A stretch of 64,000 nt of DNA, taken from NCBI RefSeq assembly GCF_001990485.1, contig NZ_LBFC01000006.1, positions 1-64,000 of the forward strand. Reading direction: 5' to 3'. The notes beneath the pieces are model-generated. The model saw nothing but the letters and a program-made list of their open reading frames with translations. It had not been told where the DNA came from and did no database searches. The position numbers were made by a program, and so were the translations under genes. Positions 1-64,000 of the stretch are shown in pieces; position 1 is the first letter of the stretch, and every line of letters begins with the position of its first letter. The stretch comes from Thermosipho affectus. Lineage in GTDB: Bacteria > Thermotogota > Thermotogae > Thermotogales > Fervidobacteriaceae.

Positions 1-94
1 GTAACAAACCCTCTTTAACTGAAAAGGCCTTGTTTTTCTTAAAATTTGAAGTTGCAATTATATTCTGCAAAAGAATGCCTATTCTGTTTGAGCC

Positions 95-274
95 ATTTTT
101 ATGTTGACTTTTACAAAATGGAATTCAAACCGTATTCAGTTGCAACTGAACCTTCTTCGAGTTGGATGTTAAAAAACCTAATTCCATAAAATGGAATTCA
201 AACAAAGAGCTGTTGTGGCGACACAATCAAATGGAGGTGTTAAAAAACCTAATTCCATAAAATGGAATTCAAAT
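95..274. CRISPR. CRISPR array edge or remnant, three repeat copies
   Basis: Two 36-base units at 168-203 and 239-274 are identical except for the last base (C versus T). A third, degenerate copy ends at 130 and keeps only the last 16 bases intact. Each full unit contains a perfect dyad, AATTCCAT-AAA-ATGGAATT, as in many CRISPR repeats. The two spacers are 37 bases (131-167) and 35 bases (204-238). No cas gene lies in the window, and no further repeat is visible in bases 1-94, so this is either a short decaying array or the trailing edge of one. Orientation is uncertain: the degenerate left copy suggests a leader on the right, the changed last base at 274 suggests the opposite. Confidence 0.72.
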
Positions 275-682
275 GAATTGTTACTACACTTGTTTGATAT
301 CAATATTTATGTTTAAAAATTGATATAGAATTTCGACTACTTATACTGTAATTAATAAAAAAACATGGCTCCATAGCTTTTTTATACTGAATTCCAAAAA
401 GTCTCAGAAATAACAAATAAAACCAACAAAAAGGTTTTTTTCTTTAAACATTTGAACTAAAAAATGAAGAAATATATCTCAAATACGTAATGTTTACGTG
501 TGTTATCGTATAACAATTGTACTAAAACAAAAAAGTATATAAATTAATATAAAAAATTTAATATAAAAAAAATAAAGCCTAAGAAAACGATACACATGGA
601 ATATATAACAAATGGAAGATATAAAAAAGTAGTATATAGTATGAACAATTTAAAGCATGTCAAGAAAAGAAATACCTCAAGG
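275..682. other. AT-rich gene-free stretch
   Basis: No credible coding frame is visible here. The stretch is dominated by A and T runs and lies between the CRISPR-type repeats and the terminator of the synthetase operon. It could act as the AT-rich leader of the small array if that array is transcribed leftward, but I see no convincing promoter, so this is only a possibility. Confidence 0.5.
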
Positions 683-686
683 CAAG

Positions 687-730
687 AAAAAATAGCATGG
701 CTCCAGTATAGTACCAAAGCCATGCTATTT
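687..730 (-). terminator. Rho-independent terminator of the gltX-cysS-proS operon
   Basis: A perfect 13-base inverted repeat (690-702 and 718-730, core ATAGCATGGCT) with a 15-base loop lies 66 bases beyond the proS stop codon. Read on the minus strand, the hairpin is followed by six T residues, as expected for an intrinsic terminator of the synthetase operon. Confidence 0.8.
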
Positions 731-795
731 GAAAAATTAATAATTGATTTTTTTTATTACACTTTCGAGGATAAATACAATCTCGAGCCTTTATT

Positions 796-2487
796 TTATT
801 TAAGTATATTTATTAAACTATTGTAAATATTTTCTTCCTTTGCATCAATTGCATTTGAACTTCCTTTTCTTTCTTTTAATTCCACTTTTCCTTCTTTGTA
901 CATCCTTCCAATAGTTACTCTGACTGGGAAACCTATTAAATCTGCATCTTTAAACTTTACACCTGGCGATACGTCTCTATCATCAATTAGTACATCTATT
1001 CCTCTATCCAATAAATATTTATACAGTTTTTCACCAAATTGCTTCTCTTTTTCCCTACCAACAACTGTTACAACCACTTCAAATGGAGCAACTGAAACAG
1101 GCCAAATTATTCCATTATCATCGTGTAATTGCTCTACAATTGCACCTAAAGTTCTTGAAATTCCCCAACCATAGCATCCCATTATAAATGGTTGTAATTT
1201 TCCGTCTTTGTCCATGTACTTTATTTCCATAGTCTCCGAATATTTTGTTCCCAATTTAAAAATATGTCCTAGTTCTATACCCCTCTCTCCATTTAAGGGT
1301 TTACCACAAACAGGGCATGGATCACCTGGTTCAACTACAATTAAATCCGTCCATTCATTTACTTCAAAATCTCTACCGTAATTTACATTTATGTAGTGAT
1401 AGTCCTTTTTCATACCCCCAACTACAAAATTTTTCATATGCTTTACACTATTATCTGCGATAATCCTTATTCCATCCAATCCCACAGGACCAAGAAAACC
1501 TATTGGAACACCAAACTTATCAAATATCTCTTCTGGCAAAGCCATTTGAAGTGATTGATCACCTAAATATGCCTTTAACTTTTCAAAATTAAGCTCCCTA
1601 TCACCTGGCACCAATGCCATCACAAAACCTTCTCTTCCTTTAAATATCAATGACTTAACGATACGTCCCAATTCCACATTTAAAAATTGTGCAACCTGTT
1701 CTACTGTCCTAACATTTGGTGTATGGACAAGCTCTTTTTCTTTTTCTTCTTCATCATACACCCTATAATTTCCAACGTATGGAACTTTTTCGTCACTTCC
1801 TGCGTAACCACAATCACAGTACAAAACATTACTCTCACCGTATTCTGCAAAAGCAACGAATTCATGAGATTCATTTCCACCAATCGCACCAGAAGATGCC
1901 TCAATTATAGTATACCTAAGTCCTATTCTTTCCAATATTCTAGAATATGCTTCTTTAAACTTTTTGTAAGTTTCATCCAAAGATTCCCAACTACTGTGAA
2001 AACTATATGCATCTTTCATTATAAATTCTCTTGCCCTCAAAACACCAAATCTTGGTCTAATTTCATCCCTATATTTATTTGCAATTTGATACAATGTTAT
2101 TGGTAATTGTTTATATGAATTCAACTCATTTTTTACAAGTTCAGTTACTAATTCTTCATGGGTAGGCCCCAAAGTAAAATCTCTTTCATGCCTATCTTTC
2201 AACTTCATCATCTCTGGACCATAATCATCCCATCTTCCACTTTTTCTCCAAAGTTCTGCAGGCTGGATTATAGGCATTAAAATTTCCTGTGCACCTATCC
2301 TATTCATCTCTTCTCTTACAATATTTTCAATCTTTAAAAGTGTTTTTCTTGCAAGTGGTAAATAAGTATAAACCCCTGCAGCAATTTTTCTTATAAATCC
2401 CGCACGTTGTAACAGTGCTTGACTTGGAATTTCAGCATCGGCAGGATTTTCCCTCAAAGTAGGTGCATAAAGTTGTGAAAATCTCAT
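796..2487 (-). CDS. proS: Prolyl-tRNA synthetase
   Basis: Cytoplasmic class II synthetase that charges tRNA-Pro with proline. The 563 residues match the long bacterial form. Motif 2 is seen as [20 protein letters not shown] near residue 145, and motif 3 as [14 protein letters not shown] near residue 440. Between them lies the inserted editing domain (about 225-385), which in this family removes mischarged alanine, and a C-terminal anticodon-binding domain follows. It is the last gene of a three-synthetase operon and its start overlaps the cysS stop by four bases, which suggests translational coupling. A terminator follows at 687-730. Confidence 0.97.
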
Positions 2488-3893
2488 TCATTCACCTCCG
2501 TAAACTTTTCCCATTTAGTTCCATCAGGGGTATCTAAAATCTTTATTCCCGCGTTCTTTAATGCATCACGTATTTTATCCGCAGCTTGGTAATTTTTCTC
2601 TTTTCTAAATTCTTGTCTTACTTTCAAAATCTCATCCAACACTTTTTCTTCGTTTGAATCTACTATCTTGGCTCCACCTTCAAAGAGTCCTAAAACACTT
2701 CCGAAAACCCTTGTAATCAAGTGATATCTCTTTAATGCTTCCTTGTCATTTCCATCATCCATTGCTTTATTTAACTCTTTTGATAAATCAAAAATCAACG
2801 CAATTGCCTTAGGCGTGTTAAAATCATCTTCCAACGACTCTATAAATTTACTTTCTACTTCCTTCATATATTCATCTCTTTTTGGAACAAGCGGATATGG
2901 ATGCTTTTCTTCAAATCTATTCAACGTTTTAATAATCCGCAAAGACGCTTTCTTATTTTCCATAAGTATTTCATCCGAGAATTCGATAGGTGTTCTATAG
3001 TGCTTTGAAAGTAAAAACAATTTTACCGCATCTTTTCCATATCTTTTTACCGCCTCACGTACTAAAAATACATTCCCTATGGATTTACTCATCTTGTCTC
3101 CACGTGTAACAATCATACCATTATGCATCCAATATCTCGCAAAAGGCTTTCCAGTCAATGCCTCACTTTGAGCCTTTTCATCCTCATGGTGTGGAAAGAT
3201 CAAATCTTCTCCACCTGCATGTATATCAAATGTATCTCCTAAAAGTTTCTGAGACATCACAGAACATTCGATATGCCAACCTGGTCTTCCAATACTCCAA
3301 GGGCTATTCCAATTTGGTTCTCCAGGTTTTACGGCCTTCCACAAAGCAAAATCAAGTGGATCTTTTTTTAAATCGTTAACTTCAACTCTTGCACCTGCGA
3401 CTAAATCTTCTATTTTTCTTCCAGATAAAGTACCGTATTTTTCAAAGGACCTCACACTAAAATAAACATCTCCGTTATCTGCAACATATGCATATCCTTT
3501 TGAAATTAATTTATCAACCGCTTCAACAATCTCAGAAACGTAATCTGTTGTTCGAGGGTGAAAATTAGCAGCCCTTATCCCCAAACTTTGTGCATCCTTC
3601 CAATATTCGACAATAAAAGTATCTGCAACATCTTTGAAATCAACTCCCCATTCATTTGCCTCATTAATTATCTTATCATCTATATCTGTAAAATTTTGTA
3701 CCATTACAACCTTATAACCTCTATATTCTAAAAACCTTCTAAATGCATCAAATACAACGGCAGGTCTTGCATTACCAATGTGAATATAATTGTACACCGT
3801 TGGCCCACATACATACATTTTTACAACACCAGGCGTTATAGTCTTTAATTCCTCTTTTTTTCCAGTTTCTGTATTCGTAATGTAAATAGCCAT
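2484..3893 (-). CDS. cysS: Cysteinyl-tRNA synthetase
   Basis: Class I synthetase that charges tRNA-Cys. The 469 residues show the HIGH-type motif (YIHIGNARP, near residue 40) and the KMSKS loop (DKMSKSIGN, near residue 268). Zinc ligands typical of the family are visible: Cys in YVCGPTVYN, Cys in HIECSVMS and the histidines of FPHHEDE. The C-terminal helical domain and the short extension after residue 400 are of normal length. It is the middle gene of the gltX-cysS-proS operon, four bases after gltX and overlapping proS by four bases. Confidence 0.97.
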
Positions 3894-3897
3894 ATTA

Positions 3898-5319
3898 TCA
3901 CCCCAAATGTTTCTCTAACCTTTTTATCATTTTTTCTCTTCCAAGCAAATATACAATGTCAACCAACTCAGGTCCTTCTTCTCTACCGGTTAAAACTATT
4001 CGAAGGTTCATGTAAAATTCTTTCCCCTTTACTTTACTATTTTTCATTGCTTCTTTAAAAACCTTAAATATCACTTTTTCATTCCACTCATCAATTTTTC
4101 TTAATTCTTCTACTAACTTTCTATAAACTTCCTTTACTTCATTGGAAAGCTGAATTTCCACATCTGGTTCGTTAAAAAAGAAATCAACAAGATGTGGTAT
4201 TTCACTTAATTCTTCTACTCTATCCTTTATCGATTTCAACAATCTTACATACCACTCTTTATTGGTATCTATATCTTCTTTACTTACAAACTTTAACAAA
4301 TACTTTTTAGAAACATCTAACATTACCTCTTCATCCAATTTTCTAAAATGTTCTGCATTCATCCATTTTAATTTTTTTGGATCAAAAATTGCAGGGTTCT
4401 TTCCCAACCTTTCCAATGAAAATGCGTTTATAAGCTCGTTCAAACTCATTATTTCTTTTCCATCGGGATGAGACCATCCAAGTAAAGCCAAGAAATTAAC
4501 AACAGCTTGTGGTAAATATCCTCTATCTCTAAATTCTTCAACTGAAGTTGCTCCATGCCTTTTGCTAAGTTTTTTCGCATCTGGTCCTAAAATCATAGAC
4601 ACATGCCCAAAATTTGGCGTTTCCCATCCAAACGCTTCATACAACGCTATTTGTTTTACAGTATTTGAGAGATGATCATCTCCCCTTAAAACATGTGTAA
4701 TCTTCATTAAATAATCATCAATCACACATGCAAAATTATAAATAGGCACACCATTACTTCTAATTATGGCAAAATCTCCAACAGTTCCCTCTTTGAACAC
4801 CACTTCTCCTTTTACAATATCATTTAATACATATTCTTTACGTGGCATCGAAAAGTAAATTGCAGGTTTTAATCCTTTATTTTTATACTCTTTTATTCTC
4901 TCTGGAGTTGCAAAAGCTTCTAACATTTCCCTTGTATAATGTGGCGGTTTTCCTTCAGATAAAAGCTTTTCTCTTAGTTGCTCTATTTCTTCTGGATATG
5001 CATAAACCTCATATGCTTTTCCCTCATCTAATAATTTCTGTGCATACTTATGGTATATATCCAATCTTTCACTTTGCCTATATGGACCATATTCTCCTCC
5101 TACATCTGGTCCTTCGTCCCAGTCAAGACCTAACCATTTTAATGCGTTAATTAACCCTTTTTCATATTCTTTTTCAGAACGCTCAAGATCTGTATCTTCA
5201 ATCCTTAAGATAAACTTCCCATTCATTTTTCTTGCATATAGGAAATTAAAAAGGGCAGTTCTTGCACCGCCTACGTGCAAATACCCCGTTGGACTTGGTG
5301 CAAATCTCAGTCTAACCAT
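3898..5319 (-). CDS. gltX: Glutamyl-tRNA synthetase
   Basis: Class I synthetase that attaches glutamate to tRNA-Glu. The 473 residues begin with the typical [20 protein letters not shown] segment containing the HIGH-type motif, and KLSKRHGA near residue 245 is the KMSKS-type loop. Many Thermotogae carry two GluRS paralogues, one acting on tRNA-Gln; from sequence alone I cannot tell which this is. A GTG six bases upstream overlaps the ribosome binding site AGGAGG, so the ATG at 5319, seven bases after it, is taken as the start. It is the first gene of the synthetase operon. Confidence 0.95.
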
Positions 5320-5347
5320 TAACACACCTCCTAATTTTCTTTGTTTT

Positions 5348-5356
5348 ATTATACCA
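5348..5356 (-). promoter_or_regulatory. Extended -10 promoter of the synthetase operon
   Basis: On the minus strand the sequence reads TGGTATAAT, an extended -10 element (TGnTATAAT), about 30 bases before the gltX start. No good -35 hexamer is present 16-18 bases upstream, which is common for extended -10 promoters. Confidence 0.6.
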
Positions 5357-5395
5357 TAGATAAAAGTTTTATTTTTTAATTCTTCTTAACTTATA

Positions 5396-5424
5396 TTGAC
5401 AAAAAATATAATTTATGATATGTT
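5396..5424 (+). promoter_or_regulatory. Sigma-A-type promoter of uraA
   Basis: TTGACA at 5396-5401 is a perfect -35 hexamer. After 17 bases comes TATGTT at 5419-5424, a fair -10. Transcription would start near 5431, just before the PyrR-like leader hairpin. Confidence 0.6.
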
Positions 5425-5434
5425 AACTTAGGTA

Positions 5435-5468
5435 CCTTTAAATTGGTCCTGAGAGGCCAGAAAGGAGG
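5435..5468 (+). promoter_or_regulatory. PyrR-type RNA binding element covering the uraA ribosome binding site
   Basis: The leader contains GGTCCTGAGAGGCC (5445-5458), which matches the conserved PyrR-binding hairpin core known from Bacillus pyr leaders (UCC-N-GNGAGG). A lower stem forms between CCTTT at 5435-5439 and AAAGG at 5461-5465. The second strand of that stem is the start of the ribosome binding site AAAGGAGG (5461-5468). In this geometry PyrR with UMP would stabilise the hairpin and hide the ribosome binding site, so control would be translational. The match is direct; the presence of pyrR in this genome is inferred. Confidence 0.7.
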
Positions 5469-5475
5469 AATTGGT

Positions 5476-6684
5476 ATGGATTTTGAAAGCACATTAGGGG
5501 TCTATCAAAATGTAAACGGATGGAAAAAGGTCATTCTAGCCCTTCAGCACTTTTTAGCCATGTTTGGAGCCACCGTTCTTGTTCCACTTCTTACAGGTCT
5601 TGACCCACTTGTTGCACTCTTTACAGCTGGTTTGGGAACATTAACATTTCATTTTATTACCAAAAAGATAGTTCCAGTTTTTCTTGGATCAAGTTTTGCA
5701 TACATTGCTCCAATAATCTTAGTTAAAGAAAAAACGGGAGATTTAAGGTATGCAACTGGGGGTATAGTCGTTGCAGGAGCTGTATATTTAATCTTTTCGC
5801 TATTAATAAAAATGATTGGAACTGAAAAAATCAAAAAATTATTTCCGCCCGTAGTTACGGGTCCTATGATTATGGTTATCGGATTAAGTTTGAGTCCTGT
5901 GGCAATTGATATGGCATCGAAAAATTGGAGTGTTGCAATAATTGTTATTATAACCATTATCTTGTCCACAACAGTTTTCAAAGGATTATTCAATCTAATA
6001 CCAATACTAATCGGAATAGGTGTAGGATATGTATTCTCATTAATAACGGGAAATGTGGACCTTACTCCAATGAAAAACTCTGCTTTTGTGTCTGTTCCAA
6101 AATTTATGCTTCCAAAGTTTGACATTTCATCAATTCTTCTTATTGCACCTGTAGCAATAGCAACTTTTATGGAGCACATAGGTGATATTACAACTAACGG
6201 AGCCGTAGTAGAGAAAAATTTCATAGAAAATCCAGGACTTCACAGAACATTAATTGGTGATGGGATTGCAACAATGATAGCGGGGGTTTTGGGAGGTCCT
6301 GCAAATACGACTTACAGCGAAAACACGGGAATTTTGGCTTTGACAAAGGTATATGATCCATCTGTTTTAAGACTTGCCGCAATATTTGCAATATTTATGT
6401 CTTTCTTTTCAAAATTTGGTAGCATATTACAGACAATCCCCACTGCGGTTATAGGTGGCGTAAGCTTGATATTATTTGGAATGATTGCGTCAGTTGGATT
6501 AAGAACAATAGTTAACGAAAAAGTAGACTTTTCAAAGCCAAAAAATTTAATCGTTTCTTCCTTAATACTTACACTAGGTATCGGTGGTGCAAGTTTTACA
6601 ATAGGTTCTATAGAACTCAAAGGGCTTGCACTGGCAGCTATTGTTGGAATAATAGCAAACCTTGTAATTCCAGAGAAAAAATAA
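5476..6684 (+). CDS. uraA: Uracil/xanthine permease, NCS2 family
   Basis: Inner-membrane nucleobase transporter of 402 residues with about 12-14 hydrophobic segments. The NCS2 signature region is visible as TTYSENTGILALTKVYDP near residue 280, and the N-terminus (GWKKVILALQHFLAMFGATVLVP) is typical of UraA/PyrP proteins. The open frame runs 33 bases further upstream, but that part is the PyrR-like leader; the ATG at 5476 follows AAAGGAGG by seven bases and is the real start. The leader element argues for uracil rather than xanthine as substrate. Transcribed alone, with a strong terminator at its end. Confidence 0.9.
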   Translation: MDFESTLGVYQNVNGWKKVILALQHFLAMFGATVLVPLLTGLDPLVALFTAGLGTLTFHFITKKIVPVFLGSSFAYIAPIILVKEKTGDLRYATGGIVVAGAVYLIFSLLIKMIGTEKIKKLFPPVVTGPMIMVIGLSLSPVAIDMASKNWSVAIIVIITIILSTTVFKGLFNLIPILIGIGVGYVFSLITGNVDLTPMKNSAFVSVPKFMLPKFDISSILLIAPVAIATFMEHIGDITTNGAVVEKNFIENPGLHRTLIGDGIATMIAGVLGGPANTTYSENTGILALTKVYDPSVLRLAAIFAIFMSFFSKFGSILQTIPTAVIGGVSLILFGMIASVGLRTIVNEKVDFSKPKNLIVSSLILTLGIGGASFTIGSIELKGLALAAIVGIIANLVIPEKK

Positions 6685-6713
6685 AAAGCTTCGGTTACCC
6701 CGAAGCTTTTTTT
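6683..6713. terminator. Bidirectional terminator between uraA and an acyltransferase gene
   Basis: Perfect 12-base inverted repeat, AAAAAGCTTCGG (6683-6694) and its complement (6700-6711), with a 5-base loop and T runs on both sides. The uraA stop codon abuts it, and the stop codon of the convergent gene lies in the loop, so one hairpin serves both genes. Confidence 0.88.
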
Positions 6714-7666
6714 ATATAAAATTGTCCTGACAAAAAATAAAGTGATCTTTTTGGTACAAATCTTATTATTAAATACATAAAAGAAACCATAATAAAGTAA
6801 TTTAACAACCAAAATTTTTCTAAAAATAATAATGGATCCTTTATTAAAGGCATAAAAAGCCCAGGAATCACAATATGATATCCCAAAACAAAGAGTGTAA
6901 ACTTACCAAATAACATGAAGAACCCTTCTATTTTCCTTGAAACAACTAAATTTGAAAAGGAAATTACAAAGATCAAAGTGAAAAACTCCACAACATATGA
7001 AATAAGAGGATAATTTCCATAATTTGCTTCTCTCCAATCGTTAAATCCATTCAAACCCGTCAACAAAAAAATCAAAAATCCGGAAATTCCAAGTAACAAA
7101 AGAGGTTTTTTTACTTTAAAGTTAAATCCTTTTCTTTTAAATAACCATCCCAAGTAAAACCATACCAATCCATGAAAAACCACTTCTAATTTAAAGAATT
7201 TAGTTTGCACATTAACTAGAATAGTAGATAAAATAGAAAACAAAGGAATTAAATAGGTAACTTTTAATCTAACAGATATCACAAAACAAATCTCTGCAAT
7301 TGAAAACATATATAAATACCACAACGGTAACACGTTTACAGGTATATCTATTGGAGCATATCCAAAAATTATAAAATCAAAAAACGTAGAAAAAACATCA
7401 GTTGTTAAATGTAAAACTTTGTTTATAGCAAAATACAAAAAATAACCTATTGTCGTCATAAAATAAAATGGCACCAATATATTAAAAAAAATCTTCTTCA
7501 ACTTTAAAGAAAAAGACTCTTCTTTAAATAAAAATCCAGAAATAAACATAAAAGATGCCAGAACATTAGAGACATAAGAAACATACCTTTCAGGTGCATA
7601 CGAATGAGCAAAAATAATTAAAACCATCAAAAAGCCCTTTGCAATATCTATCTCTTTTATACGCAT
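6695..7666 (-). CDS. Membrane acyltransferase, acyltransferase-3 family
   Basis: Integral membrane protein of 323 residues with about ten hydrophobic segments. The N-terminus IDIAKGFLMVLIIFAHSY carries the histidine typical of the acyltransferase-3 (OatA/NodX-like) family, which moves acyl groups from a cytoplasmic donor to sugars of the envelope. The acceptor cannot be read from the sequence. It stands alone between convergent uraA and divergent miaB. The last codons and the stop lie inside the shared terminator hairpin. Confidence 0.75.
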   Translation of the reverse strand: MRIKEIDIAKGFLMVLIIFAHSYAPERYVSYVSNVLASFMFISGFLFKEESFSLKLKKIFFNILVPFYFMTTIGYFLYFAINKVLHLTTDVFSTFFDFIIFGYAPIDIPVNVLPLWYLYMFSIAEICFVISVRLKVTYLIPLFSILSTILVNVQTKFFKLEVVFHGLVWFYLGWLFKRKGFNFKVKKPLLLLGISGFLIFLLTGLNGFNDWREANYGNYPLISYVVEFFTLIFVISFSNLVVSRKIEGFFMLFGKFTLFVLGYHIVIPGLFMPLIKDPLLFLEKFWLLNYFIMVSFMYLIIRFVPKRSLYFLSGQFYIKKASG

Positions 7667-7693
7667 AATACACCCCCATAAAATTTTATCATA

Positions 7694-7711
7694 TTTAACA
7701 ATTTTGTTAAA
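7694..7711. repeat. 18-base palindrome in a divergent promoter region
   Basis: TTTAACAA-TT-TTGTTAAA is a perfect dyad in the 109-base spacer between the divergent acyltransferase gene and miaB. It has the form of an operator for a dimeric repressor, but A/T composition makes chance plausible and no regulator is adjacent. Confidence 0.35.
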
Positions 7712-7775
7712 TTTTATTGGTGGAAAAATCCTATATAAATGATAGAATTGATTTACTTGAAAAGGGAGGGGAAAT

Positions 7776-9068
7776 ATGAAGAAAATTCACATAAAAACAT
7801 ACGGGTGTCAAATGAACGAAAACGACAGCGAAATCGCCAAATTTTACCTTGAAGAAGCAGGTTATGAAATTACCGAAAATGAAAAAGACGCAGATATTGT
7901 GATTTTAAACACTTGCGTAGTAAGAAAAAAATCGGAAGATAAATTTTACAGTCATATCGGTGAATTAAAAAAACAAAATAAAATAATCGGAGTTATGGGC
8001 TGTGGAGCAGAAAAAGAAAAGGAAAATCTATTTAAAAGAGGAGTAAAATTTGTTATTGGAACACGTGCTATTTTGTTTGTTCCAAAAGCAGTTGAAAAAG
8101 CCATTAAAGGAAAAAAAAGTGCATATTTTGAGGACAAGCTCGATGAAATAAACTATCCAAATATTTTGAAGAGAAACTCAAAACATCACGCATGGATAAC
8201 TATAATATACGGTTGTAACAGGTTTTGTACATATTGTATAGTTCCATACACGCGGGGAAGAGAAAAATCTAGAAAGGAAGAAAGTATTCTTTCTGAAGTT
8301 AAAAACCTTGCAAAAAATGGCATAAAAGAAATCACATACTTAGGTCAAAACGTTGATGCATATGGAAAAGACTTACAAGATGGAAGCTCACTTGCAAAGC
8401 TTTTAAACCAAACAACAAAAATTGAAGGTATAGAAAGAATATGGTTTTTAACTTCATATCCAACGGATTTTTCACTGGATATAGCACATGAAATAGCAAA
8501 GAGCTCAAAAATAGCAAAAAGTATACACCTTCCCGTCCAACACGGAAGTAACAAAATATTAAAAAAGATGAACAGAAGATATACAATAGAAGAATATGAA
8601 GAATTAATATCACAAATCAGAAAAATTGTCCCAGACGCTTCAATTTCAAGTGATATTATTGTAGGTTTTCCAGATGAAACAGAAGAAGATTTCGAAAAAA
8701 CTGTAGAACTTGTTAAAAAAATAAAATTTGAAAGATTAAACCTTGCAATTTATTCTCCAAGAGAAGGTACCATAGCCTGGAAATACTTTAAAAATAACGT
8801 TCCAAGAATGGTTAAAACTAAAAGAATGGCTTATATTTTAAACCTTCAAAAACAAATAAACAAAAAATTAAATGAAAAATACCTAGATCAAACTGTAGAA
8901 ATAATAGTTGAAACAAAAGCAAAATCTGGTCTATATTACGGTAGGGACATAAGAAATAAAATAATTGCTTTTGAAGGTGACAAATCTCTCATTGGAAAAA
9001 AGATACTAGTTAAAATCAAAAAAACAACTGCTGGTCCATTGTATGGTGATTTAGTAAAAATTATATAA
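7776..9068 (+). CDS. miaB: tRNA-2-methylthio-N6-dimethylallyladenosine synthase
   Basis: Radical SAM methylthiotransferase that adds the 2-methylthio group to i6A37 in tRNAs reading UNN codons. The 430 residues contain the three N-terminal cysteines for the auxiliary cluster (TYGCQMN, LNTCVV, MGCGAE) and the radical SAM motif as [17 protein letters not shown] near residue 147. A C-terminal TRAM domain (about 365-430) binds tRNA. The GGGAGGGG ribosome binding site sets the ATG at 7776. It leads a plus-strand group that runs to 12473 with very short gaps. Confidence 0.95.
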
Positions 9069-9081
9069 AGGAGGGGGTATT

Positions 9082-9945
9082 ATGGCTAAAAACATTCCTA
9101 TCAAAGAATTAATCAGAGAATACATTCTATCAACTATCGGGGTAATTTTGACGGCATTGGGACTTGTTATCTTTTTAATTCCAAACAACATAGCAGCAGG
9201 TGGAGCATCTGGACTTGCAATAATTTTACACTCTGTTGTACCAATTCCAGTTGGTATTTGGATGTATATAATAAATGCTGTGCTATTTTTAATAGCGTTT
9301 ATTATAATAGGTTTTGATTTCAGCTATAAAACAATTTACTGTACTTTTCTATTAAACTTCTTTATCGACTTTTTCGACAGGGTTGTAAAAATTCCAACCT
9401 ATAATGGTAATGATTTGATGCTTGCTGTATTTTTTGGAGATATACTAACTGCCATAGGTATGGCTATAACTTTTTCTCAAAATGCATCAACTGGTGGAAC
9501 AGATATCATTGCAAAGATATTTAATAAATTCTTTTCAAGTCCAATGGGAACAACACTCCTTGTAATAGACTTCTTTATAGGATTTATGGCAGGTGTTGCT
9601 TTTGATCCAAAGATAGGTATGTACTCCATCCTTGCTATAATAATAAATGGTACTACAATTGACTTTGTACTAAAAGGTCTAGAACTTGCAATAACAGTTA
9701 CAATAATCTCGGATAATAATAAACCCATTGAAGACTTTATCTTAAGAAACATGGGAAGAGGATTCACTTATTTAAAAGGAAAAGGTGGATATACCAAAAA
9801 AGATAGAGATATAATATTTGTTTCCATCAGAAGACGTGAACTTAGCGAGTTAATGTACTTTATAAGAAAAGTAGATCCCAATGCTTTTGTCATAGTTAAC
9901 GAATCAAGATATGTTTTAGGTGAAGGTTTTAAGAGGAATTTGTGA
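9082..9945 (+). CDS. YitT family membrane protein (DUF161/DUF2179)
   Basis: Membrane protein of 287 residues. Residues 10-200 hold five to six hydrophobic segments with the family's glycine-rich GGASGLAIIL and NASTGGTDIIAK blocks. The C-terminal soluble domain (about 210-280, GRGFTYLKGKGGYTKKD) is the DUF2179 domain. The biochemical role of this family is not established. It begins 13 bases after miaB with a strong AAAGGAGGG ribosome binding site and is followed at nine bases by the nicotinamidase gene, so the three are probably one transcript. Confidence 0.85.
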   Translation: MAKNIPIKELIREYILSTIGVILTALGLVIFLIPNNIAAGGASGLAIILHSVVPIPVGIWMYIINAVLFLIAFIIIGFDFSYKTIYCTFLLNFFIDFFDRVVKIPTYNGNDLMLAVFFGDILTAIGMAITFSQNASTGGTDIIAKIFNKFFSSPMGTTLLVIDFFIGFMAGVAFDPKIGMYSILAIIINGTTIDFVLKGLELAITVTIISDNNKPIEDFILRNMGRGFTYLKGKGGYTKKDRDIIFVSIRRRELSELMYFIRKVDPNAFVIVNESRYVLGEGFKRNL

Positions 9946-9954
9946 GGTGATAAC

Positions 9955-10485
9955 ATGAAAGCGCTAATAATAATCGACATGCAAAATGATTTTGCAAAAG
10001 AAGGGGGAACTTTATACTTTAAGGGCGCAGAAAATGTTATCCCGCATATTCTAAGGTTAATATCCAATGCAAAAAAAGAAAATATACCCATTATACTAAC
10101 GCAAGATTGGCATGAAGAAAATGATGAGGAATTTAAAATTTGGACTAAGCATTGTGTGAAAAATACAGATGGTGCTAAAATTATAGATGAAATACTAAAA
10201 CTAATAAAAGATTACAACAATGTATATTTTATTAAAAAAACTAGATACTCTGCTTTTTACAATACAAATTTTGATAAAATTATCAAAAAATTGAATATCA
10301 CCGAAGTTGACCTTGCAGGTCTAGTTTCAAATATCTGTGTATTGTTTACCGCCGAAGAATTGAGAAACAGGGATATAAAAGTGAATTTATTTAAAAATGC
10401 AACAAATTCCTATGATCAGAAATTACACGAACTTTCTCTTAGGCTCATGAATGAAGTATTGAAAATTAATATAAGAGAGGTGTAA
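9955..10485 (+). CDS. pncA: Nicotinamidase-like isochorismatase family hydrolase
   Basis: Predicted to convert nicotinamide to nicotinate for NAD salvage. The 176 residues show the catalytic aspartate in IIDMQNDF, metal-site residues in QDWHEEN, the HCVKNTDGA block typical of PncA, a lysine in FIKKTRYSAF and the nucleophile cysteine in SNICV. Its role fits the presence of niaR/niaP and nadE elsewhere in the window. Other cysteine hydrolases of this superfamily are possible, but the HCV-x-NTDGA block favours nicotinamidase. Confidence 0.8.
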   Translation: MKALIIIDMQNDFAKEGGTLYFKGAENVIPHILRLISNAKKENIPIILTQDWHEENDEEFKIWTKHCVKNTDGAKIIDEILKLIKDYNNVYFIKKTRYSAFYNTNFDKIIKKLNITEVDLAGLVSNICVLFTAEELRNRDIKVNLFKNATNSYDQKLHELSLRLMNEVLKINIREV

Positions 10486-10486
10486 A

Positions 10487-11419
10487 ATGAATATAAAGAA
10501 AGTAACCTTTCTTGCGGTTATAACAAATATATTTTTAGCGGTCATAAAAATTATCACAGGCATATTATTTAACAGCATAGCTATACTTGCAGATGGTATA
10601 GATAGCTCTACGGATATCATTACCTCTCTTGTTACCTTCTTTGCGACAAGACTTTCGGTAAAACCACCAGATAAATTACATCCATATGGTCATTCAAAAA
10701 TAGAAAATATTGGTGCAAAAATAATCTCGTTTGTAATTTTTTATGCAGGTATTTCACTTTTTATAGAAAGTACTAAAAAATTTGTAACAAAAGAGTATTT
10801 CCAGATAATAGGTATATTACCATTAGTAGTTACGTTAATATCTATTACATTTAAAACTATTCTTTTTCTAATAGAATACACTTATGGAAAAAAATACAAC
10901 AGTTCTTCGCTTGTTGCAGAAGCATTAAATATGAGAAATGATATATTGTTATCCTCCCTTGTATTTTTAGGAGTATTTTTAAATAAATTAGGACTTGAAT
11001 GGATGGATCCTTTGGTTGGAATGGTAATGTCTGCTATAATAATAAAGGTGGCGTTTGAAATTTTCACGGAAAATGCATACGTGCTTCTTGACGGTATTAC
11101 TCCTAAAGATACGTGGATATACGATACCATAATAGACGTATGCAACAGTTGTAGCGGAATCAAAAATCCTCATAAAATACGAGTTAGAAAAATAGGAAAT
11201 GTATATGATATAAACATGGATATTGAAGTTGATCCTAATATGACAGTTAAAGAATCACACAACCTTACAAAATGCATAAAAGAAAAATTAATAAAAATTA
11301 CAAATAATAAAATATACGATGTAGTTATACATATTGAACCATTTGAAAATAAGGAAAATGAACCGTATGGGATCGGGGGGGAAAATGAAGAAAATCATAA
11401 TCATTCTATTAATGATTAG
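10487..11419 (+). CDS. Cation diffusion facilitator family metal exporter
   Basis: Inner-membrane divalent metal/proton antiporter of 310 residues with six membrane segments and a C-terminal cytoplasmic ferredoxin-like domain (about 205-290). Segment 2 carries DSSTD (DxxxD) and is followed by HPYGHSKIE. At the segment 5 position usually HxxxD in zinc exporters, the sequence reads NMRND, that is NxxxD, which in known family members goes with manganese or iron rather than zinc. The tail is rich in Glu, Asn and His. It begins one base after pncA and overlaps the next gene by 35 bases. Confidence 0.85.
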   Translation: MNIKKVTFLAVITNIFLAVIKIITGILFNSIAILADGIDSSTDIITSLVTFFATRLSVKPPDKLHPYGHSKIENIGAKIISFVIFYAGISLFIESTKKFVTKEYFQIIGILPLVVTLISITFKTILFLIEYTYGKKYNSSSLVAEALNMRNDILLSSLVFLGVFLNKLGLEWMDPLVGMVMSAIIIKVAFEIFTENAYVLLDGITPKDTWIYDTIIDVCNSCSGIKNPHKIRVRKIGNVYDINMDIEVDPNMTVKESHNLTKCIKEKLIKITNNKIYDVVIHIEPFENKENEPYGIGGENEENHNHSIND

Positions 11420-12473
11420 TATCTTTTCTTTTTCCATTTCAAAAAATGAAATAATCGAATTATCAAAAAAAAATCCAGAATTATCTTGGAAAAAGTATCT
11501 TGAATACGTACTTGAAAACCCAACAGACACATCTATTGAGAAGCTGGGCAAAAAAATAAAGATAAAAATCCAAATAAAAGATAAGGAAAATTTAAACTTT
11601 TTAATAAAAGAAGACATTAATGGGTTAAGAAATTATTTAAAAGAAACCTCACCAAGTACAAAGATTTTGAACTTAATAAACTTCTTTTTTCCACAAGTAG
11701 AGAGTTTAGTTAAAGATTCCATTGAAAATCCAAAATATGACTCATTTGCAGAAAATATAATATTTCTAAAAATTACAGATCCAAAAATAGAAACTAAAAA
11801 AGCGGCAAAGGAGCTTACGAATTTTTTTCTAAAATATCCCACGATGTTAACATACAATGTTGTTTCTTTATTCAAAAATAAATCTTTTTCCAAAGATTTA
11901 GGATTTAACATATTAAACTACATCGTACAAAATATTAATAACTTTGATGAGGAAAAATATCCAATCTTAAATAGAATAGTTGATTTCTCAAAAAGTATTG
12001 GTGGTACATACACATCAAAGTATTTACTAGATTTAGAAAAATACGTTGAAATTTTGGAAAAAATAAATGAAAATAAGATAGAAAACGTAAACCTAGAAAA
12101 ATTACAAATAAATAATTTATCAATAAAAAAAGACATTTTGTTGCAAAAAATAAGCAAATACAATTCACCACATATAATTAACAAAACAAATAACACAAAA
12201 AATGAACTAAAACCTTCAAAATCTTCAAATACCTTTGAACTATTTCTATTAATTATCCTCTTTGGACTTATTTCCTCGTTCAGAATAGTAAGGTTTTATA
12301 TCTTTTATACATTAAGACTTAAGAAAATTGCCGCATTAACGTATAAAAAAATAGTAGAAAAAGATCCAATGAATGAAGAAAAGCATTTAAAACTTGCACA
12401 ACTGTATGAAGAAGCAGGCATGTACGATGAGGCACTACAAGAATATAATTTAATAAAGCGTATAAAAATATAA
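11385..12473 (+). CDS. Secreted or membrane-anchored TPR-motif protein, unknown function
   Basis: A 362-residue protein that I do not recognise as a named family. The start MKKIIIILLMISIFSFSIS is a signal peptide or anchor. A Lys/Glu/Asn-rich helical middle follows, then a hydrophobic segment (about 285-305) and, at the end, a single TPR-like motif (LKLAQLYEEAGMYDEALQEYN). The layout suggests a large extracytoplasmic part with a short cytoplasmic TPR tail. The open frame extends 17 codons upstream, but the G-rich ribosome binding site at 11375-11381 favours the ATG at 11385. This still overlaps the exporter gene by 35 bases. Confidence 0.6.
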   Translation: MKKIIIILLMISIFSFSISKNEIIELSKKNPELSWKKYLEYVLENPTDTSIEKLGKKIKIKIQIKDKENLNFLIKEDINGLRNYLKETSPSTKILNLINFFFPQVESLVKDSIENPKYDSFAENIIFLKITDPKIETKKAAKELTNFFLKYPTMLTYNVVSLFKNKSFSKDLGFNILNYIVQNINNFDEEKYPILNRIVDFSKSIGGTYTSKYLLDLEKYVEILEKINENKIENVNLEKLQINNLSIKKDILLQKISKYNSPHIINKTNNTKNELKPSKSSNTFELFLLIILFGLISSFRIVRFYIFYTLRLKKIAALTYKKIVEKDPMNEEKHLKLAQLYEEAGMYDEALQEYNLIKRIKI

Positions 12474-12501
12474 ATCCTCCCAGATGGGAGGATTTATATT
12501 T
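12466..12501. terminator. Bidirectional terminator between convergent genes
   Basis: A perfect 17-base inverted repeat (12466-12482 and 12485-12501, core ATCCTCCCA) with a minimal loop. The stop codon of the TPR protein lies in the left arm and that of galT in the right arm, so both transcripts end in the same hairpin. Confidence 0.85.
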
Positions 12502-13492
12502 CAACATTTCTTAAATATTTTGCAGCATCTTCAGGTGGTACGGGGTTTATATAAAAACCTGATCCCCATTCGAATCCTGCAACCCTCGTAAGCCTTGGCA
12601 TTATTTCAACGTGCCAATGGTAATAAATCTTTCCCTCTTCATACGTTGGTGAAGTGTGTATCACAAAATTATATGGAGGATTATCTAAAACCTTATATAT
12701 CCTATATAAACTATTTCTCAATATCCTTGCAAATGTAGGTATTTGTTCTTCACTAATTGCCCCAAAATTATGAGCATGTTCTTTTGGAATAATCCAAATC
12801 TCAAATGGAAATCTTGAAGCATATGGAGCAAAAGCAATAAAATGCTCATTTTCTTCAATAATTCTCCTATTTTCAATTTTTTCCTGGGATATCATGTCAC
12901 AAAATACACATCTTTCTTTGTAATCATAATAATCTTTTGAACCATTCATTTCTTCTAGCACTCTTTTTGGAATGCTTGGTATTGCAATTATCTGACTATG
13001 AGGATGTGGTAAAGATGCCCCACCTAATGCTCCATGATTTCTAAATATCAATATGTATTTTATCCTTTCATCTTTTTCTATCTCATTATATCTCTTTACA
13101 TAGGCCCAAACAACTTCTTGAGCTTGTTTGTCATCATAAAGTGCAAAGGTACTATTGTGATCTGGAGTTTCTATAATAACCTCATGGTATCCAAAGCCAG
13201 TCATAGCATCGTACATACCATGCCCATATTTTTGTACTTCAATATTTGGATTAACAGCGGGAAATTTATTGGGGACAACCCTTACCCACCAACCTGGTGA
13301 ATTTGGTTCACTATCATCTGGTCTAAATGCCAACACTTCAGGCGGTGTGGTATGTTCATTACCATAGTCAAAAGGACAAAATCCATCCTTTTTTTCTTCC
13401 TTTGGAACTGAAAAATCGTGAGGCCTTTTGGCACGTTCAGTTGCTATTATAACCCATCTTCTTACAACTGGATCCTTCCTATATTCCGGCAT
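12494..13492 (-). CDS. galT: Galactose-1-phosphate uridylyltransferase
   Basis: Leloir-pathway enzyme exchanging UMP between UDP-glucose and galactose-1-phosphate. The 332 residues carry the active-site HPHSQ block (SLPHPHSQIIAIP, near residue 160) whose second histidine is uridylylated. CVFC near residue 195 and CPFDYG near residue 38 are likely metal-binding. The C-terminal half contains the second HIT-like domain (HWHVEIMPRL). It follows glgA by 13 bases on the same strand, so it belongs to a carbohydrate-storage and sugar-nucleotide group. Confidence 0.93.
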   Translation of the reverse strand: MPEYRKDPVVRRWVIIATERAKRPHDFSVPKEEKKDGFCPFDYGNEHTTPPEVLAFRPDDSEPNSPGWWVRVVPNKFPAVNPNIEVQKYGHGMYDAMTGFGYHEVIIETPDHNSTFALYDDKQAQEVVWAYVKRYNEIEKDERIKYILIFRNHGALGGASLPHPHSQIIAIPSIPKRVLEEMNGSKDYYDYKERCVFCDMISQEKIENRRIIEENEHFIAFAPYASRFPFEIWIIPKEHAHNFGAISEEQIPTFARILRNSLYRIYKVLDNPPYNFVIHTSPTYEEGKIYYHWHVEIMPRLTRVAGFEWGSGFYINPVPPEDAAKYLRNVEI

Positions 13493-13505
13493 AATAATTC
13501 CTCCT

Positions 13506-14963
13506 TTAAACCCTTTTACTCATAGCTTTATTGTATAATTTTATATATTCCTTTGCCGATCTCTCCCATGAAAGATCCGTCTTCATCGCGTTATCAACAA
13601 GCTTTTTCCAATGTACTTTCTTATTTCTGTAAAAATCAATAGCTTTAGCCACTGCCTTGAGTAATTGAGAAGAACCGTATTCTACAAATCCAAAACCATT
13701 TCCTATCATTTTCTTTTCATCGTATTCCAATACAGTATCTGCAAGTCCTCCTGTGTATCTAACAACGGGAATAGTTCCATATCTTAAACTGTACATTTGT
13801 CCCAATCCACAAGGTTCATACCTTGAAGGCATTAAAAACATATCACTTGCCGCATATATCTTTTGTGCAAGATTAATATCAAACTTGATATTTGCTGAAA
13901 TGTTCTCTGGAAATTCTTCTTCCATTTTTCTGAACATATCCTCATATTTTTCATCACCAGTACCCAAAATAACAAATTGCACATTGTAATTTACAATGTA
14001 CCTTAAAACTTCCGATAAAATATCTAAGCCTTTTTGATCAACTAACCTTGTAATCATCCCTATCATTGGTATATTTTCACCAACTGGCAACCCCAAATCT
14101 TTCTGCAATAACTTTTTATTTTCATATTTTTTCTCAATATCATTCAAGGAATAATTTACATAAATTCTCCTATCCGTTTCTGGATTATACTCATCGTAAT
14201 CTATACCATTTAAAATACCGTAGAGATCAGAACTTCTTAATCTTAAAACCCCATCGAGTTTTTCACCATATTCTTTAGTTTGAATCTCCATTGCATAAGT
14301 AGGACTTACAGTGTTAATAATATCAGAAAATAATATACCACCTTTAAGAAAATTTATCTTTCCATAGAATTCTATACCATCAATATTGTACAAATAACTG
14401 GGAAGCCCTGAAAACTCCATATATTTACTGCCAAAAATACCTTGGTACCCAAGGTTGTGAATAGTTAATAACGTAACAATCTTCCCAAAGAACTCATCAT
14501 CTTTATAAAGTGATTTCAAATAAACAGGTATTAATCCAGTTTGCCAATCGTTAACATGTAACACATCTATCGGTAAATTTAATACCTTTAGAGTTTCCAA
14601 AACAGCCGCGGAAAAATAAATTGCCTGTTCTGCTAAATCAGGTCCTTCATAAACTTCATCTGCTGAAAAATAGTAATCATTTGCTATAAAATACACTGGA
14701 ACATTTGTACGTGGAATAGTTGTCTTGTAAATATCAAATTTCTCATCTGTTTTTAAAAACGGGACTTCTATATCCCCCTTTACTTTTTCCAAAGTATACA
14801 AAAATTTTTCTGCGTTTTTTTCAACAATTTTATGTTTAGGCATTATTACGATCGGTTCTACAGAAAGCTTTTCTAAATATTTTGGAAGCGCTCCTACCAC
14901 ATCTGCAAGCCCTCCAACCTTTGCAAATGGATAAACCTCATAAGAAATAAGCGCAACTTTCAT
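13506..14963 (-). CDS. glgA: Glycogen synthase, GT5 family
   Basis: Uses ADP- or UDP-glucose to extend alpha-1,4-glucan. The 485 residues start with MKVALISYEVYPFAKVGGLADVV, containing the KVGGL substrate loop. The C-terminal Rossmann domain has PSRYEPCGLGQMYSLRYG with the family's catalytic glutamates. The open frame begins 13 codons earlier, but GGAGGTG at 14970-14976 (minus) positions the ATG at 14963. Its ribosome binding site overlaps the end of the metallo-hydrolase gene, so the two are co-translated. Confidence 0.95.
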   Translation of the reverse strand: MKVALISYEVYPFAKVGGLADVVGALPKYLEKLSVEPIVIMPKHKIVEKNAEKFLYTLEKVKGDIEVPFLKTDEKFDIYKTTIPRTNVPVYFIANDYYFSADEVYEGPDLAEQAIYFSAAVLETLKVLNLPIDVLHVNDWQTGLIPVYLKSLYKDDEFFGKIVTLLTIHNLGYQGIFGSKYMEFSGLPSYLYNIDGIEFYGKINFLKGGILFSDIINTVSPTYAMEIQTKEYGEKLDGVLRLRSSDLYGILNGIDYDEYNPETDRRIYVNYSLNDIEKKYENKKLLQKDLGLPVGENIPMIGMITRLVDQKGLDILSEVLRYIVNYNVQFVILGTGDEKYEDMFRKMEEEFPENISANIKFDINLAQKIYAASDMFLMPSRYEPCGLGQMYSLRYGTIPVVRYTGGLADTVLEYDEKKMIGNGFGFVEYGSSQLLKAVAKAIDFYRNKKVHWKKLVDNAMKTDLSWERSAKEYIKLYNKAMSKRV

Positions 14964-14967
14964 GTTT

Positions 14968-15597
14968 TCACCTCCATTTATCCAAAAAAATACCACTATC
15001 ATGCGTAAAAATCAAATAATCACATTTATTTACAATTTTCCTAACAAATCTCGCACACTCATCATCTCTCAACATCCTCATTATATCATAAAACTCTACC
15101 CTAGTCATAACGATATCTCCAGGGAAAAAGACTTTTCCAAAATTTTCTGTATCTACTACAAAAGAACAGTGTTCCTTTGCATGCCATGGTGTGTGATACA
15201 CATTAATTTTATCAAATAAAATATCCCCATCTCTAAATGTTTGGAAAGCTTTCCATGCATCTATAATCATTTTATACTGTTTTCCCACTATCATTCCAAA
15301 TTTCTCGTAATTTTTCTTTAAAAAGTTTTCATGTATATGAACTGTTGCATTTTTAAAAAACATGGAGTTATAAGCGTGATCAAGGTGAAAGTGAGTTAAA
15401 ACTATATCCGTAATATCATCTGTTTTTAAATTCCTTTCTTTCAACTTTTCTTCTAATATACTATGGCTTACATAGTCTCCTGGTTCTATTAAAATTCTTC
15501 TCATATCATCTTCAATTAAAGCAATAGTAGAAAAGGTAGCTTTAGCCCTATCTGGTATACTTATTAACCCACCTTCCAACAATATATCAATTTTCAT
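14968..15597 (-). CDS. MBL-fold metallo-hydrolase
   Basis: Metallo-beta-lactamase-fold protein of 209 residues. The metal motif HFHLDHAYN near residue 75 (HxHxDH) is intact, and further ligands are offered by HTPWHAKEH, FFPGDI and IFTHDSG. The substrate is unknown; the short single-domain form resembles lactonase- or glyoxalase II-type hydrolases. A GTG six bases upstream lies against the ribosome binding site, so the ATG at 15597 is preferred. It overlaps the end of the regulator gene upstream by 11 bases. Confidence 0.8.
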   Translation of the reverse strand: MKIDILLEGGLISIPDRAKATFSTIALIEDDMRRILIEPGDYVSHSILEEKLKERNLKTDDITDIVLTHFHLDHAYNSMFFKNATVHIHENFLKKNYEKFGMIVGKQYKMIIDAWKAFQTFRDGDILFDKINVYHTPWHAKEHCSFVVDTENFGKVFFPGDIVMTRVEFYDIMRMLRDDECARFVRKIVNKCDYLIFTHDSGIFLDKWR

Positions 15598-17293
15598 ACT
15601 CACCCTCCTTTTTTAACAAACCGTATCTCTCCATTTTATAGTAAAGCGTTCTCAAACTTATTTTTAACTTTTTTGCAGTTAACATTCTATCTCCCTTATT
15701 TTCTCTCAATGAATTTTCTATTATCTTTCTTTCAAAATCCTCTACCATAGATTTTAAAGAACTTTCTTTTTTTAAAATATCCGTATCTTCAAGAAATAAT
15801 GGTGGAAAATGCCTCTTTTCAAGCACATTTTCATTGATTTTCATGTTTATAATCGCACGACCAATTATATTTTCTAGTTCCCTAACATTTCCCGGCCAGT
15901 TATATTTCTTTAAGTATTCTATTGCACCACTTGATATATTAATAACATTTCTTCCATATTGCTGACTTATTTTCTTTGCCAAATATCTTGCAAGCATCTT
16001 AATATCCTCTTTCCTTTCTCTAAGAGGTGGTATATATACTGGAAAAACATTTAATCTATAGTAAAGATCAACCAAAAATTCCCCTTTCTTTATTAGTTCT
16101 TCAATATTCATATTTGTTGAGGCAATAATTCTTACATCGACCTTTTTCACTCTATTAGAACCTACTGGTAAAAACTCCCTATTTTCTATAAATCTCAAAA
16201 TTTTTGATTGAATTGTGATAGGCATTTTTCCTATCTCGTCAAGAAATAATGTACCTCCTTCTGCTTCTTCAATTAATCCCTTTTGAGTGTTCTTATCCAA
16301 AAACGGTTCTTTTGTATAACCAAACAATTCAATTTCCAGCATATTTTCTGGAATAGCTGCACAATTTACAGTTATAAAAGGTTTATCTTTTCTATTACTT
16401 TCATTATGTATCGCATGCGCAAACAATTCCTTACCCGTTCCACTCTCTCCCCTTAAAAAAACAGTAGCAGGCGTTTTTGCAACTTTTTTTGCCTGCTCTT
16501 TTGCTATCAATATTTTTTCACTTTCCCCTACTATATCATCAAAAGTATACTGTGCCTTCATCTGCCTTATAAATCTCTTAACCTCTTTTAGTTCTCTTGT
16601 TAAACTTAATATTTCAGATACATCATGAACGACTGCTACACTTCCACTAAATTTTCCTTTAACAAACAGCGGAGTTGCATTAACTATAACCTCTCTTTTT
16701 AAAGGTCCCACCTTTAATCTTGCGTTAAAAATGGGCTTTTTTGTCCTTGCAATTTGCATGTGTATACTTTCACCTTCGGCTATATCAACAGTGGCAGGTT
16801 TTCCAACAACTTCCTCTGGTTTAAATCCCGTTATTTTTGTATATGCCTTATTCACTAGCACAACATATCCATTTTCATCTGCAACTGAAATAGCATCATA
16901 TGTAGAATCTATTATAGCCTTTAACCTTGCCTCAATTTGGTGGAGATTAGTAATTTCCTCGGCAAGTTTTCTCACACTTGTGATATCCCTAAAAACTGCC
17001 ACTGCACCTAAAATATTTCCATCTTTATCCGTTAAAGGCATTCTCGAAGTAATTATTACATTTTCTCCAACATTTTGGACTTCATCCACTTCTGGAATCC
17101 CCGTTTTTACCACAATGTGCAACCTAGTGTTTGTAACAACATCAACTACAGGCTTACCTATAAAATCTTCTTTTAGTTTTAATATATGAACCGCACGTTT
17201 GTTGATGTATAAAATTTTTGCATCCTTGTCTACAATTATTACCCCTTCGACAATAGATTCAAGTACCGTTCTGTAAAACTTTATCAATTCCAT
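15587..17293 (-). CDS. PAS-domain AAA+ regulator of the sigma54-activator type, without a GAFTGA motif
   Basis: A 568-residue regulator with two PAS-like sensor domains (about 5-110 and 118-235), an AAA+ domain (about 250-485) and a Fis-type helix-turn-helix (about 535-560). Walker A is GESGTGKE (about 282-289) and Walker B is GTLFLDEIG (about 347-355). Where activators of sigma54 have GAFTGA, this protein has EPFLDK in the context ELFGYTKEPFLDK. Loss of that loop, as in TyrR, suggests it works with the main sigma factor or as a repressor. It overlaps the downstream metallo-hydrolase gene and follows yjbQ by two bases, so it may control this group. Its ligand is unknown. Confidence 0.88.
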   Translation of the reverse strand: MELIKFYRTVLESIVEGVIIVDKDAKILYINKRAVHILKLKEDFIGKPVVDVVTNTRLHIVVKTGIPEVDEVQNVGENVIITSRMPLTDKDGNILGAVAVFRDITSVRKLAEEITNLHQIEARLKAIIDSTYDAISVADENGYVVLVNKAYTKITGFKPEEVVGKPATVDIAEGESIHMQIARTKKPIFNARLKVGPLKREVIVNATPLFVKGKFSGSVAVVHDVSEILSLTRELKEVKRFIRQMKAQYTFDDIVGESEKILIAKEQAKKVAKTPATVFLRGESGTGKELFAHAIHNESNRKDKPFITVNCAAIPENMLEIELFGYTKEPFLDKNTQKGLIEEAEGGTLFLDEIGKMPITIQSKILRFIENREFLPVGSNRVKKVDVRIIASTNMNIEELIKKGEFLVDLYYRLNVFPVYIPPLRERKEDIKMLARYLAKKISQQYGRNVINISSGAIEYLKKYNWPGNVRELENIIGRAIINMKINENVLEKRHFPPLFLEDTDILKKESSLKSMVEDFERKIIENSLRENKGDRMLTAKKLKISLRTLYYKMERYGLLKKEGEYEN

Positions 17294-17295
17294 AC

Positions 17296-17706
17296 CTATT
17301 CACCAATTACCTTAACAACTACTCTTTTTCTTCTCTGCCCATCGTATTCTGCGTAAAAAATTTGCTCCCAAGGTCCCAAGTCTAACTCCCCATTAGTTAC
17401 TGGAAGTATTACTTGGTGATGTGTCAAAATTCTTTTCAAATGTGCATCTCCATTGTCCTCACCAGTCCAATGGTGATTGTAATCTCCAACAGGTGCCAAC
17501 CTTTCCAACCATTCCCATATATCTCTGTGAAGACCGGATTCATCATCATTAACTATTATTCCAGCAGTTATATGCATAGCAGATACAAGACAAAATCCCT
17601 CTTTTATACCACTCTTCTTCACTATTTCTTCAATCACATCTGTTATCCTAACTAATTCTTTTCTATTCTTTGTATTAAACCATAAATATTCTGTATAACT
17701 TTTCAT
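17296..17706 (-). CDS. yjbQ: YjbQ/UPF0047 family protein
   Basis: A 136-residue single-domain protein of the YjbQ family, for which weak thiamine-phosphate synthase activity has been described but no firm role. The conserved blocks are seen: [14 protein letters not shown], the histidine-rich [16 protein letters not shown] and [13 protein letters not shown]. The open frame begins four codons earlier at a GTG inside the G-rich ribosome binding site, so I prefer the ATG at 17706. It is the first gene of the group that continues into the PAS regulator. Confidence 0.85.
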
Positions 17707-17776
17707 TTTATCCCCCACCTTTCCATGTAAATATCTAAATATCCAATAAATTTAAATAGAAAAGCTAAACATAATT

Positions 17777-17782
17777 ATTATA
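17777..17782 (-). promoter_or_regulatory. Candidate -10 element upstream of yjbQ
   Basis: On the minus strand the 103-base gap contains ATGGTATATAAT, giving a consensus TATAAT about 70 bases before the yjbQ start. No convincing -35 is present. If real, it separates the yjbQ-galT group from the heat-shock operon upstream. Confidence 0.35.
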
Positions 17783-17809
17783 TACCATAAATATGCTTCC
17801 TATTCTTAC

Positions 17810-18766
17810 TTAATACATAAGATCAGGATCAACAACAGTCAAAGGCATTCCATCCTTTAAAAACGCATTTATATTTTTGAAAAGCTCGTCAATTCTGCCA
17901 TTTTGCCCCTCTACTGTATAACCACCAACATGTGGAGAAATTACAACATTTTTAAACATATTAATGGGATAATTATACGGTAAAATAATTTCTCTTTCTT
18001 TTGAAGGGTAATTATACCAAACATCAGATGCAAACCCTTTCAATTTCTTATCTTTCAAGATGCTATATAAAGCTTTTTCATCTATAAGTTCACCACGCCC
18101 TACATTTATCAAATACTTTCCTTCCATGCAAGACAAAACTTCTCCATCAATAATGTTCCTCGTTTTAGAAGTTAACGGTAACGCCAAATATACAACTTGT
18201 GAATTTTCTATCGCTTCTTTCAAATTATTTGTAATTTTGTGAAATCCCTCTATTTCTTCTAATTTGTTTTTAAAACCTATAATATAACAATCAAATCCCT
18301 TTAAAAGTTTTGCAATATGCCTTCCAATTACCCCTGTACCCAAAATAGCTACTTTCTTTTTTTGCAATGAAAACCAATAGTCATCTTCTTTAAATCCCAC
18401 GGCAAATCCATGCCAAATCCCCTCTTTAAGATCATTGTGGTACTCCACAACTCTCCCCATTAAAGCAAGGGAAAGGGCAATAGCTCTTTCTGCAACCATT
18501 TTACCATTTCCATGTGAATTTGATACAATTATCCCTCTTTCCTTTATAACCTTCCAAGGTAATTTATCAGTACCAGTCCATGGAATAAAGATTACCTTTA
18601 AATTTTTGGCTTTCAATACCTGCTCTTCCGTTAAAAATCCACCAATTACTATATCCATTTCTTCTAAACGTGCTATATCCTTTGAAGTAAACCACTCAAT
18701 TTCTTTGTAATCCTCCATCTTTTTTCTAAAATACTCAGTAATCTTTGTTAGTACCATAGCTTTCAT
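17810..18766 (-). CDS. D-isomer-specific 2-hydroxyacid dehydrogenase
   Basis: NAD(P)-dependent oxidoreductase of 318 residues. The nucleotide-binding motif is GTGVIGRHIAKLL (about residue 143), the catalytic arginine sits in NVGRGELID, and the catalytic histidine in ISPHVGGYT. It directly follows the glycerate kinase gene by four bases, so hydroxypyruvate or glyoxylate reduction feeding glycerate to the kinase is the most natural reading; the substrate is inferred from this neighbour only. Ribosome binding site GAGGTGAG sets the ATG. Confidence 0.85.
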   Translation of the reverse strand: MKAMVLTKITEYFRKKMEDYKEIEWFTSKDIARLEEMDIVIGGFLTEEQVLKAKNLKVIFIPWTGTDKLPWKVIKERGIIVSNSHGNGKMVAERAIALSLALMGRVVEYHNDLKEGIWHGFAVGFKEDDYWFSLQKKKVAILGTGVIGRHIAKLLKGFDCYIIGFKNKLEEIEGFHKITNNLKEAIENSQVVYLALPLTSKTRNIIDGEVLSCMEGKYLINVGRGELIDEKALYSILKDKKLKGFASDVWYNYPSKEREIILPYNYPINMFKNVVISPHVGGYTVEGQNGRIDELFKNINAFLKDGMPLTVVDPDLMY

Positions 18767-18770
18767 ATTC

Positions 18771-19982
18771 TCACCTCTTAAGTATAAAACCTATATCGTT
18801 TAGATTTGTTCCTGTAGGACCACTAATAAACAAATCACCTGCAATCTTTAAAGCATTATACGTATCATTATTCTCCAAAAAATCCTCTGGTAAAAAACCT
18901 TTTTCTCTAATGATTTTAACGGTATTTCCATCAACTATACCACCTGCTGCATCTGTAGGCCCATCTGTACCATCTGTACCTACAGATACAATAACCACGT
19001 TATCCATTCCCTCTATTTCGATAGCCGCTGAAAAAGAAAGCTCTTGATTTCTTCCACCAAGACCATTTCCCTTTACCTTTACCACAGTTTCTCCACCAAA
19101 TATTAAACAATAAGGTTTTTTAAAGGAATTTTTGCTTTTTACAATACTTGCCAAAAACTTTCCCGCTTCTCTTGCCTGACAAGTTAATTGTGTTGTTAAT
19201 ATGTATGTATTAAAACCGTATTTTTTTGCACTTTCTTCCAATTTTTTACACGCATAATCTACATTACCTACAATGTAATGAGAAATTTTTCTTTGGACTT
19301 TTGCACACTTTTGTAAAACATTCCATATATTTTCGTTTAAGTTTATTTTATATCTTTCAACTATTTTCTTTACATCCTTAAAAGTACTATTATCTGGATA
19401 AACAGGTCCAGAAGCAATGTATTCTAATTTATCTCCTAACACATCAGATAACACAAGTGGTACAACCTTTGCATTAATTAAAGAAAGAAATTTTCCGCCC
19501 TTTACCTTGGAAAGCTTTTTTCTTATTATATTAATTTCTTCAATATTTGCACCCTTTCTTAATAAATCATTTGTTATATTCCTTAAATCTTCAAGCGTTA
19601 CACCTTCTTCCAAATATTCAAAAAGAGAAGAACCTCCTCCAGAAATCAAAAACAACAAAACATCATCTTGCGTTAATTTTCTCAATTTTTCAATGGCAAA
19701 CTTTGTATATTTTAGTGAATTTTCATCCGGTATGGGATGTCCTGCTTCAAAAATATCGAAGTTTTTTATACCCCCAAATGAATATCCATACTTTGTAATT
19801 ATAATCCCATATGCTACATCCAAATACTCAGATACAGCTTTCGCCATACGCCACGCTGCTTTTCCAATAGAAAGTACATAAACCTTTTTCAAGTTCATCT
19901 TTTTTAACTTTTCCAAAACCAACTTTTCTGGACTTATTTGATCAAATGTTTCTAAAATTATCTTCTTGGCTATATCCTTCAT
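18771..19982 (-). CDS. Glycerate 2-kinase, MOFRL family
   Basis: Phosphorylates D-glycerate to 2-phosphoglycerate. The 403 residues show the family pattern: an N-terminal Rossmann-like domain with SIGKAAWRMA, the glycine-rich LLFLISGGGSSLFE (about residue 120) and a C-terminal MOFRL domain with GGRNQELSFSAA and GTDGTDGPTDAAGG. The open frame begins at a TTG four codons earlier; GAGGG then ATG at 19982 is a better start. The gene begins two bases after the nadE stop and is translated in the same operon. Confidence 0.88.
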   Translation of the reverse strand: MKDIAKKIILETFDQISPEKLVLEKLKKMNLKKVYVLSIGKAAWRMAKAVSEYLDVAYGIIITKYGYSFGGIKNFDIFEAGHPIPDENSLKYTKFAIEKLRKLTQDDVLLFLISGGGSSLFEYLEEGVTLEDLRNITNDLLRKGANIEEINIIRKKLSKVKGGKFLSLINAKVVPLVLSDVLGDKLEYIASGPVYPDNSTFKDVKKIVERYKINLNENIWNVLQKCAKVQRKISHYIVGNVDYACKKLEESAKKYGFNTYILTTQLTCQAREAGKFLASIVKSKNSFKKPYCLIFGGETVVKVKGNGLGGRNQELSFSAAIEIEGMDNVVIVSVGTDGTDGPTDAAGGIVDGNTVKIIREKGFLPEDFLENNDTYNALKIAGDLFISGPTGTNLNDIGFILKR

Positions 19983-19983
19983 G

Positions 19984-20832
19984 TTATCCCTCAATGCTAA
20001 TATTTCTTACTTTATTTCTAAACTTCCCAATCTCATATAATTTCTTTACTTTTTTTACTTTTTCTGGATCTTCATCGGATAAGTCTTTATTTTCTACTAT
20101 TTTCTTTAGGATCCTATCTAAAATGGGATAGTCTAATTCAAAGACTTCTTCATCACTAAGGCCAGGTATCAAATCTGGTGAGGCAGGTTTTTCAAGGATT
20201 CTTTCTGGAACGTTTAAAATTTCCCCCAACTTGTACACTTCCGTTTTATAAAGATGAAGTAAAGGTTCAACATCTGTAGAATCATCTCCCCATTTTACGT
20301 ACAAACCTGTTAAAAATTCCGTCTTGTTAGTTGTACCAACCACTGCATAGTTTCTCTTTTCAGCTTCTTTATACAAATAAACCATTCTAACCCTATGCTT
20401 TATTCTATAATAACTTATTCCTTTTAGAAATTCTTCATCTTCTATCCCTAAGACATCAAATTCAAACGGATTACCTTCGTTCTTATACTTATTCCATCTA
20501 CTTTTTGCATATCTTTCTTTTATTTTAAAGGGAACAAATAAAGCTGGTGGATAATATTTATAAACTCCAAATTTTCTAACTATTCTACTTATATTTTTAA
20601 CTTCATAATCAACATTAAAATGCTCACAAACAAACTTTGCATCTTTTATTGAATCTCTTGGACTATCTCTCTCTGGAAGGATAAAACATTTTATTCTACT
20701 TTTTTCTAACACTCTCACTAATAAACCAAGGACTACCGCAGAATCAACTCCCCCACTTACCCCCAAAACAGCTCCTGAAAATCTATACTCTTTAAAAAAA
20801 TTCTTTAAAAATTCTTCAATCCTCTTCAACAT
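19984..20832 (-). CDS. nadE: NAD+ synthase
   Basis: Converts nicotinate adenine dinucleotide to NAD+ using ATP. The 282 residues carry the PP-loop [15 protein letters not shown] near residue 25 and the [10 protein letters not shown] block near residue 165. No N-terminal glutaminase domain is present, so it is the ammonia-dependent form or relies on a separate amidase. Its start lies 17 bases inside dnaJ, placing NAD synthesis in the heat-shock operon. Confidence 0.92.
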
Positions 20833-21937
20833 CCTTTCCCCTCAACTTTGCTATCTCTTTTAATAACTTTTTTTCAGTTCTTGATACCCTACTTGGAATC
20901 TCAACTCTAACCCTCAAAATTAAATCTCCTCTTTTCCCCGTTCTCATATCAGGCAATCCTTCACCATATACATATATTTCTTGTCCATGTTGAACACCCG
21001 CTGGAATTTTTACCTCTTTTATTTTACCATTTGGCATTCTAATTTTTACCTTTGTACCTAAAATTGCTTCCAAATAATCTATTTTAATCTCTTTAATTAA
21101 ATCATTTCCCTTTCTTTCAAAATCAGAGTATCCAACAACCCTTACGTGAACATACAAATCACCATATTCTCCTCCATTATACCCGGCATTCCCTCCTCTT
21201 TGTATTCTCAAGATAGTTCCATTTTCAATACCAGCTGGAATGTTAACTTCAACCTTATATCTTTTCTTTATCCTTCCTGTTCCACCACAAGTATGGCAAC
21301 TCTCCCCAGGAATTTTTCCTGTTCCACCACAATGATTACACGTATATTGGTTTACAATAACACCTAAAAATGTTCTCCTTTCTTCTCTAACTGTACCCGT
21401 CCCATGACACTTTGGACAAGTAATCCAACCACTACCAGGCTCAACTCCTTCACCATTACAATGTTCACAAACCTCGTATCTATCATATTCAAGCGGTATT
21501 CTTATTCCGGTAAACAACTCCTCAAAAGACACATCAACGGAAATATTTATATCTTCTCCTCTTTTTGGTCTTTTTGCTCTCTTTCTTGAAGATGTTCTTT
21601 GATCACCAAAGAAAATATTGAAAATATCGTTGTTTATAAAATCACCAAAGTCTTTAAAAATATCCTCAAAACCGCCAAAACCGCCAAATCCACCTCCGGC
21701 ATTCGGTGGTACATCTCCCACATAACCATACCTATCATACATCGCCCGTTTTTCAGGATCAGAAAGCACATCGTATGCTTCCTGAATTTCCTTAAATTTT
21801 TCTTCTGCTAACTTTTTATTTTCATAATTTCTATCAGGATGCCATTTTTTTATAAGCTTCTTATACGCTTGTCTTATTTCATCTTGGGATGCGTTCCTTG
21901 AAACGCCAAGAATTTCATAATAATCTTTTTTTGCCAT
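20816..21937 (-). CDS. dnaJ: Chaperone DnaJ
   Basis: Hsp40 co-chaperone that delivers substrates to DnaK and stimulates its ATPase. The 373 residues have a J domain with the HPD motif (KKWHPDRN, near residue 33), a Gly/Phe-rich linker (about 78-115), four CxxCxGxG zinc motifs ([32 protein letters not shown]) and the C-terminal peptide-binding domains. It follows grpE by four bases and has a strong AGGAGGTGA ribosome binding site. No dnaK is present in this window. Confidence 0.97.
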
Positions 21938-21941
21938 AAAG

Positions 21942-22505
21942 TCACCTCCTAGGCTTTACCGAGACCTTAACCTTTGCAGGTTTTAAAATCCTTCCTTTAA
22001 ATTTATACCCATCCTCCACAACTTCTACAATAGAATATTCTTCTTTTTCCTCATCTTCAACTCTTTCTACTGCTTCATGTTCAAATGGATCAAATTTATT
22101 ACCTACTTTAACTTCTTCAAGTCCAAAACCTTCCAACAATTTAAATAAATTCTTATAAATCAATTCAATTGCCTTGTAAAATTGTGTATTTCTTTCTTCA
22201 TCATTTGCATTCGAAAATGATCTTTTAAAATCATCTAAAATTGGCAAAAATCTTTCCAAAATCCTTCCCATCGTTGAAACTGCTATTTGTTCTTTTTCTT
22301 TGAGTACATCTTTTTTGTAATTTTCAAATTGAGATTTTAATACACGTGCATAATTTTCAAATTCTTTTAACTGTAACTCTAATTTCTTTATTTTTTCTTT
22401 TTGTTCTTCCACAATTTTCTCTGGTGTTTTTTTCTCTTTTGCCACTTCTTTCCTTTCTTCTTTCTTTTCTTCATTCTTTATTTCATTTTTCATTTCTTTT
22501 TCCAC
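21942..22505 (-). CDS. grpE: Nucleotide exchange factor GrpE
   Basis: Exchange factor for DnaK. The 187 residues begin with a long Lys/Glu coiled segment (about 1-90) typical of GrpE, followed by the conserved [15 protein letters not shown] block and the C-terminal beta domain ([28 protein letters not shown]). The open frame starts at a TTG that overlaps the ribosome binding site GGAGGTGATT; the GTG at 22505, eight bases after GGAGG, is the better start. It lies directly behind hrcA. Confidence 0.95.
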
Positions 22506-22520
22506 TTCAATCACCTCCAA

Positions 22521-23534
22521 TTATTCAACATTTCTTGCAACAATAGTAAAATATTCAGTAAGTCTGTTTACCACATATTCCACACTATCAAATACCTTAG
22601 AGTAATCACTAAATTTATCAAAAATTACGGCAATTCTCCCCACTTCTCGCTCAAAGACAAAATAAGGCATTATCAAAACTGCATATTGCTCAAAATTTCT
22701 TATATTATGTTCCTTTCCTACGTATATTCCTTCACCTAGTGAAAAAATTTGCGGGTAAAATTCAGAATTTGTAGAAATTTTTACAATTTCTCTTAATTTA
22801 TCTTCACCAAATTTCTTCGCATTCACAAGATTAAATACTCCTTCAATAATATATTCATCGTATTTTTCAGACGCAATTCTTTCAGAAAGTTCTATAAATT
22901 CTTTTAATCTACCACCAACCCATGAAAACTTTTCAACCACTTCTTTTAATTTTAATTTAAAATCACTCAAAAGTATTCCATCAAGACTTTTATTCAAAAA
23001 CTTTTCAATTTCCAATATATTAGAAATTTCGGAATGTTGTATAGGAAGAACAGAAGTAAGTCCCAATTCAGTAATAATGTTCACAATGGAAAATGTCTTT
23101 GTAACTGGAGTTAGGACAATCCTTCTAATTCTGAGATTCATGGGATTAGGTTTTTCTATAATAACAAAGGCCTTTAAAGTATTTGATAAAAGCTTTGCAG
23201 CACCTCGTATGACTTTATCCAAATCACCTATCGGAAAGTCCGTTCTAATATCTATCGAAGAACCTACCTTTTTTGTCTCCTTTCTCACCTTTAACACTTC
23301 ATTTACATAAAACTTCAACCCCTTGTCCGTAGGAATACGTCCCGCAGAAGTATGGGGTTGAAAAACATATCCTAAATAATCCAACTTTCTCATGTCGTTT
23401 CTAACAGTTGCCCCACTCCACTCTAAATTCGTTGTTTCTAAAACTTTTTGGGAACTTACTGGAATACCAGATTTTACATACTCTCTAACTAAACAATATA
23501 GAATTTTCTTTTGTCTATCGGACAAATCTTTCAT
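22521..23534 (-). CDS. hrcA: Heat-inducible transcription repressor HrcA
   Basis: Represses heat-shock operons by binding CIRCE. The 337 residues contain the N-terminal winged helix (SDRQKKILYCLVREYVKSGIP, SGATVRNDMRKLDYLGY with HTSAGRIPTD) and a C-terminal GAF-like dimerisation domain. It is the first gene of its operon, with a sigma-A promoter overlapping a CIRCE-like dyad just upstream, so the operon is probably self-repressed and induced by heat. Confidence 0.96.
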   Translation of the reverse strand: MKDLSDRQKKILYCLVREYVKSGIPVSSQKVLETTNLEWSGATVRNDMRKLDYLGYVFQPHTSAGRIPTDKGLKFYVNEVLKVRKETKKVGSSIDIRTDFPIGDLDKVIRGAAKLLSNTLKAFVIIEKPNPMNLRIRRIVLTPVTKTFSIVNIITELGLTSVLPIQHSEISNILEIEKFLNKSLDGILLSDFKLKLKEVVEKFSWVGGRLKEFIELSERIASEKYDEYIIEGVFNLVNAKKFGEDKLREIVKISTNSEFYPQIFSLGEGIYVGKEHNIRNFEQYAVLIMPYFVFEREVGRIAVIFDKFSDYSKVFDSVEYVVNRLTEYFTIVARNVE

Positions 23535-23558
23535 ATTTTCACCTCTTTATCAGAGGAA

Positions 23559-23585
23559 TTATCACTCTCATACTTTGTCTGATAA
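23559..23585. promoter_or_regulatory. CIRCE-like HrcA operator
   Basis: TTATCACTC-N9-GTCTGATAA. The left half differs from the CIRCE half-site TTAGCACTC at one position, and the right half is a weaker complement. The 9-9-9 spacing is exactly that of CIRCE. It lies between the -10 element and the hrcA start, as expected for an HrcA operator. Confidence 0.8.
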
Positions 23586-23586
23586 T

Positions 23587-23615
23587 AGTATAACATAAAA
23601 AAATTGAACAGTCAA
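23587..23615 (-). promoter_or_regulatory. Sigma-A promoter of the hrcA operon
   Basis: On the minus strand TTGACT (23610-23615), a 17-base spacer and TATACT (23587-23592) form a near-consensus promoter. The CIRCE-like dyad begins directly after the -10 hexamer, so HrcA binding would block it. Confidence 0.8.
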
Positions 23616-23621
23616 TTAAAC

Positions 23622-23647
23622 AAAAAATGGGCATCATAAGATGCCCA
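23622..23647 (-). terminator. Terminator of the niaR-niaP operon
   Basis: Inverted repeat TGGGCATC (23628-23635) and GATGCCCA (23640-23647) with a 4-base loop, followed on the minus strand by a run of six T residues. It lies directly after the niaP stop. Confidence 0.75.
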
Positions 23648-23650
23648 AAA

Positions 23651-24919
23651 TTATCCAACTGGCTTATCTTTAGTTTCCACACCAAGAATCAATACTAATA
23701 GACCTGTAATAATTGAAAATATCGCAGTATATGAAAGCGCGGCAACTATGGATTTATCAACAAAGTATCCCGTAAAGTATGGTGCTATTATTCCAGCAAC
23801 TCTTGCCATTACACCTGCTACTCCATTTGCAGTACCTCTAAATGAGGTGGGAAATAACTCTGGGGTGTACGCATATACTAATCCCCAGACTCCTAAAGTA
23901 AAGAACGAAAGAACTAAAACAACAAACAAAAACGTAATATTTCCAGAGGCAAGAAATAGGAAAAACGAAGAAAGTCCCATTCCTATAAAATACACGGATA
24001 AAGTCTTTTTCCTTCCCCATTTTTCTATTAAATACGCCACAGAAAGATACCCAGGCAATTGGGCAAGATATACAAAAAATGTATACCATTTTGCTTTAGT
24101 TATGGTAATTGAAAGGTTTTCCACAAAAACCCTAGGTGCCCACGAAAAAAGTGCGTAATACACAAAGCTTACGACAAACCAAGATATCATAACCAAAATA
24201 GTTTGTTTAATGTATCTACTTCTAAACAAAGCACCAAAAGTAACTTTCACCTTTTCCACGCTTTCAATACTACCTGGAACATCACCATATCTCTCTTTTA
24301 AAGCTTTTATACCATCTTTTTCAAAAAGATACTTTGGAGTTTCAGAATTTTTTAAAAGTGCTATTAATATCAACAACCCTAATGAAAAAATATAAAAATT
24401 CCATCTCCATCCAAATCTTTCTCCAAAAGTTACCGCAAAAAGTGCTATTAATATACTTCCAATTGCCCAACTGGTTTCCAAATATACTAAATACCTTCCT
24501 CTAAGTTTTATCGATGTAAATTCAGAAAGATAAGTATTCGCCGAAGGCAAAAGTCCTCCATATCCAAAACCAGATAAAAATCTCAATAAATAAGCTATTG
24601 AATATCCCTTTGAAAAACCAAACAATACAGTAAAAATCACGGAAATTAACAAGTAAAAAATAGTACCGGTCTTTCTGCCAAAGTAATCCAAAATCACACC
24701 GGACAACAATGCACCAAAAAGCATGCCTAAAAAGGTTGCACTAACAAGAGAACTTGCCATGGTTTTTGAAAGTTGCCATTCTGAAATTAAATTCGGAAGG
24801 ACAAATGGTATAACCATAACACCAGCAGAGCCTACTATCCATATTAAAGAAGTCAAAATTAAGAGATTTCTTTGTTTTTCTTTTGAAACTACACTATCAA
24901 TGACTTGATCGATTTTCAC
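23651..24919 (-). CDS. niaP: Major facilitator transporter, probable niacin transporter
   Basis: Twelve-segment major facilitator of 422 residues with sugar-porter-type motifs (DYFGRKTGTIFYL after segment 2, RLRGRYLVYLE, PELFPTSFRGTANG). General sequence features do not fix the substrate, but the start overlaps the stop of niaR by four bases (GTGA), and NiaR-controlled major facilitators of this kind are known as NiaP niacin importers. The assignment to niacin therefore rests on context. GTG start. Confidence 0.75.
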   Translation of the reverse strand: MKIDQVIDSVVSKEKQRNLLILTSLIWIVGSAGVMVIPFVLPNLISEWQLSKTMASSLVSATFLGMLFGALLSGVILDYFGRKTGTIFYLLISVIFTVLFGFSKGYSIAYLLRFLSGFGYGGLLPSANTYLSEFTSIKLRGRYLVYLETSWAIGSILIALFAVTFGERFGWRWNFYIFSLGLLILIALLKNSETPKYLFEKDGIKALKERYGDVPGSIESVEKVKVTFGALFRSRYIKQTILVMISWFVVSFVYYALFSWAPRVFVENLSITITKAKWYTFFVYLAQLPGYLSVAYLIEKWGRKKTLSVYFIGMGLSSFFLFLASGNITFLFVVLVLSFFTLGVWGLVYAYTPELFPTSFRGTANGVAGVMARVAGIIAPYFTGYFVDKSIVAALSYTAIFSIITGLLVLILGVETKDKPVG

Positions 24920-25422
24920 TTTTTCACCTCCAAAAGATAATCCTTTAAAGCTTCTAATATCTTTTCCATAACCTCTTTATTTGGAGCTTCTATAGTATGT
25001 ATGTGAACACCTCCGGATAATTTTAAAAGCGGAGTTGCATTTGAACTCTTCATAAGGGCCATAAACTTTGCAACGTCATCCAGTGTTGCAATATCAAGCC
25101 TACCATTAATTTCACCGTAAAGAGGATGCTCAACTATAACATCTATTACCTTTCCTCCAGCTTTTACAACTTTCAAAAGTTCATCGTAAATCTCGTCCTC
25201 AGAATGCTTTACGGCAATCATCTTTCTGACAAAATCTTTTTTCTTTTCTAGAATATAACCATCTCTTGTTGAAAAAATCTTGTGCCCTTTTGTCTTTAAA
25301 ACGGATATATCTTGAACTATTATCTGCCGACTAACTCCCAACATTTCCGCCAAATCCTTACCTTTAACGGGACCTTTTGATTCAGATAAAATCACCAAAA
25401 TCTTTTTTAATCTTTCTTTCAT
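24916..25422 (-). CDS. niaR: Niacin-responsive transcription repressor NiaR
   Basis: A 168-residue repressor with an N-terminal HTH_11 domain (KGKDLAEMLGVSRQIIVQDI) and a C-terminal 3H domain named for its three conserved histidines: VKHSEDEI, VEHPLYGEI and GGVHIHTIEA. In this family nicotinate is co-repressor for NAD genes. It is translationally coupled to niaP, and a dyad overlaps its own promoter, so autoregulation is likely. Confidence 0.9.
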   Translation of the reverse strand: MKERLKKILVILSESKGPVKGKDLAEMLGVSRQIIVQDISVLKTKGHKIFSTRDGYILEKKKDFVRKMIAVKHSEDEIYDELLKVVKAGGKVIDVIVEHPLYGEINGRLDIATLDDVAKFMALMKSSNATPLLKLSGGVHIHTIEAPNKEVMEKILEALKDYLLEVKK

Positions 25423-25440
25423 TTTATCACCTCAATTATT

Positions 25441-25470
25441 AGTTTACATTTTTACACAGCAAATGTCAAA
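25441..25470 (-). promoter_or_regulatory. niaR promoter with overlapping dyad, probable NiaR operator
   Basis: Minus strand TTGACA (25464-25469), 17 bases and TAAACT (25441-25446). An imperfect inverted repeat, TTTACATTT (25443-25451) and AAATGTCAAA (25461-25470), covers both hexamers. The promoter is clear; that the dyad binds NiaR is inferred from position. Confidence 0.65.
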
Positions 25471-25480
25471 TACAGTACAC

Positions 25481-25521
25481 AAAAAAATCCAGGTTACCCT
25501 GAATCTATTTACCTGGATTTT
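25481..25521 (-). terminator. Terminator of the slyD-hlyIII operon
   Basis: Ten-base inverted repeat AAATCCAGGT (25485-25494) and its complement (25511-25520) with a 16-base loop, followed on the minus strand by seven T residues. It lies about 26 bases after the hlyIII stop. Confidence 0.75.
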
Positions 25522-25546
25522 GCCAAACCTACATATTAAAATTATT

Positions 25547-26179
25547 TCAAATTGAAAGTACTGCAAAATAATGGAAAATACTACCTAAAATTACAAACAG
25601 ATGCCATATCATGTGATGAAATTTTATCTTTCTATACATATAGAAAATAGTACCAATTGTATAGGCCAAACCACCTAAGACCAACAAAATTATTCCTCGC
25701 TCATTAAAATTGACCCATAAATTTTTTATAAAAAACACTATCATCCATCCCATTGCAATGTAAATAAGTGTAGAAATTACCATATATTCTCTAACAAAAA
25801 ATACTTTAAATACAATGCCAATAGTTGCAAGCACCCACATTATTGAAAACAAAATCCATCCAAGTCTTCCACTAATAACCAGCAATAAAAATGGGGTATA
25901 AGTTCCAGCAATTAGTAAAAAAATAGCAGAATGATCCATTATTTCAAATATAGCCTTAGCCTTCCTATAACTTATCCCATGATACAATGTAGAAATTAAA
26001 TAAAGCAAAAACAGCGTAACACCAAATATTGTAAAAGAAACAATTTTTAGTACTCCACCACTCATCGAAGCATACACTATCAACCAAACAAGCCCAAATA
26101 ATGCTATCAAAGTCCCTATTCCATGGGTTATTGCATTTGCTATTTCCTCACCCAATGAATATTTCTCTATATTTTTCAT
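25547..26179 (-). CDS. Hemolysin III family membrane protein
   Basis: Membrane protein of 210 residues with seven hydrophobic segments, of the HlyIII/PAQR family. Conserved residues are visible: the N-terminal EEIANAITHGIGT, STLYHGISYRKAKAIFEIMDHSAIFLLIAGTYTPF and the C-terminal HMIWHLFVILGSIFHYFAV, which together carry the histidines of the putative metal site. The physiological role of bacterial members is unsettled. It overlaps slyD by four bases. Confidence 0.88.
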   Translation of the reverse strand: MKNIEKYSLGEEIANAITHGIGTLIALFGLVWLIVYASMSGGVLKIVSFTIFGVTLFLLYLISTLYHGISYRKAKAIFEIMDHSAIFLLIAGTYTPFLLLVISGRLGWILFSIMWVLATIGIVFKVFFVREYMVISTLIYIAMGWMIVFFIKNLWVNFNERGIILLVLGGLAYTIGTIFYMYRKIKFHHMIWHLFVILGSIFHYFAVLSI

Positions 26180-26595
26180 AATATGGAAACTATTTCAATG
26201 TCGAATATTAAATTTTTACCCGCTAAAGGATGATTGGCATCGAGCATAATCTTATCTTCATTAACTTCTGAAACTCTAACAACAAAAGTTCCACCATCTG
26301 GTTGATGTACTTCAAAAAATTGACCCACTTGTACATCTTCTGGTAATTTTTCCTTTTCAACGGGGAAAACCAAATCTTCTCTATATTCTCCATAAGCCTT
26401 ATCATAGGGAACATTTATTGTCTTTTTTTCGCCTACCTCCATACCAATAATTTGTTCCTCAAAACCAGGAATAACCTGTCTTTCCCCAACTACAAATTGT
26501 AATGGTTCTTTTCCTTCTGAACTATCAAAAATTTCTCCATCTTCAAATCTTCCCACATAATGTACCAATACCTTATCTCCTTTTTTTATACCCAT
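26176..26595 (-). CDS. slyD: FKBP-type peptidyl-prolyl isomerase, SlyD-like
   Basis: Prolyl isomerase and chaperone of 139 residues. The FKBP fold is split by the insert-in-flap domain (about 68-120), as in SlyD; the family ending LDANHPLAGK is present. The histidine-rich metal-binding tail of enterobacterial SlyD is absent, as in other thermophile versions. Ribosome binding site GAGGTGG sets the ATG. It is followed by hlyIII with overlapping codons. Confidence 0.93.
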   Translation of the reverse strand: MGIKKGDKVLVHYVGRFEDGEIFDSSEGKEPLQFVVGERQVIPGFEEQIIGMEVGEKKTINVPYDKAYGEYREDLVFPVEKEKLPEDVQVGQFFEVHQPDGGTFVVRVSEVNEDKIMLDANHPLAGKNLIFDIEIVSIL

Positions 26596-26628
26596 AATAC
26601 CACCTCACAAAATTAAAAGTACTACTTA

Positions 26629-26656
26629 ATTATACATCACAAAAGAAATTTTACAA
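26629..26656 (-). promoter_or_regulatory. Promoter of slyD-hlyIII
   Basis: Minus strand TTGTAA (26651-26656), a 16-base spacer and consensus TATAAT (26629-26634), about 35 bases before the slyD start. The -35 overlaps the hairpin at the end of the preceding transporter gene. Confidence 0.6.
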
Positions 26657-27832
26657 ATCTTTACATTTAAAGATTTGTGAGAACACTAATAAAATAGCTC
26701 CTAGTACCATTATTCCTACTCCAATTCCATATTCATTACTCAAAAACCCCATCAAAAATGAAAACATAGCACTTAAAAATGTTTTTACTTGAGATTCAAC
26801 CGATAATACAGATGCAAGGGCCTCCGATTTTTCACTAATATACGACACAGCAATAGGTCTTCTGATATTCTCCAAAATGTACAAAAAGAAAAAGAAAATA
26901 ATAGAGAGAAAATACAATTTATATACATACGAAATACCTATTAAAATCACGGTTATCGCACCCAAAAAGAGCGTTAAATTTAATCCCTTCTTAAACTTCC
27001 AGGAATTTCTCGATGCCATTGAAGTAAGTATATAAAGTCCAAAATAAATTATTCCCACCAAAACAGATGTTCTCTTTTCCTTTGATACTCCCAAAAAAAT
27101 GGGAATAGTTAAGGCAAATGACTCAATAACTGGTTGTAAATAATCCTTTAAACTTTTAAATATTGCAGAGTAACTCGTGGCATTTAAAAGTAATTTTAGA
27201 GTCTTCCAGTTTGAGATAGCTCCCCAAAAATCCTTCAAAGTTTCCTTTTTTGACTTCTTAGATGAAAAATCAAGGTCTTTAGGATAAGTAGAGAGATTTA
27301 CGAGATTAACAACATAAGGTATAACTGCCAAAAGAAAAATTAATTTGTAATCCCCACTAAAAAAGACAATAACTGCCGTAAGCAAAGAGTTTAAAGCAGA
27401 ACCTAATTGTGACGCAGCGCGAGTTGCTCCATAATACTGAACTTTTAAATCCTCCATATTGTTCAATTTCAAATACTGGAAAATCATAGCCTTGTGTGTC
27501 CCTGTTCTAAATGCCTCACCAAATGAGAAAAAAATCATAGCAACAACAAAAAGAAGAAAGGATTTAAAAAAGTAAAATACGAGAAATGAAATTATATAAG
27601 AAATCATGGAAAAAATCATGGATTTTCTTCTACCGTATAAATCTGCAAATACTCCCGTTGGAACTTCCAAGATATTTGTTGCTAAACTCCTTATCGTATA
27701 AAGTACACCAATTTGAAAATAATTTAAACCTGCAGACAAAAAAGCCAATATAAAAAACGGTTCAAAGAAACGTAGATTCTTCAAAAAACCATACGCTTGA
27801 AATTTTCTAAATTGTTTGTCTTTTTTAATCAT
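26651..27832 (-). CDS. Major facilitator transporter
   Basis: Twelve-segment transporter of 393 residues. The GVFADLYGRRKSM loop after the second segment is the major facilitator signature; the rest resembles drug or small-molecule efflux members. Substrate unknown. The open frame extends ten codons upstream, but that part lies inside the radical SAM gene without a ribosome binding site; the ATG at 27832 follows GAGGTTGAGAG. It overlaps the radical SAM gene by eight bases, so it may export what that enzyme makes. Confidence 0.78.
   Translation of the reverse strand: MIKKDKQFRKFQAYGFLKNLRFFEPFFILAFLSAGLNYFQIGVLYTIRSLATNILEVPTGVFADLYGRRKSMIFSMISYIISFLVFYFFKSFLLFVVAMIFFSFGEAFRTGTHKAMIFQYLKLNNMEDLKVQYYGATRAASQLGSALNSLLTAVIVFFSGDYKLIFLLAVIPYVVNLVNLSTYPKDLDFSSKKSKKETLKDFWGAISNWKTLKLLLNATSYSAIFKSLKDYLQPVIESFALTIPIFLGVSKEKRTSVLVGIIYFGLYILTSMASRNSWKFKKGLNLTLFLGAITVILIGISYVYKLYFLSIIFFFFLYILENIRRPIAVSYISEKSEALASVLSVESQVKTFLSAMFSFLMGFLSNEYGIGVGIMVLGAILLVFSQIFKCKDL
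26653..26678 (-). terminator. Hairpin at the end of the major facilitator gene
   Basis: Eleven-base perfect dyad ACAAATCTTTA / TAAAGATTTGT with a 4-base loop overlapping the stop codon. The downstream T run is weak, so termination may be partial. Confidence 0.4.
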
Positions 27833-28766
27833 TACTCTCAACCTCGCAAAAAATAGGATCATATTTTAAACCCATATTTTTCGCAAAAGCCCTACAACCA
27901 CCAAAACACCTTTTAAACATACTACATACTTTACAAGCATCCAATAAAACATCTGGATCGTAACTTTTCCATATTTCTTCAAAAGATTTTTCATTCAAAT
28001 TTCCCATGTAATATTCTTTATCGTATCTAAAATGCCCACAAGGTACAACAGTACCGTCTACCAATACCGATGCATGAGTCCTCCCAGCAGAACATAACCC
28101 TCCTGAAATATTTTCTTCAACGTAAAAATTAATACTATTCTTGTGCTTTTCAATCAAGTGTCTTACATATTCTATCTCTTTCTTATTTGGTGTTAAAATT
28201 TTTTTGTACAATTGTCCCCTTCCAACTGGAACAAATCTATCTACATATAGTGAAACACGATGCTTTTTAGCAAAATTTATCATATCTTCAAAGTACAAAT
28301 AGTTTTTTTTGTTGATAACATGCAAGATTGTAACGTCAAAACCTGCTTCTACAAAGTTCATAAAACCTTTGTAAGTTTTATCAAAAGTTCCTTTTCCACG
28401 TATAAATTCGTGTATATCTGGCAAACTTCCATCAAAGGAAATTCCCACTTTAAGTTGTGGATAAATCTTTTTTATTTTTTTTACAACTTCTTTACTTGCA
28501 AGGGATGCATTTGTATTTAACATCACATCTAGTCCAATACCAACAGCATATTCAATTATTTCGTAAATATCAGGTCTTACCAAAGGTTCTCCACCAATCA
28601 AATCTACTGTTTCTACATGTGCACTTTTTAATTCATCAAGTACGTGTTTAACCTGTTCAATTGAAAGTTCTACTTTTGACTTTTTCCCCGCATTACAATA
28701 ACAATGTTTACACGCATAGTTACAAGCTGTGGTAAGTTCAAATTCAACAATCTTTGGTCTTCTCAT
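27825..28766 (-). CDS. Radical SAM protein with SPASM-type C-terminus
   Basis: A 313-residue radical SAM enzyme. CNYACKHCYC near residue 14 is the CxxxCxxC cluster motif. The C-terminal part has the SPASM cysteine pattern (GGLCSAG, VVPCGHF, ACKVCSMFKRCFGGC, FCEV) for auxiliary iron-sulfur clusters. Relatives modify ribosomal peptides, build cofactors or mature enzymes; no small precursor peptide gene is visible within 300 bases on either side. The product is unknown. It is coupled to the downstream transporter. Confidence 0.83.
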   Translation of the reverse strand: MRRPKIVEFELTTACNYACKHCYCNAGKKSKVELSIEQVKHVLDELKSAHVETVDLIGGEPLVRPDIYEIIEYAVGIGLDVMLNTNASLASKEVVKKIKKIYPQLKVGISFDGSLPDIHEFIRGKGTFDKTYKGFMNFVEAGFDVTILHVINKKNYLYFEDMINFAKKHRVSLYVDRFVPVGRGQLYKKILTPNKKEIEYVRHLIEKHKNSINFYVEENISGGLCSAGRTHASVLVDGTVVPCGHFRYDKEYYMGNLNEKSFEEIWKSYDPDVLLDACKVCSMFKRCFGGCRAFAKNMGLKYDPIFCEVESND

Positions 28767-28853
28767 ATCTCTCCTCCTTTCTTTTTATTAGTATATACCA
28801 AATTCTTTAAAATTGTGATAAAATCTTGTTAGAAAAATTAAAGGAGGGATAAA

Positions 28854-29873
28854 GTGGATACAAAAGAATTAATTATAAAATTGACATCAATTCCAGGACC
28901 ATCGGGCTTTGAATCAAATGCTGTTAATACTATTGAAGAAATAATGAAAGATTTTTCCGATGAAATCTTCAAAACAAAACTCGGAAGCTTAGTATGTGTA
29001 GAAAAAGGAAAAGGAAAGGGAAAAGTTGGATTATTTGCACATGTTGATCAACTGGGATTTGTTATTTCAAAAATAGATGAAAAAGGTTTTGCCTATGTTT
29101 CACCAATAGGCGGTTGGGATCCAAAAGTGGTAATTGGGCAACGTGCAAAGATTATATCTAGAAAAAACAAAACATTTGATGGTATATTTGGTTTTTTAGC
29201 ACCCCATTTGCAAAAAAAAGAAGAAAGAGGAAAAGTACCAACATTTAATTATCTGTTTTTAGATATAAGTATCAATAAAGATTGGAAAGAGATCTCAGTT
29301 GGTGACTTAGTTGTTTTGGATGAAATAGAAGGCTTTGAACAAAATAACTACGTATTTGCTCCAGCACTCGACAACAGGGCAAGTTGTGTTTCTCTAATCA
29401 AAACAGCATCATTATTGCAAAAAATAAAACACGAAGTTGACGTATATTTTATCTTTTCAACTCAAGAAGAAATAGGTGGTCCAGGTGCACCTACTGCAGC
29501 GTATTTTTCGGATTTAGATTATGCATTTGTAATTGATGTAACACACGGTAATGAAAATATTCCTGGCTTTGAAAAAATAGAGATAAACAAAGGTCCAGTA
29601 GTTGCAATAGGACCAGTAGTAGATAAAAAATTCAACGAATTGGTACAAAATACAGCAAAAGAATATGGAATTCCTATTCAATTTGAACCTATCCCACGTA
29701 GAAGCGGTACAGATACAGACGAAGTACAACTAACCAGAAAGGGTATAAAAACACAGTTACTATCTATACCACTTAAATATATGCACACACCATACGAAAA
29801 AATTTCCATAGATGATGTAGAAAAAATATCAAAACTCATGGCATTTACTATCTCTGAATTGGAGGTGCAATAA
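28854..29873 (+). CDS. M42 family metallo-aminopeptidase (first of two)
   Basis: Cytoplasmic di-metal peptidase of 339 residues in the glutamyl-aminopeptidase/CelM family, which forms large tetrahedral assemblies. Metal and catalytic residues are visible: AHVDQLG, ALDNRASC, TQEEIGGPG, DVTHG and YMHTP. GTG start, ten bases after AAAGGAGGG. The stop overlaps the start of the second M42 gene (TAATG). The two paralogues differ enough to suggest different residue preference, possibly mixed complexes. Confidence 0.9.
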   Translation: MDTKELIIKLTSIPGPSGFESNAVNTIEEIMKDFSDEIFKTKLGSLVCVEKGKGKGKVGLFAHVDQLGFVISKIDEKGFAYVSPIGGWDPKVVIGQRAKIISRKNKTFDGIFGFLAPHLQKKEERGKVPTFNYLFLDISINKDWKEISVGDLVVLDEIEGFEQNNYVFAPALDNRASCVSLIKTASLLQKIKHEVDVYFIFSTQEEIGGPGAPTAAYFSDLDYAFVIDVTHGNENIPGFEKIEINKGPVVAIGPVVDKKFNELVQNTAKEYGIPIQFEPIPRRSGTDTDEVQLTRKGIKTQLLSIPLKYMHTPYEKISIDDVEKISKLMAFTISELEVQ

Positions 29874-30877
29874 TGTATCTTAAAGAACTTTCAGAAATTA
29901 ACGGAGTATCTGGTAATGAACATAAAGTTAGGGAATTTATAATTGAAAAGATAAAAGATAAAGTTGATAAATTTTGGGTTGATAACCTTGGAAATCTCAT
30001 TGCTTTAAAAAAGGGAAATGGAAAGAGAAAAGTAGTATTAGATGCACACATGGATGAAGTAGGATTTATGATAACAAATATAAACGAAGATGGCACTCTA
30101 TCTTTTATGCCAGTTGGCGGCATAGATCCCAGGGTTGCAATTGGAAAAAAAGTGATAATTAATGATGAAATAATAGGAGTTATAGGATTTAAAGCCATAC
30201 ATTTGCAAGATAATCCACTAAAAACCCCCGAATTTTCACAATTAAGAATTGATGCGGGGTTTTCGTCAAAAAAGGAAGCTGAAAAAAAAGTAAAAATAGG
30301 AGATTATGCATCATTTACCACAAAATACAAAGAAATAAACAATTTCGCAACTGGAAAAGCATTTGATGACAGAGGTGGATGTAGTATATTAATAGATCTC
30401 ATTGAAGACAACATAAAGTCAGAATATGACTTATACTTTGTCTTCAGTGTTCAGGAAGAAACTGGGTTAAGGGGTGCTGCTGTTGTAGTTGAACAAATAA
30501 AACCAGACTTTGCAATAGCAATTGAGACTACTACCGCAGGGGATAATCCAGAACTTGACAAAGAACTTTGGGCTACACATATTGGAGATGGTCCTGCTCT
30601 AACTTTTATGCATTCTGGATATGTAATAGATAAAAGATTATTTGAAACATTGGTAAATACAGCAAAGGAAAACAATATCCCCTTCCAATATAAAAGAAGA
30701 ACAGCAGGAGGAACTAATGCCGCAAGATATGCAAGAAGTGCCTATGGTGTACCAGCAGCTGTAATTTCTATACCTTCAAGGTATATACACAGTCCATTAA
30801 TAGTTATTGATCTAAATGATTATAAAAACACGTATTTATTATTAAAAACATTCCTTGAGAATGCTCCTATAAAATAA
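29873..30877 (+). CDS. M42 family metallo-aminopeptidase (second of two)
   Basis: Paralogue of the preceding gene, 334 residues. The metal-binding and catalytic set is intact: DAHMDEVGFM, AFDDRGGC, VQEETGLRG, ETTTAGD and YIHSP. This copy is closer to the standard M42 sequence, with the common ETTTAGD block. It is translated from a start that overlaps the stop of the first copy, which gives balanced synthesis, and is followed by a terminator. Confidence 0.92.
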   Translation: MYLKELSEINGVSGNEHKVREFIIEKIKDKVDKFWVDNLGNLIALKKGNGKRKVVLDAHMDEVGFMITNINEDGTLSFMPVGGIDPRVAIGKKVIINDEIIGVIGFKAIHLQDNPLKTPEFSQLRIDAGFSSKKEAEKKVKIGDYASFTTKYKEINNFATGKAFDDRGGCSILIDLIEDNIKSEYDLYFVFSVQEETGLRGAAVVVEQIKPDFAIAIETTTAGDNPELDKELWATHIGDGPALTFMHSGYVIDKRLFETLVNTAKENNIPFQYKRRTAGGTNAARYARSAYGVPAAVISIPSRYIHSPLIVIDLNDYKNTYLLLKTFLENAPIK

Positions 30878-30903
30878 ATGGCTCCAAATGGAGCCATTTA
30901 TTT
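30872..30903. terminator. Bidirectional terminator between M42 genes and rpoZ
   Basis: A perfect 14-base inverted repeat (30872-30885 and 30890-30903, core ATGGCTCC) with a 4-base loop. Stop codons of the convergent M42 and rpoZ genes lie in or next to its arms, so it serves both transcripts. Confidence 0.85.
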
Positions 30904-31125
30904 CACCTCTGGAATAAGCACTTTCAAAATCTCTTCATTTTTGATTCTAACATATCCTTCACTTAGCTCCTTAAAGGCAATGCTCACGTAATTATTGTCC
31001 CATGTTTCAACATAAGGATGTGCAAATTCCTTTAAATTTTCCGCTCTTTTTGCAACAGCAATGGGAATAGCAAACTTATATGGTATTTTCTCCAAAAGCT
31101 TGTCGTAATTAATAACTGGTCTCAT
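30898..31125 (-). CDS. rpoZ: RNA polymerase omega subunit
   Basis: Small subunit that helps assembly of RNA polymerase. The 75 residues show [22 protein letters not shown], the conserved segment that contacts beta-prime. The start lies 17 bases inside gmk, and the pair yicC-remA-gmk-rpoZ is a common gene order in Firmicutes and Thermotogae. The stop codon is inside the shared terminator. Confidence 0.88.
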
Positions 31126-31741
31126 CTTTTAACACCCCTTTAAACAAATTTATTCTTAATTTTTCGTCTAAAATACGCCTAGTTTTATAGGATTCAGCTA
31201 TAACTATTGACTTCATAGCAACTATGGATTTTTCAAGGTCGTTATTTATAATCAAATAATCAAATGCATCGATTTGAGACATTTCCCATTTCGCATTTTC
31301 AAGTCTTTTTAACATTGATTGCTTATTTTCCGTACCTCTCTTTAACAACCTCTCTCTTAAAACCTCATAACTAGGAGGTGCTACAAAAACAAATACCGCA
31401 TCATCAAAATTTTTCTTTACCTGCAATGCACCTTGTACATCTATATCTAATATTATTCTATAACCTTTTTTTATATTTTCAACTACAAATTCTTTAGGAG
31501 TACCGTATAAATTCCCATGAACTTTTGCCCATTCTAAAAACTCTCCGTTGTCTCGCATTTCCATGAATTTTTCTTTTGAAATAAAAAAATAATCAACACC
31601 ATCAATTTCTCCAGGCCTTGGGGGCCTTGTCGTACATGATACGGAAAAAACCACTTTATCCAATTTATTCAACAAAGCACTTATTATACTTGTTTTTCCG
31701 ACCCCTGACGGTCCACTTACAACTATTAAAGTTCCTTTCAT
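31109..31741 (-). CDS. gmk: Guanylate kinase
   Basis: Phosphorylates GMP to GDP. The 210 residues begin with the P-loop [10 protein letters not shown]; the GMP-binding block [15 protein letters not shown] and the lid ([17 protein letters not shown]) follow. It begins one base before the remA stop region ends and overlaps rpoZ by 17 bases, so it is coupled at both ends. Confidence 0.95.
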
Positions 31742-31742
31742 A

Positions 31743-32027
31743 CTATCCCTTTCTTCTTATTCTTTCTAGTTGTTCTTCTATTTCAAAGAAAGATTGCATA
31801 AATCTTTGTGCAATTGTTTCTGGTTGGATAGCACTTAATATAATATGATTACTATCTGATATAAGGATTGCCCTTGTCTTTCTACCATACGTTGCATCTA
31901 TAAGTTTTCCTTCTTCTTTTGCATCCTCTTTTAATCTTTTTAAAGGGGCACTTTCTGGATTTACTATAGCAACTATCCTATCACCAGCAATCACATTTCC
32001 AAAACCAATATTAATAAGACCAAACAT
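31743..32027 (-). CDS. RemA/DUF370 family DNA-binding protein
   Basis: A 94-residue protein with the family blocks [39 protein letters not shown] and [13 protein letters not shown]. In Bacillus RemA is a DNA-binding activator of biofilm matrix genes; in Thermotogae its role is unknown. It sits between yicC and gmk, the usual place of the family. Confidence 0.88.
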
Positions 32028-32043
32028 ATTTACACCTCCCAGA

Positions 32044-32916
32044 TTATTCTATATTCTGTATTTGTTCTTTCAATTGTGAGTTAACATATTTACCTTCTAA
32101 AGCTAGGTTCGTTATTTCTAGCATTCTACTCTTTGAAAGTATAGTATTAAACTCCCTATGTACTTCTTGTGTTAAAAAATTCAATAGAGTGCCGACCGGT
32201 TCATCTTTTAGTATTAACTCTTGCATTCTATCGATATGGCTATTTAACCTCGATATTTCTTCCCTAATATCTGCTTTATCGGCTATAAGAGCAACTGCTG
32301 TTTCAAATTGATTCACATCCATCTCTATATTATTGGGCAAAATTTCTTCAACATTTTCCCTTATCTTTTTTGCGATTACTTCTTTTAAATCAAGCGATAA
32401 TTTGTTTATATTTTCCACTATTTTCTTTAATCTCAATACCATCTTATTGATATCAACAAATAATTTTTCCCCTTCTTTTTCTCTCTCTTCAACGAGTTTT
32501 TCCAAAGTTTCAACAATAATATTTTTAACAAAATCCCACAATTCCTCTATAACTTCATCATCTAGATCTCCTCTAAAAATCTCCCTGAAAATTAACAAAT
32601 CACTCAAACTCAACAAATTTTGTATTCCCAGACTTTCCCTTAATCCCTCAAGGGTTTCAAAATAAGATTTTGCCATGGCAAAATCCACGTTCAGACTTAT
32701 TGGGACCAAAAATTTAACACCAATTCTCAAGTGTACCTTTCCTCGTTTCAAGTAATTGGAAATTATCTGATTAATCCTTATTTCTTTTGAAGATAAATAA
32801 TAAGGGATAGATACCGAAATATCTAACCCCTTTGAATTAAGGGTTTTAATTTCACAATAAACCTTGTATTTTTCAGAAACTTTTTCCAATTTTGAATAAC
32901 CAGTCATACTTTTCAA
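32044..32916 (-). CDS. YicC/YloC family endoribonuclease
   Basis: A 290-residue protein with the YicC ends: MTGYSKLEK at the N-terminus and [20 protein letters not shown] near the C-terminus. Family members have been shown to cut RNA. The only nearby ATG lies nine bases further in; a TTG at 32916 follows AGGAG by seven bases and fits better than the GTG nine bases upstream, which touches the ribosome binding site. It is the first gene of yicC-remA-gmk-rpoZ. Confidence 0.87.
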
Positions 32917-32936
32917 TTTAATCACTCCTGTAGATA

Positions 32937-32942
32937 ATTATA
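32937..32942 (-). promoter_or_regulatory. -10 element of the yicC operon
   Basis: Consensus TATAAT on the minus strand about 20 bases before the yicC start; a loose TTTTGA lies 18 bases upstream of it as a possible -35. Confidence 0.45.
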
Positions 32943-33002
32943 CACAATTTTTTACAAAATTCAAAAGATTTTTTATTATTTCAACCCATCTTATTCCAAA
33001 TT

Positions 33003-33030
33003 AAAAAAGACAGGACCCCGTTGGGGTCCC
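33003..33030 (-). terminator. Terminator of the fermentation operon
   Basis: GGACCCC (33013-33019) and GGGGTCC (33023-33029) form a stable hairpin with a 3-base loop. On the minus strand it is followed by TGTCTTTTTT. It lies about 26 bases after the last gene of the 2-oxoacid oxidoreductase operon. Confidence 0.8.
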
Positions 33031-33055
33031 ATAATGAGGGCTTTATCTCATCCGC

Positions 33056-33595
33056 CTACTGTTGCTTAGAAATAGCAATACCTTCTTCAATGGCCTTAAT
33101 GTTCAAATCTATTAATTTTGCTTTTTTTCCCGTTAATTTCTTTTCAAGTGCTTTAAACAAGCTTTCTTTTGAAACCACATTCGTTGCTCCAATAACAGCA
33201 CCCAGCATAACCATATTTGCCACTTTTAAATTTCCCAATTTATCAGCTATATCGTTACATGGAATTTTCAATACATGTATGTCATCTTTTCTATCTGGTT
33301 CTCTATCAATAACAGATTCATTTAAAAAGAGATATCCATCTTTTTCAACAAAGTTTTGGAACTTTAACATAGATGGAATATTCATGGCTACAACAACTTC
33401 AGACTTATCAACTACCGGAGATGCAACTTCTTTATCTTCAACAACAACGGTACAATTTGCCGTTCCACCTCTCATTTCAGGACCATATGAAGGCATCCAA
33501 GTGACATTTTTCCCCTCTATCATTCCAGCATATGCCAAAATTTGTCCCATTAGCATTACACCCTGTCCACCAAAACCAGCAAATATAAATCTCAT
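33056..33595 (-). CDS. 2-oxoacid:ferredoxin oxidoreductase, gamma subunit
   Basis: Gamma subunit of 179 residues, with the family start [23 protein letters not shown] and the [13 protein letters not shown] block. It is part of the four-subunit enzyme that oxidatively decarboxylates a 2-oxoacid to an acyl-CoA while reducing ferredoxin. It is the last gene of the operon, overlapping the beta gene by a few bases' distance. Whether the substrate is 2-oxoglutarate, branched-chain 2-oxoacids or both is not fixed by sequence; the Ptb/Buk genes favour branched-chain acids. Confidence 0.9.
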
Positions 33596-34344
33596 TCTTC
33601 ATCACCAACCTTATCCACGAAAATTCCCAATGGATATTCTGGAACCATATTCTCTTCTAACCATTTTCCAGCGGAAATAGGATCAATTCCCCAGTTGGTT
33701 GGACATGTTGACAATACTTCCACCATTCCAAAACCAAGTCCCTTTACTTGTGCCAAAAATGCCTTTTTTATTGCTTTTTTTGTTTTTTCAACATCTTGCG
33801 GTGTGTTAACTTTAGTCCTTGCAAGATATGCTACACCTTTTGCTTCCTTTAAAAATTCACACATATGCATTGGATATCCATCATTTTCTGCCTTTCTACC
33901 GTATGGCGTAGTGGTAGATTTCATACCAAGCAATGTTGTTGGAGCCATCTGACCACCAGTCATACCATAGATAGCGTTGTTTACAAAAATAGTAGTTATT
34001 TTTTCTCCTCTATTTGCTGCATGCATAATTTCAGCAGTACCTATAGCAGCTAAATCACCATCACCTTGGTATGTAAAAACGTAAAGATCCGGTCTAGCCC
34101 TTTTCATGCCCGTTGCAACAGCTGGTGCCCTTCCATGTGGTGCAATAGTACCATCCATATTAAAGAATTGATATGCAAATACAGAACATCCTATTGGGGA
34201 TACTACAAGTGTTTTTTCACGTATACCTAATTCATCGATAACTTCTGCAACTAATCTATGAATTATTCCATGATAACATCCTGGACAATATGTAAACTCT
34301 TTTCCCGTCAGAGATTCCGGCATTTTATAAAGAACTTTCTTCAT
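33592..34344 (-). CDS. 2-oxoacid:ferredoxin oxidoreductase, beta (TPP-binding) subunit
   Basis: A 250-residue subunit that binds thiamine diphosphate and an iron-sulfur cluster. [10 protein letters not shown] near the N-terminus and the GDGDLAAIG...NN motif (about residues 92-125) are the TPP signature. The frame extends three codons upstream through the ribosome binding site; the ATG at 34344, eight bases after GGAGG, is preferred. It overlaps the gamma gene by four bases. Confidence 0.92.
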
Positions 34345-34349
34345 TACAA

Positions 34350-35408
34350 TCACCTCCTAATTTCCTCTTTAAGTGCGTTAAGTATTTCAGTTGGTGTTGG
34401 AACTACTCCACCCATCCTCGAGTAGAATTTTATAGGTCTTTTGTCCTTTACGGCAAGTTTTACATCTTCTAACATTTGTCCCATGTTCATTTCTACATCA
34501 AAGAACATATCCACTTTATTTGCTAATTCCTCCAAAGGTTTATATGGAAATGGCCATACGGTTATAGGCCTAAATAATCCTACCTTAATTCCATCTTTAC
34601 GCGCCATATCAACAACACTCTTTGCTATTCTTCCAATTGTTCCAAACGCTGTAATTATTATTTCTGCATCTTCTGTTTTATACTCTTCCCATCTCACTTC
34701 ATTTTCTTCTATTTTCTTGTATATTTCAACTAATTCCAAGTTCATCTTTTCCAATTTATAAGGATCAATATCAAACGATGTAACTATATGTGGTTCCCTT
34801 CCTTTTGCCCCTATTAACGCCCAATCACTATGGTCTGGCAATGTTGATAAATCCCTAAATTCTGGAAATTCAACAGGCTCCATCATCTGTCCCAACAAAC
34901 CATCAGCCAAAATTAACGCAGGAGTTCTATACTTATCCGCTAAATCAAAGGCAAGTACTGTTAAATCTACTGCTTCTTGAACTGTAGAAGGTGCAAGCAC
35001 TATTAATCTATAATCTCCGTGACCTCCACCTTTTGTTGCTTGCCAATAATCACCTTGTGCTGGTTGAATATCACCAAGACCCGGACCACCACGTACAACA
35101 TTAACAAAAACTGCGGGTAGCTTTGCACATGCCATATAAGAGACGCCTTCCATCATCAAACTAAATCCAGGTGATGAAGTAGAAGTCATCACCCTCTTAC
35201 CAGTACAAGCTGCTCCATACAACATATTTACCGTTGCAACTTCACTTTCAGTTTGTAAAAACACTCCATCAACTTCTGGTAATCTTTTAGCCATATACTC
35301 TGGTAATTCACTCTGAGGGGTTATTGGATATCCAAAAAAATGTCTACAACCTGCTCTGATAGCAGCTTCGCCAATTGCTTCTGTTCCCTTTACCATTACT
35401 TTTTCCAT
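34350..35408 (-). CDS. 2-oxoacid:ferredoxin oxidoreductase, alpha subunit
   Basis: A 352-residue subunit with the family blocks [39 protein letters not shown] and [19 protein letters not shown]. Together with beta, gamma and the ferredoxin-type delta subunit it forms a complete KorABCD/VorABCD enzyme acting in the cytoplasm. Strong ribosome binding site GGAGGGAAAGAT. It follows the delta gene by 12 bases. Confidence 0.93.
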
Positions 35409-35420
35409 ATCTTTCCCTCC

Positions 35421-35642
35421 TCACTCTTCCCTATAAACTGTTATACATACATCAGGACACATTCTATAACAAAAACCACATGCTATACATTTTTCTAAAT
35501 GTTTTGGTTCAGCTGGGTGGTATCCTTTACTATTAAATCCTTCTGAGAACTCAATCACTTTAGTTGGACAAGCGGCAATACATAATCCACAACCTTTACA
35601 TCTTTCTTGATCAATTTCAATATATCCTTTTACTTTAGGCAT
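35421..35642 (-). CDS. 2-oxoacid oxidoreductase delta subunit, 2[4Fe-4S] ferredoxin type
   Basis: A 73-residue protein with two cluster motifs, CKGCGLCIAACPTKV and CIACGFCYRMCPDVC, each CxxCxxCxxxCP. It passes electrons from the TPP core to free ferredoxin. Located first among the four oxidoreductase subunit genes, in the usual order. Confidence 0.93.
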   Translation of the reverse strand: MPKVKGYIEIDQERCKGCGLCIAACPTKVIEFSEGFNSKGYHPAEPKHLEKCIACGFCYRMCPDVCITVYREE

Positions 35643-35655
35643 CTTAACACCCTCC

Positions 35656-38280
<2,625 letters not shown>

Positions 38281-38288
<8 letters not shown>

Positions 38289-39342
38289 TTTTCTCACCCC
38301 AAATCTTTGCCTCTTCTTTGCCTTTTAAAACTCTTAATGCACCTTTTGCAAGAGCTTCCATTTCAAATTCACCAGGTACAGAAAAAACAGGTGCAAACTT
38401 AAATACGTATGACTTAATTTTTTCAACAACATTTTGGTTGTTAGCTATACCACCTGTGATAACAATAGCATCCACTTTTCCTTTCAATACCGCACACATT
38501 CCTCCAATTTCCTTTGCGATTTGATAAATCATAGCATCAACGTAGAATTTTTCCTTATCCGTTCCCGTTTCTAATACTTTTTTCACATCATTTGTTCCAA
38601 GATATGCAACTAATCCTCCTCTTCCAACAAACATCTTCTTCAATTCTTTTTTTGAATATTTTCCAGAAAAAGCAAGTTTAACTACATCTCCTACTGGAAG
38701 CTCCCCTGTTCTTTCCGGGCTAAAAGGTCCTTCATCATTTGCATTGTTAACATCTATCATCTTTCCTTTTCTATGGGCAGTTACAGAAATTCCTCCTCCA
38801 AGATGCGCAACTACCATATTCAAATCCTCATACTTTTTTCCCAATTGTTCCGCCACTTCTCTAGCAACTGCTTTTATATTTAACGCATGAACAAGGCTTA
38901 ATCTTTCAATTTCCGGAATCCCAGAAACCCTGGCTTCGTCTATCATTTCATCAACAGAAACAGGATCAGTTATAAATACAGGTATCTTTCCATTTGACAA
39001 AGAATACCCTATTACAGCTGCTAAATTTGAAGCATGCTTGACTTTGGTTTTATTTTTTAAATAATCCACCATACTTTCATCTACTCTATAAGTTCCACTT
39101 TCAAGTGGTGGTAAAATACCTCCCCTACACGCTATTGCAGAAAAATCTTCCACTTTATAATCTTCCTCTGAAAGAAACTTTAAAATCTCTTTTTTTCTAA
39201 AATCCTCTTGTTCCATAATATCGTTAAATTTTTCCAATTCACTTACATCATGTCTTAATGTCCTTTGAACTAACTTTTTATCATCATCAAAAATTGCAAC
39301 TTTTGTGCTCGTTGAACCAGGGTTAATAACTAATATTAACAC
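38281..39342 (-). CDS. buk: Butyrate kinase (second copy)
   Basis: Paralogue of the other kinase, 353 residues. [17 protein letters not shown] and AHLGGGISVTAHRKGKMIDVN are the phosphate motifs, and EGPFSPERTGELP the substrate-loop region. GTG start, eight bases after AGGGG. Differences in the substrate region from the first copy suggest that the two kinases prefer different acyl chains, for example butyrate versus isobutyrate or isovalerate; this is inference. Confidence 0.92.
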
Positions 39343-40577
39343 TATATCAACCCCTTAGACTTTCCATACTCCACAATCACTTCCTTAAGTCTATTTACAC
39401 CTTCTATTATTTTTTCATGTGGTGGTAAACAGAAAGATAATCTCATAGAAGAAGAAACACTATCATCCGGTGTAAAAGCTTGACCTGGAATATAAAATAC
39501 CAACTTTTCCTTTGCTATTTCAAACATCTCCAACGTATCAAATCCCTCTGGTAAAGTTACCCATGTAAAGAGTCCTCCATCTGGATAAATCCATTTTATT
39601 CCTTTAATATCTGAAAATGTATTTTCAAATGCCTGCATCATTGTATCTTTCTTTGATTTATACAATTTAATCGTGGGGGTAATTTGTTCAATTAAGTCAT
39701 ATTTCTCAAGATATCTTGCAGCAATTCTCTGTGTGAGAGCAGGACTACACAAATCCGTTCCTTGTTTTGCAAGTACAAATTTTCTGACAAGTTTTTCATC
39801 TCCAATAACTGCCCCAATTCTTAATCCAGGCGCAAGTATCTTACTGAATGTATTCAAAAGAATAACCCTTTCTTTTCCAGCAAGTTTAAACAATGGTGGT
39901 AGATGCTCTCCTTCAAACCTTAACAAACCATATGGATCATCTTCTATAATTAAAAGGTCGTATTTTTCGGCAAGCTCTATTATCCTCTTTCTCTTTTCAA
40001 GAGATAAAGTAGCACCTGCAGGATTGTGAAAATTTGGAATAACATACATAAATTTTACTTTCTTTATTTCACCTTTTTCATCGAGTTCTTTTAATCTTTT
40101 TTCAAGCACTTCAACGTTCATTCCATCATCTTCTAAAGGTACAGAAACAAATTTCGAAAATCTCATTCTAAACGCACTAGCCGCTCCCAAGTAAAACGGA
40201 TTTTCAACAATGGCTATGCTTTCCTCATCTAAGAAAACTTTACCTGCGAGCTCCAACGCTTGTTGCGATCCCGTAGTAAACATTATATTGGATTCATCCA
40301 AATCGTTTATTTCATAAACTCTGTTTAAAAGACGTATCATCTGCTTTGCAAGTTCTGGATCTCCCTCTGTAGTACTGTATTGTAAGACATATTTATATTC
40401 ATTTTCGATGACTTCAGAAGCAATTTTGGAAAGAGCATGTCTAGGAAAGGTTTCCGGATCTGGTACTCCTCCACCAAAGGAAATAGCACCTTCAACAGAA
40501 GCATATTTCAACAGCTCTCTAATTAAGGAGGAACTTAAATTATTACCTAATTTTGAATACTTTGAATCGTAATTCAT
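39342..40577 (-). CDS. PLP-dependent aminotransferase, class I/II (aminoadipate/valine type)
   Basis: A 411-residue aminotransferase. The cofactor lysine is in NTFSKILAPGLRIG near residue 240; YVIPNFHNPAGATLS and EDDPYGLLRFEG are typical of the LysN/aromatic and broad 2-aminoacid group. The open frame begins 18 codons earlier, but GGAGGTGG positions the ATG at 40577. It is the first gene of the operon that ends with the 2-oxoacid oxidoreductase, so it probably supplies 2-oxoacids by deaminating amino acids. Confidence 0.88.
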   Translation of the reverse strand: MNYDSKYSKLGNNLSSSLIRELLKYASVEGAISFGGGVPDPETFPRHALSKIASEVIENEYKYVLQYSTTEGDPELAKQMIRLLNRVYEINDLDESNIMFTTGSQQALELAGKVFLDEESIAIVENPFYLGAASAFRMRFSKFVSVPLEDDGMNVEVLEKRLKELDEKGEIKKVKFMYVIPNFHNPAGATLSLEKRKRIIELAEKYDLLIIEDDPYGLLRFEGEHLPPLFKLAGKERVILLNTFSKILAPGLRIGAVIGDEKLVRKFVLAKQGTDLCSPALTQRIAARYLEKYDLIEQITPTIKLYKSKKDTMMQAFENTFSDIKGIKWIYPDGGLFTWVTLPEGFDTLEMFEIAKEKLVFYIPGQAFTPDDSVSSSMRLSFCLPPHEKIIEGVNRLKEVIVEYGKSKGLI

Positions 40578-40616
40578 AATTCCACCTCCAAAAATATATT
40601 TTATTTTCAATTTGTT

Positions 40617-40644
40617 TGCAATTTTTTGCATGCAATTTTTTGCA
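40617..40644. repeat. Two adjacent identical 14-base dyads, candidate operator
   Basis: TGCAA-TTTT-TTGCA occurs twice head to tail (40617-40630 and 40631-40644). Each copy is a perfect inverted repeat. They lie in the divergent spacer between the fermentation operon and the aminotransferase-serA pair, about 40-67 bases from the first start. Spacing and symmetry are those of a tandem operator. The regulator is unknown. Confidence 0.6.
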
Positions 40645-40666
40645 TTTTTTCAGAATTGAAATAATT

Positions 40667-40695
40667 CTATAATAAGTGTACAATATAATTAGCAA
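40667..40695 (-). promoter_or_regulatory. Weak candidate promoter of the fermentation operon
   Basis: Minus strand TTGCTA, 17 bases, then TTATAG. Matches to consensus are partial. If correct, the tandem dyads lie just downstream of the start point, where a bound protein would block transcription. Confidence 0.3.
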
Positions 40696-40779
40696 TTAGT
40701 AAAACTCCAAATAGATAAGTTTAACGCTAAAATCTCTTGTTTTTCGCAATTTATTAGAAAAAACTCTTAAAATGCTGTA

Positions 40780-40807
40780 TTTACAATTTATTTATTTTAT
40801 TTAAAAT
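40780..40807 (+). promoter_or_regulatory. Candidate promoter of the aminotransferase-serA operon
   Basis: TTTACA (40780-40785), 16 bases and TAAAAT (40802-40807), about 40 bases before the ATG. Moderate matches in A/T-rich DNA. Confidence 0.4.
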
Positions 40808-40846
40808 TAAAGTGTGAAACATATTAAAATTCTAGGAGGTGGAAAT

Positions 40847-41989
40847 ATGATAAAGAAGAATTATTTACTTGCACCTGGTCCAACACCAGTACCTTTTGAT
40901 ATCTTACTTGAAGGAGCACGTGAAACAATTCACCACAGAACACCACAATTTGTTAGTATTTTAGAGGAAACTTTAAACGAATTAAAATACCTCTTCCAAA
41001 CGGAAAATAAAGTTTATACTCTACTCTCCTCTGGCACTGGTGCTCTTGAAGCTGCTATTACCAATCTTTTAAACCCAAATGACAAAGCTATTATAGTAGA
41101 AGCTGGTAAATTTGGAGAAAGATGGAGAGAAATTGCAGAAAGGTATAACATAAATATAGTTTCAATAAAACTCGAATGGGGAGAAGCAGTAACTCCCGAA
41201 CAAATTAAAGAAGCAATAGAAAAACATCCAGATGCAAAAGCGGTATTTACAACATATAGTGAAACTTCCACAGGTACTGTTATAGATCTTGAAGGAATAG
41301 CAAAAGTTACGAGAGACACAGACGTTGTACTTGTAACCGATGCAGTTAGCGCTTTGCTTGCAGAACCACTAAAAATGGATGAATGGGGTATCGACGTTGT
41401 GGTAAGTGGTTCACAAAAAGGAGTTATGCTTCCACCGGGTCTTGCATTTATTGCTCTAAACGATAAGGCATGGAAATTAGTAGAAAAATCCAATAACTCC
41501 AATTATTATTTCAACCTTAAAGCATACGCGAAAAAATATCCAGATAACCCATGGACACCTGGTGTAAATTTAATCTATATGTTAAGAAAAGCAATAAAAA
41601 TGATCAAAGATGAAGGAATAGAAAATGTTTGGAAAAGACATCAAATGCTTGCAGATGCAACAAGAGCTGCTGTTAAAGCGCTAGGCCTTGAACTATTCTC
41701 CAAACGTCCTGGTAATGTTGCAACAGCAGTTAAAGTGCCTGAAGGAGTAGATGGCAAAAAGTTAACAAAAATCATGAGGGATAAATACGGAGTCACAATT
41801 GCAGGCGGACAAGAACACCTTAAGGGTAAGATTTTCAGAATATCCACACTTGGTTATTTGAGTATTTTTGATACAATTATAGGAATTTCAGCTTTAGAAT
41901 TTGTATTAAACGAACTTGGTTATAAAGTTGAATTTGGTACCGGTGTAAAAGCCGCTCAAGAGGTACTATTCAAGGAGGTAAATAAGTAA
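40847..41989 (+). CDS. Class V aminotransferase (serine/alanine-glyoxylate type)
   Basis: PLP enzyme of 380 residues. The start [14 protein letters not shown], the [13 protein letters not shown] phosphate-binding block and the cofactor lysine in [12 protein letters not shown] near residue 195 are typical of the serine-pyruvate/alanine-glyoxylate group. It overlaps serA by one base (TAATG). In Thermotogae this pair is likely the serine pathway, with this enzyme acting as phosphoserine or serine aminotransferase; the exact substrate is inferred. The ATG at 40847 follows GGAGGTGG. Confidence 0.88.
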
Positions 41990-42894
41990 TGAGAATACAC
42001 GTGAACGATCCCCTTGATAAAAGCGCAATGGAAAGGCTTAAAAAATCCGGACACTTAGTAACAGATACACATCTTGAAAAAGAAGAACTTATAAAAGAAA
42101 TGCCTGATATTGATGTCTTGGTAGTAAGAAGCGCTACTAAAGTTACAGCAGATGTAATTGAAGCTGGTTCAAAGTTGAAAATAATAGCAAGAGCTGGTAC
42201 AGGATTGGATAACGTAGACGTTGAAAAAGCCAAAGAAAAAGGTATAAAGGTATTAAATACACCAGGAGCAAATGGTATTTCAGTTGCTGAACTTGCAATT
42301 GGTTTAATAATCGCTTGTTCAAGACATATAGCAAAGGGTACAGAAGATTTAAAAAACGGTATTTGGAGTAAAAAACAATTAAAAGGTCATGAATTATACA
42401 AAAGAACAGTTGGAATAATAGGATTTGGAAACATTGGAAAAGAAGTAGCAAAAAGGTTACTTGCCTTTGATATGAATGTCCTAGCATATGATCCATTTAT
42501 AAAAGAAACAGATTTAGATGTAAAACTAGTCGATTTGGATACTATTTTTAGGGAATCTGATATTATCACAATTCATGTACCTAAAACATCAGAAACCACA
42601 CATCTTATAAACAAAGAAACTTTCGAAAAAATGAAAGATGGTGTTATAATTGTAAACGCCGCTCGCGGTGGTATAGTTGATGAAGAAGCACTTTACAATG
42701 CTCTTGTCTCTAGAAAAGTATACGCAGCAGGTTTGGACGTATTTGAAGTTGAACCACCAACAGATGAACTTAGAAAAAAACTTCTTGAACTTCCCAATGT
42801 TGTAGCAACACCACATATTGGCGCATCTACAGTTGAAGCACAACTAAGAGTTGGTCAGATTATTGTAGATAAAATTCTAGAAGAACTTAAATGA
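41989..42894 (+). CDS. serA: D-3-phosphoglycerate dehydrogenase
   Basis: First enzyme of serine biosynthesis, 301 residues. GIIGFGNIGKEVAKRL near residue 145 binds NAD; catalytic Arg in NAARGGIVDEEAL, Glu in DVFEVEPP and His in TPHIGAST are in place. This is the short form without ACT domain, so no serine feedback by that domain is expected. Coupled to the preceding aminotransferase and followed by a strong terminator. Confidence 0.92.
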   Translation: MRIHVNDPLDKSAMERLKKSGHLVTDTHLEKEELIKEMPDIDVLVVRSATKVTADVIEAGSKLKIIARAGTGLDNVDVEKAKEKGIKVLNTPGANGISVAELAIGLIIACSRHIAKGTEDLKNGIWSKKQLKGHELYKRTVGIIGFGNIGKEVAKRLLAFDMNVLAYDPFIKETDLDVKLVDLDTIFRESDIITIHVPKTSETTHLINKETFEKMKDGVIIVNAARGGIVDEEALYNALVSRKVYAAGLDVFEVEPPTDELRKKLLELPNVVATPHIGASTVEAQLRVGQIIVDKILEELK

Positions 42895-42903
42895 AAATAA
42901 AAT

Positions 42904-42947
42904 AAAACAAAAACGGGTAATCTTAAAAGATTACCCGTTTTTGTTTT
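42904..42947. terminator. Terminator after serA, also after tRNA-Ala
   Basis: A perfect 21-base inverted repeat (42904-42924 and 42927-42947, core ACGGGTAATCTT) with T-rich right arm. It ends serA on the plus strand; because its sequence is symmetric and ends on the last base of tRNA-Ala, it can also end the tRNA transcript on the minus strand. Confidence 0.88.
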
Positions 42948-43022
42948 GGTGGAGCCGATGGGATTTGAACCCACGGCTTCTACCGTGCGAAGGTAGCGCT
43001 CTCCCAACTGAGCTACGGCCCC
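42947..43022 (-). tRNA. tRNA-Ala (CGC)
   Basis: A 76-base cloverleaf on the minus strand with encoded CCA. The anticodon stem CTACC/GGTAG encloses TTCGCAC, giving anticodon CGC. The acceptor stem GGGGCCG/CGGCTCC carries the G3:U70 pair that marks alanine tRNA. T loop GGTTCAAATCC is normal. It lies alone, oppositely oriented to its neighbours. Confidence 0.95.
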
Positions 43023-43166
43023 AACTACATTTAATAATTTATCACATATAATCCATGTAGTCAACTTTTTTATTTTTTGACCATTTTTTAATAATATCTA
43101 AAAAAAAATTAAATTTCTTTTCTTTTTTTTTAATTTTCGCATATTTTTGAATTTTAACACTTCCTT

Positions 43167-43172
43167 TATAAT
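43167..43172 (+). promoter_or_regulatory. -10 element of the ygeY cluster
   Basis: Consensus TATAAT 24 bases before the first start; the -35 region is only T-rich (TTTTTG). The leader would be very short. Confidence 0.5.
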
Positions 43173-43195
43173 GTGAAACAACGGAGGTGATTAAA

Positions 43196-44401
43196 TTGAA
43201 CGAAGCATTAAAACTTGCATACAAATTCAAAAATGACATTATACACTTCATGAGCAGATTAATTAAAGCAAAAAGTTATTCTGGTGATGAAAAAGAAGTT
43301 ATACAAGTTATCAAAAGTGAAATGGAAAAGGTCGGATTTGATAGTGTGAAAATTGATGGACTGGGAAATATAATTGGAAAAATAGGAAACGGTAACACAA
43401 AAATTGCAATGGACGCCCATATTGATACTGTAGATATTGGAAATGAAACACTTTGGGAAAGAGACCCATTTTCCGGAAGTTTCGATGAAAAATACGTATA
43501 TGGTAGGGGAGCATCTGATCAAAAAGCAGGAATGTGTTCAATGGTGTATGGAGCAAAAATACTCAAAGAACTAAACCTTTTTGATGACTTCACACTCTAT
43601 GTTACAGGTACGGTTATGGAAGAAGACTGTGATGGTCTTTGCTGGAGATATATCATTGAAAAAGAGAAGATAAAACCAGATTTTGTTCTCATTACTGAAC
43701 CAACATCTCTAAAAATAAACAGGGGTCACAGAGGAAGAATAGAATTTAGAATCAGAACAAATGGGATATCCGCACACGCCAGTGCACCAGAAAGAGGAAT
43801 AAATGCCATATACAAAATGGCAAAAATAATAAACGAAATTGAAAAACTAAATAACAGGTTGGAAAGCACCTCATTTTTGGGAAAAGGGACAATAGTAGTC
43901 TCACAAATATTTTTTAAATCTCCTTCACACAATGCAGTACCTGATCAATGTGAGATTCAGATAGACAGAAGAATAACTGAAGGCGAAACAAAAGAAGTGG
44001 TATTTAATGAAATTAAAGAAGTATTTAAAAGAGCTGGTGTTGATGATGCTCAAATTATTGAATTGGAATACAAAAAACCATCGTATACTGGTGTGGTATA
44101 TCCAACGGAAAAATATTTTCCTGCATGGGTTTATCCAGAAGAGAGCATTATTGTCCAAAGTGCCGTAAAAAACTATGGATATCTATTCAATTCCTCTCCG
44201 AAAATAGACAAATGGATATTCTCGACTAATGGAACGGTCACAGCAGGAGTCTATAACATTCCAACCGTTGGCTTTGGACCAGGTGACGAAAAATATGCTC
44301 ATGCACCAAATGAAAAGGTAGAAATTGAACATCTTATAAAAGCTGCTGCATTTTACGCTACATTTCCAAAAACGTTAATCAAAAACTTAAAGGGGGAATG
44401 A
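43196..44401 (+). CDS. ygeY: M20 family hydrolase, YgeY-like
   Basis: Di-metal amidohydrolase of 401 residues. Metal and catalytic residues are in DAHIDTVDIG, RGASDQKAGM, VMEEDCDGL, ITEPTSL and YAHAPNE. The WERDPFSGSFDEKYVYGRGASD stretch is typical of YgeY, which in purine-degradation clusters is thought to hydrolyse a ureido or carbamoyl intermediate. A TTG at 43196, eight bases after GGAGG, is chosen over a GTG within the ribosome binding site. First gene of ygeY-ygeW-hyuA-ssnA; its stop overlaps the next frame. Confidence 0.85.
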   Translation: MNEALKLAYKFKNDIIHFMSRLIKAKSYSGDEKEVIQVIKSEMEKVGFDSVKIDGLGNIIGKIGNGNTKIAMDAHIDTVDIGNETLWERDPFSGSFDEKYVYGRGASDQKAGMCSMVYGAKILKELNLFDDFTLYVTGTVMEEDCDGLCWRYIIEKEKIKPDFVLITEPTSLKINRGHRGRIEFRIRTNGISAHASAPERGINAIYKMAKIINEIEKLNNRLESTSFLGKGTIVVSQIFFKSPSHNAVPDQCEIQIDRRITEGETKEVVFNEIKEVFKRAGVDDAQIIELEYKKPSYTGVVYPTEKYFPAWVYPEESIIVQSAVKNYGYLFNSSPKIDKWIFSTNGTVTAGVYNIPTVGFGPGDEKYAHAPNEKVEIEHLIKAAAFYATFPKTLIKNLKGE

Positions 44402-44403
44402 CT

Positions 44404-45393
44404 ATGTCTACGTTTTTCAGAGGAAGACACTTTATAACAACTCAAGATTTCACAAATGAAGAAATAGATATAATGTTAGATCTTGCAAGAAAATTAAAAA
44501 TAAAATTCAGCTACGGTGAACCAACTCCATATTTACTTTACAAAACGTTATTTTTGATATTCTTCGATGAAAGTACAAGGACAAGAAATAGTATGCAAGC
44601 GGGTATAGCACAATTAGGAGGTACTGGAATATTCTTAACACCTGATAAAATGCAAATAGCACATGGTGAAGTCGCAAAAGATACCGGTATTATACTATCC
44701 AGATTTGGAGATGGAATTGGAATAAGATATTGTAAATTTGGTGAAGGAAATAAATACCTTAACGAAATAGCCAAACATTCAAAGGCTCCTGTTATGAATC
44801 TCCAAGACGATATATATCACCCATTTCAAGTACTTGCCGACATCTTAACAATTCAAGAAAGATTTGGAAAAAATCTAAAAGGTCTCAAGGTAGGAATAAG
44901 TTGGGCATATGCTGAGAGTCATTTAAAACCACTATCAGTCCCTCAATCTCAAATTTTATTATTTACAAGATTCGGAATGGACATTACACTTTCTTATCCA
45001 AAAGGATTTGATTTAATGCCAGAAATTATTGAACAAGCAAATAAAAATGCGGAAAAGTATGGTGGAAAATTAAATATCTCTCACAAGATGGAAGATGCAT
45101 TTGTAGATGCAGACGTAGTAATCCCCAAAAATTGGGGTGGTTTCTTTGTATCGGATAATCCAGATGAGATTCGTGCAGAACAAGCAAAGCATAAAAATTG
45201 GATCTGTACAGAAGAATTAATACGACTTACTAAAAAACATTCCATTTATATGCATGCACTCCCCGCAGACAGAGGAAAAGAAGTGGTTGATAGCGTAATA
45301 GATGGTCCTCATTCTGTAGTCTATGATGAAGCGGAAAACAGACTTCACACAGCTAAAGCCATTATGACACTGCTAATGGGAGGAAGATTCTAA
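44404..45393 (+). CDS. ygeW: Knotted carbamoyltransferase YgeW
   Basis: Aspartate/ornithine carbamoyltransferase-family enzyme of 329 residues. DESTRTRNS is the carbamoyl-phosphate loop and HPFQVLADI the HPxQ motif. The insert FLTPDKMQIAHGEVAKDTG and SWAYAESHLKPLSVPQS mark YgeW rather than ArgF or PyrB. Its natural substrate is a ureido compound of purine breakdown. ATG at 44404 is preferred to the ATG at 44398, which is only one base from AAAGGGGG. Encoded directly behind ygeY. Confidence 0.87.
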   Translation: MSTFFRGRHFITTQDFTNEEIDIMLDLARKLKIKFSYGEPTPYLLYKTLFLIFFDESTRTRNSMQAGIAQLGGTGIFLTPDKMQIAHGEVAKDTGIILSRFGDGIGIRYCKFGEGNKYLNEIAKHSKAPVMNLQDDIYHPFQVLADILTIQERFGKNLKGLKVGISWAYAESHLKPLSVPQSQILLFTRFGMDITLSYPKGFDLMPEIIEQANKNAEKYGGKLNISHKMEDAFVDADVVIPKNWGGFFVSDNPDEIRAEQAKHKNWICTEELIRLTKKHSIYMHALPADRGKEVVDSVIDGPHSVVYDEAENRLHTAKAIMTLLMGGRF

Positions 45394-45395
45394 TA

Positions 45396-46688
45396 ATGTA
45401 TGATATTGGCATTGTAAACGGAAAAGTATTTGTAGATGGAACTTTTATCCATCTAAATGTATATATCAATGCAGGAAAAATATCTGATTTATCAACAAAT
45501 TATCAAAAATGCAAAAAAGAAATTGATGCAACCGGGAAGATTATCCTTCCCGGTTTTATTGATCCACATGTACATTTTGAACTAAACCTCGGAAGATATA
45601 CATCTATTGACGATTTTAAGAGTGGAAGTATTTCTGCTTTATTTGGTGGTGTAACTACGATAATTGATTTTTTAGATCCAATAAACTCTCATGAGCAACT
45701 TAAAGAAGCATTTAATAAAAGATTAAAAGCAGCACAAAATTCAAAAATAGATTTTTCTTTTCACGTTACTCTTGGCCAGTTTAACGGTGATTTAGATACG
45801 CTATTTAAAATGTCAAAAAAACTGGGAACAAGGTCTATAAAAGTATTTACCGCTTATTCTACTAGTAAAAGAAGGACATCTGATAAACTTTTGTACAAAT
45901 TATTTGAAAAATCAATAGAATATAACGTACCAATCTTAATCCATGCCGAAAATGAAGATATGATAGTTGAAAATGTCCCAATTAACCTCCATTCAAAAGC
46001 AAGACCAGAAATTTCAGAAATTTCTGAAATAATTAAAATATCCGAATTTATTTATCAAACAAAAGGAATTGCTTATATTGTGCATACAACTTGTGGAACT
46101 TCAATCGAAGAAGTTAAAAATAGATTTGCAAAAATTCATAACAAGAATTTATTTTTTGAAAGTTGTCCGCACTATTTTTATTTTGATGATGAAGTATACA
46201 GTAGAAGAGATGCCTATCTATACACTATGACACCTCCCCTTAGAAGTAAAATTGAAAAAGAAAAACTAAAAGCAAACATTGACAATATCTTTTCGATTGG
46301 CACTGATCATTGTTCATTTAACAAGAAAGACAAAAGAAAAAAGAAAACAGGAAACCTTCCCATGGGAATTGGAGGAATTGAACATTCATTCATATTAATG
46401 TACTCATTGTTTGGTGATAAAATAATCGATAAATTTACAATAAACCCGGCAAAATTTTTCGGTCTATATCCTAAAAAAGGGGCACTACTCCCAGGATCCG
46501 ATGCTGATATTGTAATTTTCAATCCTAATTACAACGGAAAAATAGTAGAAAGTCATACAAAAGCCGACTATGATCTCTTCTTAAATACAAAGATAAAAGG
46601 AAAAATAGAAAAAGTAATTAAAGATGGTATTTTAGTGATAGATAATCAATTATTAAATTCACCCCTCGGAAGATTTATCAGGAGGTAA
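45396..46688 (+). CDS. hyuA: Hydantoinase/dihydropyrimidinase family amidohydrolase
   Basis: Cyclic-amide hydrolase of 430 residues. The metal-site residues are complete: DPHVHFE, the carbamylated lysine in RSIKVFTAY near residue 150, LIHAEN, IVHTTCG and GTDHCSF. In related clusters this enzyme opens a hydantoin-type ring made from the purine skeleton; dihydropyrimidine or allantoin hydrolysis are alternatives. Starts two bases after ygeW. Confidence 0.85.
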   Translation: MYDIGIVNGKVFVDGTFIHLNVYINAGKISDLSTNYQKCKKEIDATGKIILPGFIDPHVHFELNLGRYTSIDDFKSGSISALFGGVTTIIDFLDPINSHEQLKEAFNKRLKAAQNSKIDFSFHVTLGQFNGDLDTLFKMSKKLGTRSIKVFTAYSTSKRRTSDKLLYKLFEKSIEYNVPILIHAENEDMIVENVPINLHSKARPEISEISEIIKISEFIYQTKGIAYIVHTTCGTSIEEVKNRFAKIHNKNLFFESCPHYFYFDDEVYSRRDAYLYTMTPPLRSKIEKEKLKANIDNIFSIGTDHCSFNKKDKRKKKTGNLPMGIGGIEHSFILMYSLFGDKIIDKFTINPAKFFGLYPKKGALLPGSDADIVIFNPNYNGKIVESHTKADYDLFLNTKIKGKIEKVIKDGILVIDNQLLNSPLGRFIRR

Positions 46689-46693
46689 TATTG

Positions 46694-47998
46694 ATGAAAG
46701 CTATAATTAATGCTAACATATTTGATTTTGATAATTTCTACAAAAATTATTATATATTATTCGATAAAAAAATAATTGAAATTGGTAGTATGGAAAAATT
46801 TCCAGGTGCATCACATGTGATTGATGCACATGAAAATTTTGTAATGCCAGGTTTAGTTATTGGACATACACACATTTACTCAACATTTGCAAGAGGATTG
46901 AGTCTACCATTTAATCCTATAAACTTTAAAGATATATTAAATCAACTATGGTGGAAACTTGACTCAAAGCTTGGCAAAACTGAAAATTATTTTAGCGCTC
47001 TTGTTTCAGGGATTGAATTTATCAAAAATGGCGTAACAACAGTTATTGACCATCATGCAAGTGGAAAACAAATTAAAGGAAGTTTAAATACACTAAGGAA
47101 AGCATTGTGCGATGAAATAGGATTAAGAGGAATTTTTTGTTTTGAAACAAGTGACAGATTCAACGTAGAAGAATGTATCCAAGAAAATCTTTTATTTTTA
47201 AATGAAAATAATACTGATATGTATGCAGGATTATTTGGATTACATGCATCTTTAAGCTTGTCTGATGAAACCTTAAAAAAGATATCCGAACTTTACAAAG
47301 GACCTATTCATGTTCACGCAGCAGAAAGTATAGATGATGTAGAAGATTCACTTTCAAAATATGGGATGCGAGTTATAAATCGCTTGAATAAATTTGGCCT
47401 ACTTAGAGAGAATTCTATCCTTGCACATTGTGTTCACGTTACTGAGGAGGAACTTAAACTCATCAGTCAAAATAACTGTTATATTGCTTTAAACGTTTCT
47501 TCCAATATGAATAACGCAGTTGGTCTTCCAGATTACCAAAAAATGAAGAAACATAATGTAAAAACGATAGTAGGCAATGATGGTTTGGGATTTAACTTAG
47601 CAAGAGAATTACTAAATTTATTTTTTTCAATGAAGCTAAAAGGTAAATCTCCTCTTGCATTCTCGTTAGATGACCTAAGATACTCTATATCAAATACATA
47701 CGAAATAGCAAGTAAACTACTTAAAATCAAATTAGGAAAAATACAACCAGGGTATGTCTCTGATTTAATAATTGTTCCATATATTCCTCCCACACCTATT
47801 AGTAAGGAAAATGCTTATGGACATGTTGTTTTTGGCTTGCTTGATAACTTTAGGCCATCTCATGTAATTGTCAACGGCAAATTGCTAATGGATAATTACA
47901 AAATAACGGTTCCCACAGATGATGTCAATGAAATTTATAAAGAAGCCAGAAAAGTCTCACAAAGATTGTGGGAAAATTTGAGTAAAAATTATAAATAA
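46694..47998 (+). CDS. ssnA: SsnA-like amidohydrolase
   Basis: Metal-dependent amidohydrolase of 434 residues related to guanine/8-oxoguanine deaminases. Metal ligands: GHTHIYST near residue 58, IHVHAAES, LAHCVHV and VGNDGLGFN. The FARGLSLPFNPINFKDILNQLWWKLD stretch is a marker of the SsnA group found beside ygeY and ygeW. It probably deaminates or opens a purine-derived ring. The often used name 'putative selenium metabolism protein' has no support in this sequence. ATG eight bases after GGAGG. Confidence 0.85.
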   Translation: MKAIINANIFDFDNFYKNYYILFDKKIIEIGSMEKFPGASHVIDAHENFVMPGLVIGHTHIYSTFARGLSLPFNPINFKDILNQLWWKLDSKLGKTENYFSALVSGIEFIKNGVTTVIDHHASGKQIKGSLNTLRKALCDEIGLRGIFCFETSDRFNVEECIQENLLFLNENNTDMYAGLFGLHASLSLSDETLKKISELYKGPIHVHAAESIDDVEDSLSKYGMRVINRLNKFGLLRENSILAHCVHVTEEELKLISQNNCYIALNVSSNMNNAVGLPDYQKMKKHNVKTIVGNDGLGFNLARELLNLFFSMKLKGKSPLAFSLDDLRYSISNTYEIASKLLKIKLGKIQPGYVSDLIIVPYIPPTPISKENAYGHVVFGLLDNFRPSHVIVNGKLLMDNYKITVPTDDVNEIYKEARKVSQRLWENLSKNYK

Positions 47999-48017
47999 TA
48001 ATCCTTTCAGGAAAAAT

Positions 48018-48290
48018 ATGTGTATTTTTATTATCCACAACTTAATTTGTGGTGTCAAACAGAAAAAAACAATCTAGAAGCATTATTATATAACAAAAGG
48101 CTTTGAAGGAATATTATTAATTTCAAAATCAATGTCTTTGTGCTTAATTTTCGATTTAAAAATAAATGGTGATCTATATTTAACATATATGATTAGTGGT
48201 AACTTAGATAAACAAAGTAACATTTTACTGATAAACAATTATTATCAAAATGATTTATATTCTACAATCAACCTAAAAAACAAACAATGA
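48018..48290 (+). pseudogene. Possible decayed small gene with one in-frame stop
   Basis: From an ATG at 48018 one reading frame stays open to a TGA at 48288-48290 (90 codons) except for a single TAG at 48075-48077. The N-terminal part reads MCIFIIHNLICGV. No family is recognised and no ribosome binding site stands before it. It fills most of the 374-base gap between ssnA and the flavoprotein gene; the rest of the gap holds nothing I can name apart from TTGACA at 48304-48309 without a clear -10. It may be chance in A/T-rich DNA. Confidence 0.3.
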
Positions 48291-48372
48291 TTGTACTTAA
48301 TAATTGACAAATCTGTTGTATTAGATATTTCTTTAAGATCTAACCTTAAAAACAACTAAAGGGGGAATTATC

Positions 48373-49455
48373 GTGGATCTTTCAACAGAACTTTCAGGCA
48401 TAAAAATCCAAAATCCTGTAATGCCAGCTTCAGGACCTTTAGTGGGTGATTATGAAAAGATTAAATTCATTGATTCTACTGGAGTTGGTGCCATTGTTAC
48501 AAAAACAATTTCTACAAAAGCAGCCGAAGTTCCAAGACCATGTATATACGGAGAAAACAACTTTGCTATGAACGCAGAACTGTGGTCAGAATATCCTCCC
48601 AAAAAATGGTTGGAGGAATTTCTACCTCGTTTAAAAGAGGAATTATCCAAACCTTTGATCATAAGCGCAGGATATTCAAAAGAAGACATGAAACAATTAA
48701 TACCAAAATTAAACGAATTTGCCAATGCCTTTGAAATATCCACTCATTATGTTGGAAAAACTTATGAAACTATTGGTGAAATAGTAAAAGCAATTAGGGA
48801 TAACACAGATAAACCTATATTTATGAAAATGAGTCCACATATTCCAGATCCAATTAAATTCACAGAAGTAGCTTTAAAAAACGGAGCTAACGGTATAGTC
48901 GCAATTAACTCTCTTGGTCCTACAATGAAGATAGATATACAAAATAGAAAAATCTTAATTGGAAATGAAAAGGGGCAAGTATGGCTTTCAGGTCCTGCCA
49001 TCAAACCTGTAGCACTCGCTATTATAAAAATACTTCGAGATGCATTTCCTGAAATTACAATTATTGGTGTTGGAGGAATAAAAAATGCAGATGATGTAAT
49101 TGAATTTTTGTTGGCCGGAGCAGATTCAATCCAACTTCTTTCATCAGCACTAATATTCGGTAAAGACATATATGAAAAAATAATAAATGATCTACCGAAA
49201 AAACTTGAAAAATATGGATTCAACAGTGTAAAAGAAGTTAAAGAAACAAAACTTACACACAAAGTAAAATATATACCAAAACATCCTAAAGTTAACAATG
49301 AAAAATGTACACTGTGTAAGTTATGTGAAAAAGTATGCCCTTACTTTGCAATAACAATTGATAAAAAAGTCAACATAGACATAAAAAAATGTTTCGGTTG
49401 CGGGTTATGTGAAAGTAGATGCCCAACAAAGGCAATAACAGGAGTTTTAGAATAA
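48373..49455 (+). CDS. Dihydroorotate-dehydrogenase-like flavoprotein with two [4Fe-4S] motifs (PreA-like)
   Basis: A 360-residue TIM-barrel flavoprotein (about 1-300) joined to a ferredoxin domain with CTLCKLCEKVCP and CFGCGLCESRCP. This layout is that of PreA, the catalytic subunit of bacterial dihydropyrimidine dehydrogenase. FMN-binding segments VGVGGIKNADD and LLSSAL are present. The catalytic-loop block NxSCPN of the family is missing; at that place the sequence reads FEISTHYVGKTYET. The substrate may therefore differ from dihydroorotate or uracil. No PreT partner is adjacent. GTG start after AAAGGGGG. Position behind ssnA suggests a role as ring reductase or dehydrogenase in the same pathway. 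Confidence 0.8.
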   Translation: MDLSTELSGIKIQNPVMPASGPLVGDYEKIKFIDSTGVGAIVTKTISTKAAEVPRPCIYGENNFAMNAELWSEYPPKKWLEEFLPRLKEELSKPLIISAGYSKEDMKQLIPKLNEFANAFEISTHYVGKTYETIGEIVKAIRDNTDKPIFMKMSPHIPDPIKFTEVALKNGANGIVAINSLGPTMKIDIQNRKILIGNEKGQVWLSGPAIKPVALAIIKILRDAFPEITIIGVGGIKNADDVIEFLLAGADSIQLLSSALIFGKDIYEKIINDLPKKLEKYGFNSVKEVKETKLTHKVKYIPKHPKVNNEKCTLCKLCEKVCPYFAITIDKKVNIDIKKCFGCGLCESRCPTKAITGVLE

Positions 49456-49496
49456 TATTAAAACAAAAATACAAAAATATTTACATTAAATACGTA

Positions 49497-49525
49497 TTGA
49501 CATTGAAATACACATATGCTATAAT
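49497..49525 (+). promoter_or_regulatory. Perfect consensus promoter of the tRNA operon
   Basis: TTGACA (49497-49502), exactly 17 bases and TATAAT (49520-49525), about 20 bases before tRNA-Pro. This is the best sigma-A promoter in the window, fitting a stable-RNA operon. Confidence 0.9.
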
Positions 49526-49544
49526 CATTTACGGTCTCTGGAAA

Positions 49545-49621
49545 CGGGGCGTAGCGCAGTTGGCTAGCGCGCCTGTCTTGGGAACAGGAGGCCGCTGGTT
49601 CGAGTCCAGTCGCCCCGACCA
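49545..49621 (+). tRNA. tRNA-Pro (TGG)
   Basis: 77 bases with encoded CCA. Acceptor CGGGGCG/CGCCCCG; anticodon stem CCTGT/ACAGG encloses CTTGGGA, giving TGG. First gene of a five-tRNA operon. Confidence 0.95.
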
Positions 49622-49624
49622 CAA

Positions 49625-49701
<77 letters not shown>

Positions 49702-49718
49702 ACTCGAAGAGGTCTAAT

Positions 49719-49795
49719 GCGCCCGTAGCTCAATAGGATAGAGCACCGGACTTCTAATCCGGGGGTTGTGGGTTCGACTCCCGCCGGGCGCGCCA
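49719..49795 (+). tRNA. tRNA-Arg (TCT)
   Basis: 77 bases with encoded CCA. Acceptor GCGCCCG/CGGGCGC; anticodon stem CCGGA/TCCGG encloses CTTCTAA, giving TCT. Its body is very close to the second arginine tRNA of the same operon. Confidence 0.95.
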
Positions 49796-49818
49796 AAATT
49801 TAATATTTTATTATGCGT

Positions 49819-49894
49819 GGTGGCTATAGCTCAGTGGTAGAGCGCCTGACTGTGGATCAGGTGGTCGTGGGTTCAAATCCCACTAGCCACCCCA
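49819..49894 (+). tRNA. tRNA-His (GTG)
   Basis: Acceptor GTGGCTA/TAGCCAC preceded by an encoded G at position -1 (49819) that can pair with discriminator C, the identity mark of tRNA-His. Anticodon stem CCTGA/TCAGG encloses CTGTGGA, giving GTG. CCA is encoded. Confidence 0.95.
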
Positions 49895-49924
49895 TTTTTC
49901 ATATTATAATGTTTTTGATAAAAT

Positions 49925-50001
49925 GCGCCCGTAGCTCAATAGGATAGAGCGTCGGACTTCGGATCCGAGGGTTGCGGGTTCAAATCCTGCCGGGCGCGCC
50001 A
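49925..50001 (+). tRNA. tRNA-Arg (TCG)
   Basis: 77 bases with encoded CCA. Acceptor GCGCCCG/CGGGCGC, anticodon stem TCGGA/TCCGA enclosing CTTCGGA, giving TCG. Last tRNA of the operon; no terminator is seen between it and spoVS 64 bases further on. Confidence 0.95.
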
Positions 50002-50065
50002 TCTGAGCTCTTCCACTTAGATTTAGCAAACTTTTAAATAACATCACCGTAAAGGAGGTATTAGT

Positions 50066-50329
50066 ATGGAAGTTCTTAAAGTTGCATCAGGTTCCAATCC
50101 TAACAAAGTCGCCGGTGCTCTTGCAGGAGTAATCAGAGAAAAAGGGAAAGCTGAAGTTCAAGCAATTGGTGCCGGTGCAGTAAATCAAGCTGTCAAAGCC
50201 ATTGCAATTGCAAGGGGTTATCTTGCTCCAAGTGGTATTGATCTTGTATGTGTACCTGCTTTTACCGATGTAAGTATCGAAAATGAATCTAGAACTGCTT
50301 TAAAATTCATCGTCTTTCCAAGAGAATAA
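50066..50329 (+). CDS. spoVS: Stage V sporulation protein S family (SpoVS)
   Basis: An 87-residue Alba-like-fold protein, nearly free of gaps against the family: MEVLKVASGSNPNKVAGALA, VQAIGAGAVNQAVKAIAIARGYLAP and FIVFPRE. SpoVS affects septation in Bacillus, and it is kept in many non-sporulating thermophiles, where it may bind nucleic acid. AAAGGAGGT ribosome binding site. It probably shares the tRNA operon transcript, which would make its expression growth-linked. Confidence 0.93.
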   Translation: MEVLKVASGSNPNKVAGALAGVIREKGKAEVQAIGAGAVNQAVKAIAIARGYLAPSGIDLVCVPAFTDVSIENESRTALKFIVFPRE

Positions 50330-50340
50330 TTGATTAGGAG

Positions 50341-50376
50341 AGGCACAGTTCCGTATAGGACTGTGCCTTTTATTCT
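50341..50376. terminator. Terminator after spoVS
   Basis: AGGCACAG and CTGTGCCT (with an added TCC/GGA pairing after a one-base bulge) form a hairpin followed by TTTTATTCTTTTTT on the plus strand. The stop codon of the convergent acetyltransferase gene lies in its T-rich end. Confidence 0.8.
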
Positions 50377-50951
50377 TTTTTCATTCTATATATCTTAAAT
50401 TTTCCCATTAAGGCTTTCTTTTCTTTAATAATTTTAAAACCTTTTCTTAAATAAAGATTTTTTGCTCTATTATTTTTTTCAACATCCAAATAGATACCCC
50501 TATAACCTTTTTTTTCAGTTTCTTTTATAAAATATTCTAAAAGTTTCGTACCAATTCCTTTTCCCCTCGACTTTTTATCCACACTAATATTTTGTATATA
50601 TATACCCTTTAATCCTTTTAGATTAATTATATTATTTATCAATATGTTCTTTACAAAAAGATCAACCAACTTAAAAAACGAAAACACTTCAAAAAAATCC
50701 TTTATTTTACCTTTTGTACATCTTTTTTCTAAATCATATGCTATTAATATACCTTTTATTTCTTTTCCATCAAAATAGCCATATACATTTCTATATGAAA
50801 AAGGATTTCCTTCTCTCTTAACTAATTCCGCAAGTTTCAAAATCGCTTCTTCTCTTTTTCCAAACAAAAAATAAAACAACCTCTCATCTGTATCATAAAT
50901 TAATTCGGCCACTTTTAACAAATCATCATCTTTATTTATCTTACGAATCAT
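50370..50951 (-). CDS. GNAT family N-acetyltransferase
   Basis: A 193-residue acetyltransferase. The acetyl-CoA loop is seen as SVDKKSRGKGIGTKLLEYF near residue 130, and LDVEKNNRAKNLYLRKGFKII is the usual C-terminal part. The N-terminal half (LIYDTDERLFYFLFGKREEAI) resembles a small group of thermophile acetyltransferases, substrate unknown. Stands alone after the UshA-like gene's terminator. Confidence 0.83.
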   Translation of the reverse strand: MIRKINKDDDLLKVAELIYDTDERLFYFLFGKREEAILKLAELVKREGNPFSYRNVYGYFDGKEIKGILIAYDLEKRCTKGKIKDFFEVFSFFKLVDLFVKNILINNIINLKGLKGIYIQNISVDKKSRGKGIGTKLLEYFIKETEKKGYRGIYLDVEKNNRAKNLYLRKGFKIIKEKKALMGKFKIYRMKKE

Positions 50952-50967
50952 CTTTTATACCCCCAAT

Positions 50968-50995
50968 AAAAAAGGGAAGCCAAGAAGCTTCCCTT
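50968..50995 (-). terminator. Terminator of the UshA-like gene
   Basis: AAGGGAAGC (50972-50980) and GCTTCCCTT (50987-50995) with a 6-base loop, followed on the minus strand by six T residues. Directly behind the nucleotidase stop. Confidence 0.8.
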
Positions 50996-50999
50996 CCAA

Positions 51000-52547
51000 T
51001 CATTTCCTTATGTATCTTGGAGTATCATCGTACTTTTCAATCAAACCATTTAATCCCTTTTGGATATATTCAACAACCACATCCGCCAAAACAAAACCTG
51101 TATCATATCCTGATGCTTTATTTTCTGCAAGCATTGAATATCCATCTCCACCACTTGCCATATAGTTATTAGTTACAACAGTATAAACTTTATCCATTTC
51201 AAGTGTTTTTCCATTTACCATTACTTCCGTTACTTTTCCATTTTCACTCTTAAAGGTCAAACCTCCCACATGTAACCATGCTCCTTTTCCTTCAGGAAGC
51301 TTTGCAGCATATTCCAACACTTTTATTACTTCCGAACCTTTCATCTTCATTACATAAACGGTGTTTCCAAATGGCAATACCGTTAAAATATTTCTTATAG
51401 TTATCTTTCCTGGTTTTATTGACGCCCTTATTCCTCCTCCATTTTGGAACGCAATATCCGCACCTGTTTTCCACATCATGGCATCGGTAATAAGGTGTCC
51501 AAGATTTGTATCTCCAGATCTTACATGCTTTCTTTCACCGTCTAATAACACCTTTGTTTCTCCAATAACAGTATCAAGTTTTTTAGAACCAATCTTTGCA
51601 AAGTAATCAAGTGGAACTTTTACATATTCTGCCGGTTTGTATTCTTTTCCCACAAACTCATACATTGAATTACCATTTTCATCTTTACCTTTATAAATTT
51701 TCAAATTAACTGGAATAGGTGTCCATGACCACTCTTTTATCTTTCCGTTTTCTACATCCAAATCAAGTTTTCCAACAATCTTACCCCATTCCCATGCTTG
51801 AATCAAAATTGTATTGTTGATAACCTTTGCCTCATTAAGTTTTGTATGACTATGCCCATCTATAATTATATCTATTCCATTCACCTCTTTTGCCAACTCT
51901 TCTGACGTAGTATAATTTCCCTCGTATGCTTGACCCATTCCCAAATGTGTAAGTGCAATTACAATATCAGCCTTTTTTCTAAGTTCAGGAACAAGTTGTT
52001 TGGCAACTTCAACGGCATTTTTAAATTCCAAATCTTTGCTAAAAAGTGGTTCCAATATTGCCGTTTCTTCAGTTGTCAAACCAAATATTGCAACTTTAAT
52101 ACCACCAACATTTTTTATTATATATGGTGTAAAGAAAGGCTTGCCATCTTTATATATATTTGCAGATAAAAATGGAAACTTTGCAATACTCATTTGATAC
52201 ATTAATACATCCCTTGATTTGTCAAATTCATGGTTTCCAACAGCAACTGCATCAAGCTTCATTCTATTCAAGGCAAAGATATCTGGTAATGCATTTAAAA
52301 GGTCAGATTCAGGCACACCAGTGTTTATATCTCCCGCATGTAAGAACAAAACATTTGGATTCTTTGCACGTTCTTCATCAATTATAGATGCAATAACGGC
52401 AAACCCACCTATATTTGGATTATGGTACTCACTAAATGCCCATGCATGTCCATGTGTGTCATTAATGTGAAAAATAGAAATTTTTGTGGCAAACAAACTA
52501 ATTGTTAATATTACAAAAAGCGTTATAAACAACCTAAGTTTCCTCAT
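51000..52547 (-). CDS. Secreted 5'-nucleotidase / UDP-sugar hydrolase family protein
   Basis: A 515-residue exported enzyme with a signal peptide (MRKLRLFITLFVILTISLFA). The N-terminal metallophosphoesterase domain has FHINDTHGH, AGDINTG, GNHEFDKS and DGHSHTKL; the C-terminal nucleotide-binding domain has DAMMWKTGADIAFQNGGGIR and SGGDGY. It probably releases nucleosides and phosphate from nucleotides outside the membrane. GGAGGTG then ATG at 52547 sets the start three codons inside the open frame. Last gene of the envelope group. Confidence 0.9.
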   Translation of the reverse strand: MRKLRLFITLFVILTISLFATKISIFHINDTHGHAWAFSEYHNPNIGGFAVIASIIDEERAKNPNVLFLHAGDINTGVPESDLLNALPDIFALNRMKLDAVAVGNHEFDKSRDVLMYQMSIAKFPFLSANIYKDGKPFFTPYIIKNVGGIKVAIFGLTTEETAILEPLFSKDLEFKNAVEVAKQLVPELRKKADIVIALTHLGMGQAYEGNYTTSEELAKEVNGIDIIIDGHSHTKLNEAKVINNTILIQAWEWGKIVGKLDLDVENGKIKEWSWTPIPVNLKIYKGKDENGNSMYEFVGKEYKPAEYVKVPLDYFAKIGSKKLDTVIGETKVLLDGERKHVRSGDTNLGHLITDAMMWKTGADIAFQNGGGIRASIKPGKITIRNILTVLPFGNTVYVMKMKGSEVIKVLEYAAKLPEGKGAWLHVGGLTFKSENGKVTEVMVNGKTLEMDKVYTVVTNNYMASGGDGYSMLAENKASGYDTGFVLADVVVEYIQKGLNGLIEKYDDTPRYIRK

Positions 52548-52588
52548 ATAACACACCTCCCTGTTTTATAGTTTGCAATTATATTTTA

Positions 52589-54310
52589 TCACAAACTTTC
52601 CTCAATTAACTGCTTTTTGAACATATTTGCATATAATCCGCCTTTTTGAATTAATTCCTCATGATTTCCTTTTTCAACTATTTGACCATTATCGAAGACA
52701 TAAATAACATCTGCATCCTTCAAAACCTTTAATCTGTGCGTTATAATAATCATAGTTTTACTTTCCATATTTTTTCTAAGTGATTCAATTATTCTCTCTT
52801 CTGTCTCCGGATCAACAGCTGAAAGGCAATCATCAAAAATAAATACATCACTATTTCTTATTAGTGCTCGGGCTATAGTTATTCTTTGCTTTTGCCCTCC
52901 TGATAACGTAACTCCTCTTTCCCCTACAACCGTATCATAGCTTTTTGGGAATTTTTCAATGTCACTATGTACAGCAGACAACATGGCATATTCTTTTACC
53001 TGCCATTCATCCAAATCTTCCAACCCAAATGCTATATTATTTTTCACACTAGTCGAAAACAAAAATGTTTCTTGAGGTACGTAAGAAATCTTTGTCCTGA
53101 CTACCTCAGATGGTATATCGTTAATATCATATCCATTTATAAACACATGCCCCTTGTTTACGGGATAAAGTTTACTTATTATCTTGACTATAGTAGATTT
53201 TCCACTTCCAACCGTACCAACTATACCAACAAGCTGACCTTTTTTTATTTCTAAATTAACACCTTTCAAAACATACCTATCTGTATCAGGATATTTGTAA
53301 TCTAGTTCTTTAATTAAAATATTTTCAATTTCGTTTATTTCAACGGAATTTTCTGGTTCCTTTACTTTTGATTTTGTATTTAAAATCTTTAAAATTCTAT
53401 TGTAAGAAGCTCTACCATTTTGAATTATATTAATTACCCATCCAAACGCAGTCAGTGGCCATACAATCATACCAATATAATTATTAAAGGCAAAAAACAT
53501 ACCAAGTGTTATCTTTTGATTTATAACCATTGGTCCGCCATATGCAATAGTAATAAAATACGACAAAGAACTTATAAAATGAATTAGCGGCCACATTATA
53601 CCCCAAACTTTAACAAGAGATAATGTTGCCATAAAATTATTATTTGCCTTTTTTGAAAATAAATCTTCAAACTTTGGTAATATTGAAAATGACTTGAGTA
53701 TTCTAATACCATCTACAGATTCCTCAGTGAAACCACTTAAATCCGAAAAAGTATCTTGAACCTTTTTTGACCTTTTGTATATAAATTTACCAAAGATGAG
53801 GGAAATTAACATTATAAATGGCAAAGGAATTAAAGCAATAAGGGTTAATTTCCAACCAACACTAGTTGCCATGAAAAATACTGTAACAACTGACATAAAA
53901 GATGCATCAACCATCATAACTATACCAGGTCCAAGCATCCTTTCAAGGTTGTTCATATCATTTGTAAAATGCGCCATTAAATCTCCACTTCTATGTTTAT
54001 CAAAAAATGACATGTCTAATGACAGCATTTTTTCATAAAGAATCTTTCTTGCCTCATAGGTAAATTTTCTTGCACTACCTATTATAAAAAATCGCCAAAG
54101 AAATCTGGTAATAAACATACCTAGTGCTATACCTATTATTCCAAGAGCCATTAATTTTGCAACATGGATATCTGGAGTTTTTACATTCAAACTATCCACA
54201 GCTTTTGATATAAATTTTGGAACTATAAGTTGTAATGTATCAACAATTATCAAAGTAAAAATCCCAGATAAGTAAAAAAGAAATCTCTTTTTTATAAATT
54301 CTCTAATCAA
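52589..54310 (-). CDS. ABC exporter half-transporter with a non-canonical ATP site
   Basis: Fused membrane and ATPase subunit of 573 residues, six membrane segments then the nucleotide-binding domain. Walker A GTVGSGKST, signature LSGGQKQR and H-loop ITHRL are intact, but the residue after the Walker B aspartate is Asp instead of catalytic Glu (FIFDDCLSAVD). This pattern is known from TM287 and BmrC, the degenerate halves of heterodimeric exporters. No partner gene is adjacent. A TTG at 54310, eight bases after GAGG, fits better than the ATG two codons earlier; either start is possible. Confidence 0.88.
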   Translation of the reverse strand: MIREFIKKRFLFYLSGIFTLIIVDTLQLIVPKFISKAVDSLNVKTPDIHVAKLMALGIIGIALGMFITRFLWRFFIIGSARKFTYEARKILYEKMLSLDMSFFDKHRSGDLMAHFTNDMNNLERMLGPGIVMMVDASFMSVVTVFFMATSVGWKLTLIALIPLPFIMLISLIFGKFIYKRSKKVQDTFSDLSGFTEESVDGIRILKSFSILPKFEDLFSKKANNNFMATLSLVKVWGIMWPLIHFISSLSYFITIAYGGPMVINQKITLGMFFAFNNYIGMIVWPLTAFGWVINIIQNGRASYNRILKILNTKSKVKEPENSVEINEIENILIKELDYKYPDTDRYVLKGVNLEIKKGQLVGIVGTVGSGKSTIVKIISKLYPVNKGHVFINGYDINDIPSEVVRTKISYVPQETFLFSTSVKNNIAFGLEDLDEWQVKEYAMLSAVHSDIEKFPKSYDTVVGERGVTLSGGQKQRITIARALIRNSDVFIFDDCLSAVDPETEERIIESLRKNMESKTMIIITHRLKVLKDADVIYVFDNGQIVEKGNHEELIQKGGLYANMFKKQLIEESL

Positions 54311-54315
54311 AAACA

Positions 54316-56478
54316 TCACCTCTCAAGTTCACCAACAAAAATATCTAAGCCTCCAAGATGTCTATCAAAAAGTCCATTTAAAGAATTTGTCTCACCAACA
54401 AACTTTATCCTCCCAGATACATTCAATGCTCTTTTTATTTCGTCAAATCCATATCCTCCTCCCACAAAAATCCAATGATTAAGACGTATCACAAAAAAGT
54501 CAACAAGCCCTTTTTTGTAATTTAATGAATAAAAATCACCGTCTTTGGAAGCTGTTTTTCCAAAAAGATATATACCATCGTCACCAACTAACATATCATT
54601 ACATACATCATCTTTACTACCCTCTAAAATATAATCATTTAGTCTATTGCCATTTGAGTCTAAAATCATAATATAGATATTAGAATCATCCGTAATATTC
54701 CCTTTACTATCAAAATAAACATTTGAAACTAAATAAATCTTGTCTTTATACACCAAAGCCTTACTTGCAAAATCATCTTCTTTCCCACCAAAAAATCTTA
54801 TCCACCTTAATCTACCAAAATAATCTACAAAAACAACCATTAAATCTCGACTTTTTCTAAAAGTATTTCCAAAGATAACATAACCACCATCACCTTTAGA
54901 AATTGATACTGCTTCATCCAAATACTTTCCACCAAAATTCCTCTTCCAAATAATATTCCCATCAAAATCTACTTTTATCAAAAAAACATCAGACCATCCG
55001 CTTAAATCAACAAAATCATCAGACCAAGTATCTCCAAAAATTAACAATCCATCATTTTCAACTATAACTTCTCTTCCCCTATCTTTATATCTTCCGCCGT
55101 AAACCTTTTTCCACAAAATTACATCGTCTTTCAAAGCATAAAGGATTATATCTTGTGCACCATTGGCCAATACATAGAGAATACCATCCTTCTTTTTTAA
55201 ATCTACCAACTCACCATCCAAATCAAAATAAAATTTAACCCCATCTTTTAAAATAAACGGTCTTTTTCCTTCTTTTCCAAGAATATAGTAACTTCCATCT
55301 ATATACGTATAGTTATAGACATGGTCATCTTCCTTTGAACCTATTACACCTAAAATCTTTACGGCAGGATTTGTGTAAAATTCGAAAACAGGAGTTTCAA
55401 TTGTGTTATATCCATCTGTAACCTTTAATTTCCAAAAATACTTTGAATTAGATGATAAATCTTTAATTTCATATACATTAGCCCTATAATTCCTCACAAC
55501 GGGCTTCAATTTATCTTTTGAAATACCAAAATACAAAGTTGAAAGCGTTTCATCATCATCCTCTATATTCCATCTAAAGGTTATACTCTTCCCAACACCC
55601 TTTAAACCATTTTTAGGAAAAATTATTCTAATTTTAGGTTTTTGATTTTTTACGTAAATTTCTTTATAACTACTATATACGTACTCTCCCGCTAAATTTA
55701 CGGCTTTCAGTCGTAATTTGTATTTTACATTTGGTTTAACACTTAAAATATACTCTGAAGAACCCAATTTTATTTCCTCGTTGTTGATTTCTAAATAATA
55801 CTCAAAATCGTCATACTTATTATATTTTACTTTATACTTTCCTTCTTCTTTTATAATTTCAAAATCGATAGATACAGGATTAATGTAAAATTCAAAGGTA
55901 TTAGAAACCGCTTTTGCTCCAAACTCATCTTCACATTGAACGCTCCATTTGTATTTTCCAGTGGGAAGCACAATTTCATATTTATTATCCTTTAATTTAA
56001 TTTCTCTATTGTTTAAATACAAAGTATAATTTAACTTATCATTATCTTCTGCATCCCATGAAAAAGTAACTCTATTACCATTTACAGTGGCTCTTGCATC
56101 TAAAATCTTAGGAATATCGTTCAAAATAGTAAAACTACTTACAGGTGTTTCAATATAATCATTTCCAAATTTTATTCCAACCTTCCAAAAATAAGTTCCA
56201 GGTTTTAATGAAATAGGATATTTTGTTTCTATACCATCGTACACCTTTTCCAATTCATTTGTACCCAAAAACAACTCTGAAATTAAAGAAAGTTCCCTTT
56301 TATACTGAATGTCCCATTTTAATTCCACATTCCTACTATTCAAAATAGAATTATCTTTTGGAAATATTAAATTAACCCTTGGAGATTCAACTTGGGTGAA
56401 CTTAATAATTAATACTATACTTACAATACTTAAAACTATAAATAGTAAATACAAATATGATTTTTTCTTATTTTCCAA
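54316..56478 (-). CDS. Large anchored protein with Ig/FN3-like domains and a beta-propeller-like region
   Basis: A 720-residue protein of unknown role. A single N-terminal membrane segment (SYLYLLFIVLSIVSIVLII) is followed by repeated Ig/FN3-type modules (for example WDIQYKRELSL, FSWDAEDNDKLNYTLYL, FRWNIEDDDETLSTLYFG), about residues 30-365. The rest (about 370-720) consists of repeats such as FGGKYLDEAVSISKGDGGYV and FGGKEDDFASKALVYKDKIY, typical of a beta-propeller. It most likely faces the periplasm. A TTG at 56478, seven bases after AGGAGG, is used; with this start there is no overlap with the gene upstream. Confidence 0.7.
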   Translation of the reverse strand: MENKKKSYLYLLFIVLSIVSIVLIIKFTQVESPRVNLIFPKDNSILNSRNVELKWDIQYKRELSLISELFLGTNELEKVYDGIETKYPISLKPGTYFWKVGIKFGNDYIETPVSSFTILNDIPKILDARATVNGNRVTFSWDAEDNDKLNYTLYLNNREIKLKDNKYEIVLPTGKYKWSVQCEDEFGAKAVSNTFEFYINPVSIDFEIIKEEGKYKVKYNKYDDFEYYLEINNEEIKLGSSEYILSVKPNVKYKLRLKAVNLAGEYVYSSYKEIYVKNQKPKIRIIFPKNGLKGVGKSITFRWNIEDDDETLSTLYFGISKDKLKPVVRNYRANVYEIKDLSSNSKYFWKLKVTDGYNTIETPVFEFYTNPAVKILGVIGSKEDDHVYNYTYIDGSYYILGKEGKRPFILKDGVKFYFDLDGELVDLKKKDGILYVLANGAQDIILYALKDDVILWKKVYGGRYKDRGREVIVENDGLLIFGDTWSDDFVDLSGWSDVFLIKVDFDGNIIWKRNFGGKYLDEAVSISKGDGGYVIFGNTFRKSRDLMVVFVDYFGRLRWIRFFGGKEDDFASKALVYKDKIYLVSNVYFDSKGNITDDSNIYIMILDSNGNRLNDYILEGSKDDVCNDMLVGDDGIYLFGKTASKDGDFYSLNYKKGLVDFFVIRLNHWIFVGGGYGFDEIKRALNVSGRIKFVGETNSLNGLFDRHLGGLDIFVGELER

Positions 56479-56489
56479 ATATACCCCTC

Positions 56490-57101
56490 CTAAAACACAA
56501 TCCCCTTCCAAATAATACTAAAAAATATAGCAAAAACAGGACTTATCCACCATACATGATCAAATTTCTTCACCTTCCACAATCTAAATAAAAATCCAAA
56601 AAACAAAGATAAGAACGCAAAAAATGGTTTACCAGCAAGAAAAAATATAAAGAATGCCAATCGCTCTGAAATACCTTCCAAATCCTCGTAATTCTCTATT
56701 GCGGGATAAAAATTTCTAAAAAAGTAGGAAAGTGCCGTGGTAACCAAAGCCATACCAAGTATATATAAGACGAATTCTTTTGAAAGATACGAAGTTTTAA
56801 AATAATCTGAAACAATAAAATTAAATATTAAAGCAATTATCATCCCGGCTACTTCAATTAAATGATAATACACCTTTTTATTTACTTTAACACGTAGATA
56901 ATCAAAAAAAAGATGTATAGCTATGAAAGTAAATAAAATCACAGGTACGGTATAAAGTAGTGTATCAAAAGTAAAAGCTAAAATTGCAAAGGCAGACCAA
57001 ATTAGATGTTGTATAAAATTCCATCCTTTTAAATGCCTCAATTTGCTGTTGTGGGTAAATCCATGATCAGCTACATAATGTCCTAAAAAAAGGTGCAGCA
57101 T
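56490..57101 (-). CDS. DUF3307 family membrane protein
   Basis: A 203-residue integral membrane protein with five to six hydrophobic segments. The beginning LHLFLGHYVADHGFTHNSKLRH and HLFFDYLR match the DUF3307 pattern of conserved Asp and His residues near the membrane. Function unknown. Two ATG codons stand in a row; the second (57101) has the better distance to AGGAG. It lies between the two very large anchored proteins. Confidence 0.72.
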   Translation of the reverse strand: MLHLFLGHYVADHGFTHNSKLRHLKGWNFIQHLIWSAFAILAFTFDTLLYTVPVILFTFIAIHLFFDYLRVKVNKKVYYHLIEVAGMIIALIFNFIVSDYFKTSYLSKEFVLYILGMALVTTALSYFFRNFYPAIENYEDLEGISERLAFFIFFLAGKPFFAFLSLFFGFLFRLWKVKKFDHVWWISPVFAIFFSIIWKGIVF

Positions 57102-57111
57102 CATCTCACTC

Positions 57112-59475
57112 CTAATCCTTTTTTACTTTATATTTCAATATTCCATCTTTAGTTACAAGATACAAATATTCACCATCTGAATCCGCTGTCAAAACTTCAT
57201 TGTCAAGTTTCTCTATAATCTTCAAAACCCTTCTTTCTGGAATATCAATTATTGTAATAAAATTTCTTCCAATAGTTAAGAAATAATTTCCCACTCTAAA
57301 AATAGCTATATTACCTATCCAACCTTCACCTATATAATTTCCAACAGTCGAACCTATATCATAAAATAAAAATCCATAGCTTCTTGTAACTCCCAAAACT
57401 TCATTCCTATAAATTATTACATCTGAAATATCAATACTTTTATTTTTAAGTTCAGGTACACTTAAAAGCAGATTTAATCTTGGTATATAAATTTGTTTAT
57501 TTGTATATAAAATAAGATAATTTTCAACCACCTTAATTCTCCCATACTGTCCTTTTAAATCTACTATTTTCTTACCAAATGGATCCCAAAAACTAACAAT
57601 TTCCCCGGAATTAACCGCTGTATACACTCCCTCTTGTGTTGCAAGAAAATCCGCCACATAAACAACATTGTATTTTTTCTTTATAGCTGGACTATAAAAG
57701 TAAATCTCACTTGCCGTTCTAAAGGAAACCCCACCAAAGCTCTTTTTTAAGTTAAATATAGGTCCTTCCATGAGTTTCGTACCATTTCCATACAATCCAT
57801 TTGGTCCTCCTGTATAAATAACTGACTTAAAAATGGCAATTTGATTTCCAGGAAAATCCAATTTTTTGTCAAAATCCACAACTATTGAATTTGAAATTCT
57901 TGCACCATTAAATCTATATGGTCTCAACTTAGATAAATACACTTCTTTTTCTTTTTCAGTCTTTGATACATACTCTCTATAGTTATCATCTTTGTACTCG
58001 GGGATCTTAATTTCACCAAACTCTAAAAATTGTTTTAACTTTTCCACAAACTCGTTAGAAGAATAAAACGAATAAGCATCTCCTTTTATTTGAATAAGAT
58101 CAATTCCATCTATTTTTGCAGAATCCACTGAGACAATTCCATCACCTTTTCCACTAACAAGCTCAGGATAAAATTTTTCAAGAGTACTATTTTTAACGTC
58201 TATACCAAAAGGAGGAGTTGTCCCAATAAATGAAACCATGCTTACATTATCTTTTCTTGAAAGCGTCTTCATCTTTTCCAAAAGTTTGGAATCCGGTAAA
58301 ATTTCACTCCAATATGTATTTACTGTCTCAATAAAAGTATAAATATGTGTCTGAATTGAAGAAATCATGTTTTCATCAAGGTTATAAATCTTTGATAACG
58401 CCTCTGGGGTCTTTCCATACAAAAGTGAACCAAAATATACGGGATTTGAAATATTTGTACCCTTAAATGGCACAGAAATAAATGCAATTTTTCTAACATT
58501 GTTAATTTCTGGATGCAACAATAAACAATAAGAAATTATTAATCCCCCAATATCTTGAGCTATAACATCAAATTTGAAATTCTTGAATCTTTTCAATTCA
58601 GATGCAAGCTTCTCAGCTTCAAATTCAATATAGCTTTTTAACTCCGAACGCTTAAAATAATCATCTACCATATCTTTATACAGCTTTGATCTTACTTCGT
58701 AAAGTGGATAATTATACATCATTATAGTTCTATCGGAAAATACAACCGACCAAAAATTTAAATCTGGACTATCATCTGATTTAAAATATCCCTTGAAATT
58801 TCTATCTGAGCCTGGAATAACCAAAATAGCGGGTTTTGGTGTAAGTTTTTCAACAAGCACCTTTATACCCAATTCTTGTTTTTTTGGGTTTAAAGCCACG
58901 ATTCCTATCTTTGAACTATGGAAAGATTGAGTTTCAACGTAATATCCTTTTTCATCTTTTCCTATATAACTTCCAGGAAAGATCCTATAGGCAGAACCTT
59001 TATCGGGAATGTACGCAAGTGCAACATTGTTATAATCTATACCATAATAATAATCAGATGGAAAATAATATTTAAAAGTAATTGGTCTATATGCAAAATC
59101 AACCTTTCCATCTTTTGGAATAACATCGTACACCGTGTCTATAAACGGGTAATTTTTAAATAAGTCTGGATCAGTATCCGGTGTAATAGGATTTAACCTA
59201 AAAGATTTTTCATACGGAAAGGCACCTTTTGGAATATTTATATAAAGATTTTTCACAACAGTTGTTTCTTGTTGCGCCTTTATCTCAATTTGAGACTTTT
59301 TCTTTAAAAACTGACCAATTAATATAGCAAAAGCTACTGCAACTATCACAATAGATATAGATAACAAAAGCAAAAGCTTTCTTTTGTATATAGTTTTCAA
59401 TAACTCAATTACTCTACCAAATAATTTTCCAAATAGTTCTTTTGCTCTCCCTAAAATATTCTTTAAAAAATCCAT
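57112..59475 (-). CDS. Large anchored protein with alpha/beta-hydrolase-like domain lacking the usual serine
   Basis: A 787-residue protein with an N-terminal membrane segment (about 33-55). Residues 205-480 look like a lipase-type alpha/beta hydrolase: AILVIPGSDRNFKG, FDVIAQDIGGLIISYCLL (about 302-319), IAFISVPFKGTNI and GKGDGIVSVDSA. The nucleophile elbow, usually G-x-S-x-G (for example AHSMGG), reads AQDIGG, so Asp replaces Ser. The C-terminal 300 residues form repeated beta strands like a propeller. Likely periplasmic. Start overlaps the stop of the nuclease gene (TAATG). Function unknown. Confidence 0.68.
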   Translation of the reverse strand: MDFLKNILGRAKELFGKLFGRVIELLKTIYKRKLLLLLSISIVIVAVAFAILIGQFLKKKSQIEIKAQQETTVVKNLYINIPKGAFPYEKSFRLNPITPDTDPDLFKNYPFIDTVYDVIPKDGKVDFAYRPITFKYYFPSDYYYGIDYNNVALAYIPDKGSAYRIFPGSYIGKDEKGYYVETQSFHSSKIGIVALNPKKQELGIKVLVEKLTPKPAILVIPGSDRNFKGYFKSDDSPDLNFWSVVFSDRTIMMYNYPLYEVRSKLYKDMVDDYFKRSELKSYIEFEAEKLASELKRFKNFKFDVIAQDIGGLIISYCLLLHPEINNVRKIAFISVPFKGTNISNPVYFGSLLYGKTPEALSKIYNLDENMISSIQTHIYTFIETVNTYWSEILPDSKLLEKMKTLSRKDNVSMVSFIGTTPPFGIDVKNSTLEKFYPELVSGKGDGIVSVDSAKIDGIDLIQIKGDAYSFYSSNEFVEKLKQFLEFGEIKIPEYKDDNYREYVSKTEKEKEVYLSKLRPYRFNGARISNSIVVDFDKKLDFPGNQIAIFKSVIYTGGPNGLYGNGTKLMEGPIFNLKKSFGGVSFRTASEIYFYSPAIKKKYNVVYVADFLATQEGVYTAVNSGEIVSFWDPFGKKIVDLKGQYGRIKVVENYLILYTNKQIYIPRLNLLLSVPELKNKSIDISDVIIYRNEVLGVTRSYGFLFYDIGSTVGNYIGEGWIGNIAIFRVGNYFLTIGRNFITIIDIPERRVLKIIEKLDNEVLTADSDGEYLYLVTKDGILKYKVKKD

Positions 59476-60002
59476 TAATTATCCCCCTGTGAACCTTTCC
59501 CAAATTTTTTTCTAAATTCGTCTAAGTCCAAATTTTCAACAAATTTTTTAAACTCGTCATCTTCTTTATCATAATCCTCATTAGGATAATCAATTGAATA
59601 ATCCAATACTAACTCATTTGAAACATATATCGGCGAAGATGTCTTTAAAGCAAGAATAATAGCATCAGATGGTCTTGCGTCAAATTCTATCAATCCATCA
59701 TCCTCTTCGTCGTTTGCAGTCAAATCTTTTAATATTACTTTTGCATAAAAAGTATTATCTTCAATTTTGTTTATTAATATCTTCTCCATCTTTGCCTCAA
59801 GTCCTTCAACCATTGAAAGTAAAAGATCATGGGTTAACGGTCTTTCAAAAGTTACATTTTCCAAAATCATAGCAAGTACACTTGCTTCGCATGCACCTAT
59901 CCATATTGGAAGTATCTTTTTAGTACCTTCAATAGATAAAATCACAACGGGTGAATTATTTACTTTATCCAATGCCAATGCTTTAATTGTCGCCCTTTTC
60001 AT
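59475..60002 (-). CDS. Bifunctional nuclease family protein (DUF151)
   Basis: A 175-residue protein with the family blocks SPVVILSIEGTKKILPIWIGACEA, RPLTHDLLLSMVEGL and FDARPSDAIILALKTSSPIYVS. Plant and bacterial members show nuclease activity; the physiological role in Thermotogae is not known. The acidic tail (NEDYDKEDDEF) is usual. The ATG at 60002 follows AAAGGGGG; the frame runs nine codons further upstream into plsC. Confidence 0.88.
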   Translation of the reverse strand: MKRATIKALALDKVNNSPVVILSIEGTKKILPIWIGACEASVLAMILENVTFERPLTHDLLLSMVEGLEAKMEKILINKIEDNTFYAKVILKDLTANDEEDDGLIEFDARPSDAIILALKTSSPIYVSNELVLDYSIDYPNEDYDKEDDEFKKFVENLDLDEFRKKFGKGSQGDN

Positions 60003-60744
60003 CCCAAATCCCCCTTTCAAAATCCTCAACGCCTTTTGAAACTACACTTTTTACATATTCTCTTAAAACTTTCTCACTATCAAAAATGTTGGGATCCACT
60101 AAATCATGGATTTTAATATATATAGGATGCCTTTTTATAAACAAACTCTTTTTTCTAAGTACTTTATGCGCTCCCCAAATGGAAATCGGCAAAATCTTAA
60201 TCTTATACTTGTAAGCTATCTCCAAACTTCTATTTTTAAAATCTAGAACCTTCCCATCAAAACTTCTCGTACCTTCTGGGAACAAAACAAAATGAACTCC
60301 TTCATTTAGTTTTCTTATAACTTCTTTCAAAGACATTGCCGTCTTTCTCACATTCCCTCTATCTATTAAAACACTTCTAAGATATTTTAAAAACCAATTT
60401 ATTCCCGGCACCTTTCCCAATTCCTTTTTGGCAATAAACGCAACAGGTTCAACAAATCCAATAATTAAAGGAATATCAAGAGCACTTTGATGATTAGACA
60501 CGACAATATAATTTTCATCTATTTTTGGCTTTTTACCAAATACGTGCACCTTAATCCCAAGTAATTTAAAAGTCATCCTACCGAAAATTTCAATCTGCTT
60601 TACAACAAATTTTCTAGATACTTCTTTGTTAAATAAACCTATAACAAATCCTACAAATAAAACTATCGCACCGTATATTACAATATAAACAAAGGCCCCA
60701 ATCAAAAAATATAACGTATAAAAAAACTCAAATATTTTTCTCAT
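59983..60744 (-). CDS. plsC: 1-acyl-sn-glycerol-3-phosphate acyltransferase
   Basis: Membrane-associated acyltransferase of 253 residues for phosphatidic acid synthesis. The NHQSALD motif (HX4D) near residue 85 is catalytic, and FPEGTRSFDG binds the glycerol phosphate. An N-terminal hydrophobic hairpin (about 5-40) anchors it. It overlaps thiI by four bases and the nuclease gene by 20 bases. Confidence 0.92.
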   Translation of the reverse strand: MRKIFEFFYTLYFLIGAFVYIVIYGAIVLFVGFVIGLFNKEVSRKFVVKQIEIFGRMTFKLLGIKVHVFGKKPKIDENYIVVSNHQSALDIPLIIGFVEPVAFIAKKELGKVPGINWFLKYLRSVLIDRGNVRKTAMSLKEVIRKLNEGVHFVLFPEGTRSFDGKVLDFKNRSLEIAYKYKIKILPISIWGAHKVLRKKSLFIKRHPIYIKIHDLVDPNIFDSEKVLREYVKSVVSKGVEDFERGIWDEKGDN

Positions 60745-61910
60745 GACTCCCTCCCTAACGTATAACTTTCCATCTTATTAAATACCTTTTCTTCCAATTC
60801 AAATAGTTTGTCAAGTTTTTGTTCAATTTCCTTTAACTCTCCAATCGAAGATTTAGTTGCGGGATTTTTAGGTGCAAAAGCCACACAACTGTCTATATAA
60901 GGTAATATTGAAATTCCATATGTTTCTATCTCCTTTGCTTTTTCAATAATATCTAGCTTTTCAAAGCCAATTAATGGTCGTAGAATTGGAATATCAGAAA
61001 CATCTTCAATAGTTCTTAAATTAGAAAGTGTTTGACTTGCAACTTGCGCAATATTCTCACCCGTTATAATTGCACTGGCTTTTCTTTTCTTTGAAAGTTT
61101 GTTTGCTATTCTTATCATACTTCTTCTTTGAATAATCAAAGAATATCTATCTGGCACATTTGACTTTATGTACTGCTGAACTTCCGTAAAAGGAACGATA
61201 TGAGTTCTTAAGGTATCAGGGGTATATTTTGATAAAACATCAGCCAAATCTAATATCTTCTTTACAGATTTTTCACTCGTAAATGGTGGACTTAAAAAGC
61301 TTAACGTTTCAAGTTTTAACCCACGCTTTAGCATATACCAACCTGCCACAGGGCTATCTATTCCTCCACTTAAAAGTAAAATTGCCTTACCCGAAACACC
61401 AACCGGGAGTCCTCCATACAATCTTTCCTTACCAACAAAGATAAAAGCTTCCTTTTCTTTTATCTCAATTCCAACTGTTATATCGGGATTATGAACATCA
61501 ACATTTAAATTGTCAAATTCTTCAAGTACGTAAGCACCAATATATGCACTCAACTCATTAGAAGTCATTGGAAATTCTTTAAAAGACCTTTTCGTTTGAA
61601 CCTTAAAAGTTTTCTTTCCTTTTATATTCAAACTCAACAATTTTTTTACAGCCTCTTTTATTTCATCAATGTCATGACTTACCGCATATGCATAACTAAA
61701 ATTTTGTATCCCAAACACATATTTTAATCTTTCTTTTATTTCCAAAAATGACATATTTTTTAACCTTATAATTATTCTTCCATACCTTTTACTTATTTCA
61801 GGCGGTCTTGCAATCTTTCTTATATTATCAATAAGTTTTTTTTCAAAATATCCCCTATTTTTCCCTTTTAATCCTATTTCAAAATACCTTACTACAACTA
61901 CTGGCTCCAT
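60741..61910 (-). CDS. thiI: tRNA 4-thiouridine synthase ThiI
   Basis: Makes s4U8 in tRNA, a near-UV sensor and stability mark. The 389 residues comprise the N-terminal ferredoxin-like and THUMP domains (about 1-165) and the PP-loop ATPase domain (LLSGGIDSPVAGW, near residue 182). There is no C-terminal rhodanese domain, as in Thermotoga ThiI, so sulfur must come from a separate carrier; the CVAFAPKNP segment holds the conserved cysteine. First gene of the envelope operon, starting after AAGGAGG. Confidence 0.93.
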   Translation of the reverse strand: MEPVVVVRYFEIGLKGKNRGYFEKKLIDNIRKIARPPEISKRYGRIIIRLKNMSFLEIKERLKYVFGIQNFSYAYAVSHDIDEIKEAVKKLLSLNIKGKKTFKVQTKRSFKEFPMTSNELSAYIGAYVLEEFDNLNVDVHNPDITVGIEIKEKEAFIFVGKERLYGGLPVGVSGKAILLLSGGIDSPVAGWYMLKRGLKLETLSFLSPPFTSEKSVKKILDLADVLSKYTPDTLRTHIVPFTEVQQYIKSNVPDRYSLIIQRRSMIRIANKLSKKRKASAIITGENIAQVASQTLSNLRTIEDVSDIPILRPLIGFEKLDIIEKAKEIETYGISILPYIDSCVAFAPKNPATKSSIGELKEIEQKLDKLFELEEKVFNKMESYTLGRES

Positions 61911-61944
61911 TTGAAGCCTCCTTTCTGGTAATATTCTATCACAT

Positions 61945-62217
61945 CTAAACGATTTTGTTTAAGTAACTTATAACTTCTTCCAATTCTTGTATTTTCCTAT
62001 CCACTTCTTCTACGTCTTCTGAAAAAATCGCACTTTTTACACATGTCTCAAGATGTGAATTTAAAACCTGAACATTTGCTTTTTTCAAAAGGGCAATCGT
62101 TGCAAGAATTTGCTTTGAAATATCTATACAATATCTGTTATCTTCTACCATCTTTATTACCGCCTCAACTTGCCCTTTGGCATTCTTCAATGTTCTTAAC
62201 GCATCCTTATGCTTCAC
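61945..62217 (-). CDS. CsoR/FrmR family metal- or thiol-sensing repressor
   Basis: A 90-residue all-helical repressor. RTLKNAKGQVEAVIKMVEDNRYCIDI gives the first cysteine; HLETC gives His and Cys of the C-H-C set that binds Cu(I) in CsoR. RcnR- and FrmR-type ligands are not clearly ruled out. No copper ATPase or chaperone gene is adjacent. The gene has its own extended -10 promoter directly upstream. Confidence 0.88.
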   Translation of the reverse strand: MKHKDALRTLKNAKGQVEAVIKMVEDNRYCIDISKQILATIALLKKANVQVLNSHLETCVKSAIFSEDVEEVDRKIQELEEVISYLNKIV

Positions 62218-62239
62218 ATAACCAACCTCCTTCCCTTAA

Positions 62240-62248
62240 ATTATACCA
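62240..62248 (-). promoter_or_regulatory. Extended -10 promoter of the CsoR-type gene
   Basis: Minus strand TGGTATAAT about 23 bases before the start codon, with no clear -35. It separates this regulator from the ABC exporter transcript, which ends in the hairpin just upstream. Confidence 0.6.
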
Positions 62249-62250
62249 TG

Positions 62251-62281
62251 AAAAAAACTCTCTGCATTCGCAGAGAGTTTT
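62251..62281 (-). terminator. Terminator of the ABC exporter operon
   Basis: A perfect 12-base inverted repeat AAAACTCTCTGC (62254-62265) / GCAGAGAGTTTT (62270-62281) with loop ATTC and seven T residues on the minus strand. Overlaps the exporter's stop codon. Confidence 0.85.
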
Positions 62282-64000
62282 ACACATAAGCACCTAAAAA
62301 TTGACTTTTATACAATTCTGCATAAAAACCATTTTTATTCATCAGCTGCTCATGTGTACCTTTTTCGATTATTTTTCCTTCATTCATTACCAAAATCATA
62401 TCCGCATCTTTAATAGTCGATAATCTATGTGCAATAACAAAATTAGTTCTACTATGCATCAATCTTTTCATAGCACTCTGAATATATTTCTCAGTCAACG
62501 TATCCACATTACTAGTAGCTTCGTCTAAAATTAAAATATCTGGATCCACTACAAAAGCCCTTGCTATCGTTATAAGCTGTTTCTCCCCTTGAGAAATATT
62601 TGAAGCTTCTTCATTAATAACGGCATCATATCCTCCAGGCAATGCCATTATAAAGTGATGAGCATGTGCTAACTTTGCAGCATTTATTATTTCTTCTTCA
62701 GTGGCATTATCTTTACCATATGCAATATTTTCCCTAATAGTACCATTAAACAACCAAGTGTCTTGTAAAACCATCCCAAAGAACCTTCTCAAATTATTTT
62801 TTCTCAATTTCCTTATATCCACACCATCTATGGTAATTCTTCCCTTTTGTATCTCGTAAAACCTCATCAATAAATTCACAAGAGTTGTTTTTCCGGCACC
62901 TGTTGGCCCAACAATGGCAATAGTCTGACCACTTTTCACATCAATATTTAAGTCTTCAATTAATTTTTTGTCTTTACTATAACTAAAATAAACATTTTCA
63001 AATTTCACATTTTCTTCAACAGACTTCAATTCTATGGCATTCTCTGGATCAGGTTCTTCTTCTTTCTCATCTAAAATTTCAAAAACTCTTTCCGATGCTG
63101 CAAGAGTTGACTGAATCATGTTCATTATATTTGCAACTTGAGAAATAGGTTGATTAAATTGTTGAGAGTATTGAATAAATGCCTGCACATCACCAAGTTG
63201 GATAATGCGTTTCGTCACCATTATTCCACCCATTATCGAAACTATAACATACCCCAAATTACCAACAAATCTCATAATAGGCATAGTTATTCCAGAAACA
63301 AATTGTGCCTTCCAAGCAGAACCATATAACTTTTCGTTATACTCCTCAAATCTTTTAATACTTTCTTCTTCCATGTTATATCCTTTTACAACAATTAATC
63401 CGCCAAACATCTCTTCGACATGTCCGTTTACATTTCCAAGAAATTTTTGCTGATTTTTAAAATATTTCTGAGATTTCTTTACTATAAGTACTATCAATGA
63501 TATGCTGATAGGTAGTGTAACCATTGTAACCAAAGTAAGCAAAGGACTAATAGTAAGCATCATTATAATAACACCAACTATTGTAACTATAGAAGTAATA
63601 AGTTGCGTCAAACTTTGATTTAAAGTGTTACTAATTAAATCCACATCATTTGTTACTCTACTTAAAATTTCACCATGTGTTCTTGAATCATAAAACCTCA
63701 ATGGAAGTTTTGAAAGTTTTTCCATAACTTCCGTCCTTAATTTTTTTACAACCTTTTGTGACACACCTGCCATTATATATTGCTGTATATACATAAATAA
63801 CGCAAATAATCCATACAAAATTCCCACTTCAATCAAAATTTTTAGTATACCTTGGAGATCTATTTTTGCCCTAGGAAATATTTTTCTTGCAAGAAATCCC
63901 TGAAACAACTTAGTTGTTGCCTTCCCCAAAACTTTTGGAGCAATAATACTAAATATTGTTCCAGTTATTGCAAGTGCAAATACAATTATCAAAGGAATTG
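62280..64000 (-). CDS. ABC exporter subunit, canonical ATP site (5' end cut by window edge)
   Basis: Fused membrane and ATPase subunit, 570 residues visible. The reading frame is open through base 64000 and the first part of the membrane domain is missing, so the gene starts outside the window. Walker A GPTGAGKTT, signature NISQGEKQL, catalytic Glu in LILDEATSNVD and H-loop IAHRLST are all present. The sequence resembles TM288, the active half of the Thermotoga maritima heterodimeric exporter; its TM287-type partner would be expected just upstream, outside the window. Substrate unknown, perhaps drugs or lipids. Confidence 0.9.
   Translation of the reverse strand, partial: IPLIIVFALAITGTIFSIIAPKVLGKATTKLFQGFLARKIFPRAKIDLQGILKILIEVGILYGLFALFMYIQQYIMAGVSQKVVKKLRTEVMEKLSKLPLRFYDSRTHGEILSRVTNDVDLISNTLNQSLTQLITSIVTIVGVIIMMLTISPLLTLVTMVTLPISISLIVLIVKKSQKYFKNQQKFLGNVNGHVEEMFGGLIVVKGYNMEEESIKRFEEYNEKLYGSAWKAQFVSGITMPIMRFVGNLGYVIVSIMGGIMVTKRIIQLGDVQAFIQYSQQFNQPISQVANIMNMIQSTLAASERVFEILDEKEEEPDPENAIELKSVEENVKFENVYFSYSKDKKLIEDLNIDVKSGQTIAIVGPTGAGKTTLVNLLMRFYEIQKGRITIDGVDIRKLRKNNLRRFFGMVLQDTWLFNGTIRENIAYGKDNATEEEIINAAKLAHAHHFIMALPGGYDAVINEEASNISQGEKQLITIARAFVVDPDILILDEATSNVDTLTEKYIQSAMKRLMHSRTNFVIAHRLSTIKDADMILVMNEGKIIEKGTHEQLMNKNGFYAELYKSQFLGAYV

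Follow-up and report, generated by a model that had tools for sequence, protein, structure and literature searches.

A 64,000-nucleotide stretch of Thermosipho affectus DNA (hereafter the window) carries genes resembling ygeY, ygeW, hyuA and ssnA, followed by a gene for a flavoprotein of the DHOD/ferredoxin type. We asked whether these five genes encode a shortened purine-degradation pathway, in which a PreA-like protein would be a novel stand-in, or one part of a longer known route. The obvious reference is the reductive uric-acid pathway, which was elucidated in 2025 using gut bacteria and for which the reactions of XdhD, YgfK/UacX, SsnA, HyuA, YgeW, YgeY and YgeX have been assayed (PMC12507026).

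Layout and products of the five-gene cluster

The tight packing of the first four genes ahead of the flavoprotein gene, as a sequence-only reading had described it, agreed with both the coordinates and the family models (Table 1). The ygeY and ygeW genes overlap by 4 bases, and 2 bases separate ygeW from hyuA and hyuA from ssnA (5 in the latter case if counted to the ssnA ATG). The open reading frame of ygeY begins with a GTG at 43187 (43187-44401), but the TTG codon is better placed relative to the ribosome site. The five genes (locus C6) stand alone between tRNA genes in the Thermosipho genome. A promoter scan gave 32 matches, with 32.9 expected. The window also encodes an NCS2 permease, which may possibly import the substrate, and a second NCS2 permease gene lies elsewhere in the genome (G000:C9:18578-19747).

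Table 1. Position of the cluster genes, their borders and the permease gene in the window.
Feature	Coordinates	Strand	Evidence or remark
ygeY (M20 hydrolase)	43196..44401	+	TTG start, GGAGGTG ribosome site
ygeW, short YgeW-type carbamoyltransferase gene	44398..45393	+	36% to E. coli YgeW
hyuA, HyuA-type cyclic amidohydrolase gene	45396..46688	+	TIGR02033 below cut-off
ssnA, SsnA-type amidohydrolase gene	46691..47998	+	NF005540 below cut-off
Decayed remnant of orphan gene	47998..48372	+	tblastn
uacX, FMN DHOD-like reductase with two [4Fe-4S] sites	48373..49455	+	STHY loop; fold
tRNA-Ala(CGC), left cluster border	42947..43022	-	ARAGORN
Five tRNA genes (Pro, Gly, Arg, His, Arg), right cluster border	49545..50001	+	ARAGORN
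NCS2 nucleobase permease gene	5443..6684	+	PF00860, 307 bits

Comparison with other Thermotogota revealed the same order, ygeY-ygeW-hyuA-ssnA-uacX, in many genomes. As this order is repeated and the active-site motifs are intact, the cluster is not a chance grouping. The 374-base gap 5' of uacX corresponds to a decayed gene with stops and internal deletions (tblastn E=7e-26 when the whole window was searched, 1e-30 with the search restricted to the 501 bases of 47900-48400). An intact orphan gene of 413-441 aa occupies the same place in relatives of genus g4; no Pfam family was found in the two copies scanned.

YgeY scored 602 bits with model NF009555 (cut-off 321; YgeY scores range from 566 to 602 bits), shares 51% identity with E. 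coli YgeY and has intact metal-ligand motifs. The YgeW-type protein (331 aa) carries the STRTR, QIAHGE, KPLSVPQ and HALPAD motifs; its best PDB sequence match is YgeW (3q98), and in a tree it grouped with E. coli YgeW, apart from the OTC proteins of its own genome and of E. coli (88/92). Its predicted fold does not separate YgeW from OTC. With 230 bits it falls under the cut-off (453) of the NCBIfam equivalog model for YgeW, and we treat it as a short YgeW-type relative rather than as that equivalog. The two amidohydrolases, which are neighbours of ygeY in the window and keep their order in Thermotogota, are likewise under their curated cut-offs. HyuA gave 278 bits with the D-hydantoinase model TIGR02033 (cut-off 393), is 29% identical to E. 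coli HyuA and retains the ligands HxH, K, H, H and D. SsnA gave 403 bits with NF005540 (cut-off 444), is 33% identical to E. coli SsnA and retains its metal ligands.

The rest of the proposed pathway and its candidate last enzyme

The absence of accessory genes pointed out in the sequence-only reading was correct for the window and, as far as matches over cut-off are concerned, for ygeX and ygfK in the whole genome; xanthine dehydrogenase (Xdh) and carbamate kinase genes were found at other loci. YgfK itself was rejected as a component, since the genome contains only partial matches to its middle region. Locus C22 encodes an XdhD/YgfM-type molybdenum dehydrogenase operon together with a candidate PLP lyase. 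Its Mo subunit is nearer to E. coli XdhD than to XdhA (486 versus 410 bits), retains the XdhD-specific Glu606 position and is encoded with a YgfM-like FAD protein. The operon comprises two FAD and two FeS subunits, all Xdh subunits being under the NCBIfam equivalog cut-offs. A second operon, locus C1, encodes an adenine deaminase, an 8-oxoguanine deaminase, a Mo-Xdh that could act on other purines, and a cysteine-synthase-like PLP protein. The carbamate kinase ArcC (422 bits, cut-off 358) is encoded outside the cluster. The pathway is thus not shortened.

We then examined co-occurrence in 61 relatives from 27 genera. UacX and Mo-Xdh were present in an identical set of 29 genomes, covering 17 genera and none of the other 10. 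SsnA was found in 28 of these 29 genomes and in no others, and YgeY exceeded its cut-off in 26. The sample used to compare UacX and SsnA was seeded from Thermotogota. None of the SsnA matches in these 28 genomes reaches the curated cut-off, which may be why Thermotogota lineages have been missed. In deeper Thermotogota, the five-gene block and a lyase-Xdh block form a single contiguous operon, as seen in G056 (L034/L087), G052 (L046/L085) and L113.

The Thermosipho genome contains the following components of the reductive uric-acid pathway: SsnA, HyuA and YgeY together, an XdhD-type Xdh, UacX, and a YgeW-type protein with ArcC. The cluster very probably represents the ring-opening and ureido-cleaving half of a complete reductive urate pathway split over three loci. 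From the observed genes, motifs, operons and co-occurrence we infer the following reactions, substrates and electron donor, above all the PLP step. The two deaminases and the Mo-Xdh of locus C1 would supply urate, which the XdhD/YgfM-type enzyme of C22 would reduce to yanthine (2,8-dioxopurine). UacX would carry out the reductive dearomatisation of the purine ring of yanthine, probably driven by ferredoxin. SsnA would hydrolyse the reduced ring to ureidomethyl-hydantoin, and HyuA would turn this into 2,3-diureidopropionate. The YgeW-type protein would phosphorolyse one ureido group with Pi, yielding carbamoyl phosphate for ATP formation by carbamate kinase, and YgeY, as the putative ureido-group hydrolase, would take off the other to leave 2,3-diaminopropionate. 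Elimination of ammonia by the threonine-synthase-like PLP enzyme of C22, replacing YgeX, would give pyruvate, the expected end products being carbamoyl phosphate, ammonia and pyruvate. Judged by homology to the assayed enzymes (PMC12507026), three earlier proposals hold: that a thermophile has a module for anaerobic purine degradation, that the PreA-like protein carries out ring reduction and that YgeW produces carbamoyl phosphate.

Canonical YgeX was not detected over the TIGR01747 cut-off in any of the 61 genomes and was rejected as the last enzyme here. For this reason the pathway is a variant and not a plain member; the earlier suggestion of a variant stands in this respect, but not as regards shortening or a new PreA substitute. 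The C22 PLP enzyme, which resembles threonine synthase rather than YgeX (22% identity to the latter over 234 residues), sits at the expected place of YgeX. Such an enzyme is encoded in 25 uacX loci and YgeX in 6, with no locus containing both (hypergeometric estimate of about 0.013 from locus counts, ignoring kinship). It is thus an apparent YgeX replacement.

It could also be, although we consider this unlikely, that the C22 enzyme is an ordinary threonine synthase and that the same pathway either ends with 2,3-diaminopropionate or depends on a lyase of unrelated type, for example the C1 cysteine-synthase-like protein; this alternative affects the last step only and is otherwise compatible with the scheme above. 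The C22 enzyme exceeds the TIGR00260 cut-off and, as the sole ThrC-like match to do so in the Thermosipho genome (G000), could be the threonine synthase of the cell, while the C1 protein is likewise linked to purine genes. However, G052 and other relatives possess a strong ThrC (~330 bits) besides the C22-type protein, whose gene lies between uacX and the xdh genes in relatives and never in a locus with YgeX. The C1 protein is disfavoured as a YgeX substitute, since C. lacusfryxellense has both a homologue of it and YgeX.

UacX and the choice between purines and pyrimidines

The flavoprotein (360 aa) combines PF01180 (DHOD) with a Fer4 domain for two [4Fe-4S] clusters, and has no FAD/NADPH domain. 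Judged by its sequence, it is not a novel stand-in but UacX, the ferredoxin-type protein already described in place of YgfK in C. difficile-type reductive uric-acid clusters (PMC12507026). It shares with PydAc, PreA and DPD an FMN DHOD-like fold, two [4Fe-4S] sites and the N-x-E and N-[ST] substrate-site positions. It differs from them by a STHY loop where they carry the catalytic Cys (NFSCP in PydAc and PreA), by the lack of an NAD(P)H subunit and by its gene neighbours. The loop was present in 12 of 12 Thermotogota UacX rows and in C. difficile-type clusters bearing UacY, YgeX and SsnA (L188, L190, L192; identity 41-42%). In C. chromiireducens it sets UacX apart from the PreA-type paralogue (NFSCP) and from PyrD (NISCP). 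Its use as a mark of UacX comes from the present analysis and not from PMC12507026.

The homology of UacX to PreA and DPD, the latter being the best match of its predicted fold, the assignment of HyuA to the dihydropyrimidinase family as its best match, and the uracil/xanthine-family permease in the window would all suit reductive pyrimidine degradation. UacX would then be a ferredoxin dihydropyrimidine dehydrogenase, HyuA a dihydropyrimidinase, and YgeW would phosphorolyse N-carbamoyl-beta-alanine to carbamoyl phosphate. This is improbable, since STHY replaces the PreA catalytic Cys in all close UacX proteins whereas the PreA-type paralogue of the same Clostridium retains NFSCP, and since SsnA, YgeY and the strict link with Mo-Xdh would be left unexplained. 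The isolation of the five genes between tRNA genes would fit a truncated salvage module without xanthine dehydrogenase or diaminopropionate lyase, acting on ureides, hydantoins or previously reduced purines taken up by the cell. This is highly improbable, and we rejected it once the genome proved to contain Xdh, a PLP lyase candidate and carbamate kinase; the first two share an operon with the cluster in sister families, and the co-occurrence of UacX with Xdh had no exception in the 61 genomes.

The reductive urate pathway proposed here combines features of known systems. With the C. difficile and C. sporogenes cluster (XdhD, UacX, SsnA, HyuA, UacY, YgeY, YgeX; PMC12507026) it shares a STHY-type UacX instead of YgfK, SsnA, HyuA, YgeY and Mo-Xdh; Thermosipho differs in having YgeW for UacY and the threonine-synthase-like enzyme for YgeX, in its split loci, in the double set of FAD and FeS subunits and in being a thermophile. 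The E. coli cluster (xdhD-ygfM, ygfK, ssnA, hyuA, ygeW, yqeA, ygeY, ygeX) has in common the YgeW and carbamate kinase branch, YgeY, SsnA, HyuA, a Mo subunit nearest to XdhD and, among the FAD subunits, one most similar to YgfM, whereas Thermosipho has UacX for YgfK, a short YgeW and a replaced YgeX. The uacX clusters of Maledivibacter and Anaerosalibacter (L135, L139) also show YgeY beside a short YgeW, SsnA, UacX, HyuA and Mo-Xdh, with carbamate kinase after ygeW, but unlike Thermosipho they retain canonical YgeX.

Distribution and possible origin of the pathway

Loci related to the cluster were also seen in Heimdallarchaeota and Hakubella. A Thermosipho genome paper (PMC8630151) limited its report of known genes for purine and pyrimidine breakdown to UBA2242 and Kosmotoga, and our literature search found no paper linking Thermosipho with xanthine dehydrogenase. 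What seems new is the predicted pathway in Thermotogota, a phylum that the published list does not name, the apparent replacement of YgeX and the diversity of UacX in non-gut lineages. With the seemingly missing half found elsewhere in the genome, a pathway described mostly in bacteria of the gut would also be present in hot-spring and deep-sea lineages.

A commentary (PMC12990295) asked whether the pathway is ancient or a gut adaptation, and leaned towards the gut. Hydrothermal and subsurface Thermotogota with the pathway, together with the related archaeal and Hakubella loci, argue for an environmental origin. We tentatively suggest, at somewhat less than even confidence, that the reductive urate pathway is old in environmental anaerobes (Thermotogota, Heimdallarchaeota, Bipolaricaulota, Hakubella, clostridia) and was later gained by gut bacteria, and that its last step can be carried out interchangeably by YgeX or by a new diaminopropionate lyase resembling threonine synthase. 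The Thermotogota would offer heat-stable candidate enzymes for every step, including the candidate new lyase, and the STHY loop a sequence mark separating UacX of the urate pathway from uracil-type reductases.

The gene cluster in the window

The sequence-only reading had described a shortened purine-degradation cluster, with accessory genes absent and a PreA-like protein in their place. The cluster itself is confirmed in gene positions and spacing, and the motifs for catalysis and metal binding are intact in its proteins. It lies between a minus-strand tRNA-Ala and a cluster of five tRNAs. The genes ygeY, ygeW, hyuA and ssnA run head to tail with one 4-base overlap and otherwise 2-base gaps (5 bases for ssnA when counted from its ATG), and 374 bases separate ssnA from the DHOD/ferredoxin gene, uacX. 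In a family scan YgeY scored far above its cut-off, while the hydantoinase, SsnA and the carbamoyltransferase matched the expected families with scores below the NCBIfam equivalog cut-offs. The carbamoyltransferase is a short version of YgeW, 36% identical to the E. coli protein, with the KPLSVPQ loop of YgeW 3q98 and QIAHGE. It falls in one group with the E. coli protein and with short clostridial versions whose gene clusters also include YgeX and carbamate kinase. The window also encodes kinase-like and SpoVS-like proteins (see table); Thermotogota are not known to form spores.

Positions and gene orders of the features discussed
Feature	Location	Content
Kinase genes	window 36296-39342	two acetate/butyrate-kinase-like genes on either side of a phosphotransbutyrylase-like gene
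Likely recombined segment	window 45396-49455	hyuA, ssnA, remnant, uacX
Decayed gene	window 47998-48372	between ssnA and uacX; intact copies in L038, L039, L042, L094
SpoVS-like gene	window 50066-50329	immediately past the tRNA cluster
Operon on contig C1	L074:7125-13901	adenine deaminase, second Mo subunit (Mo-Xdh), cysteine-synthase-like PLP protein (474 aa), 8-oxoguanine deaminase
Operon on contig C22	L075	PLP enzyme (405 aa), 2Fe-2S subunit, FAD subunit, second FAD subunit, second 2Fe-2S subunit, Mo subunit
Contiguous block in relatives	G056 (L034/L087), G052 (L046/L085), Mesoaciditoga (L113)	five cluster genes, immediately followed by PLP gene, 2Fe-2S subunit, MobA-like gene, FAD subunits, second 2Fe-2S subunit, Mo subunit
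Kosmotogaceae contigs	L120, L121, L123	same order to the extent of the contig
Heimdallarchaeota MAG contigs	L126, L128	ssnA, uacX, PLP, 2Fe-2S, Xdh, consecutive
Second cluster of clostridial genome G110	L189:1-19901	UacX paralogue (31%) without STHY loop, XdhD-like subunits, hydantoinase, YgeY-like genes

Purine genes elsewhere in the genome

The idea of a shortened pathway did not hold, since Mo-Xdh, a PLP enzyme and carbamate kinase are encoded elsewhere in this genome (1.77 Mb, 99.8% complete), of which the window is C6:1-64000. Mo-Xdh matches fall on contigs C1 and C22, and carbamate kinase on C3 (422 bits, cut-off 358). The C22 Mo subunit scores 486 bits against E. coli XdhD versus 410 against XdhA, and its matching GEG loop keeps the XdhD-specific Glu606, proposed to orient urate (PMC12507026). 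YgfM is the closest match of the second FAD protein. The C1 genes form one conserved operon, whose 8-oxoguanine deaminase, an enzyme producing urate, is above cut-off (584 vs 532). Judged from these sequences, the reductive urate pathway is most likely complete; it combines UacX with YgeW and is spread over several loci. The block is divided in two in the family to which the window belongs; in several relatives it is contiguous. The Heimdallarchaeota contigs, if not misbinned, would represent an archaeal form of the pathway.

UacX and the last step

The C. difficile substitute of YgfK, named UacX by Li et al., converts yanthine together with SsnA (PMC12507026), and the protein encoded in the window shares its architecture. 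C. difficile-type clusters, taken from genomes in the family of a Peptostreptococcaceae MAG, carry UacY, YgeX, YgeY, SsnA, UacX, HyuA and Xdh side by side; their UacX, 41-42% identical to that of the window, likewise contains the E-x-STHY loop, where E. coli PreA reads NFSC. In C. chromiireducens the loop reads STHY in UacX, NFSCP in a second, PreA-type homologue that is probably the characterised ferredoxin PydAc (PMC7332683), and NISCP in PyrD. The loop thus marks the urate branch and speaks against uracil being the substrate. DPD is the best structural match of the predicted UacX model (pLDDT 89), and we infer that His or Tyr of STHY takes the acid role of Cys. The second cluster of G110 may encode a sister pathway that acts on another heterocycle.

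Canonical YgeX was found in 0 of 61 Thermotogota genomes. The C22 PLP enzyme is threonine-synthase-like, both by score (above the TIGR00260 cut-off) and by tree, and some relatives (G052) carry it in addition to a strong ThrC. It occurs in 25 uacX loci, from Thermotogota, Heimdallarchaeota, Spirochaetota, Bacilli, Hakubella and Bipolaricaulota, and YgeX in six, all clostridial; no locus has both (hypergeometric about 0.013, uncorrected for kinship). On the simplest reading the PLP enzyme would be a non-orthologous replacement of YgeX; this reading is the weakest link in the pathway assignment.

Distribution and history

Among the 61 relatives, UacX (E<=1e-60) and Mo-Xdh occur in an identical set of 29 genomes; SsnA is present in 28 of these and in no others, and YgeY is above cut-off in 26, while G042 has a further, partial copy where a contig ends. 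By genus, 17 have the set and 10 lack it, both states occurring inside each of families f1, f2, f3, f8 and f9. Common ancestry reduces the statistical weight of the co-occurrence, but these five within-family contrasts are concordant.

The UacX tree divides into two principal groups, the first with C. difficile-type clusters and Hakubella, the other with Thermotogota, Clostridium, Bacilli, Heimdallarchaeota and Spirochaetota, in proportions biased by a sample seeded from Thermotogota. Clostridium UacX lies near Thermosipho and Marinitoga. Identity to G006, a genome of another genus, reaches 92% for hyuA, 95% for ssnA and 89% for uacX, against 66-80% for same-genus genomes; for serA and ygeW, G006 has no comparable lead. 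In G006 and further members of its genus the decayed gene is intact, and together these observations make it likely that hyuA to uacX is a recombined segment. When intact, this orphan gene encodes about 410-440 aa, apparently with a signal-like N-terminus, and the two copies scanned gave no Pfam match. Its insertion between ssnA and uacX is limited to genus g4 and the present genome.

Thermotogota are absent from the phyla given for the reductive urate pathway in PMC12507026. What is new is the predicted pathway in a phylum outside that list, with a last enzyme that is itself probably new.
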